From Pseudogemmobacter hezensis (lineage in GTDB: Bacteria; Pseudomonadota; Alphaproteobacteria; Rhodobacterales; Rhodobacteraceae): a stretch of 37,396 nt of DNA. This document shows positions 1 through 37,396 of this stretch, piece by piece. The position numbers were made by a program, and so were the translations under genes. The stretch covers positions 1 to 37,396 of the forward strand of contig NZ_JABJXT010000027.1 in NCBI RefSeq assembly GCF_013155295.1. Reading direction: 5' to 3'. Under the pieces are notes generated by a model that saw only the letters and a list, made by a program, of their open reading frames with translations, made no database searches and was not told the DNA's origin. Numbering within the stretch: position 1 is the first letter of the stretch; every line of letters begins with the position of its first letter.

Positions 1-614
1 TCAACAGCGCGCTCGGGGGTCGGGATGTAGCTGTCGACAGCAGCGATCAGCGCGCGGATCGAGTCCTCGCCGATTGCATTGTCACGGCCTTCCATTGCGG
101 CCAGAGCCGAGCCTTTGATGATCGGAATGTCGTCGCCCGGGTATTCGTAGGACGACAGCAGCTCGCGGATTTCCATCTCGACGAGTTCCAGCAGTTCCGG
201 ATCGTCAACCTGGTCAACCTTGTTCATGTAGACGACCATGTAGGGGATACCCACCTGGCGGCCGAGCAGGATGTGCTCACGGGTCTGCGGCATCGGGCCG
301 TCAGCTGCGTTCACAACAAGGATCGCGCCGTCCATCTGCGCCGCGCCGGTGATCATGTTTTTCACATAGTCAGCGTGGCCGGGGCAGTCGACGTGTGCGT
401 AGTGGCGGTTTTCCGACTCATACTCGACGTGTGCGGTCGAGATGGTGATGCCACGTGCGCGCTCTTCCGGAGCACCGTCGATCTGGTCGTAGGCTTTGAA
501 TTCACCGAAATATTTGGTGATCGCGGCCGTCAGGGTCGTCTTGCCGTGGTCAACGTGGCCGATCGTGCCGATGTTGACGTGCGGTTTGTTCCGTTCAAAC
601 TTTGCCTTTGCCAT
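1..614 (-). CDS. tuf: Elongation factor Tu (partial, N-terminal 204 residues)
   Basis: EF-Tu is the GTPase that delivers aminoacyl-tRNA to the ribosomal A site. The gene reads leftwards from an ATG at 614 and runs off the window edge, so only about half of the usual ~390 residues is present. Visible in translation are the start [14 protein letters not shown], the P-loop GHVDHGKT at residues 19-26, the switch II DCPGH motif, and the NKVD guanine-specificity motif. It is the last visible gene of the str operon, 76 bp downstream of fusA. A Shine-Dalgarno-like AAGGAG lies a few bases before the ATG. Identity is certain; the truncation is a window effect. Whether there is a second tuf copy elsewhere, common in related genomes, cannot be seen here. 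Confidence 0.98.
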
Positions 615-636
615 TTGGCAGCTCCTTGAAATTCAA

Positions 637-683
637 TGCCGTGCAATCACGGCAGGATGGGATGGGGGGCGCGGACGCCCCCC
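637..683 (-). other. Two intercistronic hairpins between fusA and tuf
   Basis: Two perfect inverted repeats fill the fusA-tuf gap. One is an 8-bp GC stem (664-671 with 676-683, 4-nt loop) just after the fusA stop. The other is a 7-bp stem (637-643 with 648-654, loop CAAT) upstream of the tuf ribosome binding site. Neither is followed by a T-run on the minus strand, so they look more like mRNA-stability or attenuation elements than full terminators. A role in raising tuf expression relative to fusA is inference. Confidence 0.5.
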
Positions 684-690
684 CGCCGGA

Positions 691-2808
691 TCAGGCGTGT
701 TTCTTCTGGATTTCCAGCGACAGGTTTTCCGGAACGGCGTCGTAATGGTGGAATTCCATCGAGAACACCGCGCGGCCCGAAGACATGGAACGCAGGTTGT
801 TGATATAGCCGAACATATTCGCCAGCGGGACCATCGCGTTGATCACGTTTGCATTGCCCCGGGTGTCTTGACCCTGAACCATGCCGCGACGCGAGGTCAG
901 ATCGCCGATGATGCCGCCGGTATATTCTTCCGGGGTCACCACTTCGACTTTCATAACCGGCTCAAGCAGTTTCGCACCGGCTTTGCGCAGACCGTCACGC
1001 ATAGCCGCACGCGAAGCGATCTCGAACGCCAGAACCGACGAGTCGACGTCGTGGAAAGCACCGTCGATCAGAGCGACTTTGAAGTCGATAACCGGGAAGC
1101 CTGCCAGCGGGCCCGAGTCCATAACGGACTTGATGCCTTTTTCGACGCCGGGGATGTATTCTTTCGGAACCGCACCACCAACGATTTTCGACTCGAACGA
1201 ATAGCCTTCGCCCGGTTCGGTCGGCGAGATCACCAGCTTGACGCGTGCGAACTGACCCGTACCGCCGGTTTGCTTCTTATGCGTGTAGTCGATTTCGTAT
1301 TCCGACGAGATCGTCTCACGATAAGCCACCTGCGGCGCACCGATATTCGCCTCGACCTTGAACTCGCGACGCATACGGTCGACGAGGATGTCGAGGTGAA
1401 GTTCGCCCATGCCCTTCATGATGGTCTGGCCCGATTCCTGATCGGTCTCGACGCGGAAGGAGGGGTCTTCGGCCGCAAGGCGAGCAAGGGCGATGCCCAT
1501 TTTCTCCTGGTCGGCTTTGGTCTTCGGCTCGACGGCGATCTCGATAACCGGGACCGGGAAGGTCATGGTTTCGAGAACGACCGGGCTTGCCGGATCGCAG
1601 AGCGTATCGCCGGTGGTGGTCTCTTTCAGACCGCCAAGCGCGATGATGTCGCCAGCATAGGCCTCGGTGATTTCCTCACGCTCGATGGCGTGCATCATCA
1701 TCATACGGCCAACGCGCTCTTTGCGGCCTTTGGTCGCATTGAGCAGGCTGTCGCCCTTTTTCATCACGCCGGAATAGATCCGGGTGAAGGTCAGCGAGCC
1801 GACGAAGGGGTCGTTCATGATCTTGAACGCCAGACCCGAGAAGGGCTGCTCGTCCGAAGCGGTGCGCTCGATGTTGCGGGTCTCGGTCTCGTCGCCCGGT
1901 GCGAAGCCCATATAGGGTTTCACGTCCAGCGGCGAAGGCAGATAATCGACAACAGCGTTCAGCAGAGCCTGCACGCCTTTGTTCTTGAACGCAGAACCGC
2001 CCAGAACCGGCACGAAGGCCATCGACATGGTGCCCTTGCGGATCAGTGCGCGCAGCTCGTCCTGCGAAGGCTCTTTGCCTTCGAGGTAAGCTTCCATCGC
2101 AGCATCATCCTGCTCGACTGCCAGCTCGACGAGCGTCGCGCGGCGGGTCTCAGCTTCTTCTTTCAGCTCGTCGCGGATCGGACGGTGAACCCAGGAAGCG
2201 CCGACGTCGTCGCCTTCCCAGACCCATTCTTCCATCGTCACCAGGTCAACGATACCTTCCAGACGGTCCTCAGCGCCGATCGGGAACGCGATCGGTGCGG
2301 TGGTCGCGCCGGTGCGGTCCTTGATCATGTCGAGGCATTTCTGGAAGTCAGCGCCGATCTTGTCCATCTTGTTGACGAAGACGATGCGCGGAACGCCGTA
2401 ACGGTCGGCCTGACGCCACACCGTTTCGGTTTGCGGTTCCACACCGGCGTTACCGTCAAGCAGACAGACCGCACCATCGAGAACCGCCAGCGAACGTTCA
2501 ACTTCAATGGTGAAGTCAACGTGGCCGGGGGTGTCGATGATGTTGAAACGGTGCTTCGGCGAAGTGGGTGCCGTGCCGTCGTAGGTCTTTTCCCAGAAGG
2601 TGGTGGTCGCAGCCGAGGTGATGGTGATCCCCCGCTCCTGCTCCTGCTCCATCCAGTCCATGGTCGAGGCGCCATCATGCGTCTCGCCCATTTTGTGGTT
2701 CTTGCCGGTATAGAAAAGAATACGCTCGGTCGTGGTCGTCTTGCCAGCATCGATGTGAGCCATGATGCCGAAGTTACGATAGAGATTAAGCGGATAGTCG
2801 CGTGCCAT
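691..2808 (-). CDS. fusA: Elongation factor G
   Basis: EF-G is the GTPase that drives ribosomal translocation and, with RRF, ribosome recycling. The protein is 705 residues, the normal length. Visible motifs are the G1 loop AHIDAGKTT (residues 17-25), DTPGH (92-96) and NKMD (146-149), followed by the EF-G-specific domains II-V. It lies 9 bp after rpsG and upstream of tuf, in the usual str order. A very long open frame on the opposite strand is only a codon-bias shadow. No truncation or unusual residue was noticed. Confidence 0.98.
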
Positions 2809-2817
2809 ATGGCCCCC

Positions 2818-3291
<474 letters not shown>

Positions 3292-3308
3292 TTAAATCTC
3301 CCCTCAGA

Positions 3309-3680
3309 TCACTTCGGACGCTTCGCGCCGTATTTCGAACGGCGTTGGCGACGATCTTTAACACCCTGGGTATCCAGCACACCGCGCAGGATGTGGTAAC
3401 GGACACCCGGAAGGTCTTTCACCCTGCCGCCACGGATCAGAACGACCGAGTGCTCTTGCAGGTTGTGCTTTTCGCCGGGGATGTAGGAGATGACTTCGAA
3501 GCCGTTCGTCAGACGAACCTTGGCCACTTTCCGCATAGCGGAGTTCGGCTTCTTCGGGGTCGTGGTGTAAACGCGGGTGCAAACCCCACGCTTTTGCGGG
3601 CAGGATTCCAGGTGCTGCGACTTGGACTTGCTCGGCTTATCTTCCCGGGGTTTCCGGATAAGCTGTTGAATCGTCGGCAT
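3309..3680 (-). CDS. rpsL: 30S ribosomal protein S12
   Basis: S12 lies at the decoding centre and is the target of streptomycin-resistance mutations. I start it at the ATG at 3680 ([12 protein letters not shown]), which gives the family's usual 123 residues and has GAGGAA shortly upstream. A longer in-frame start at 3773 adds 31 residues with no match to S12. Both lysines linked to streptomycin sensitivity are present, in [11 protein letters not shown] and in [13 protein letters not shown], so the protein looks wild-type for that trait. It is the first gene of the operon, behind a ~205-nt leader. Confidence 0.98.
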
Positions 3681-3892
3681 TAACGTTCCTCGTTTCGATA
3701 CTCGCACCCTATGCCTTATGGTGCGCCGCTTCTCGAGTGGATTGCGCGAATCGCAAAACACAAAAAACCGCATTCATCCGCCAGAGGTGGATGACGCGGG
3801 TCGTTATCAGAGGATAGGGGGATTATCCCGTATCTGTGCCGGTAGGGCGCTCTGATCCCATTGCCGGACAAGGCCCGCAGCAGGATGTCGGC

Positions 3893-3921
3893 GCTATAGG
3901 TGGAATCGCCCGGAGTGTCAA
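3893..3921 (-). promoter_or_regulatory. Sigma-70-type promoter of the str operon
   Basis: On the minus strand a perfect -35 TTGACA (3916-3921) is followed, after exactly 17 bp, by a -10 TATAGC (3893-3898). Transcription would begin near 3886, leaving a leader of about 205 nt before rpsL. This is the best housekeeping promoter seen in the window, as expected for ribosomal protein genes. Confidence 0.75.
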
Positions 3922-4002
3922 CCGCAGCCCCCCTTTGCGCCTTTTATTCCTGGCCCCCGGCGGCCCGGGCAACCGGGCTGAGCGGGCGCCGGATCAGCGG
4001 GT

Positions 4003-4045
4003 CAGATCGGGGGGGCACAGATCGCGGGGCACAGATTGGGGGGCC
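4003..4045. repeat. Short tandem repeat, 14-15 bp x 3
   Basis: Three adjacent units begin CAGAT and continue into a G-run ending GCA or GCC: 4003-4017, 4018-4031 and 4032-4045. The array abuts the stop codon of the 4046-4528 gene. The period is not a multiple of three and the array is non-coding. Confidence 0.7.
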
Positions 4046-4528
4046 TCAGGTCCGGTCATGGCCGATCCGCCCCGGCAGGTAAAGCCGCGCCAGCACGTCC
4101 AGAAAGGCCTGATATGAATTGCCCTCACACAAGAGCATCGCATTGACCGCCGCCGCACTGGCCTGCCTTTCGCGCAGCGCCTGCAACAGCCGCAGGAACA
4201 TCAGCTCTGCCGCGCTCAGCCGGTCCGAGCAGCCGGGGCAATCGGGGTTGTGATAGTGGAACACGTCCCGGCGGGTATCAGCCAGCAAGAGGATCGCATG
4301 GCGCAGATCCGCAACCATCGCCGCGCCGCACCCATAGCCAAAGCCCGCCTGCGCGACCGAGATTGCCATCTGCCGGTCGCCATGACCCGGAAAGGCCACA
4401 TCGCGGAACAGATGGCGGGCCAGCTGCAGCATCAGCCTGTCGGCATCGCAGATCCCGGGATCGGACAGCCGGATCGGCAAACCGTCGCCGCCTGCAGCCA
4501 GCCGCTTTTCATTGTGATGACATCCCAT
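4046..4528 (-). CDS. Conserved-looking hypothetical protein with Cys/His motifs
   Basis: A 160-residue protein that I do not recognise. I start it at the ATG at 4528 (MGCHHNEKRL) because GGAGAGG lies 7 bp upstream. A longer frame to 4723 adds low-complexity sequence. The protein carries cysteines at 3, 27, 67, 97, 100 and 134, including a CPGC pair preceded by HYHNPD. That pair, with the CHH at the N-terminus, could bind a metal (inference). The rest looks helical, with no signal peptide or clear membrane segment. It reads in the same direction as the str operon but is separated from it by that operon's own promoter, and is divergent from purF. Confidence 0.6.
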   Translation of the reverse strand: MGCHHNEKRLAAGGDGLPIRLSDPGICDADRLMLQLARHLFRDVAFPGHGDRQMAISVAQAGFGYGCGAAMVADLRHAILLLADTRRDVFHYHNPDCPGCSDRLSAAELMFLRLLQALRERQASAAAVNAMLLCEGNSYQAFLDVLARLYLPGRIGHDRT

Positions 4529-4743
4529 GGCGCACCCTCTCCGGTTGAGATTGTCCGGGATGATCGCTGGCCTTCGAGGCCGCGCCGCAGCGCAGGCAAC
4601 CATCCTCCGGAATGCTGGGAAGCTGGTTCGCAACCTGACACCCCGACCTGGCACAGAAACCCGGCCCGTTCCAGCGTTTTTGCACAGGTCGGCTGTGCAC
4701 CCCTGCCCTCTCGCACAGCTCACGGCTTTCTATATGCGCCCCG

Positions 4744-4788
4744 CCCCCGTTTGCCCGCCGTTTGCCCCCCATTTCCCCCCGGCTTTCC
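4744..4788. repeat. Short tandem repeat, 11 bp x 4, C-rich
   Basis: The units are 4744-4754, 4755-4765, 4766-4776 and a 12-bp variant 4777-4788. Each is a C-rich block followed by TTT. The array is non-coding, in the purF upstream gap. Confidence 0.65.
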
Positions 4789-4810
4789 ACCCGTCAGGGT
4801 GGCGCTGATC

Positions 4811-4839
4811 TTGACAATGGCATCGCTACACCTGAGATC
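4811..4839 (+). promoter_or_regulatory. Possible purF promoter
   Basis: A perfect TTGACA at 4811-4816 is followed after 17 bp by GAGATC (4834-4839), a poor -10. It lies 183 bp before purF in the right orientation. Only the -35 is convincing, so this is tentative. Confidence 0.3.
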
Positions 4840-5021
4840 CACACCAGCAATCTGTCCGGTCTGACATGGCTGAGCCGGGCAGCGCATAAGGACAGCAAGC
4901 ATGCCCCGCCGATCTGCGGGCCTGCCAGCACAAGACCGCCCAGGGCCCTGCAGGGCCAACCCCGTTTAAGGCCACTCGTTCAGGGGCCACCCATTCTGAA
5001 TCGTCGGCAAAGGAAAGACAC

Positions 5022-6539
5022 ATGTGCGGTATTGTCGGACTCGCGGGCTTCACGCCGGTCAACCAGTCGATCTATGACGCCCTGACCGTCTTGCAGCATC
5101 GCGGCCAGGACGCGGCCGGCATCGTCACCATCGACGCCATGAACCACTTTCGCCTGCGCAAGGCCAATGGCCTGGTGCGCGATGTGTTCGAGGCCCGGCA
5201 CATGCAGCGCCTGCAGGGCAATATCGGCATCGGCCATACGCGTTACCCGACCGCAGGCAGCTCCAGCGCGTCAGAGGCGCAGCCCTTCTATGTCAACTCG
5301 CCCTATGGCATCACCCTGGCCCATAACGGCAATCTGACCAATGTCGGCCCGGTGCGTCAGCGCCTGTTTGAGAATGGCCGCCGCCATGTGAACACCACCT
5401 CTGATTCCGAGGTGCTGCTGAATGTCTTCGCCAGCGAGCTGGACCGCTCGCAGCGCTATCCGCTGACGGTTGAGGATGTCTTTGCCGCCGTCACCGCCAC
5501 GCATCGCATCATCAGCGGCGCCTATGCCTGTGTCGGCATGATCATCGACCACGGCCTTTTCGCCTTCCGCGACCCCCATGGCATCCGCCCGCTGGTGATC
5601 GGGCAGCGGCGGCTTGATGATGGGCGCACAGAATATATGGTCGCTTCGGAAAGCGTCGCGCTTGATACGCTTGGGTTCGAGTTCATGCGCGATGTCGCCC
5701 CCGGCGAGGCGGTCTATGTCACCCTGGACGGCCAGCTTTTCACCCGCCAGTGCGCCGACGCCCCCACCCTTTCGCCCTGCATCTTCGAATATGTCTATTT
5801 CGCCCGCCCCGATTCCCGGATGGAGGGGGTCTCTGTCTACAGCGCACGGATGCGCATGGGCCAAAAGCTGGGCAAGCGGATCGCCGAGAACTGGAAAGAC
5901 CTGGAGATCGACGCCGTGATCCCGATCCCAGAGACCTCTTGCGATATCGCCCTTGAGATCGCGCAGATCATCGGCAAACCCTACCGCCAGGGCTTTGTGA
6001 AGAACCGCTATGTCGGGCGCACCTTCATCATGCCGGGCCAGCAGGTCCGCCGCGCCTCGGTCCGGCGCAAGCTGAATGCGAACCGGGTTGAGTTCGCGGG
6101 CAAGAACGTGCTGCTGGTCGACGATTCCATCGTGCGCGGCACCACCTCGCAGCAGATCGTTGAACTGGCGCGGGATGCGGGCGCAAAGCGGGTCTATCTG
6201 GCCTCGGCCGCGCCCGAGGTGCGGTTCCCCAATGTCTATGGCATCGACATGCCCAGTGCCGAAGAGCTGATCGCCCATGGCCGCAACGTCGAAGAGATCC
6301 GCGCGATGATCGGGGCTGACGCGCTGATCTTCCAGGATCTGACCGATCTGGTCGAGGCCGTGCGCGCGGACAATCCCACGATTGCGCAATTCGACTGCTC
6401 GGTTTTCGATGGGCAATATGTCACCAAAGATGTCGATCAGGCCTATTTGTCCTATCTCGACGCTCTGCGCAAAGATGACGCAAGGGCGCTGCAACTGCAG
6501 AGCGAAACCGAAAATCTGGAACTGCACAACGAGGGCTGA
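5022..6539 (+). CDS. purF: Amidophosphoribosyltransferase
   Basis: PurF catalyses the first committed step of de novo purine synthesis: PRPP plus glutamine gives 5-phosphoribosylamine, in the cytoplasm. The protein is 505 residues. The sequence opens [10 protein letters not shown], so Cys2 becomes the N-terminal nucleophile after Met removal. There is no propeptide, unlike the Bacillus-type enzyme. The glutaminase domain fills roughly the first 240 residues. The PRPP-binding loop [13 protein letters not shown] is near residues 363-375 of the phosphoribosyltransferase domain. No cvpA-like gene, often found before purF, is visible upstream; the gene stands alone after a 493-bp gap. Confidence 0.98.
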
Positions 6540-6553
6540 TCAAAGAGGCCTGA

Positions 6554-6574
6554 TCTCTGCGCCCGGGCCAGAGA
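6554..6574 (+). terminator. Hairpin after purF
   Basis: TCTCTG (6554-6559) pairs with CAGAGA (6569-6574) around a self-complementary GCCCGGGC core, 14 bp after the purF stop. There is no T-run directly after it, so it is only terminator-like. Confidence 0.35.
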
Positions 6575-6763
6575 GGCAAGGGCTTTCGGTTTCAGGATCG
6601 CGTTTCGATGGGCCGCACAGCGATGGGGCGCGCCCATTCGGAAAGCACACCGCGAAAATGCTGTGATCCCGGGATTTCGGGATTTGAAAGCAAGGATCGG
6701 AGTGTGCGGTCAGCGATCTGCCCCCAGATTGAGCCCAACACCGCTCAGATCGCGAGACCGCAG

Positions 6764-7882
6764 ATGACAGAGTTCAGCCCGACCCCCAGCCAGACCGCCA
6801 GCCAGACCGCCAGCCAGACGCCCGGCCAGACCGAGGCTGACCCCCGTTGGCAAAGCGTGCTGTCGCGGGACAAAAGCGCCGATGGGCAGTTTGTCTATGC
6901 CGTCAAAAGCACGGGCATCTACTGTCGTCCATCCTGCCCCTCGCGCCATGCAAAGCCGCAGAATGTGGGTTTCTTCGACACACCCGCCGAGGCCGGGGCC
7001 GCCGGTTTTCGCCCCTGCCTGCGCTGCCATCCGAACGGGCAATCCCCGGCCGGGGCGAATGCGGCCCTGGTGGCCGAGGCCTGCCGCCTTATTGAGGCCT
7101 CGGACAAGTTGCCGAAACTGGAGGAGCTGGCCCGCAAAATCGGGATGAGCCCATTCCACTTTCATCGCCAGTTCAGAAAAATCACCGGCCTGACCCCCAG
7201 GCAATGGGCGGTGACGCATCGCACACGCAAGCTGCGCGCAGAGCTTGCCGATCCGACCGAAAGCGTGACCGGCGCGATCTATGGGGCTGGCTACAACGCG
7301 AATTCCCGCTTTTATGAGAACTCATACGAAGTGCTTGGCATGACGCCGACCACATACCGCAATGGCGGCAAGGACGCCGAGATCCGCTTTGCGGTCGGTG
7401 CAACCAGCCTCGGCGCCATTCTGGTTGCGCAAAGCGACAGGGGGATCTGCGCGATCACGCTGGGCGACGACCCCGACAGGCTGGTGCGCGATCTGCAGGA
7501 CCGTTTCCCCAGGGCCGTGCTGATTGGCGGGGATGCGGATTATGAGACCCTTGTCGCGCAGGTCGTGGGCTTTGTCGAAGCGCCCGGGATCGGCCTTACG
7601 CTGCCTTTGGATATTCGCGGCACCGCCTTTCAGGAGCGGGTCTGGCAGGCGCTGCGCCAGATCCCGCCAGGTCAGACGGCCACCTATACCGATATCGCCC
7701 GCCTGATCGGCGAACCCAAAGCGGTGCGCGCCGTGGCGCAGGCTTGTGGCGCGAACAAACTTGCGGTGGCCATCCCCTGCCACCGCGTTGTCAGACATGA
7801 TGGCACACTCGCCGGTTACCGCTGGGGCGTTGAAAGGAAACGCGCACTTCTGGAAAGAGAGGCCAGGCCCCTGCCCCGCTGA
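6764..7882 (+). CDS. ada: Bifunctional Ada: DNA methyl repair protein and AraC-type activator
   Basis: Ada removes methyl groups from DNA phosphotriesters and O6-methylguanine onto its own cysteines, and when methylated activates the adaptive response. The ATG at 6764 gives 372 residues, close to the family length. An upstream start at 6608 adds unrelated sequence. The N-terminal zinc domain has Cys54, Cys58, Cys85 and Cys88 (YCRPSC and PCLRC); Cys54 matches the phosphotriester acceptor (Cys38 in E. coli). An AraC-type helix-turn-helix region follows at about 100-190. The C-terminal methyltransferase ends with PCHRVV, whose Cys339 is the O6-methylguanine acceptor. The first 24 residues are a Gln/Thr/Ser-rich repeat tail not found in the E. 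coli protein. It sits just before two more repair genes. Confidence 0.95.
   Translation: MTEFSPTPSQTASQTASQTPGQTEADPRWQSVLSRDKSADGQFVYAVKSTGIYCRPSCPSRHAKPQNVGFFDTPAEAGAAGFRPCLRCHPNGQSPAGANAALVAEACRLIEASDKLPKLEELARKIGMSPFHFHRQFRKITGLTPRQWAVTHRTRKLRAELADPTESVTGAIYGAGYNANSRFYENSYEVLGMTPTTYRNGGKDAEIRFAVGATSLGAILVAQSDRGICAITLGDDPDRLVRDLQDRFPRAVLIGGDADYETLVAQVVGFVEAPGIGLTLPLDIRGTAFQERVWQALRQIPPGQTATYTDIARLIGEPKAVRAVAQACGANKLAVAIPCHRVVRHDGTLAGYRWGVERKRALLEREARPLPR
6788..6835 (+). repeat. In-frame 12-bp tandem repeat in the ada 5' end
   Basis: Four units of AGCCAGACCGCC type (6788-6799, 6800-6811, 6812-6823 and 6824-6835, the last two diverged) encode a SQTA-like repeat in the Ada N-terminal tail. 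The period is a multiple of three, so copy-number change would keep the frame. Confidence 0.8.
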
Positions 7883-7909
7883 CCCTGTCTGACGACATGC
7901 CCCGCAAGC

Positions 7910-7951
7910 TGCCCGTAACTTTGCCCGTGATTTTGTCCGTGGCTTTGCCGG
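7910..7951. repeat. Short tandem repeat, 12 bp x 3.5
   Basis: Units 7910-7921, 7922-7933 and 7934-7945, with a partial 7946-7951, share TG(C/T)CCGTnnnTT. The array lies in the 211-bp gap between ada and the radical-SAM gene and is non-coding on the plus strand. Confidence 0.75.
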
Positions 7952-8057
7952 GTGAAACCCACCAAAGCTGCGGCGGCCTGCGTCTTGCGAGGTCGTATCC
8001 GCGACCTCATCGCACCTGCCGGGATTGCCTTTTCCCGCCGGCCTGCGAGATATGAAA

Positions 8058-8086
8058 TTGACGAACATTTCGTGAACATATAATCT
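8058..8086 (+). promoter_or_regulatory. Promoter of the radical-SAM/UdgX operon, giving a near-leaderless mRNA
   Basis: TTGACG at 8058-8063 serves as -35. As -10, either TAATCT (8081-8086, 17-bp spacer) or TATAAT (8079-8084, 15-bp spacer) fits. The predicted transcription start near 8090-8093 is at or just before the ATG at 8094, and no Shine-Dalgarno sequence precedes that ATG. The message is therefore predicted to be leaderless or nearly so. Confidence 0.65.
8063..8077 (+). promoter_or_regulatory. LexA (SOS) operator, GAAC-N7-GAAC
   Basis: GAAC at 8063-8066 and GAAC at 8074-8077 are separated by exactly seven bases. This is the reverse complement of GTTC-N7-GTTC, the direct-repeat LexA box of alphaproteobacteria. 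It lies between the -35 and -10 of the promoter above, the ideal place for repression. I infer that LexA controls the downstream repair pair. Confidence 0.7.
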
Positions 8087-8093
8087 TGCCGCC

Positions 8094-9323
8094 ATGGCAC
8101 GAACCCTTCAGGACAAACTGGCGATCCTTTCCGACGCGGCGAAATACGACGCTTCCTGCGCCTCATCTGGCGGCGAGAAGCGCGATTCCCGTGCGGGCGG
8201 CATCGGATCCTCTGGCGGCGCGGGCATCTGCCACGCCTATACACCTGACGGGCGCTGCATCAGCCTGCTGAAGATCCTGATGACCAATTTCTGCATCTTC
8301 GACTGCGCCTATTGCATCAACCGGGTATCCTCAAACGTCGAACGGGCGCGGTTTTCGGTCGAAGAGGTCGTGACGCTGACCCTGGAATTCTACCGCCGCA
8401 ACTATATCGAGGGTCTGTTCCTGTCGTCGGGCATCATCCGCTCGCCCGATCAGACCATGGCGGATATGGCGCGGATCGCGCGGGTTCTGCGTCAGGACCA
8501 CGGCTTCAAGGGCTATATCCACCTCAAGACCATCCCCGACGCCAGCCCCGAGCTGATCCGCGAGGCCGGGCTTTACGCCGACCGCCTTTCGATCAATGTC
8601 GAGCTGCCCGCCGATGCAAGCCTGCGCAAATTCGCCCCCGAAAAGCGCCCCGAGACCATTCGCTCCGCCATGGCCCAGGTCCGGCTGGAGGGAGAGGCCG
8701 CGAAAGAAAAAACCCTGACCGGCAAGCGCCCGCCCCGCTTTGCCCCCGCGGGCCAGTCGACCCAGATGATCATCGGTGCGGATGGCACGGATGACGTGAC
8801 GATCCTGCAAAGCTCGACCCGGCTTTATACCGGCTACAAGCTGCGGCGCGTCTATTACTCGGCCTTTTCGCCGATCCCGGATGCGTCCAGCGCTTTGCCT
8901 CTGGTGCAGCCGCCCTTGTTGCGCGAGCACCGGCTTTATCAGGCGGACTGGCTTTTGCGCTTTTACGGCTTCAGCGCCGAAGAGATCGCCAGCGGCACGA
9001 CAGCGGGCCATCTCGATCTTGAGATCGACCCGAAACTGGCCTGGGCGCTGCAACATCGCGGGCTTTTCCCGCTGGATGTGAACCGGGCCAGCAAGGACAT
9101 GTTGCTGCGGGTGCCGGGCTTTGGCACCCGAACGGTTGACCGGATCCTGGGCGCACGCAAGACACAGGCGCTGCGCTATGAGGATCTGACCCGCATGGGC
9201 GCGCTGATGAAGAAGGCGCGGCCCTTTATCACGGCGCCGGGCTGGTCGCCGCGCGGGCTGACCGACAGCGCCGATCTGCGCGCACGTTTTGCGCCGCCGC
9301 CGCAGCAGTTGTCGCTCTTGTGA
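8094..9323 (+). CDS. Putative DNA modification/repair radical SAM protein (UDG-linked family)
   Basis: A 409-residue radical-SAM protein of the family usually found beside UdgX-type uracil-DNA glycosylases (the TIGR03916-type family, by recall). The FeS cluster motif CX3CX2C is at Cys67, Cys71 and Cys74 (FCIFDCAYC). The C-terminus, about residues 328-355, has a ComEA-like helix-hairpin-helix, LRVPGFGTRTVDRIL, which would bind DNA. The reaction is not known; a DNA lesion or modified base is the likely substrate (inference). The stop overlaps the next gene's GTG start by 4 bp, so the two are translationally coupled. A promoter with a LexA-type operator lies immediately upstream. Confidence 0.9.
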   Translation: MARTLQDKLAILSDAAKYDASCASSGGEKRDSRAGGIGSSGGAGICHAYTPDGRCISLLKILMTNFCIFDCAYCINRVSSNVERARFSVEEVVTLTLEFYRRNYIEGLFLSSGIIRSPDQTMADMARIARVLRQDHGFKGYIHLKTIPDASPELIREAGLYADRLSINVELPADASLRKFAPEKRPETIRSAMAQVRLEGEAAKEKTLTGKRPPRFAPAGQSTQMIIGADGTDDVTILQSSTRLYTGYKLRRVYYSAFSPIPDASSALPLVQPPLLREHRLYQADWLLRFYGFSAEEIASGTTAGHLDLEIDPKLAWALQHRGLFPLDVNRASKDMLLRVPGFGTRTVDRILGARKTQALRYEDLTRMGALMKKARPFITAPGWSPRGLTDSADLRARFAPPPQQLSLL

Positions 9324-10843
9324 GCTACGCCGTCACGCTGCCGGAACGCGGGTTGCTTAATGCCTGGCGTGACGCCGCCCGTATCGCGATCAGCCATCGC
9401 ATCGCACCGGATCAGATCGACTGGAAGACCGCCGCCGATGCCGATGCCGATGCCGATAACAGCCCGACTGCGGGCGGATTGTTCGCAACCGAGGCGCTGC
9501 CATCAGCGCCCGGGCCGCATCAGGCGCAGGTGCCGCAGGCGTTTATCCGGCTGGCAGGCTCGGTGATCTGGCATTCCGCCCCCGCCCGGCTGGCGGCGCT
9601 TTATCAGGCGTTGTGGCGGCTTGATCTGCGGCAGGGCGAGCCGCTGTCACAGGCCGATCCTTTGGGGCGGCGGCTGAACCTGATGGCAAAGGCGGTCGGG
9701 CGCGACATCCACAAAATGCATGCCTTTGTGCGGTTTCGGGAAATCCCCGCGGGCCCTGACACAGCGGGCCGCCACCGCTTTGCCGCCTGGTTCGAGCCAG
9801 AGCATAACACGCTGGAGCCAGGCAGCCCCTTCTTCGCAAAGCGCTTTGCGGACATGGACTGGATGATCGCCACCCCGCGCCTGACCGCGCAGTTCATCGC
9901 AGGCAGCCTCAGCTTTCAGCCGGGCGGTGCCCGCCCCAATCTGCCCGGGCCCGATCTGTCTGAGGATGCCTCAGAAAGCCTCTGGGCCACCTATTTCGCC
10001 AATATCTTCAACCCCGCGCGGGTCAAGCTGGACGCGATGCGGTCAGAGATGCCGAAGAAATACTGGAAGAACCTGCCCGAGACGCGGCTGATCCCCGATA
10101 TGCTGAAAGATGCGGAATCCCGCGTGGCGCGGATGCATGCGGCGGCGGCCAGCACCCCGCGCCCGGGCTCCGCCCCGGTCTCGACACGTTACCGTGCGAC
10201 GATGCCGGTGGCCGCCGATCTGCCAGACACCCTGGAGGCCGCACAAAAGGCCGCGCAGCAATGCCGCCGCTGCGGCCTTTGCGAGGCGGCAACGCAAACC
10301 GTCTGGGGCGAGGGTGCAACTGACGCCCGGCTTATGCTTGTGGGCGAGCAGCCCGGCGACCAGGAAGACCTTGAGGGGCGCCCCTTCACCGGCCCGGCGG
10401 GTCAGCTGCTGCGCAGCCTTATGGCAGAGGCTGGCATCGCGCCCTCATCGGTCTGGCTGACCAATGCGGTGAAACATTTCAAATTCGTCCCACGCGGCAA
10501 AGAGCGTCTGCATCAGAACCCGAACCGCCAGGAAATCGGGGATTGCCGCTGGTGGCTGGGGCTGGAGCTGGCCTTCATCCGGCCAAAGCTGGTGGTCGCG
10601 CTTGGTGCCTCGGCCGCTTTCGCACTGACCGGGAAGGCCGCAGCTCTGGAGGACCGGCGCGGCAGGATCGAGACGGGCCTGCATGGTGGCCCGGTCCTGA
10701 TCACCTGGCACCCCGCCGCCATCCTGCGCCAGCCCGACAAAGCCGCCGCCATGGACCTCAGGGCAGCGCTGTCGACGGACCTGAGCCTGGCGCTTTCTGC
10801 CTGCGCCGATCCTTCCCGCCCCGGGAACCCCCAGGAATACTGA
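9320..10843 (+). CDS. udgX: UdgX-family uracil-DNA binding protein/glycosylase with N-terminal DUF4130-like domain
   Basis: A 507-residue fusion starting at GTG 9320. The first ~250 residues match the DUF4130-like domain commonly linked to the radical-SAM neighbour. The C-terminal part is a family-4-like uracil-DNA glycosylase of the UdgX type. The FeS cysteines begin with CRRCGLC (315-321). The active-site motif GEQPGDQED is at 342-350. The loop GKERLH places His398 where Mycobacterium smegmatis UdgX has His109, the residue that forms a covalent bond with the abasic sugar after uracil removal. It probably traps uracil lesions (inference from family). An odd (Asp-Ala)n stretch near residues 39-46 comes from a 6-bp repeat. 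Confidence 0.9.
   Translation: MSYAVTLPERGLLNAWRDAARIAISHRIAPDQIDWKTAADADADADNSPTAGGLFATEALPSAPGPHQAQVPQAFIRLAGSVIWHSAPARLAALYQALWRLDLRQGEPLSQADPLGRRLNLMAKAVGRDIHKMHAFVRFREIPAGPDTAGRHRFAAWFEPEHNTLEPGSPFFAKRFADMDWMIATPRLTAQFIAGSLSFQPGGARPNLPGPDLSEDASESLWATYFANIFNPARVKLDAMRSEMPKKYWKNLPETRLIPDMLKDAESRVARMHAAAASTPRPGSAPVSTRYRATMPVAADLPDTLEAAQKAAQQCRRCGLCEAATQTVWGEGATDARLMLVGEQPGDQEDLEGRPFTGPAGQLLRSLMAEAGIAPSSVWLTNAVKHFKFVPRGKERLHQNPNRQEIGDCRWWLGLELAFIRPKLVVALGASAAFALTGKAAALEDRRGRIETGLHGGPVLITWHPAAILRQPDKAAAMDLRAALSTDLSLALSACADPSRPGNPQEY
9434..9457 (+). repeat. 6-bp microsatellite (GCCGAT x 4) in udgX
   Basis: Four perfect GCCGAT copies encode alternating Ala and Asp in a poorly structured N-terminal stretch. 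The period keeps the reading frame. Confidence 0.85.
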
Positions 10844-10853
10844 GACAGTTTCG

Positions 10854-10878
10854 GGAACCGAAAGCCTCTCAGATCGTT
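10854..10878 (+). promoter_or_regulatory. EcfG-type (general stress) promoter motif
   Basis: GGAAC at 10854-10858 and CGTT at 10875-10878 are separated by 16 bp, matching the alphaproteobacterial EcfG consensus GGAAC-N16/17-CGTT. It lies about 50 bp before the DUF883-like gene. Some Rhodobacteraceae lack the PhyR-EcfG system, so the match needs a genome context this window does not give. Confidence 0.45.
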
Positions 10879-10926
10879 TTCTCAGCGAGGGTCTCTGACC
10901 CAGCCTTGTTCAAAAGGAGTGATGTA

Positions 10927-11256
10927 ATGGCCGATTCTGAAGATGATATCCGTGCAAATCTCGAAAAACAGATCACCGATCTGAAGAAGGAAATATCGAA
11001 AATCAGCAAGTCACTCGCATCGCGTGCATCGGAGGCGGTGGATGATGCCGAAGAGGCCTTCGAGGAAGGCAAGGGCCGCGCCCGTCACGCCGCACGTCAT
11101 GCTGTCGCCCAGGTTCGTGACCAGGCCCATGTCGCCGTGGGCGCCATGCGCGACAATCCCGGCACGACTGCCACCGTCCTGTCGACGGTGGGCCTTCTGG
11201 GCCTGGCAGCCGGGCTGCTTCTCAGCGGTGCCCTCTCTGGCGATCGCCGCCGCTGA
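10927..11256 (+). CDS. DUF883/ElaB-YqjD-like membrane-anchored protein
   Basis: A small protein of 109 residues with AAAGGAG placed before the ATG. An acidic and basic coiled-coil-like N-terminal part (repeating Lys, Glu and Ala, about residues 10-75) is followed by one hydrophobic segment near the C-terminus (TVLSTVGLLGLAAGLLLSGA) and a short basic tail, GDRRR. This is the layout of ElaB/YqjD-type proteins, which are tail-anchored in the inner membrane and, in E. coli, bind ribosomes in stationary phase. Here the role is inferred. A general-stress-type promoter motif lies upstream and a strong hairpin downstream, so it appears to be monocistronic. Confidence 0.8.
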   Translation: MADSEDDIRANLEKQITDLKKEISKISKSLASRASEAVDDAEEAFEEGKGRARHAARHAVAQVRDQAHVAVGAMRDNPGTTATVLSTVGLLGLAAGLLLSGALSGDRRR

Positions 11257-11300
11257 CACCATTGCCCCGCCGGAATGAGTTTCCCTCGCTTTCCGGCGAA

Positions 11301-11329
11301 CCGTGGCCCGCATCATCTGCGGGCCACGG
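11301..11329 (+). terminator. Rho-independent-type terminator after the DUF883-like gene
   Basis: A perfect 12-bp stem (11301-11312 with 11318-11329) with a 5-nt loop is followed by ACCTTTTC. The stem is the longest perfect one noticed in the window; the T-run is short. Confidence 0.65.
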
Positions 11330-11330
11330 A

Positions 11331-11398
11331 CCTTTTCGGACCACCGACATTTTCGGACCACTGGCATTTTCGCACTACGGAGATTTTCGGAACCGGAG
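11331..11398. repeat. Tandem repeat, 17 bp x 4
   Basis: Units 11331-11347, 11348-11364, 11365-11381 and 11382-11398 each contain (C/A)TTTTCG(G/C)(A)CC. The period is exactly 17 bp throughout, with increasing divergence along the array. It begins directly after the terminator hairpin and is non-coding. Confidence 0.8.
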
Positions 11399-11566
11399 CC
11401 TTTAAACGGGGCCTTTAACGGAACCGCGACACTGAGGACAGGTCGGGATGGTCCAGGTCCTGCCTCAGACCCTCTGAAAAACGCAGCGGGGGAATTATGG
11501 TCAGCCTGGCTGCGCAACACTGCACGCTGACCGAAAAGAGGATCGGACCGCCCCCATGAGGCCGCC

Positions 11567-12007
11567 ATGAGATTGATAGTTTTCATTGTCCCGGTGGTGG
11601 TTGTCGGCTGGATCATCGGCTGGCTGAATGTGCCTGGCCCCTGGTATCAGGGCCTTGCCAAACCTGCGTTTAATCCGCCCAACTGGGTCTTTGCGCCCGT
11701 CTGGACGGCGCTATACGTCATGATCGGCGCCGTGGGCTGGCGTCTGTGGAACCGCTCGGCTGACAGAGGGCTTCGCACCCTGTGGGTTGCTCAGCTGGCC
11801 CTGAACTATGCCTGGTCGCCTGCATTCTTCGGGGCAGAGAAACCGGGGCTGGCCCTTACTGTCATCAGCCTGCTGCTTGCGGTCATCCTTTCCTTCACCC
11901 TGCGGGCAAGGCGGCATGATCCGGCCTCGGCCACGCTGTTCCTGCCCTATCTGGCCTGGGTTGCCTTTGCATTCGTGCTAAATTTCGAAATCTGGCGACT
12001 GAACTGA
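11567..12007 (+). CDS. tspO: TspO/MBR family tryptophan-rich sensory protein
   Basis: A 146-residue integral membrane protein of the TspO (peripheral benzodiazepine receptor) family, with about five hydrophobic segments. The Trp/Pro-rich signature is clear: GPWYQGLAKPAFNPPNW followed by VFAPVWTALY in the first ~50 residues, then WRLWNRS. Members bind porphyrins. In Rhodobacter sphaeroides TspO is an outer-membrane regulator of photosynthesis genes in response to oxygen. No photosynthesis or tetrapyrrole genes are seen nearby, so the role here is open. A GAGG lies a few bases before the ATG. The gene is convergent with the acyltransferase gene, with only 35 bp between their ends. Confidence 0.93.
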   Translation: MRLIVFIVPVVVVGWIIGWLNVPGPWYQGLAKPAFNPPNWVFAPVWTALYVMIGAVGWRLWNRSADRGLRTLWVAQLALNYAWSPAFFGAEKPGLALTVISLLLAVILSFTLRARRHDPASATLFLPYLAWVAFAFVLNFEIWRLN

Positions 12008-12042
12008 TCGCATCGTGACAGGCGCATTGCCGCCGCCCTGCC

Positions 12043-12717
12043 TCAGCCTTGGTCGGAAAAGGCTTGGGCGCCGGAAAAGGCGGGGGCGGCGAAAGCGGGA
12101 TCCAGCGCCGCGCAAAAGGCGCTGGCATCGTCATCACGAAAGCCCGCGAGATTGGCCATGATCTGCGCCATGGGCCAATCCCACCAGGCAATCCGCGCAA
12201 GGCTGGCGCGCACCTCTGCCGGGAAGCGGTATTTCACATGCCGCCCCGGCACCCCGGCGATGATCGACCAGGGCGCGACATCCTTCGTCACCACCGCCCC
12301 CGCCGCAAGAACGGCACCGTCGCCGATCCGCAGCCCGGGCAGCACGATAACCCCATGCCCGATCCAGACATCATTGCCGATCACCACCCGCGCGGCCCGG
12401 CGTGCGGCAAAGAAGGCCTGATCGCGGCTTTGCCCGGCGGCGTAATACTCGGGGCAATAGGTAAAGCGGTGCTGGCTTGCCCGCTGCATCGGATGGTTCG
12501 GCGCACCGATCCGCACAGTCGCCGCGATGGCGCAAAAGCGCCCGATCTCGCTGTCTGAGATCATGCAATCCTGGCCGACATAGCTGTAATCGCCAAGGCT
12601 CGAATACTCGATCCGGCTGCGCTCAAGCACCTCGCAGCTTTGTCCGAGAACGGTCTCGCGCAAAGAGGCCTCGGGGCTGACGATGGTCTGCGCAAGTTTT
12701 GGGCCGGGCATGTTCAT
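12043..12717 (-). CDS. Hexapeptide-repeat acyltransferase of the phosphonate-metabolism type
   Basis: A 224-residue left-handed beta-helix acyltransferase. Hexapeptide repeats run through the middle, with typical stretches such as VVIGNDVWIGHGVIVLPG and GAVLAAGAVVTKDVAPWS. The motif NHPMQRASQHRFTY and the C-terminal WWDWP are typical of the transferase family found in phosphonate (phn) gene clusters (TIGR03308-like, from memory). No phn lyase genes are present. Instead it is the last gene of an ABC transporter/kinase operon, and its ATG overlaps the kinase stop by 4 bp. A substrate related to the imported compound is likely (inference). Chloramphenicol-type acetyltransferases share the fold, but the sequence fits the phn-type better. 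Confidence 0.8.
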   Translation of the reverse strand: MNMPGPKLAQTIVSPEASLRETVLGQSCEVLERSRIEYSSLGDYSYVGQDCMISDSEIGRFCAIAATVRIGAPNHPMQRASQHRFTYCPEYYAAGQSRDQAFFAARRAARVVIGNDVWIGHGVIVLPGLRIGDGAVLAAGAVVTKDVAPWSIIAGVPGRHVKYRFPAEVRASLARIAWWDWPMAQIMANLAGFRDDDASAFCAALDPAFAAPAFSGAQAFSDQG

Positions 12718-13544
12718 TGATCCTCACATCGGTTTTGCAGCAACCAGTCGCGGGCCAGAGTGCCCGCATGTTCAACGGCCTGTGCAGGTGACATCCCCAG
12801 GGACAGCGCATGGCAAAGCCCGCCCGCATAGCTGTCACCCGCCCCGATCGAGTTTTTCAAAACCAGCGGCCGGTTGATGGGAATCGTTTGCGCATCACCC
12901 TGTACGGGCAGCAGCAGCACCGGGCCGGGCCCGTCGGTCAGGATCAGCGCCCGCAGCCGCGCCCCGCAGACGCCCCGCGCCCGTGCGAGGATTTCACCTG
13001 GGGTCAGGTCTGCGAAGTCCGCGGCCGAGGTGATGGCGTAATCCGCCGCGATCTCTGCATCCGCGATCAGCGGCAGCTGCAAAAGCACGAGATCCAGATG
13101 GGACAGCGCCTCACGCAGCCCCGCCCCGATGTGGTGGATGTTGAGATAGGCGGCCCCCGCTTCGGGCGGCGGGCCAGAGAGGTCAAAGACCGGCTGGCGA
13201 CCAGGGGCCTGCAGGATCGTGCGCTCGCCGTCGGGGGCCAGCAGGATCTCGGTCAGCACAGTCGCGGGTGCGCCGCGTGCGATATGGGCGGTGCCAAAGC
13301 CAGCCGCCTGCAATGCTGCGAAGGTCTCTTGCCCCATCGCGTCACTGGCCAGCGCCGAGACATATTCCACCCGGTGGCCAAGCTCGTGCAGCCGGTTTCC
13401 GGTAAAGAAGGCGCCGCCGCCGCGGCTGATCTCACGCTCTGTCCAGCGTTGCCGCCCGCCAGAGACCAGCCTCTCTGACAGCCGCCAGATCCGGTCATGG
13501 TTGATATGGCCCACCACCATGACGGGCCGTCTCAGATTGCCCAT
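12714..13544 (-). CDS. PfkB/ribokinase-family sugar kinase
   Basis: A 276-residue cytoplasmic kinase of the PfkB family that would phosphorylate a sugar or nucleoside-like substrate with ATP. The C-terminal signature GAGDSYAGG (residues 234-242) contains the catalytic base Asp237. The N-terminal glycine-rich substrate motif is present as SRGGGAFFTGN. It lies 3 bp after the second permease gene and overlaps the acyltransferase gene by 4 bp, so it is probably co-expressed with the transporter and acts on what is imported. The substrate cannot be read from the sequence. Confidence 0.88.
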   Translation of the reverse strand: MGNLRRPVMVVGHINHDRIWRLSERLVSGGRQRWTEREISRGGGAFFTGNRLHELGHRVEYVSALASDAMGQETFAALQAAGFGTAHIARGAPATVLTEILLAPDGERTILQAPGRQPVFDLSGPPPEAGAAYLNIHHIGAGLREALSHLDLVLLQLPLIADAEIAADYAITSAADFADLTPGEILARARGVCGARLRALILTDGPGPVLLLPVQGDAQTIPINRPLVLKNSIGAGDSYAGGLCHALSLGMSPAQAVEHAGTLARDWLLQNRCEDQ

Positions 13545-13547
13545 CTC

Positions 13548-14384
13548 TCACTTCTCTCCCAGGCCGGGCGCAAGCGCCTCGACGATATAGCGTTGCGCCA
13601 GCAGGAAAACCCCAAGCACCGGCAGGATCGACAAAAGCCCCGTCGCCATCAGCGCGCCCCAGGGGGTTTCGGCGGCATCAAGATCGGCAAAAAGCGCGAT
13701 CCCGGTGGTCAGGGTTTTCTTGCCCGCATCATCAAGCACCAGCTGACCCCAGAGATAGATGTTCCAGGCCCCCATGAACGAGATCACCGAAAGCGCCGCA
13801 ATCGCCCCCATGACATTGGGAAGCGCGATCTGGGTGAACTGCCGCCACACCCCTGCCCCGTCGATCCGCGCCGCCTCAAACATCGAGGCGGGCAGCTGCA
13901 GGAAGCTTTGGCGAAAGTAGAAAACATAGAAGCCGACATAGGGGATCATCGGCACGATCATCGCGCTGTAGGTGTCAAACATCTGCAGCTTTACCACCCC
14001 GATATAGGTCGGGATGATCGCCAGCACGGCCGGGAAAGACATGGTGGCCACAATGATCCAGAACGCCGCATCGCGCCCGGCAAAGCGCATACGCGCGAAG
14101 GCATAGCCCGCAGGCAGGCTGAGCAGCAGCTTGCCCAGCGTGATCAGGGCCGAGGTCAGGATCGAATTCCACAGCCAGGCCCAGATCGGCTGACGCCTTG
14201 CGGCCTCGGTGAAATTCGCAAGCGTCGGGCTTTCGGGCCAGAACCGCATGGATTTCGCCGCGATCAGATCCTGGGGCGTGAAGGCCGCCGTCACGATCCA
14301 CAAAAGCGGGAATACCGTCAGCGCCGACAGGACCAGCAACAGCCCATGCAAAACGACGCGTCCAGGCGTGAATGCGCGGCTCAT
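13548..14384 (-). CDS. Sugar-type ABC transporter permease (MalG/UgpE-like)
   Basis: An inner-membrane permease of the CUT1 family, 278 residues with about six membrane segments. The EAA loop that contacts the ATPase reads FEAARIDGAGVWRQF followed by LP. I start it at the ATG at 14384 (MSRAFTPGRV), which overlaps the stop of the upstream permease by 4 bp. A longer frame to 14510 adds non-membrane sequence that duplicates coding bases of the neighbour. With its partner it would form the translocation channel for the compound bound by the 15268-16509 protein. Confidence 0.92.
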   Translation of the reverse strand: MSRAFTPGRVVLHGLLLVLSALTVFPLLWIVTAAFTPQDLIAAKSMRFWPESPTLANFTEAARRQPIWAWLWNSILTSALITLGKLLLSLPAGYAFARMRFAGRDAAFWIIVATMSFPAVLAIIPTYIGVVKLQMFDTYSAMIVPMIPYVGFYVFYFRQSFLQLPASMFEAARIDGAGVWRQFTQIALPNVMGAIAALSVISFMGAWNIYLWGQLVLDDAGKKTLTTGIALFADLDAAETPWGALMATGLLSILPVLGVFLLAQRYIVEALAPGLGEK

Positions 14385-15268
14385 TCGTAATGCACCTTCC
14401 GCTCGACCAGGGCGAATTGCGCCCATGTCACCAGCAGGACTGCGGCGATCATCATCATGGCAACCGCGCTGGCCTGACCGAACTGGAAATAGCCAAGCCC
14501 TTGCTGCCACAGGTAATAAAGCAGGTTGGTGCTTGATCCGGCAGGGCCACCACCCGTCAGCACATCCACCACCCCCACGATATCATCAAGCACCGAAAAC
14601 AACGTGGTTACGGCGATGAAAAACGCGGTGGGCGAGATCAGCGGCAGCGTCAGATCGAAAAACATCCGCAGCCGTCCCGCGCCATCAAGCCGCGCGGCCT
14701 CGATCAGGCTTTGCGGCACCGTGGCCAGCGCCGCGAGCCACAAAAGCATATTGAGGCCGAAACTTTTCCAGAATGTCACCATCGAGACGGCCAAGATCGC
14801 CAGATCCGGGTCGGTGTGCCAGCGCGAGCGCGGCCAGCCAAAGGCGCTGAGAACCTCGTTGAACAGCCCGTTCACCGGGTTCAACAGCCAGGACCAGGCC
14901 ACCCCCGCCACCGAATAGGCAACAATCGTCGGCAAAAAGAGGGCGCTGCGATAGATCACCGCCATCCGCGAGCCGCGCAATCCATGGATCATCAGCGCGA
15001 ATATCAGCGGCAAAATGATCTGCGCCGGGATCAGGATCACGCAGTAAAGCACGGTGTTCCAGGCCGCCTGCCGGAAATCACGCCTGGCAAGCACCGCCTC
15101 GTAATGATCAGCCCCTGCAAAGCCGATCTCTGGCGACAGCAGGTTCCAGTCCAGCACCGAAAGCACCAGCGAGGCGATCATCGGCCCGTATAGGAAGATG
15201 ATCACCGACAGGACGGCTGGCCCCACAAAGAGCCACGGGACCAGCCTTTTCATCATGCCCGGCTGCAT
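14381..15268 (-). CDS. Sugar-type ABC transporter permease (MalF/UgpA-like)
   Basis: A CUT1-family inner-membrane permease, about 295 residues. It has a hydrophobic N-terminal segment (WLFVGPAVLSVIIFLYG) and an EAA loop, IEAARLDGAGRLRMF, followed by LPLISP. The ATG at 15268 overlaps the binding-protein stop codon (TGATG arrangement). Nearby alternative starts at MMKRL, four codons later, are possible. The C-terminus (ERKVHYE) resembles the end of UgpA (ERRVHYG). It partners the next permease gene. No ATPase gene follows in this operon. Confidence 0.92.
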   Translation of the reverse strand: MQPGMMKRLVPWLFVGPAVLSVIIFLYGPMIASLVLSVLDWNLLSPEIGFAGADHYEAVLARRDFRQAAWNTVLYCVILIPAQIILPLIFALMIHGLRGSRMAVIYRSALFLPTIVAYSVAGVAWSWLLNPVNGLFNEVLSAFGWPRSRWHTDPDLAILAVSMVTFWKSFGLNMLLWLAALATVPQSLIEAARLDGAGRLRMFFDLTLPLISPTAFFIAVTTLFSVLDDIVGVVDVLTGGGPAGSSTNLLYYLWQQGLGYFQFGQASAVAMMMIAAVLLVTWAQFALVERKVHYE

Positions 15269-16509
15269 CAGTCTGCCAGCACCAGGGCCAGCTCTGCCGA
15301 AGCCTGTTTCAGACCCTCGGCCACGCTGACCTCTTTCGTCAGCATCCGGGTCACCCAATTGCGCCAGATGCCCTGCCCCTCCAGGCCGCGCTTGCCGGGC
15401 CAGATCGTCTCGGCGCTCAGGCCGTCCTGCAGCTGCGCCTCGGCGGGGGCCATGAACGCGTTGATCAGCGGGATCTCATGGGTCGAGGTGTTCAGATAGC
15501 CCACCTCGGACCAGATCATCTGACCTTCTTTTGAGGCGCAGAATTCCAGGAAGCTCAGCGCCGCCTGGGCACGCTCGGCTTCCTGGGTATAGACGGCCAG
15601 GAAATTGCCGCCGCTGTTCATATTGCGGGCATGGCCGGCAAGCCCCGGGAATTTCGCGGTAATGGCCTTTGCCGGGCCCTGCGGGAAGGAAACCGCGCGG
15701 GTGGAAGAGGTGGTGCAGATCGCCAGGGCACCGGCCTCGAAGGCCGCGTCCTGTTCCTTGCCCGACACCGGCAGCCAGAGCCCTTCATGGGCGGGGGCAC
15801 AAAAGGCCTCCATCCCGGCGCGGGCGGCGTCGCTCTCCAGCGCGAGGCGGCCTTCGGGGTCGATGATGAACCCGCCAGCGTTCTGGATGAAGCTTTGGCT
15901 TGTCCATTCGTTGTTCGACAGCGCCAGCGCCGAGCGATAGGTCGCATGCCCCTTCAGCGCCGCGTCCAGCTTGCGGCCCGCATCATAAAGCCAGTCGGTA
16001 TCGGGGTTTTCCGGCAGATCGGGCGAAAGCCCGGCCTCGGCCCAAAGCTGCGAATTGATGAAGGTGATCGGCGTCGACATCGCCCAGGGCAGGCCGATCA
16101 GCGCCTGATCAATGGTGACCAGCGGCACCAGCGAGGGGCGGAAATTTTCCATGATCGCGGCGGCGCGGGCCTCATCAATCTGGCGCAGATCGCGTGCGCC
16201 AAGGGTGCGGCGGGCGAAATAGCCGAATTTCCAGCCCGTCACCATCAGATCGGGCGCTTTCCCCGCCGCGATCCCGGCCAGCGCCTTGGCGGTGGCGGCC
16301 TCATAATCGCCGTCAAAGCGGTTCTCGACCTGCACGCCCAGGCCTTTGGCGTTGAAGGCGTCAACCACCTTCTGGAACGGCTTATCCGCGCCCCAGATCG
16401 ATGAGACGGTCAGCCTGACATCGCTGGCGCGGGCGCGGCCGGGCAGGAAGGAGGTCGCAAAAGCGGCGGCTCCGGTTGCCAGAATGGCGCGGCGGGAAAA
16501 CTGGGTCAT
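15268..16509 (-). CDS. Extracellular solute-binding protein, family 1, with Tat-type signal
   Basis: A periplasmic binding protein of the CUT1 transporter, about 413 residues. The N-terminus (MTQFSRRAILATGAAAF, then a cut near ARAS) has a twin arginine, suggesting Tat export in a folded state. Upstream TTG/GTG starts near 16548 are possible, but the Tat signal argues for the ATG at 16509; the ribosome binding site is weak for both. The mature protein has the family-1 layout (SSIWGADKPFQKVVDAFNAK near its start). It is the first gene of the operon, divergent from the DeoR-type repressor. The ligand is unknown; a sugar or polyol is usual for the family. Confidence 0.9.
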   Translation of the reverse strand: MTQFSRRAILATGAAAFATSFLPGRARASDVRLTVSSIWGADKPFQKVVDAFNAKGLGVQVENRFDGDYEAATAKALAGIAAGKAPDLMVTGWKFGYFARRTLGARDLRQIDEARAAAIMENFRPSLVPLVTIDQALIGLPWAMSTPITFINSQLWAEAGLSPDLPENPDTDWLYDAGRKLDAALKGHATYRSALALSNNEWTSQSFIQNAGGFIIDPEGRLALESDAARAGMEAFCAPAHEGLWLPVSGKEQDAAFEAGALAICTTSSTRAVSFPQGPAKAITAKFPGLAGHARNMNSGGNFLAVYTQEAERAQAALSFLEFCASKEGQMIWSEVGYLNTSTHEIPLINAFMAPAEAQLQDGLSAETIWPGKRGLEGQGIWRNWVTRMLTKEVSVAEGLKQASAELALVLAD

Positions 16510-16588
16510 CGGGGGATCTTTCGTGGTGGTGATGCTGTCTTTCACCAAAGACTAGCTGCCTTCCATGACAGCCAGATTGCCCGCTCAC

Positions 16589-16629
16589 GCCCGGTTTGCG
16601 GGATGAATGCCCGTTTGATGCCCGGTTTG
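16589..16629. promoter_or_regulatory. Direct repeats in the divergent promoter region, possible DeoR-type operator
   Basis: GCCCGGTTTG at 16589-16598, GCCCGTTTG at 16609-16617 and GCCCGGTTTG at 16620-16629 lie between the divergent binding-protein and repressor genes. The starts are spaced 20 and 11 bp, about two turns and one turn of the helix. A possible promoter for the repressor (TTGATG 16615-16620, TAATGT 16637-16642) overlaps the last copies. Operator function is inference. Confidence 0.4.
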
Positions 16630-16688
16630 TCATAAATAATGTGGGTCTTCTGTGGTCTTGCCAAAGCCAGCAGCACAGGAGGCCCCGC

Positions 16689-17483
16689 ATGGCCGAAGCA
16701 ATCGATTCCACAGATCCCACCTCAGACCTTTCGGGGGGCGAGCGCCGCAAAATGATCCGCTCGATCATCCTGGCCGGGGGCGAGGCCCAGGTTGTGCGGC
16801 TGGCCGCAGACTTTGCCGTCTCGGTCGAGACGATCCGGCGCGATCTGAAAGCGCTTGAGGATGAGGGGTTCGTGACCCGGGTCTATGGCGGTGCGCGGGC
16901 CGCCACCGGCTATGTCCTGCCCCATATCGACATGCGGATCGGCACCGACCGGGCGGCGAAAGAGCGGATCGCCCGGCTCGCGCTGTCGCTGATCGAGCCG
17001 GGGATGTCAGTGTTTTTCTCGGGCGGATCAACGGTTCTGGCGCTGGCCTGGCTGTTGCGGGAAGGGCCGCGGATCGACGCGACCACGGTGATGATCGACA
17101 TCGGCGTGGTGCTTGCATCGGGGGTGCAGACCAATGTCTGCCTTTGCGGCGGCCAGCTTTCGGCCTCATCCAGGGCTTGCACGGGCTTTGAGGCGATGGA
17201 GATGATCTCGCGTCGCAGCTTCGATCTGGCCTTTCTTGGCGCAAGCGGCATCGATGCGCAGCGCGGCCTCCTGGGGCGCAGCGAGGTTCATCTGCAGCTG
17301 GCGCAGGTGGCGCGGGCGCAGTCGCGCCGGGTCGCTGCGATGATCCCGCAAAGCTCGATGAAAAGCGGCGAGCGGCTTCAGATCCTGAACCTGTCGCAGC
17401 TTGATTACCTGATCACCGACCGCCCGCCAGAGCCCGCGCTGTTTCGCGGCATTGAGGCTGCGGGGGGCGAGTTGCTGTTCTGA
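16689..17483 (+). CDS. DeoR/GlpR-family transcriptional regulator
   Basis: A 264-residue repressor. A DeoR helix-turn-helix lies at about residues 35-55 (AADFAVSVETIRRDL), followed by the usual VYGGA. The C-terminal sugar-phosphate-sensing domain carries the GGSTVLALA loop. AGGAGG precedes the ATG by 6 bases. It is divergent from the ABC/kinase operon and upstream of ugpB in the same direction. The likely effector is a phosphorylated sugar or glycerol phosphate made from one of the imported substrates, giving repression of one or both transporters (inference). Confidence 0.92.
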   Translation: MAEAIDSTDPTSDLSGGERRKMIRSIILAGGEAQVVRLAADFAVSVETIRRDLKALEDEGFVTRVYGGARAATGYVLPHIDMRIGTDRAAKERIARLALSLIEPGMSVFFSGGSTVLALAWLLREGPRIDATTVMIDIGVVLASGVQTNVCLCGGQLSASSRACTGFEAMEMISRRSFDLAFLGASGIDAQRGLLGRSEVHLQLAQVARAQSRRVAAMIPQSSMKSGERLQILNLSQLDYLITDRPPEPALFRGIEAAGGELLF

Positions 17484-17607
17484 AACGCAGTTCAGGGGCA
17501 CGGATCAGGCCAAAGCGAAATTTGGATAAAAACGTTACAAAACCGCCGGAAAGATGTTGCATGCCCCGCCTAGGAGTCCGCGCATCATCTTTATCGAGGA
17601 CCCGGAC

Positions 17608-18906
17608 ATGAAAAAGACGCTGACCGCGACGCTCGCGCTGGCCCTTAGCTCCACCGCAGCTCTGGCCAACCCCGTACAGATCAGCTGGTGGCATGGCATG
17701 GGCGGCGCCAATGAGCAGGTGATCAACCAGGTCGCCGAAAAATTCAACGCCGCACAAAGCGCCTGCGCGATCACGCCCGTCTCGAAAGGCACCTATGAAG
17801 AGGCCCTCGCCTCGGGGATCGCGGCCTTCCGCTCGGGCGAGCAGCCCAATATCCTGCAGGTCTTTGATGCGGGCGCGGCCACCATCATCAATGCCAAAGG
17901 CGCGACCATCTCTGCCGAGGATCTGCTGATCCAGAACGGCCATACCTTTGACCGCGCAGCCTTTATTGATGGCATCCGCCATTTCTACGCCGATGCGGAA
18001 GGCAAGTTCATCGGCATGCCGTTCAACTCCTCGGCGCCGATCATGTATCTCAATACCGAGGCCTTTGAGAAAGCCGGTGTCGAAGCGCCGAAAACCTGGG
18101 CCGAATTCGAGGCGGTCGCGCCAAAGCTGAAAGAGGCGGGCTATATCCCGATGACCGGCAGCCAGCTGACCTGGCAGCTGTTCGAGAATTTCTACTCGCG
18201 CAACAATGTGCAGATGGCTTCGAACAACAACGGCTATGATGGCTTTGACGGCACCGAGCTGCGCGCCACCGCCCCCGAGATGATCGCCTTCTGGACCCGC
18301 CTTGCCGCCTGGCACAAAGAGGGCCTGTTCGGCTTTTACGGCGCTGGCTGGGCAGACAACCAAAAGCCCTTTGAAGAGGGCAAGGTTGCGATGTGGATCG
18401 GCTCTTCGGGTTCGTTCGGGGGCCTGTCGAAAACCGCGACCATGCCTTTCTCGGCCACTTTCATGCCCTATGATGAAACTGTTGCCGATGGCAATAAATC
18501 GACCTTCATCGGCGGGGCCGCGCTTTTTGCCATGGCCGGAAAGCCCGATGACCAGAACAAATGCTCGGCCGATTTCTTCAGCTTCCTGACCTCGACCGAG
18601 ATCCAGGCCTTCTATCACCAGGCCACCGGCTATGTTCCGATCACCAAGGCCGCCTATGAGAAATCAAAGGCCGATGGCTGGTATGAGCAGAACCCGGTTG
18701 CCGAGGTCGGCATCCAGCAGCTGATGGCACCGCAGGGCGAATGGTCGAAGGGCTACCGCCTGGGCTTTTACCCGCAGATCCGGGTGATCGAAGAGCGCGA
18801 ATTCAACAAGATCTTCTCGGGTGAGACCAGCGTTGAAGACGCCTTCAAAGCCATTGAGACCGAGGGCAATGAGCTGCTGGCCCGTTTCGCCAAGACCTCT
18901 GGCTGA
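17608..18906 (+). CDS. ugpB: sn-Glycerol-3-phosphate-binding periplasmic protein UgpB
   Basis: UgpB captures glycerol-3-phosphate and glycerophosphodiesters in the periplasm for the UgpAEC importer. The 432-residue sequence closely follows E. coli UgpB in recalled landmarks (WWHGMGG, KGTYEEALASGIAAFRSG, PFNSSAPIMYLN, TGYVPITKAAYEKS, PQIRVI). A Sec signal peptide, MKKTLTATLALALSSTAALA, is cut before NPVQ. The start at 17608 has GAGG upstream; a longer frame to 17554 would bury the signal peptide. In E. coli ugp is PhoB-controlled, but I see no clear Pho box in the 124 bp upstream. Confidence 0.95.
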   Translation: MKKTLTATLALALSSTAALANPVQISWWHGMGGANEQVINQVAEKFNAAQSACAITPVSKGTYEEALASGIAAFRSGEQPNILQVFDAGAATIINAKGATISAEDLLIQNGHTFDRAAFIDGIRHFYADAEGKFIGMPFNSSAPIMYLNTEAFEKAGVEAPKTWAEFEAVAPKLKEAGYIPMTGSQLTWQLFENFYSRNNVQMASNNNGYDGFDGTELRATAPEMIAFWTRLAAWHKEGLFGFYGAGWADNQKPFEEGKVAMWIGSSGSFGGLSKTATMPFSATFMPYDETVADGNKSTFIGGAALFAMAGKPDDQNKCSADFFSFLTSTEIQAFYHQATGYVPITKAAYEKSKADGWYEQNPVAEVGIQQLMAPQGEWSKGYRLGFYPQIRVIEEREFNKIFSGETSVEDAFKAIETEGNELLARFAKTSG

Positions 18907-18922
18907 CGCCTGAAAAGCCTTT

Positions 18923-18951
18923 GGCCGGACCTGCATCAGGCGGGTCCGGCC
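18923..18951 (+). terminator. Intercistronic attenuator hairpin after ugpB
   Basis: GGCCGGACC (18923-18931) pairs with GGTCCGGCC (18943-18951) around an 11-nt loop, followed by TTCG but no T-run. Hairpins after binding-protein genes commonly protect or attenuate the mRNA so that the binding protein is made in excess (inference). Confidence 0.55.
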
Positions 18952-19024
18952 TTCGCCGTTCCGACCCTTTGCCCCCGTTCCTGTATCGCCGGCCCGCCCC
19001 CGGCCACCGATCTGAAAGCCCCTG

Positions 19025-20017
19025 ATGAGTGACCTCACCCATCCCGTGACATCACCCGCTGCAAGACCCGGGCGCATCCGGCGCTGGTTCACGCGGCCTG
19101 CCACCGCGCCCTCCCCAGCGCCCTCCCCAGCGCCTGCGAAACGCGTGCAATTCGACGCGCCGCTTTTGCCCTGGATTTTCCTGGCGCCGCAGCTGGTGGT
19201 GATTTTCGTGTTCTTCTACTGGCCTTCGGTCCAGGCGGTCACCTCGTCTTTCTATATCGAAGACCCCTTCGGCTTTGGCGCAACCTTCGTCGGTATCGAC
19301 AATTACAGGGATGCGCTTGGCTCGCGTGAGTATCAGCGGATCGCCGGGTTCACGGCGCTGTTCACGGTCCTGGTCACGGCGTTTTCGCTGGGGCTTGGGC
19401 TTTTGTTCGCGGTCAAGGCCGACAAGGTGATCCGGGGCCGCTCGGCTTACCGCACCGCGCTGATCGCCGTCTATGCCATCGCGCCGCCGGTTGCCGGGCT
19501 GATGGGGATGATGCTGTTTGATCAGCATATCGGGCCGTTTGTCACGCTTGCGGGCTGGTTTGGTTATGAGATGAAGGTGGGGATCAACTACTGGGACACC
19601 GCTTCTGCGATGATCCTGATCTCTGTCTGGAAGCAGGTGCCCTATAATTTCATCTTCTTCCTCTCGGGCCTGCAGGGCATCCCGGCCAGCGTGCGAGAGG
19701 CCGCGGTGATCGACTGCAGGGGCGGCTTTACCCGCTTTCGCACGGCGATCCTGCCGCTTTTGGCGCCGACGGCGTTTTTCCTGCTGATCATCAATATCAC
19801 CTATGCGCTGTTCGACACTTTCGCGGTGATCGACGTGATGGTGAAGGACAAGCCCGCCAACAACCCGCTGACCCTTGTTTACAAGGTCTATAATGACGGC
19901 TTCCGTGGCAATGACATCGGCGGATCGGCCGCGCAATCGGTGATCCTGATGGTCATCGTGCTGGTGCTGACGCTGATCCAGTTCCGCTGGCTGGAACGCC
20001 GCGTGCATTACGGATGA
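19025..20017 (+). CDS. ugpA: Glycerol-3-phosphate ABC transporter permease UgpA
   Basis: An inner-membrane permease, 330 residues, about six membrane segments after a ~45-residue Pro/Ala-rich cytosolic tail. UgpA-like landmarks are LFDTFAVIDV, GSAAQSVILM and the terminal ERRVHYG. The EAA loop reads REAAVIDCRGGFTRF, then ILPLLAP. The Cys-Arg replaces the usual Gly-Ala at a conserved position, which is unusual. The N-terminal tail contains a duplicated 12-bp unit coding PSPA. It follows ugpB after 118 bp, and ugpE starts 4 bp downstream. Confidence 0.95.
   Translation: MSDLTHPVTSPAARPGRIRRWFTRPATAPSPAPSPAPAKRVQFDAPLLPWIFLAPQLVVIFVFFYWPSVQAVTSSFYIEDPFGFGATFVGIDNYRDALGSREYQRIAGFTALFTVLVTAFSLGLGLLFAVKADKVIRGRSAYRTALIAVYAIAPPVAGLMGMMLFDQHIGPFVTLAGWFGYEMKVGINYWDTASAMILISVWKQVPYNFIFFLSGLQGIPASVREAAVIDCRGGFTRFRTAILPLLAPTAFFLLIINITYALFDTFAVIDVMVKDKPANNPLTLVYKVYNDGFRGNDIGGSAAQSVILMVIVLVLTLIQFRWLERRVHYG
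19106..19129 (+). repeat. 12-bp tandem duplication in ugpA N-terminal tail
   Basis: Two perfect copies of GCGCCCTCCCCA, with a third beginning GCGCC, encode the APSPAPSPAPA stretch. The period keeps the reading frame. Confidence 0.85.
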
Positions 20018-20021
20018 TGCC

Positions 20022-20864
20022 ATGAACCGGATCCACCCCTTCGACCACCTGATCCTGATCCTCGGCACGCTTTTCATGTGTGTGCCGGTCCTTGTGGCGA
20101 TCATCACCTCGACCCATTCGGCGGTCGATATCCATATGAACGGGCTTTCGCTGATCCCCGGCAGCCATGGGGCCGAGACCTATGAAGCGGTCCTGACCCG
20201 CAAGGGCGGCTTTACGGGTCAGGTGACCGGGATCACCATGCTGATGAACTCGCTGATCCTTGGCCTGGGCTTTGCGGTGGGCAAGATCGTGCTTTCCATG
20301 GCGGCCGCCTATGCGCTGGTCTATTTCCGCTTTCGCTTTGCCACCTTCCTGTTCTGGATCATCTTCACGACGCTCCTGTTGCCGCTGGAAGTGCGGATCA
20401 TGCCCTCCTACCAGGTCATGTCCTCGCTGGGCCTTCTGAACAGCTACACCGGGCTGATCGTGCCGCTGCTGGCCTCGGCCACCGGCACCTTTTACTTCCG
20501 CCAGTTCTTCAAATCCGTCCCGGACGAGCTGTTAGAGGCCGCCCGCATCGATGGCGCGGGCCCATGGAAATTCCTGTGGGATGTGCTGATCCCGCTTTCC
20601 AAAACCATGATGGCCGCGATCTTCATCATCATGTTCGTCTATGGCTGGAACCAATATCTCTGGCCGATGCTGATGACGACCGAAGAGCGGTTCTTCACCC
20701 TGATGCGCGGCATCAAGCAGATCCTGCAGGTTTGGATCGGCAGCCAGATCCCCGACTATAACGAAGCCTTTGCCCTTGCCGTTCTGGCCCTGCTGCCGCC
20801 CGTGATCGTGGTGGTGGTGTTCCAGCGCTGGTTCATCAGGGGCCTGACAGAGAGCGACAAATAA
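20022..20864 (+). CDS. ugpE: Glycerol-3-phosphate ABC transporter permease UgpE
   Basis: An inner-membrane permease, 280 residues, partner of UgpA. The EAA loop LEAARIDGAGPWKF followed by IPLSK is canonical. The N-terminus (HPFDHLILILGTLFMCVPV) and the NQYLWP stretch near residue 210 are UgpE-like. It starts 4 bp after the ugpA stop, and its TAA is directly followed by the ugpC ATG, so it is tightly coupled within ugpBAEC. Confidence 0.95.
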   Translation: MNRIHPFDHLILILGTLFMCVPVLVAIITSTHSAVDIHMNGLSLIPGSHGAETYEAVLTRKGGFTGQVTGITMLMNSLILGLGFAVGKIVLSMAAAYALVYFRFRFATFLFWIIFTTLLLPLEVRIMPSYQVMSSLGLLNSYTGLIVPLLASATGTFYFRQFFKSVPDELLEAARIDGAGPWKFLWDVLIPLSKTMMAAIFIIMFVYGWNQYLWPMLMTTEERFFTLMRGIKQILQVWIGSQIPDYNEAFALAVLALLPPVIVVVVFQRWFIRGLTESDK

Positions 20865-21950
20865 ATGGCCTCCATCACGATTTCCAATGTCTCGAAAACC
20901 TATCCAGGCGCAAAGGCAGCCTCGGTTTCCGACATCAATCTTGACATCAGGGACGGTGAGTTCATCGTGCTGGTCGGCCCCTCGGGCTGTGGAAAATCCA
21001 CGCTTTTGCGCATGGTTGCGGGGCTGGAAGAGATCTCTGGCGGTGAGGTTTCCATCGGCTCGCGTGTGGTGAACCAGATCGATCCGGCGGATCGTGACAT
21101 TGCGATGGTGTTTCAGAACTATGCGCTCTACCCGCATATGAGCGTGCGCGAGAATATGGCTTACGGTCTGAAAAACCGCCGCACCCCAAAGCCCGAGATC
21201 GAGGCCCGCGTGGCAGAAGCCGCCAGGATGCTGGAGCTTGGCCCCTATCTCGACCGCAAGCCCCGCGCGCTTTCGGGCGGGCAGCGCCAGCGGGTGGCGA
21301 TGGGGCGTGCGGTGGTGCGCCAGCCCGCCGCCTTCCTCTTTGACGAGCCCCTCTCGAACCTTGACGCAAAGCTGCGCGTGACCATGCGCGGCGAGATCCG
21401 GCGCCTGCAAAAACGCCTTGGCACCACCTCGCTTTACGTGACCCATGATCAGCTTGAGGCGATGACGCTTGCCGACCGGCTGGTGGTGCTGAATGGCGGC
21501 AGGATCGAGCAGGTCGGCGCACCGCTTGAAATCTATCACAACCCCGCCTCGACCTTCGTCGCCTCTTTCATCGGCTCGCCTGCGATGAACCTGCTTGATG
21601 CCAGGATCGAGGGCGGACGGATCTCCTTAGGCTCAACCCAGCTGGATACCAGCCCGGTCTATGGCCACAGCGGCCCCGTGACGCTGGGGATCCGCGCCGA
21701 GGATCTGACCCCGGCCGCCGCTGGCCTGCCCTTCCGCACCGATTTCGTTGAGGAACTGGGCGCGCAACGCCTGGTTCATGGTCATGTCGACGGCCAGCCG
21801 CTGGTGCTGACGCTGGATCCGGCAATGCCCCTGCATGACGAGATGCGGCTGAGCGTTGCGGCGGCGCGGGTGCATATCTTTGACACCACCTCGGGCAAAC
21901 GGCTGGACCTGGTCCGACAGACGCGCCAGGCCGCACATCAACCGGCATGA
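20865..21950 (+). CDS. ugpC: ABC transporter ATP-binding protein UgpC
   Basis: The cytoplasmic ATPase of the Ugp importer, 361 residues, of the MalK/UgpC/MsmX type. Walker A is GPSGCGKST, the signature is LSGGQRQRV, Walker B is [15 protein letters not shown] and the switch histidine is in THDQLEAM. The C-terminal ~120 residues form the regulatory TOBE-type domain. It starts directly after ugpE. It is the only sugar-type ABC ATPase in the window; the neighbouring 12043-16509 transporter lacks one, so UgpC might energise both, as MsmX/MsmK do elsewhere (inference). Confidence 0.95.
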
Positions 21951-22453
21951 GCCAGCAGCCCCTGCCCTGCGCGTAAATCTGCAAAATACGGACATCACAG
22001 CAGGGTGGGGCCGGCCCTGACCAGATCCACAAGATGGCGCGGCTGCTCGCCTGAGGGCGGGAAGCGGCAGATGTGCGACGTCCTTGCATCCGATCAGACA
22101 GGCACAGATTGCGCAGGGGGCGCCCGGGAAGCAACCGGGACGCAACCGGAGGGCAACCGGGGGGCAAAGCGCTCTCAGGCGGGCTTTCCGGATCCCGGCA
22201 GCACTTGTGATTTTGCAAAAACGCACCGCGCGGCCGGGGCCTGCAATAGGGGGGCACAGGGCCAGAAACAACGGAGCCTTTCCTTATGCCGCGTAAACGG
22301 GTATCGCGCCCGGGCGTATCAACTGCGCCACGTCCAGCCCTTTGCCAGACGATTTCCCGGATAAATGGTCTTGAGAATGGATTGCGTCACGCTCTTTCGC
22401 ACAGATCTGCCCTTTGGGGAGGCCTGCGCAACAAAGCCTGTAGGCGGCTGGTC
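21951..22453. other. Gap between ugpC and the first FecI-like gene
   Basis: There are 503 bp with no supported gene; an in-frame extension of the sigma gene back to 22286 has no FecI-like content. The stretch holds an 11-bp tandem repeat at 22131-22169. I see no convincing terminator, Fur box or Irr box by eye. Confidence 0.5.
22131..22169. repeat. Short tandem repeat, 11 bp x 3.5
   Basis: Copies of GCAACCGG(G/A) start at 22131, 22142 and 22153, with a partial GCAAAG at 22164, giving a constant 11-bp period. It is non-coding. Confidence 0.75.
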
Positions 22454-22963
22454 GTGAGCGCGACCCTGATCAGCATTTTCAACCGGCACCGCCGGCGTTT
22501 GATGGGGCAGATCAGTCGCCTGACGGGCGATCCGCATATTGCCGAAGACCTGCTGCAGGAAACCTATCTGCGCGCGCATCGCCAGATGGATCAGGCGGCG
22601 GTTCACAGTGTCGAGGGGCTGCTGTATCGCACCTCGCAGAACCTTGCGCTGGATCACCTGCGCCGCAGCCGTCACCGGGCGCGGTTCGAAGACACCGCCG
22701 AGGCCTTTCCGGATACAGCCCCTTCGGGCGAGGCTGCGGTGGAAGAACAGCTGATCGAGGCCGAGCGCCAGCAGGTGCTGCAGGCTGAACTCGCCGCGAT
22801 GCCGCTGCGCGCCCGCCATATCTGGGCGCTGCATTTCGTCGAGGGCAAAACCTATACCGAGATTGCCCTGGCTCTGGGGATCTCGCGCAACACGGTCTAC
22901 AATGATATGAAACTGGTCACAGGACGGTGCCGCGATGCGCTGGCAAGGATGGAGCGCACATGA
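22454..22963 (+). CDS. FecI-like ECF sigma factor (first iron locus)
   Basis: An ECF sigma factor of 169 residues from a GTG at 22454, the usual FecI length. Region 2 reads GDPHIAEDLLQETYLRAHRQ and, further on, LALDHLRRSRHR. Region 4 ends with YTEIALALGISRNTVYNDMKL, the -35 binding helix-turn-helix. It would direct transcription of the TonB receptor gene downstream when the receptor signals through FecR. The stop overlaps the FecR-like start by 4 bp. A longer start at 22286 is possible but adds a stretch with no sigma-factor features. Confidence 0.88.
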   Translation: MSATLISIFNRHRRRLMGQISRLTGDPHIAEDLLQETYLRAHRQMDQAAVHSVEGLLYRTSQNLALDHLRRSRHRARFEDTAEAFPDTAPSGEAAVEEQLIEAERQQVLQAELAAMPLRARHIWALHFVEGKTYTEIALALGISRNTVYNDMKLVTGRCRDALARMERT

Positions 22964-23979
22964 GGTCTGATCCGGGCCGGGACAGGCCTTTGCAAACAGG
23001 GCTGGATGACCCCTCCCATGCCGGTTTGGCGGATGTGGCGATGGATTGGTACATCGCCCTTTCAGATACAGAGACGCTGAAGGACGAAGGCCGGGATCGG
23101 GCCGTGGTGCTTCGCGGGCTGAACGACTGGCTGGCGCAGGACAAGCGTCACGAAAAAGCCTGGGATGAACTGAACAGCTTTATGAAAAGCCCGGCGCTTC
23201 TTGCAGCCTCGCGCGCTGATGCGGCGCGGCTGCCGCCGCTGGACAGCCTGCGCCCCGCCCCGCCCCGCCGGTTCTGGCGGCACCGCGCCCTGCCGGGCAT
23301 GGGGCTGGCCGCGACGCTCGCCGCTTTTTGGCTGGCGGGCCCTGGGCTTTGGCTGCGCTGGCAGTCCGACGCGCTGACGCTTGCCGGAGAGATGCGGGTG
23401 ATCACCCTGCCCGATGGCTCGCGTGCGGATCTGAACAGCGACACCGCGCTGACGTTTGATTTCGCAGGCGGCCGCCGTCATGTCGAACTCTTGCAAGGAG
23501 AGGTCTGGTTCGACGTGGTCCATGACCCGGCGCATCCCTTTACGGTGGCCTCTGGCGAGACCGAAGTCACGGTTCGCGGCACCGCTTTCGCCGTGCGGGC
23601 CATGGCGACGGAAAGCCTGGTCATTCTGGAACGCGGCTCGGTCCAGGTGGTGCGCGGCAGCGATCAGGTGACGCTTGCGCCCGGCGAGATGGTCGAAATG
23701 GGGCCAGACGCGCCGCCCACCCCCGTCGCGGCGGAAAATGCCCGCGCCCTGGCCTGGCGCGAGGGCTGGGTGCTGGTCGAAGAGCAAAGCTTCCCCGCCG
23801 CCCTGGCCGAGCTGTCGCGCTATTATCCCGGCAGGGTTCTGGACCTGTCCTCTGCCGCAGATCGGCTTGTCAGCGGCTCTTTCCGCACCGATGACGCCGA
23901 GGCCGCAATCAGATCCATCGCCGCTGCCAGTGGCGTCCTCGTCAATCGGATGCCGGGGGGGCTGCTTATCCTGCGTTAA
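22960..23979 (+). CDS. FecR-like anti-sigma/sigma regulator (first iron locus)
   Basis: An inner-membrane signal transducer of 339 residues linking the receptor to the ECF sigma factor. The cytoplasmic N-terminus carries the DUF4880-like motif (LNDWLAQDKRHEKAWDEL). One membrane segment lies at about residues 105-125 (LPGMGLAATLAAFWLAGPGL). The periplasmic FecR domain has ITLPDGSRADLNSDTAL, FDFAGGRRHVELLQGE and VRGTAFAVR. The C-terminal domain (AALAELSRYYPGRV) would contact the receptor's signalling domain. Its start overlaps the sigma gene and it is followed by the receptor gene. Confidence 0.9.
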   Translation: MRSDPGRDRPLQTGLDDPSHAGLADVAMDWYIALSDTETLKDEGRDRAVVLRGLNDWLAQDKRHEKAWDELNSFMKSPALLAASRADAARLPPLDSLRPAPPRRFWRHRALPGMGLAATLAAFWLAGPGLWLRWQSDALTLAGEMRVITLPDGSRADLNSDTALTFDFAGGRRHVELLQGEVWFDVVHDPAHPFTVASGETEVTVRGTAFAVRAMATESLVILERGSVQVVRGSDQVTLAPGEMVEMGPDAPPTPVAAENARALAWREGWVLVEEQSFPAALAELSRYYPGRVLDLSSAADRLVSGSFRTDDAEAAIRSIAAASGVLVNRMPGGLLILR

Positions 23980-24073
23980 ATTGTCGGAAATTTTTGTGAC
24001 GGCGCGGATCTCATGCGTCTTTACCTTTGAACGGGCACAAAACGCCTTTGAAACGTAAAGAGAGAGACGGCGG

Positions 24074-26545
24074 ATGCGACAGGTAAGATCACGCTTTTCG
24101 GCAGGGATGACGGCTTTCATGCTGGGAACGACCGGGCTTTCGGGCCTTGTCCTCTTGCCTGCCCCGGCTATGGCCCAGGACAGCACGACCGTCGCCTTTG
24201 CCATCCCCGCCCAGCCGCTGGCCCGCGCTTTGGAGGCCTTCAGCCGCCAAAGCGGCTGGCAGGTCGGCTTTGACGCCAGCACCGCGCGGGGCAAGACAGC
24301 CGCCGCCGTCTCTGGCACCATGACACCCGCCGCCGCGCTGGAACGCCTGATCGCGGGCCAGGGCTATGAGGTCGAAATCACCGGCGCGCGCAGCGCCGCC
24401 CTTGTGGTGCCCCTGGCCGCAGCGACCACCGAGGCGGCGCCCTCAGATGCGATCAGCCTGGGCACGATCCGGCTGGATGCGGGCGGCGTTGTGACCGAGG
24501 GCAGCGGATCTTACACCTCGGGCTATACCACGGTTGCGACCGGCCTGCCCCTGACCATGCGCGAGACGCCGCAATCCATCTCTGTCACCACCCGCCAGAA
24601 GATGGATGACCGCGATCAGCGCAGCATCGGCGAGGTGCTGGAAGACACCGCAGGCGTCACCGTCATGCCGATGGATACCGAAAGGCGCAGCGTCTATGCG
24701 CGCGGCTTCTCCAGCCCGACCTTCATGGTCGACGGAACTCCGGTCTGGTATCGCATCCAATATGGCTCTGGCCCGTCGATTTCCGACACGGCGATCTATG
24801 ACCGGGTCGAGGTCCTGCGCGGCGCGACCGGGCTGATGGCGGGTGCGGGCGACCCTTCGGTTGCGATCAATATGGTGCGCAAATCGCCGACAGCCTTCCC
24901 GCAGACCAGCGCGAAACTGTCCTACGGCAGCTGGAACACCATGCGCAGCGAGCTGGACACCAGCGGCCCGCTGTCCGAGGATGGCCGCCTGCGGGGGCGC
25001 ATTGTTCTGGCACATGAGGACGGCGAGTCCTTCCTGGACCGTTATGAGCGCAAAAAGACCATCGCCTATGGCACCATCGAGGCCGATGTGGGCGACAGCG
25101 GCGTCTTTACCCTTGGTTATGACTATCAGCTGACGCGCACCCGCAACCACCAGTTCGGTGGCCTGCCGCTGATCGCGAATGACGGCTCGCAGCTTGACTA
25201 CGACCGCCATGTGAATGCGGGCGGCAGCAATCTGCCGCTTGAGCAAAAGGCCGAAACCGCCTTTGCCCGCTACAAACACAGCTTCGACAATGGCTGGGAG
25301 GCGGTGGGCGATCTGTCCTTCTACCGCGCCAGCCGGATCGGTTTTCTGGCCTCGGCCTCCTGGGGCTCGCCCAATCCTGACGGCACCGGGGTCCAGCTTT
25401 TGGGCGGCTATGCCGACACGCGCACCGAACAGACCAATATCTCGGCCACGCTTTCCGGCCCGGTCGAGCTCTGGGGCCGCAGCCATGACCTGCGCTTCGG
25501 GGTCGTCGGCACTTTCGGCAAGGATACGCATAGGGCCGGGCGCGCCCGCAATGGCTTTGACATCGATTACACCCCCATCACCGGCTCGATCTTTGACTGG
25601 GACGGCGCGGTGCCTGGTCTTGAATCGAACGCCGATTACCTGCCCTATGTCACGGTGACAAAGGTCGACCAGAAGGCGGCCTATGGGTCTGGCCGGTTCT
25701 GGCTGGCGGACTGGGTCTCTTTCATCGGCGGCGCGCGGGTGGTCTGGTATGACTATAGCTATACCACCGCCGATTCCGATACCGGCAGCAGCACCCGCCA
25801 GGAGATGAGCCGCAATGCCGAATGGATTCCCTATGCCGGGCTTGTCTATGACATCAACGACACCTGGTCGGTCTATGGCAGCTATACCAGCATCTTCAAA
25901 CAGCCCAGCTACCGCGACAAGGACAACAGGGTTCTGAACCCCACCACCGGCGCGAATTACGAGTTGGGCGTCAAGGCCGCCTTCTTCGACAACCAGCTGA
26001 ACTTCTCGGCGGCGGTGTTCCGGCTGGAACAGGACGATCTGCCGGCGCGCGACCGCTCGGTCAGCTACCTGCTGCCCGATGGCAGCTTCCCGTGGAAATC
26101 CATCGACGGCGCCACCACCAAAGGTTTCGAGGCCGAGCTGGGCGGGGAACTGCGCCCCGGCCTGCAGGTTTCGGCCAGCTACGCCTATACGGATGCAAAA
26201 GACGGCACCGGCGCACGCATCTCGACGGTGACGCCGCGCCATTCGGTCAAGATCGCGGGGTCTTATGATCTTGAAAACCTGCCCCTGACCATCGGCGGCG
26301 CGCTGCGCTGGCAAAGCGGGATCGAGAACACCTGGACCTGGCCGGTTTCCGGCACCGCGCGTCAGGGGGCCTATACCGTGGTCGATCTGATGGCACGCTA
26401 TCAGTTCGAAAGCGGCCTGACCGCGACGCTGGGCATCGATAACGTCTTTGACGAAAAATATCTCTCATCGCTGGATGAGACCTATGCGACCGGCAATTAC
26501 GGCACCCCGCGCAGCGCCACGCTGACGCTGAACTACCGCTTCTGA
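24074..26545 (+). CDS. TonB-dependent siderophore receptor with N-terminal signalling (STN) domain
   Basis: An outer-membrane receptor of 823 residues. A signal peptide ends at APAMAQ. The STN domain at about 40-115 (AIPAQPLARALEAFSRQSGWQVGF ... GTMTPAAALERLIAGQGYEV) interacts with FecR. A TonB-box-like stretch, ISLGTIRLDAG, follows. The plug contains MRETPQSISVTTRQKMDDR and the FMVDGTPV motif, then the 22-strand barrel. The protein ends NYRF, with the C-terminal Phe needed for barrel assembly. It follows fecI-fecR-like genes and is likely transcribed by that sigma factor; CGTCTT at 24016-24021 is a candidate -10. The ligand is a ferric siderophore by family (FpvA/FhuE-like); the exact one is unknown. 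Confidence 0.93.
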   Translation: MRQVRSRFSAGMTAFMLGTTGLSGLVLLPAPAMAQDSTTVAFAIPAQPLARALEAFSRQSGWQVGFDASTARGKTAAAVSGTMTPAAALERLIAGQGYEVEITGARSAALVVPLAAATTEAAPSDAISLGTIRLDAGGVVTEGSGSYTSGYTTVATGLPLTMRETPQSISVTTRQKMDDRDQRSIGEVLEDTAGVTVMPMDTERRSVYARGFSSPTFMVDGTPVWYRIQYGSGPSISDTAIYDRVEVLRGATGLMAGAGDPSVAINMVRKSPTAFPQTSAKLSYGSWNTMRSELDTSGPLSEDGRLRGRIVLAHEDGESFLDRYERKKTIAYGTIEADVGDSGVFTLGYDYQLTRTRNHQFGGLPLIANDGSQLDYDRHVNAGGSNLPLEQKAETAFARYKHSFDNGWEAVGDLSFYRASRIGFLASASWGSPNPDGTGVQLLGGYADTRTEQTNISATLSGPVELWGRSHDLRFGVVGTFGKDTHRAGRARNGFDIDYTPITGSIFDWDGAVPGLESNADYLPYVTVTKVDQKAAYGSGRFWLADWVSFIGGARVVWYDYSYTTADSDTGSSTRQEMSRNAEWIPYAGLVYDINDTWSVYGSYTSIFKQPSYRDKDNRVLNPTTGANYELGVKAAFFDNQLNFSAAVFRLEQDDLPARDRSVSYLLPDGSFPWKSIDGATTKGFEAELGGELRPGLQVSASYAYTDAKDGTGARISTVTPRHSVKIAGSYDLENLPLTIGGALRWQSGIENTWTWPVSGTARQGAYTVVDLMARYQFESGLTATLGIDNVFDEKYLSSLDETYATGNYGTPRSATLTLNYRF

Positions 26546-26554
26546 GCCATATCC

Positions 26555-26582
26555 GGCCCGCGCCTTTCCAGGGGCGCGGGCC
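26555..26582 (+). terminator. Hairpin between receptor and YncE-like gene
   Basis: A perfect 10-bp GC stem (26555-26564 with 26573-26582) and an 8-nt loop, starting 9 bp after the receptor stop, is followed by GCCTTATAT. It is probably a partial terminator that lowers expression of the downstream gene. Confidence 0.5.
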
Positions 26583-26612
26583 GCCTTATATCCCCGTTTC
26601 AGGATCACCTTC

Positions 26613-27812
26613 GTGCGCCCCCTTTCCCGGCTTTGCGCGGCTTCGGCCCTTGTTATCGCCTCGGCCCTTTGGGCCCCCCTGGCGCGGGCCGAAACCCCGG
26701 CCCCGCAGACAGACCCGGCCCGGCCGACAGACCCGATCTGGCTGACCCCTGCCGAAATCGCCGCAGCAATCACCCGGCAAGACAGCCTGAAAGGGCTTTA
26801 TGAGCTGCGCTATTCCCCCGCCCTGGGCCAGATCTTCGTCACCGCAACCCCCGGCTTCGGGGACGATCTGCCCGGCTTTTTGCATGTGCTTGAGGCCGAC
26901 AGCCTGCGCGTGATCCGCCAGATCCAGCTGCCGCGCCGCGCCTTCGCGCTGGCTCTGGATGAGGGGCGCGGCCTGCTTTACGTCGGCCATACGATGGACG
27001 GCGCGATCAGCGTGGTCGATGCCAAAAGCGGCCAGGTGCTGAATGTGATCCAGCTGGGCCAGCCCGATGCCGAGGGCAAGACCGAACACACCCGCATGAT
27101 CCGTCTGGATACCGAACGCCAGCTGGCCTTTGTCACCAGCCCCGGCGCCGATGGCCTGGTCTGGATCGTCGATACCGCCACCGGCTCCATCCGCCACCGG
27201 ATCTCCGATGCCGGCCTCTGGCGCGCTGGCGCCGCCTATGATGCGCAGCGCGGTGTGATCTGGGTCAGCGGCGGCGGCATGGAAGAGGTCAACGGCTGGA
27301 GCGTCGAAACCGGCGAAAAAGTCGCGGGCTTTTCCACCGGCGACACCACCGCGCCTGGGAAAGAGGCCTCGCAGCACTTCTTTGTCAATCTCGCGATTGA
27401 CGAGGCGGGCCAGCGGCTTTTCGCAACCGACAGCAACAGCGGTGCGCTTTACACCTTTGACATCGCAACGGGCAAGCTGACCGGGCGCACCGAGATTGGT
27501 GTTGGCCCGCTGGATGTTGTCTTCAACGCGGCCCGCAATGAAATCTATGTCACCTGGCGTGGCGACAGCCGCGAGGTCTCGGGTGGCACGGGCGGGCTTG
27601 CGATCCTTGATGGCACGGATCTTTCGGTCCGCCATCGCCTCGACCTGCCCGCCCATCCCAATACCATCGAGATGGATGCAAAGGGCGACACGCTCTGGCT
27701 GACGGTAAAGGCCCCCTATTCCGACAAACACCCGGCCTGGCGGGCCGAGCAGGTGGATCAGGTGCTGCGGCTGGATCTGCCGCTGCCGGCTCAGGCCAGA
27801 CAGACGGACTGA
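26613..27812 (+). CDS. YncE-like beta-propeller protein, periplasmic
   Basis: A 399-residue protein starting at GTG 26613, with a signal peptide ending ARAE. The body has repeated beta-propeller blades of the YVTN/YncE type (for example GRGLLYVGHTMDGAISVVDA and TDSNSGALYTFDIATGKLTG). E. coli yncE lies next to yncD, a TonB-dependent receptor gene, and YncE is a secreted iron-regulated propeller; the same pairing appears here. Its role may be to bind a substrate or DNA in the periplasm, but this is unproven. The C-terminus (QARQTD) runs into an 18-bp repeat array that includes its stop codon. Confidence 0.87.
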   Translation: MRPLSRLCAASALVIASALWAPLARAETPAPQTDPARPTDPIWLTPAEIAAAITRQDSLKGLYELRYSPALGQIFVTATPGFGDDLPGFLHVLEADSLRVIRQIQLPRRAFALALDEGRGLLYVGHTMDGAISVVDAKSGQVLNVIQLGQPDAEGKTEHTRMIRLDTERQLAFVTSPGADGLVWIVDTATGSIRHRISDAGLWRAGAAYDAQRGVIWVSGGGMEEVNGWSVETGEKVAGFSTGDTTAPGKEASQHFFVNLAIDEAGQRLFATDSNSGALYTFDIATGKLTGRTEIGVGPLDVVFNAARNEIYVTWRGDSREVSGGTGGLAILDGTDLSVRHRLDLPAHPNTIEMDAKGDTLWLTVKAPYSDKHPAWRAEQVDQVLRLDLPLPAQARQTD

Positions 27813-27860
27813 GCCAGACAGGTGGACTGAGCCAGAAAGGTGGCCTGAGCCAGAAAGGCA
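27789..27860. repeat. 18-bp tandem repeat x 4 spanning the YncE-like stop codon
   Basis: Units 27789-27806, 27807-27824, 27825-27842 and 27843-27860 share a core (G/C)CTGAGCCAGA(C/A)AGG. Each of the last three carries TGA in the gene's frame, so the stop codon is repeated. The array lies between convergent genes. Confidence 0.8.
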
Positions 27861-27869
27861 GGCTCAGGC
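27843..27869. terminator. Hairpin between convergent operons
   Basis: GCCTGAGCC (27843-27851) pairs perfectly with GGCTCAGGC (27861-27869) around a 9-nt loop. It sits between the ends of the two convergent iron loci and could act in both directions. No T-run is present on either strand. Confidence 0.4.
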
Positions 27870-27887
27870 AATCGGGCGGGCGGTCCG

Positions 27888-28835
27888 CTAGCGGTCTGCG
27901 ATATAGACCAGCGGGCCGATCCGTGTCACGTCAAGGCCAAGCGCGTTTTGCAGGAAATCAAGCGCGGCATCGGTATCGGTAATTGTCATGGTGCCGCTGA
28001 CGCGACGCCCGGCGGCCGCCCCGCCTGACAGCAGGATCGTGCCCGCGAAATGGCGGTTCATTTCCTCAACCACATAGGAAAGCGGTGCGTTTTCCACCAC
28101 CAGCTGGCCCTGCCGCCAGGCCAGGGCCGCCTGCCCGTCCCCGGCGCCCAGATCAACCCGCGCGCCCTCGCGGTCCCATGTCGCGCGTGCGCCTTCGGGG
28201 ATCTCGCGGGTAAGCCCCGGCTTGCCGCCGATCTCCAGCCGCACAGCGTGTTCGGTCACCGTCACATCCGCCCCGTTCTGCCCAAGACGGACGTCAAACG
28301 CGGTGCCCAGCGCCGTCACGCGGGCATCGCCTGCCTCGACGACAAAGGGGCGGTTCGGGTCGGGAGCGACCTCGAAATAGGCCTGACCGCGCAAAAGCCG
28401 CACCACACGCCGCCCGTTATCGAAATCATAGGCCACCGCCGAAGAGGCATTCAGCTGAAGGATTGACCCATCCTCCAGCGTGACCACGGGCCTTTCGCCG
28501 ACGCCGGCGATCTGATCTGCCCGCAGCCGCATCGGTCCGTCGAACCAGAAAAACAGCCCCCCCGTCAGCGCCAGCGCCGCGAGGCCGCCGATCACCCGCC
28601 CCGCCCCCGGCGGGCGATAGTCATAGTCGCGCAGCTTCGGCTCTGCCGCGATGGCCCGCCCGGCCTCGCCCATCAGGCGGCGCGCGGCCTCAAAGGCGGG
28701 GCGGTTCAGCGGATCGGCATCAAGCCAGGCCTCAAGACGCGATTCCTCAGCGGGTGAGAGCCTGCCCTCATCCTGACGCAGCACCCAATCGGCCGCTTCT
28801 GCATTGCGTTTGCGCATCGCGCGCCGGTCTGTCAT
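27888..28835 (-). CDS. FecR-like anti-sigma/sigma regulator (second iron locus)
   Basis: A 315-residue inner-membrane signal transducer, last gene of the minus-strand iron operon. The N-terminal cytoplasmic motif is AADWVLRQDEGRLSPAEE with RLEAWLDADPLNRPAFEAA. One membrane segment is at about 78-95 (VIGGLAALALTGGLFFWF). The FecR core has VTLEDGSILQLNASSAVAYDF, VRLLRGQAYFEV and VTALGTAFDVR. The C-terminal domain has LSYVVEEMNRHF. AGGA stands before the ATG at 28835. It pairs with the FecI-like gene 76 bp upstream. Confidence 0.9.
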   Translation of the reverse strand: MTDRRAMRKRNAEAADWVLRQDEGRLSPAEESRLEAWLDADPLNRPAFEAARRLMGEAGRAIAAEPKLRDYDYRPPGAGRVIGGLAALALTGGLFFWFDGPMRLRADQIAGVGERPVVTLEDGSILQLNASSAVAYDFDNGRRVVRLLRGQAYFEVAPDPNRPFVVEAGDARVTALGTAFDVRLGQNGADVTVTEHAVRLEIGGKPGLTREIPEGARATWDREGARVDLGAGDGQAALAWRQGQLVVENAPLSYVVEEMNRHFAGTILLSGGAAAGRRVSGTMTITDTDAALDFLQNALGLDVTRIGPLVYIADR

Positions 28836-28911
28836 GCGGCTTCCTGATTGGCGGGTCCGGCAAAGTCACCTGCCCCCTGTCTGAAAGACGAATGGCAGGT
28901 GGCATTCAGGA

Positions 28912-29454
28912 CTAGCGGTCAAACTCCATCAGCCTGTCAAGGCAATGCGCCAGCGCCTTGCGCAGATGGCGATCCACCATATTGCGGCTGATCCCCAGGC
29001 GGGCGGTGATCTGATCCGGCGTCAGCCCGTGCAGCCGGTGCAGGATAAAGGCCATGCGGCAGCGCCCGGGCAGATCCTCGATGGCGGATTTCAGCACCGT
29101 CAGCCGCGCCTCGACATCCAGAAGGCGCTCGGTATCGCTGTGGGTGGCGACATTCAGCCCCTCGGCCTCGGTGCCAGAAAAAAGCCGCGCCTCATAATTC
29201 TGCCGCCGAAAGCGGTCGATGCCAAGGTTGATCGCAGCCCGGCACAAAAACGCCCCGACCGAGGTCTTGCCGCGCAAGATCCCTGGCCGCCCGGCGAGTT
29301 TGAGGTAAAGATCGTGAACGATATCCGCCTCAGAGCCCGCCATATGCCCGCGCCGGGTCAGCGCCTGGGTCATATCGTGATAATGGCGGGCAATGGCGCG
29401 ATTTAAAAGCTCGCTGTCATCCATCTCGGCAGAGGGGGCCTGAAGGGCATGCAT
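28912..29454 (-). CDS. FecI-like ECF sigma factor (second iron locus)
   Basis: An ECF sigma factor of about 180 residues. Region 2 includes IVHDLYLKLA and NLGIDRFRRQNYEARLF. Region 4 is LTPDQITARLGISRNMVDRHLRKAL. I place the start at ATG 29454 (MHALQAPSAEMDD), but the ribosome binding site is weak; the ATG at 29424 is equally plausible and one further upstream at 29520 is less so. The sequence is only distantly like the first sigma factor, so the two loci probably have separate promoter specificity. It would drive the receptor/transport operon above it. Confidence 0.87.
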   Translation of the reverse strand: MHALQAPSAEMDDSELLNRAIARHYHDMTQALTRRGHMAGSEADIVHDLYLKLAGRPGILRGKTSVGAFLCRAAINLGIDRFRRQNYEARLFSGTEAEGLNVATHSDTERLLDVEARLTVLKSAIEDLPGRCRMAFILHRLHGLTPDQITARLGISRNMVDRHLRKALAHCLDRLMEFDR

Positions 29455-29586
29455 CGCGTCGATCCGAACCTTGACAGAATGGGGGCACGGGTCGGTGGCG
29501 CGAGACACCAGCCGAAGCATCCGGCGCCCCTGTGGCTTCCAATCCTTTCACGACCATATCGGCCCGCCCCCCCGCAGACAATTGCG

Positions 29587-30435
29587 TTAACACGACCGGG
29601 ACAGAGCGGCAGCGCCGGTTTCGGCCGCGCTGTTGCCCCCCGGCCACGGCTGAGCCGACCACATCGGCGTGCCGGTGACCGGGTCGGGCGTCACGATACA
29701 ATCGACGCCAAAGCCCGCGCGGATCAGCGCCGGGTCCATCACCCGGGCGGGCGGGCCCTCAGCAATGATCCGCCCCGCCTTCAGCATGACCATATGCCCG
29801 GCGTAGCGCGCGGTCTGGTTCAGGTCATGGAGCACCGCGACCACGGTCTTGCCGCCCTGACGCACCAGGGTTTCCATCAGCGCCATGACCTCGATCTGAT
29901 GCGCGATATCAAGCCAGGTGGTCGGCTCATCCAGGAGCAGGATGTCGGTCTCCTGGGCCAGAACCATCGCGATCCAGGCCCGCTGGCGCTGCCCCCCGGA
30001 AAGACTGTCAAGCGGGCGCCTGGCCAGACCTTCAAGCCCGGTCAGCTGCAGCGCGCGGGCGCAGGCGGCCTCATCCCCGGCGGTCATGCGCTCGAAAAGG
30101 CTGCGATGCGGGTAGCGGCCCTGGCGGATCAGATCGGCGACGCTCAGCCCCTCGGGCGCGGTGGGGCTTTGCGGCAAAAAGCCGATCCGGCGCGCGAGGC
30201 TGCGGCTGGACAGCCCGCGCAAGGGCGTGTCGCCCAGCCGGATCTCTCCGGCGGCGGGGCGCATCAGACCGGCAAGCGCGCGCAACACGGTGGATTTCCC
30301 GCTGCCATTCGGCCCGATCAGCGCCGTGAAGCGCCCGCGCGGGATGGTCAGCGTCAGCCCCTCGGCGACAGGTTTTGCGCCATAGGTCAGGGTGACGTTC
30401 AGGGCGGAAAGGGCGGGTATATCAGCTGCGGGCAT
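29587..30435 (-). CDS. Ferric siderophore ABC transporter ATPase (FecE/FhuC-like)
   Basis: A 282-residue cytoplasmic ATPase of the iron-siderophore family. Walker A is GPNGSGKST at 41-49, the signature is [13 protein letters not shown], Walker B is ILLLDEPTTWLD and the H-loop is AVLHDLNQTARYA. The CDS overlaps the second permease gene by 14 bp. It pairs with the two FecCD-type permeases and the binding protein. A C-terminal tail of ~25 residues (after PMWSAQPW) is slightly longer than usual. Confidence 0.93.
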   Translation of the reverse strand: MPAADIPALSALNVTLTYGAKPVAEGLTLTIPRGRFTALIGPNGSGKSTVLRALAGLMRPAAGEIRLGDTPLRGLSSRSLARRIGFLPQSPTAPEGLSVADLIRQGRYPHRSLFERMTAGDEAACARALQLTGLEGLARRPLDSLSGGQRQRAWIAMVLAQETDILLLDEPTTWLDIAHQIEVMALMETLVRQGGKTVVAVLHDLNQTARYAGHMVMLKAGRIIAEGPPARVMDPALIRAGFGVDCIVTPDPVTGTPMWSAQPWPGGNSAAETGAAALSRSC

Positions 30436-31408
30436 GGCGTCGGCTCCAGATCAGCCAGAAAAAGAACGGCCCGCCGATCAGGGCGGTGACAAGGCCTGCG
30501 GGGATCTGCACCGGCGCAAAGACCAGCCGCCCGGCAAGATCGGCCGCCGCGACAAGGCAGGCCCCGATCAGCGCCGCGACCGGCAGCATCCGGGCGTGCA
30601 GCGGCCCGGCGATATGGCGGGCAAGATGCGGCGCGATCAGCCCGACAAAGCCGATCGGGCCGGTGATGGCCACGGTGGCCCCGGCCAATAGCGCCGCGAT
30701 CAGGATCAGGGCCGCTCGCGTCACTTCGACCCTTTGGCCAAGCGCGCGGGCGGTGGTCTCGCCAAGGTTCAGCGCATCGGCATGACGCGCCAGCGCAAGG
30801 CTCAGACCCAGCGGCAGCGCCAGCCAAAGCGCCATCAGCTGCAGGCGCGGCCGATCAATATCGTGCAGGCTGCCCGCCAGCCAGATCAGCGCGCGCTGCG
30901 CCGCGTTGATCGGGGCGAAGGTGGTCAGCACGCTGGCCATGGCGCCCGTCATCGCCGCCAGCGCAAGGCCAACCAGCACCAGCCGCAAGGGCGAGGCGCC
31001 CCCCTGCCAGGCCAGCGCCCAGACCAGCACCACCGACAAAAGCGCACCCGCAAACCCCGCAACCGGCAGCAAGGCCAGCACCCCCGGCCCCGCCAGCACC
31101 ATCAGCGCGATCACCACCAGCGCCGCGCCGGAATTGATCCCCAAAAGCCCGGGGTCGGCCAGCGGATTGCGCAGGACCGCCTGAACCAGCGCCCCCGAAA
31201 CCGCCAGCGCCGCACCGCCAAGGCCCGCCGCCAGAAGGCGCGGCAGCCGCAGATCGAGAACCACCATCTCCGCCTCGGGCGTGGCACCCTGGCCGGGGAT
31301 CAGCGCCAGCCAGACCTCGCGCAGCGGCAGCGGATGATCCCCCAGCCCAAGCGAGGCAAGGCCTATGGCGCAAAACACCGCCAGCAACAGAGAAAGCCAG
31401 CCGCTCAT
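30422..31408 (-). CDS. Ferric siderophore ABC permease (FecD-like)
   Basis: A FecCD/BtuC-family inner-membrane permease of 328 residues, with about ten hydrophobic segments. Family motifs include LPRLLAAGLGGAALAVSGA (EXPRI-like region), NPLADPGLLGINSGAAL, and GPIGFVGLIAPHLAR near the C-terminus. Its ATG overlaps the stop of the first permease by 4 bp. It works with the 31405-32391 partner, the ATPase and the periplasmic binding protein. Confidence 0.93.
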   Translation of the reverse strand: MSGWLSLLLAVFCAIGLASLGLGDHPLPLREVWLALIPGQGATPEAEMVVLDLRLPRLLAAGLGGAALAVSGALVQAVLRNPLADPGLLGINSGAALVVIALMVLAGPGVLALLPVAGFAGALLSVVLVWALAWQGGASPLRLVLVGLALAAMTGAMASVLTTFAPINAAQRALIWLAGSLHDIDRPRLQLMALWLALPLGLSLALARHADALNLGETTARALGQRVEVTRAALILIAALLAGATVAITGPIGFVGLIAPHLARHIAGPLHARMLPVAALIGACLVAAADLAGRLVFAPVQIPAGLVTALIGGPFFFWLIWSRRHARS

Positions 31409-32391
31409 GCCCTGCCCCCTGCCCGCCGCCGCGCCAGCGCGATGAAGAACGGCCCGCCAAGCAGCGCCATAGTGATCCCGGCGGGAAAGCTCTCATTCCC
31501 AGAGATCCAGCGCCCGGTGGTATCGGCCAGCAAAAGCAAAGCCGCCCCCCCAAGCGCCGAGGCCGGAATGATGCGGCGGTAATCCGGCCCGACCAGCAGC
31601 CGCACCAGATTGGGCACCATCAGCCCGACAAACCCCACCGGCCCTGCAAGGGCAACCGCGCCCCCCGCCGTCAGGACCACCAGCGCCAGCGCAAGGCCGC
31701 GCCAGACCCGCAGATCCTGACCAAGTGCCTGCGCAAGCTCAGCCCCAAGGCTCAGCGTCATGATGTGCCGGCGCATCAGAAAAGACAGCACCAGCCCGGC
31801 CAGGATGAAAGGCCCGGTCGCCAGCACCTGGCCCATGTTGCGCCCATGCAGCGACCCCGCGGTCCAAAGGCGGACCTGATCCAGCGTGCCCTGGTCAAAG
31901 ATCAGCAAAACCGTGGTCAGCGCCGAGAGGAAACCCGCCAGCACCGCGCCCGACAGCACAAGCCCGATCACCGGCGCGCCGCTGGCCCGGCCCAGCATCC
32001 AGACCAGCACCGTCGCCAGCGCCGCACCGCCAAAGGCACACCAAAGCTGCAGCCCGGGGTCCGTCACCCCGACCAGCGAAATCGCCGCCACCACCGCAAA
32101 TGCCGCGCCCGCATTGATCCCGAGGATCCCCGGCGAGGCCAGCGGATTGCCGGTCATCGCCTGGCAGATCGCCCCCGCCGTTGCCAGCGCCGCCCCCGCC
32201 AGCGCGCCCGCAAGGCTGCGCGGCAGGCGGATCATCTGGACCACCAGCTGATCGCGCGACCCATCCCCCGCGAAAAGCGCGCCTGCCAGCCGGAAAGGCG
32301 AGATCACCTCTGGCCCCTGCATCAGCGACCAGAGAAACGCCAACAGAACCAAGGCCATAAAAGCCACGACAAGGGCAGGAAAGGATCTCAC
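31405..32391 (-). CDS. Ferric siderophore ABC permease (FecC-like)
   Basis: A FecCD-family permease, 328 residues, about ten membrane segments. It shows LPRSLAGALAGAALATAGA, MTGNPLASPGILGINAGAAF and GPVGFVGLMVPNLVR. The start at 32391 overlaps the binding-protein stop by 4 bp. It forms the channel as a heterodimer with the FecD-like permease. Confidence 0.93.
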   Translation of the reverse strand: MRSFPALVVAFMALVLLAFLWSLMQGPEVISPFRLAGALFAGDGSRDQLVVQMIRLPRSLAGALAGAALATAGAICQAMTGNPLASPGILGINAGAAFAVVAAISLVGVTDPGLQLWCAFGGAALATVLVWMLGRASGAPVIGLVLSGAVLAGFLSALTTVLLIFDQGTLDQVRLWTAGSLHGRNMGQVLATGPFILAGLVLSFLMRRHIMTLSLGAELAQALGQDLRVWRGLALALVVLTAGGAVALAGPVGFVGLMVPNLVRLLVGPDYRRIIPASALGGAALLLLADTTGRWISGNESFPAGITMALLGGPFFIALARRRAGGRA

Positions 32392-33308
32392 GGCAGGATG
32401 AACCGCTCGATATCATCCAGCACGTCCATGGCCGAGGAAACGCCGTGGAACCCCATCCAGGGTCCGCGCCCGACCCGCCAGGCCCGCCCGGCAGCAACAG
32501 CAGGCAGCATCTGCCAGAAGGGGTTGGCAAGCGTGGCATCGGCCAGCGCGTCATCAGGCGCGGGGTCATAGCCGCTGACCACAACATAAAGCAGCACATC
32601 GCCGTCCAGCGCCGCGATCTCTTCCCAGCCGGGGCGTTTGAGGACCTCATCCCCGCCGGTGGTCTCATAGGCGCTGCGCTTCACCCCCGCCTCAGCCAGC
32701 ACCGCATAGGGCGCATAGGCGCCGGGCCCATCGAGATAGACCTGAAAGCGGTCCGGCCCGATCCGCACCACCGAGACGGTCTGATCCGGGGGAACGCGCG
32801 CGCGGATCGCCTGAACCCTTTCCTGGTAATCCGACAGCAGCGCCCCGGCACGGTCGCGCCGGTTGGTCAGATCGGCCAGCAGCCGGAACTGCTCCTGCCA
32901 GTTCACCGGCGCGATCAGCACGACCGGGGCGATACGCTCCAGCGCCGGTTGCAGCCCGCCATGCATCGCGGTGTCGCCGATGATCAGATCGGGCTTCAGC
33001 GCGACCAGGCGTTCAAGGCTCGGCTGCAGCGGGTGACCGATATCAAGCACCCCGCCCGCATCGGCCATGCGCCGGATCCAGCCATCCTGAACGCCGGTCT
33101 GCGGCGTGGCCAGAACCGGGGCCTCCAGCTCGAAAAGCATCCCGAGACTAAGCTGCGGATCCAGAACGACGATCCTTTGCGGATCTTCAGGCACGCAAAC
33201 CGGCGCAGCAAGGGCATCATGCGAAAAAAGCCGCCCGTCGCAGCTTTGCGCCATGGCCGGACTGATCCCGAGGACCAGCGCCACCAGAACCTGAAGCATC
33301 GCCTTCAT
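32388..33308 (-). CDS. Periplasmic ferric siderophore-binding protein (FecB-like)
   Basis: A type III periplasmic binding protein of 306 residues, with a signal peptide ending SPAMAQ. The cluster A fold is evident: PQRIVVLDPQLSLGMLFEL near the start, LVALKPDLIIGD, and a C-terminal half ending in DVLDDIERFILP. The first motif resembles FecB/FatB in iron-chelate uptake. GGAGAG lies just before the ATG. It is separated from the receptor gene upstream by a hairpin with a T-run. Confidence 0.92.
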   Translation of the reverse strand: MKAMLQVLVALVLGISPAMAQSCDGRLFSHDALAAPVCVPEDPQRIVVLDPQLSLGMLFELEAPVLATPQTGVQDGWIRRMADAGGVLDIGHPLQPSLERLVALKPDLIIGDTAMHGGLQPALERIAPVVLIAPVNWQEQFRLLADLTNRRDRAGALLSDYQERVQAIRARVPPDQTVSVVRIGPDRFQVYLDGPGAYAPYAVLAEAGVKRSAYETTGGDEVLKRPGWEEIAALDGDVLLYVVVSGYDPAPDDALADATLANPFWQMLPAVAAGRAWRVGRGPWMGFHGVSSAMDVLDDIERFILP

Positions 33309-33333
33309 CCGCCACTCTCCGAAAAACAGCTAT

Positions 33334-33355
33334 GGCGCCCCGAAACCGGGACGCC
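33334..33355 (-). terminator. Attenuator/terminator between receptor and binding-protein genes
   Basis: On the minus strand GGCGTCCC and GGGGCGCC form an 8-bp stem (one G-U pair) around GGTTTC. A run of five T follows nine bases later (plus-strand A-run 33322-33326). It lies 36 bp after the receptor stop and could make receptor mRNA more abundant than transporter mRNA. Confidence 0.55.
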
Positions 33356-33391
33356 AGACCAGGATGGAAACCCGTCTCAGAAGCGCTGGCC

Positions 33392-35812
33392 TCAGAAACG
33401 GTAATCAAGCCGCATCCCGACCTCGCGGCGATCCCCCAGCACCGCGATCGAATTCGGGCCAAGTTCATAGGTGCGGTATTCCTTGTCGAAGAGGTTCTTC
33501 GCATAGGCCGTCAGCCTGACCTTCTCCCAGGCATAGCCGACTTCGGCGTCAACCGTGGTATAGGCCCCCAGCTGGACCGGGCGCGCGACACCCTGCTCCA
33601 GCCGCGACATCTGCGATCCGGTGTATTTCGCCGAAGCCGCCGCGAACCAGCCGCCGTCCTGTGCCCAGCGAAAGCCAAGAGCGATACTTTGTTCCGGTGC
33701 ATTCGGGAATGGCAGTCCCGAGAAATCCCCGCCCCAGCTGGAGACGCTGAATTCTTTGAACTTCGTTTTCAAAAGCCCGACCGAGCCGAAGATCTCCAGC
33801 TCATCATTCGCGGAATAGCTGAGCTCAATCTCCATGCCCCGGCTGACGGATTTCCCGGCATTGGCATAGATATTGTCGGAAACCGGATCGGTCGGATCGA
33901 TCAGAACCTCGACCTGCTGGCCCTCCCAATCCGAGTAGAACGCATTGGCAGAGACCGAAAGACGGTCGTCCATGAACCGCCCGCGCCAGGACAGTTCCAG
34001 CGTATCGGCATATTCCGGGTCATAATCATAGATCGACCCATCCGAGAGCAAAACGCCCGACCCGCCAGGGCGATACCCCTTCTGGAACGTCAGCGCGAGA
34101 TTGTGATCCTCGTTGATGTCCCAGGCAAGGCCCAGCTTTGGCAGGAAAACCGTATCGGTAAAGGTGGTTGCGGTATCGGCGGTCACGACACTGTTGCGGG
34201 TGGCGAAATTCGTTTGCCGGGTCGAGATCCAGTCGTAGCGGCCTCCTGCGATCACGCTCCAGCCCGGGGTGAATTCATATGTCACCTCGCCGAAAAGGGC
34301 AGCGCTTTTCATCGTCAGATTGCCCGATGAGGTGTCAAGCCGACTGGTCTGCGTGCGCCGCCAGGCGTCATTGTCGAGATGCGAGGCATAGAGCCCCAGC
34401 ACCCATTTCAGACCCTCTGCATCATGGTTCAGGCGGAATTCCTGGGCGACAGTGCGCTGCACATATTCGCCCTCGGTCACCCGGGTTTCGCCCGGGGTTC
34501 CGGCATTGATGGAACTGCGGTCGGTCTTGCTGCGCGAGAACCCGGTCAGCGCGGTAAAGCGCAGGTTGTCGTTTATGTCATGCGTCACCTCGACGCCGAA
34601 ATTGTCGACCTTTGTGCCGCGCATTTCCTGATAGACCGGGGCAAGCGCCCAGATATCGCCGCGCCGATCCCTGTAAGGGTGGCTGCCATAGGCCCAGCCG
34701 GGCCCGGCCACGTCATCATAATCGGGGCTGTCAAAGCTGTGCGAATAGCTGAAAAGAACCCGCGTGGTGTCATCACCCGCAGGCAGCCAGAGCAATTTCC
34801 CCCGGATGTTGTAATAATCATCCGTGATGAAATCCTTGTATTTCGCAAAACGCTCATAGCCGGGATACTTCAGGTCGCTTTTTTTCTCGGAATATTCGAC
34901 ACTCACCCGGTAAGCGAGCCGGTCGCCAAGCGCATCGCCAAAGGCCAGCCCGGCCTGGCGGCGGCTGTTCGATCCGATGGTCAGCTGCGCCGCGCCCGAG
35001 CGTTCAAACTCCGGGTCTTTGCTGCGCAGATACATCGCCCCCGCAAGCGCGGCCCGCCCCGAAAGCGTCGACTGTGGGCCGCGATAGACCTCCAGCTGCT
35101 CCATATCGAAAAAGCCCCGGACGCCGCGCCGGGTGCCGTCATTGGTCTGCTGCACACCATCGACATAGAAAGACGCCAGGGGCGAGCCATTGGCGCCGGG
35201 AATAAAGCCTTCAGCATTCACGCCGCGAATCATAAAACCGCTGTCATTCCAGTCACTTGCGGCAACGTTCCCCATCCGCTGGAAGGCGTCTTTGACGCTG
35301 GCCGCGGCCGGGGCGGCCTCAGGCTCGGCACGCACAACCGCGACACTTGCACGGCTTTCGCCAAGCGTGGTGGCGGCGCGGTCGCCGTAAAGAACGATGG
35401 TGCCGAGCATGACCGCATCATCATCAGGCTGCGAAGAATCCAAATGTATCGGGCTCAGAAGCACCTGCGTCGCACCGGAAAACCGTGCCTGGACCCCGGT
35501 TCCCGTAAGGATCGCATCCAGCGCCGCCGCGGGCGTCATGGTGCCTCTGATGCCCGCGGTCGTCTTGCCCTCAGCCAGCCCGGCATCGAACATGATCTGC
35601 AACCCGGCCTGGGCGGCCAGGTTGTTCAGCCCCGAAGCCAGTGACCCAGCCGGCACCGAAAATGCGCGAACCTCTGCGTCCGAGCGGGCCTCCTGCGCCG
35701 TCGCTGGCCTGGCGACAGACACCACCGAAAGGACGGTGCTGCCCAGCAGGATCGCGCGCAATCCAGCCCCGATCCTTTCGGCAAAGCGTTCCATTACATC
35801 TGTCCTCGTCAT
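33392..35812 (-). CDS. TonB-dependent receptor with N-terminal signalling domain (second iron locus)
   Basis: An outer-membrane receptor of about 806 residues. I start it at the ATG at 35812 (MTRTDVMERF), with GGGGAA upstream; the frame is open much further (to 36133) but runs into the neighbouring gene. The signal peptide ends RPATAQ. The STN domain (SVPAGSLASGLNNLAAQAGLQIMF ... GTMTPAAALDAILTGTGV) precedes a TonB-box-like stretch, MLGTIVLYGD. The plug has SGFMIRGVNAEGF and FYVDGVQQ. The barrel ends LDYRF. It signals through the FecR-like protein at 27888 (inference). The ligand is unknown. Confidence 0.92.
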   Translation of the reverse strand: MTRTDVMERFAERIGAGLRAILLGSTVLSVVSVARPATAQEARSDAEVRAFSVPAGSLASGLNNLAAQAGLQIMFDAGLAEGKTTAGIRGTMTPAAALDAILTGTGVQARFSGATQVLLSPIHLDSSQPDDDAVMLGTIVLYGDRAATTLGESRASVAVVRAEPEAAPAAASVKDAFQRMGNVAASDWNDSGFMIRGVNAEGFIPGANGSPLASFYVDGVQQTNDGTRRGVRGFFDMEQLEVYRGPQSTLSGRAALAGAMYLRSKDPEFERSGAAQLTIGSNSRRQAGLAFGDALGDRLAYRVSVEYSEKKSDLKYPGYERFAKYKDFITDDYYNIRGKLLWLPAGDDTTRVLFSYSHSFDSPDYDDVAGPGWAYGSHPYRDRRGDIWALAPVYQEMRGTKVDNFGVEVTHDINDNLRFTALTGFSRSKTDRSSINAGTPGETRVTEGEYVQRTVAQEFRLNHDAEGLKWVLGLYASHLDNDAWRRTQTSRLDTSSGNLTMKSAALFGEVTYEFTPGWSVIAGGRYDWISTRQTNFATRNSVVTADTATTFTDTVFLPKLGLAWDINEDHNLALTFQKGYRPGGSGVLLSDGSIYDYDPEYADTLELSWRGRFMDDRLSVSANAFYSDWEGQQVEVLIDPTDPVSDNIYANAGKSVSRGMEIELSYSANDELEIFGSVGLLKTKFKEFSVSSWGGDFSGLPFPNAPEQSIALGFRWAQDGGWFAAASAKYTGSQMSRLEQGVARPVQLGAYTTVDAEVGYAWEKVRLTAYAKNLFDKEYRTYELGPNSIAVLGDRREVGMRLDYRF

Positions 35813-35865
35813 GCAATTCCCCGATTTGGCTTTTGCCCTTTGGGCGGTGCCGGGCCTGATTAAGA

Positions 35866-35881
35866 CGGGCGCTGACGCCCG
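35866..35881 (-). other. Hairpin in the gap before the second receptor gene
   Basis: CGGGCG (35866-35871) pairs with CGCCCG (35876-35881) around a 4-nt loop in the 142-bp gap between the reductase stop and the receptor start. On the minus strand it is followed by TCTTAATC. It may end the reductase transcript or act in the receptor leader. It overlaps a CGTCTT candidate -10, so the two readings compete. Confidence 0.35.
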
Positions 35882-35954
35882 CTTATTTGTCAGACGGTCG
35901 GGAAAGGCCGGCAGGGACATCGCGCCGGAAAAAAGTTGATAAAAATGTTTTTCT

Positions 35955-36848
35955 TCATGCCGGCAGCGGCGGCAGCCCCAGATGGTGACGCATCGCCTGG
36001 CGCAGATCCATATCCCGCGCGGCCCGGGGTTTGAGCACACAGGTCTTGCACAAACCACCCCCTTCGACCGTGTAATAACGGCAACAGCCCCCCCTCGCGC
36101 GGAACGTATAGGCGAACTCGCCGCCCGTATCATCGGGAACCGAAAGCGTAAAGAAGCCCACTTGCGGATTGCTCAGCGGCGATGCCCCTTCCCGAATGAT
36201 CTGCAGCGCCAGGCCTCGGGCCTCTGCCTCGCGCCCAAGCGCCCGGCCTTCCTCCAGAAAAGCTGCTGCGATGGTATCCGCCGCCAGCCGCCATAGCGCC
36301 CGGCGTGGCAGGCGCGTCACCCCCGAAAGCCGTTCGATGAGCGGCCCCAGATGACCTTCGACCTCGCGGCGAAAAGGGTCGCAAAGCGCGGTCAGATCGG
36401 GGCAATAATCCACATCCGGGTGATCTGCGAGGGCGCGATCCGTGGTGGCAAATCCGCGCGCGCCGGGACGGAACCAGACCTCACGTTGTTCCTGCGCCTT
36501 TCCGTCATGGTAATGCACCCCGTGCCGCAACTGAAGCTGGCTCCTCCCCGGGTCGATATCGGGCACCAGTCCCGCATCCAGAAACAGCGGCACCATCATA
36601 CCGATCAGCCCCAGCGAGTAATCCATGAACATAAAGGCTGCCGCAGCCTTTTGATCGGTCTGCGGGTTGAAGCCCGCCTCATAGGCCAGGAACTCCCGCA
36701 TCGCGACATCATCCGCGATGAAGTCGCTGACGGAAGCCCAGGGGGCACAGCCCGGCTCTTGCTCTTCGCGCAATCCGATGGGCGGCCTGCCCCCTCGCGC
36801 GTTGATCCGGGCCACCGCCGCCCCAAGAGGGTCTGCGTTCTGCTCCAT
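35955..36848 (-). CDS. Siderophore ferric iron reductase (FhuF-like [2Fe-2S] C-terminus)
   Basis: A 297-residue cytoplasmic protein thought to reduce ferric iron and so release it from the imported siderophore. The C-terminus has the FhuF-type cluster motif C-C-x10-C-x2-C at Cys255, Cys256, Cys267 and Cys270 (GGCCRYYTVEGGGLCKTC). The N-terminal part resembles the siderophore ferric iron reductase family described in Aeromonas (AHA_1954-like, from memory). The ATG at 36848 has AGGCAGGA just upstream. It is the first gene of the minus-strand iron cluster. It argues for a true siderophore (hydroxamate- or catecholate-type) rather than citrate. Confidence 0.85.
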   Translation of the reverse strand: MEQNADPLGAAVARINARGGRPPIGLREEQEPGCAPWASVSDFIADDVAMREFLAYEAGFNPQTDQKAAAAFMFMDYSLGLIGMMVPLFLDAGLVPDIDPGRSQLQLRHGVHYHDGKAQEQREVWFRPGARGFATTDRALADHPDVDYCPDLTALCDPFRREVEGHLGPLIERLSGVTRLPRRALWRLAADTIAAAFLEEGRALGREAEARGLALQIIREGASPLSNPQVGFFTLSVPDDTGGEFAYTFRARGGCCRYYTVEGGGLCKTCVLKPRAARDMDLRQAMRHHLGLPPLPA

Positions 36849-37138
36849 CGGTCCTGCCTGATCCCATGATTTCCCTTTGTACAGACGATTGAGGGATAAA
36901 GAATGGGACGGCGGGAGACGGGATTTTCACCCCGGCGGCCTGCAATATGGGCCTCAGAACGCAATCCAGGGCCCCGCCCCCACCAAAACCCGAAGAGCCT
37001 GCGCACGCCCGACAGAGGTGGCCGGGCGCGCCTCTGCCCAAAGCCGTGCAGAGGCCATCAGGCTGGTGAGGATCGCAGCTGAAGACTGCTGCTTCAAATC
37101 CTGCTCCATCGCGATCAAAGCTTTACCGAGAGGCAGCT
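36849..37138. other. Gap with decayed sequence upstream of the reductase
   Basis: No firm gene was found. A 51-codon open frame on the minus strand (36954-37109) has no recognised content. The reductase promoter should lie near 36860-36890, where CGTCTG (minus strand, 36882-36887) is a possible ECF-type -10 element. The rest looks like degraded sequence at an island edge. Confidence 0.4.
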
Positions 37139-37141
37139 TTC

Positions 37142-37282
37142 AGCACTGTCACCGGTGCCTCAAACCTGAATGCCGAGCAGATCGAGTTTCTGGACCTGAT
37201 CATCGACACCTTGACCGAGAACGGTGAAATCGATCCGGCGCGGTTCTATGAGAGCCCCTTCACGGATATTGAACCGCACCGG
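37142..37282 (+). pseudogene. C-terminal remnant of a type I restriction subunit (HsdR/EcoEI_R-like)
   Basis: The frame starting near 37142 reads ...SNLNAEQIEFLDLIIDTL, TENGEIDPARFYESPF and TDI, a good match to the C-terminal end of HsdR-type restriction subunits (QIEF...LIxxLTxxGxxxPARLYESPFTD). No start and no helicase motifs are present upstream, so only the last ~40 residues of the family survive. The match stops just before the transposase leader, which suggests the insertion sequence interrupted or truncated the gene. The exact fragment limits are approximate. Confidence 0.65.
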
Positions 37283-37322
37283 GTTTGCCGGAGGCTCCAA
37301 CTCCTGAGTAGGATGGAGCATC

Positions 37323-37396
37323 ATGAGCAAGACGACGAACAAGTTTTCCGCTGAGGTTCGCGAGCGCGCTGTGCGCTTGGTTCTCGACAATGAAGG
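37323..37396 (+). mobile_element. IS3-family-like transposase orfA (partial, cut by window edge)
   Basis: An ATG at 37323, with AGGATGGAG just upstream, begins MSKTTNKFSAEVRERAVRLV, the usual N-terminus of an IS3/IS911-type OrfA with a helix-turn-helix start. Only 24 codons lie in the window. The terminal inverted repeat should lie between about 37275 and 37322 but could not be fixed without the other end. Confidence 0.75.

Follow-up and report, generated by a model that had tools for sequence, protein, structure and literature searches.

The 37,396-nucleotide stretch of Pseudogemmobacter hezensis DNA analysed here (the window) contains a two-gene operon encoding a radical-SAM protein and a DUF4130-UdgX fusion. 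Control of this operon by a LexA box is the best reading and is well supported by sequence comparison, and the radical-SAM protein ends in a conserved, predicted clamp-binding motif. We consider it probable that the pair forms a LexA-induced repair module, docked on the sliding clamp through the radical-SAM tail, in which UdgX would cap abasic sites and the radical-SAM and DUF4130 parts would repair or release them. The SOS reading of the pair is not new. The original prediction knew of no SOS role described for it, but such a role is on record: PMC8565304 reports or cites it for a UDG-based pair, with da Rocha 2008 as the source for Alphaproteobacteria and Erill 2016 for Verrucomicrobia. PMC3765255 places DUF4130 beside radical-SAM and UDG genes in SOS neighbourhoods. 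The COG1573-COG4277 operon of PMC8565304, likewise a LexA-controlled two-gene module with a member of the UDG superfamily, is almost certainly the same pair. The passages of that paper examined mention neither the cross-linking chemistry of UdgX nor a clamp motif, and our analysis differs in following the box across many alphaproteobacterial genera and its exchange for another motif in other classes. Our literature search found no paper on a clamp-binding motif at the radical-SAM C terminus and no description of the substrate of the radical-SAM partner.

The LexA direct repeat GAAC-N7-GAAC (GAACATTTCGTGAAC, 8063-8077, forward strand) is separated by 16 nt from the radical-SAM ATG at 8094. It stands between a putative -35 TTGACG (8058-8063), with which it shares one base, G8063, and a putative -10, either TATAAT (8079-8084, spacer of 15, 9 nt 5' of the ATG) or, alternatively, TAATCT (8081-8086, spacer of 17), all on the forward strand and all present in the sequence as had been claimed. 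A strict sigma-70 scan of positions 7880-8200, restricted to spacers of 16-18, returned no promoter, so that the two hexamers are a by-eye reading; a ttgac abutting the box on its 5' side also occurs in the orthologue upstream regions L038, L040, L062, L064, L067 and L069. Judging from the distance between the -10 and the ATG, the operon mRNA is probably leaderless or almost so. Within the window GAAC-N7-GAAC occurs twice against 0.75 expected, a count reached by 15 of 100 shuffles, the second match (2481-2495) lying inside the EF-G gene (691-2808, reverse strand). A lone box in one window is by itself without significance, and the low expectation-to-count contrast, like the empty promoter scan, would suit a chance match upstream of an operon that is constitutive or under another regulator.

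The orthologues speak against chance. An exact GAAC-N7-GAAC or GTTC-N7-GTTC was found in 142 of 146 distinct alphaproteobacterial upstream regions, scanned as had been proposed, against 0.22 expected, and the other four carry a box with one or two mismatches. Absence of the box from orthologues in close relatives, which had been named as grounds for rejecting the SOS reading, was thus not observed, although one close relative, L057 (84% identical, from the window's own clade), has the box only with one mismatch. Furthermore, 17 of 21 orthologues from other classes of the phylum have the E. coli-type box CTGT-N8-ACAG, which occurs in none of the 24 alphaproteobacterial loci of the same comparison, and neither box type was found in the remaining four of the 21. 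As CTGT-N8-ACAG takes the place of the direct repeat in those classes, LexA control seems to outlast a change of motif. Given this conservation near the start in so many distinct upstream regions, and the motif swap in other classes, we reject a chance match as highly improbable.

The source genome has the corresponding SOS context. GAAC-N7-GAAC occurs at 99 places genome-wide versus 55 for a reversed control, and the more restrictive GAACAT-N5-GAAC at 12 versus one. There is one lexA match (181.5 bits, cut-off 110.95), and this gene is preceded by a LexA-type box of its own (GAACATCGTCAGAAC), so that the genome combines both marks of an alphaproteobacterial LexA regulon, the direct repeat in the promoter and a lexA gene with its own box. 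Boxes also stand upstream of a gene resembling uvrD/pcrA, of two SRAP genes and of two imuB-like genes, of which one was assigned by Pfam and the other was recognised by eye. A point against is recA, whose presumed upstream DNA has, outside the recA reading frame, boxes with one mismatch only, the exact box of this locus being intragenic. The expectation that the radical-SAM-UdgX operon is SOS-regulated is supported by the alphaproteobacterial boxes, the E. coli-type boxes and a lexA gene with its own box. The genomic contexts were examined in 20 stretches, which hold 23 of the 99 boxes; several of these 23 resemble chance matches, for example those inside frames that by eye resemble clpP and a phage portal gene.

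The first gene (8094-9323, forward strand) encodes a protein of 409 aa with a predicted radical-SAM fold, which matches TIGR03916 (putative DNA modification/repair radical SAM protein; we take this family to be the same as COG4277) with 585 bits against a curated cut-off of 343.5. Its radical-SAM cysteines, CX3CX2C (C67, C71 and C74; 8292-8315), and three further cysteines, C22, C46 and C55 (8157-8159, 8229-8231 and 8256-8258), are invariant in a 43-sequence alignment and present in at least 98% of 145 sequences; pLDDT is low near residues 21-50 of the predicted structure. The only family matches are TIGR03916 and the general PF04055, and HydE, biotin synthase, lipoyl synthase and others are among the best 50 Foldseek matches listed.

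The second gene (9320-10843, forward strand), which overlaps the first by 4 nt, encodes a fusion of 507 aa. Its DUF4130 region (residues 91-254 by Pfam; 9590-10081) scores above the cut-off of TIGR03915, and its UdgX-type uracil-DNA glycosylase domain (residues 330-477 by Pfam; 10307-10750) gives 285 bits with TIGR03914 (cut-off 189.95). All three TIGR families of the predicted radical-SAM/UdgX pair downstream of the box were therefore recovered above their cut-offs. Residues 301-491 match the UdgX chain 6ail_A (E 3.3e-43). Foldseek, consulted for the fold of DUF4130 as well, gave entries of the UDG superfamily in 48 of the best 50 rows listed; of the remaining two, one is a DNA polymerase from a phage and the other a conserved protein that carries no name. 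Besides the family score, the domain has the features that define UdgX: motif A GEQPG (residues 342-346; 10343-10357), the R-loop KERLH (10499-10513), in which His398 takes the aligned position of H109, the cross-linking residue in Mycobacterium smegmatis UdgX, and an HP[S/A]-type motif B, HPAAILR (residues 464-470; 10709-10729). The cross-linking histidine is retained in 125 of 131 UdgX sequences; the Gluconacetobacter and Acetobacter copies are without it. M. smegmatis UdgX (PDB 6ail, 6ajo and others) shares motif A, the R-loop histidine and motif B, but the matched chains, of about 205-229 residues, are without the DUF4130 part, whereas here UdgX is fused to DUF4130, paired with a radical-SAM gene and placed under a LexA box.

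Another point of comparison is SRAP/HMCES (YedK), which cross-links to abasic sites. It is likewise SOS-associated, the two SRAP genes of the source genome having the same kind of box, and covalent capping of abasic sites in a like manner is what we propose for UdgX by analogy. The SRAP proteins are, however, a separate family, and UdgX itself generates the abasic site when it excises uracil.

Do the two proteins act together? The radical-SAM protein could instead repair DNA by direct reversal, in the manner of spore photoproduct lyase, and work independently of UdgX-DUF4130, with which it would have only the SOS promoter in common. Three loci of one genus have a radical-SAM gene and a DUF4130-type gene with no UDG part in the DNA examined, as such independence would allow. 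The genes nevertheless adjoin each other, a UdgX match standing next to the radical-SAM gene in 127 of 128 alphaproteobacterial loci examined, and 56 of 151 pairs overlap by 4 nt; moreover, no SplB (spore photoproduct lyase) entry appears among the best 50 Foldseek rows for the radical-SAM model. We rate this alternative as rather unlikely, though a reading to be kept in mind. The distribution of the pair is sporadic and mobile (58 of 295 family genomes over the cut-off, and 158 plasmid records, with a plasmid-borne copy in Paracoccus denitrificans PD1222 in which both genes are annotated), which would also fit a phage-defence module that uses an SOS promoter against uracil-containing or modified phage DNA. 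This we find very unlikely: PADLOC gave no match for either the radical-SAM or the DUF4130-UdgX protein, for which reason the reading was set aside, and an SOS box with a clamp-type tail suits housekeeping repair. As to the neighbours, an upstream ada gene is found only in the window's locus. No Ada was detected in any other locus (tblastn, E 1e-20), where the flanks, of about 1.5 or 4 kb in most alphaproteobacterial loci, are long enough to show such a neighbour, and the ada linkage thus looks local.

The C-terminal QLSLL of the radical-SAM protein (residues 405-409; 9306-9320, forward strand) fits the published beta-sliding-clamp binding motif Q-phi-x-[L/M]-[F/L] (PMC11139829). This strict form is found in 124 of 142 distinct radical-SAM tails, and a looser form in all 142; the 18 tails outside the strict motif comprise 12 with a terminal Ile and six with QLGFGF. 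By comparison, none of 128 UdgX tails fits either form, only five (strict) and 12 (looser) of 1291 other long ORFs in the same loci do, and 3.0% of shuffled tails match the strict motif. Q405 is present in 145 of 145 aligned sequences. In other classes, all 20 tails examined have Q-x-x-L-[F/L/W/I] at the end or at most six residues from it, with Gly at position 2 in three and a terminal Trp in five; for E. coli peptides, Trp and small residues at those positions weaken clamp binding, while a terminal Ile is tolerated (PMC11139829). As in clamp ligands, which carry the motif in a disordered or terminal segment, QLSLL is the very C terminus, and the structure model is of low confidence there, its final block having a pLDDT of 57.

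If LexA control is real, the peptide might still serve contact with UdgX/DUF4130 or the stability of the fold rather than the clamp. It is short and hydrophobic, the strict motif is not universal, and some of the other-class tails have unfavourable residues. Yet the invariant Gln, with L/M-x-L-F/L/I after it at the C-terminal end, equals or nearly equals the clamp motif as published (PMC11139829), the peptide comes after a proline-rich, less conserved linker, and its form is retained in other classes. We rate such a non-clamp role as unlikely. A clamp-type C-terminal tag would put the radical-SAM protein at replication forks. We know of no other radical-SAM enzyme with a clamp-binding tail, and this one would be the first. 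Parallels are the translesion polymerases Pol IV and Pol V, which are SOS-controlled, as is proposed here. A short clamp motif, which in Pol IV is C-terminal, recruits them (PMC11139829); unlike them, the present protein is no polymerase but belongs to the radical-SAM enzymes.

In the mechanism that we propose, LexA on the direct repeat within the promoter would block RNA polymerase until RecA, activated by DNA damage, brings about LexA cleavage and so expression of the operon (8094-10843). A coupled and probably leaderless mRNA would then yield both proteins at once, and the radical-SAM protein would dock on the sliding clamp by its QLSLL tail, bringing the module to replication forks and to gaps. 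At these places UdgX would remove uracil and, like SRAP/HMCES, may covalently cap the abasic site, while the radical-SAM and DUF4130 domains would repair or release the blocked site. Sequence comparison supports the conserved box, the overlap of the two genes, the residues typical of UdgX and the conserved clamp-type tail; we infer that LexA and the clamp are bound and that the proteins act jointly, and most of all we infer what the substrate is and in which order the steps occur. That the module handles uracil or abasic sites is accordingly a proposal.

More tentatively, and with somewhat less than even confidence, we suggest that the system serves SOS-induced fork protection, a clamp-docked radical-SAM enzyme working with a self-cross-linking UdgX that caps uracil-derived abasic sites, which the radical-SAM and DUF4130 parts repair or release. 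The physiological role of UdgX has been described as largely unknown (PMC10359453), and this reading, if true, would give it one. LexA control across two motifs, together with a clamp-type tail, turns a vaguely annotated 'putative DNA repair' pair into a source of testable claims: when it is made (in the SOS response), where it is active (at the replication clamp) and which purpose UdgX may serve (the capping of abasic sites).

The genome that carries the window (4.60 Mb, 64 contigs) encodes on the plus strand a radical-SAM (rSAM) protein of 409 aa (TIGR03916, 8094-9323) and a DUF4130-UdgX fusion of 507 aa (TIGR03915 and TIGR03914, 9320-10843), all scoring over the curated cut-offs, and the two genes overlap by 4 nt. 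The closest named relatives of the rSAM protein, together with the kinship classes of the genome, point to an alphaproteobacterium near Rhodobacter. Re-reading of the window sequence confirmed the coordinates of the original prediction for the LexA-type box GAACATTTCGTGAAC (8063-8077, plus strand), which has the ATG 16 nt downstream and is flanked on the same strand by a putative -35, TTGACG (8058-8063), on its 5' side and a putative -10, TATAAT (8079-8084), on its 3' side. A strict consensus scan allowing spacers of 16-18 found no promoter at the module, where the spacing to TATAAT is 15; if TATAAT is used as the -10, transcription would begin only a few bases from the ATG. Three invariant cysteines of the rSAM protein, C22, C46 and C55 (8157-8159, 8229-8231 and 8256-8258), accompany the radical-SAM cluster motif and possibly form an auxiliary metal site. 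Immediately upstream of the module, at 6608-7882, is a gene for an ada-type methyltransferase/regulator, and tblastn found no ada near the module in the other orthologue loci examined.

Within the window alone the box shows no excess over chance (two matches versus 0.75 expected). Genome-wide, GAAC-N7-GAAC occurs at 99 places versus 55 for the reversed control pattern, and GAACAT-N5-GAAC at 12 versus 1 for its control. The original prediction proposed looking for the box before orthologues in related genomes, and this comparison bore it out: we observed an exact box within ~100 nt upstream in 142 of 146 distinct alphaproteobacterial regions, where 0.22 was predicted from the rest of the same loci, although the loci are mutually related and the 146 regions are thus not independent tests. 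These regions came from 151 loci, 18 from class genomes (all over cut-off), 29 from family genomes, 80 from rSAM relatives and 24 from phylum genomes; L020, which is a fragment, and L021-L031, eleven matches scoring below the cut-off, were excluded, and 25 over-cut-off family-genome rows and 22 alphaproteobacterial rows of the phylum-genome search lay outside the count. The box reads GAAC-N7-GAAC in 125 and GTTC-N7-GTTC in 17 of the 142, and the four remaining regions differ from it by one mismatch (L057, L096, L100) or two (L004). The reversed control pattern was found in three of the 146 (L090, L111 and L176), overlapping the real box in the first two. We consider it very likely that the module is regulated by LexA.

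Two promoter layouts recur. Measured to the first in-frame ATG, a rule that does not prove the start codon, the gap behind the box is 2 nt in 48 of 122 distinct rows and no more than 7 nt in 86 of them. In the commonest layout the box core itself can be read as a -10 (e.g. TATCAT, TATAGT), often with TTG ~17 nt upstream, and with the -10 only a few nt before the ATG such mRNAs are probably leaderless. In the second, seen in the window and in six orthologue loci (L038, L040, L062, L064, L067 and L069), ttgac stands immediately 5' of the box, followed on its 3' side by a mostly A/T-rich stretch and then by the ATG 14-16 nt downstream.

The genome has one lexA match (C1:89780-90508), itself preceded by a box, GAACATCGTCAGAAC. 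Boxes also precede a uvrD/pcrA-like gene, two imuB-like genes (called by Pfam at L145 and by eye at L150) and two SRAP genes, and one lies further upstream of a PA0069-family radical-SAM gene; for several boxed genes the longest reading frame begins 5' of the box, with the likely start 3' of it. This sample of 20 stretches covers 23 of the 99 genome boxes, several of which look accidental. At recA the exact box lies solely inside the gene, and the presumed upstream stretch has boxes with one mismatch, a weaker signal than a recA gene would lead one to expect. L145 (contig C15) and L150 (contig C45) are two separate imuB-like/SRAP clusters with LexA-type boxes before both genes of each. Contig C45 also carries an antirestriction-protein gene (PF03230, L149:523-1014) with GAACATAAAGAGAAC, in minus-strand reading, 33 nt before its longest frame, and this mobile-element gene may thus be under LexA control.

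In other classes of the phylum, 21 of 29 over-cut-off orthologue upstream regions were sampled, L161 included. Seventeen contain CTGT-N8-ACAG, the E. coli type of LexA box, against ~0.06 expected in 21 regions (by arithmetic alone, with equal base frequencies). The GAAC repeat is absent from all 17, neither box type is present in the other four (L161, L190, L199 and L204), and none of the 24 alphaproteobacterial loci in the same comparison (L162-L185) has CTGT-N8-ACAG. With one box standing in place of the other, LexA control of the module seems to have been preserved although the LexA motif changed. In L190 and L199, from one genus of another class, the palindromes CTGAAGGGTTCAG or CTGAAGAGTTCAG lie upstream of the rSAM gene and are possibly a diverged LexA motif.

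The rSAM family is sporadic, exceeding the cut-off in 18 of 289 class, 58 of 295 family and 84 of 398 phylum genomes and matching in 158 of 72,556 plasmid records. On the tree the window copy belongs to a clade of nine members (FastTree local support 0.999, midpoint root), in which Rhodobacterales (Yoonia, Falsigemmobacter, Rhodobacter) are grouped together with Gluconacetobacter and Acetobacter. Nested within it are the copies of Gluconacetobacter liquefaciens (L064) and Acetobacter nitrogenifigens (L069), with rSAM proteins 83% and 81% identical. Their promoters, upstream of locus position 4001, have the window's ttgac-box-TATA layout, which suggests that the operon was transferred together with its operator.

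His398 of the fusion aligns with H109, the cross-linking residue of M. smegmatis UdgX according to the available text of PMC10359453, and is conserved in 125 of the 131 distinct proteins compared. Two of the six exceptions are L064 (Gln) and L069 (Pro), where clade nesting, common promoter layout and the lost histidine point to horizontal transfer and a subsequent decay of the glycosylase portion. In L176 the alignment fails at the histidine and KQRLH occurs in another frame of the locus, making a frame shift likelier than a lost residue. In the other three (L006, L010 and L011), which belong to one genus (g36), the DNA examined reveals no UDG part; at L006:2734-3708 a 324-aa DUF4130-type ORF takes the fusion's place after a boxed rSAM gene, with ~470 nt beyond it covered, and a separate UDG gene may lie further on. 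Loci with a decayed UdgX or no visible UDG part suggest that rSAM and DUF4130 are the core of the module and UdgX an addition. AlphaFold gave a mean pLDDT of 84 and pTM of 0.82 for the rSAM protein and of 87 and 0.57 for the fusion, the latter pTM leaving the placing of DUF4130 relative to UdgX uncertain; against UdgX chains the predicted UDG domain reached target TM-scores of 0.85-0.94.

QLSLL forms the C terminus of the rSAM protein. Across 145 aligned sequences Q405 never varies, while position 406 holds L in 130 and M in 15, position 408 L in 139 and F in 6, and position 409 F in 90, L in 43 and I in 12; a proline-rich, less conserved linker precedes these residues. The clamp-binding motif is given in the available part of PMC11139829 as Q-phi-x-[L/M]-[F/L], or with one extra residue before the last. 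Under a strict test (phi being L, I, V, M or A, motif end within the last seven residues) it was found in 124 of 142 distinct tails, exactly C-terminal in 112, and a looser form, defined after the tails were seen, in all 142. Neither form occurred in 128 UdgX tails; among 1291 other frames of at least 200 residues from the same loci, 5 had the strict and 12 the looser form, and shuffling the last 12 residues gave the strict motif in 3.0%. All 20 tails from other classes read Q-x-x-L-[F/L/W/I] at the end or at most six residues from it (e.g. QMALW, QLSLF, QASLF, QGSLF), 17 fitting the pattern used there and three having Gly at position 2. A relative on a viral-collection contig ends in QLELFG. 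Docking of the rSAM protein on the clamp is, in our view, probable. In a search with subscription papers mostly outside its reach, literature naming 'radical SAM' and 'sliding clamp' included by title none on an rSAM clamp tail, and we regard this tail as a new element of the module.

The SOS link of the pair is not new: the original prediction knew of no described SOS role, a belief that fails on the available text of PMC8565304, which cites SOS control of a UDG-based pair in Alphaproteobacteria and Verrucomicrobia. With subscription papers again mostly outside the search, we found no literature joining UdgX and LexA; 'SOS' and 'radical SAM' are absent from the main text of the UdgX structure papers examined, so that the two literatures appear unconnected, and the main text of a D. 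shibae LexA survey mentions neither 'radical SAM' nor 'uracil'.

In the mechanism that we consider most likely, LexA would repress the module until the SOS response induces it, and the rSAM protein would then dock on the clamp. As a division of labour among the parts, which we put forward tentatively and with less than even confidence, UdgX would remove uracil and covalently cap the abasic site, and the rSAM/DUF4130 chemistry would act at that lesion or at a neighbouring one.
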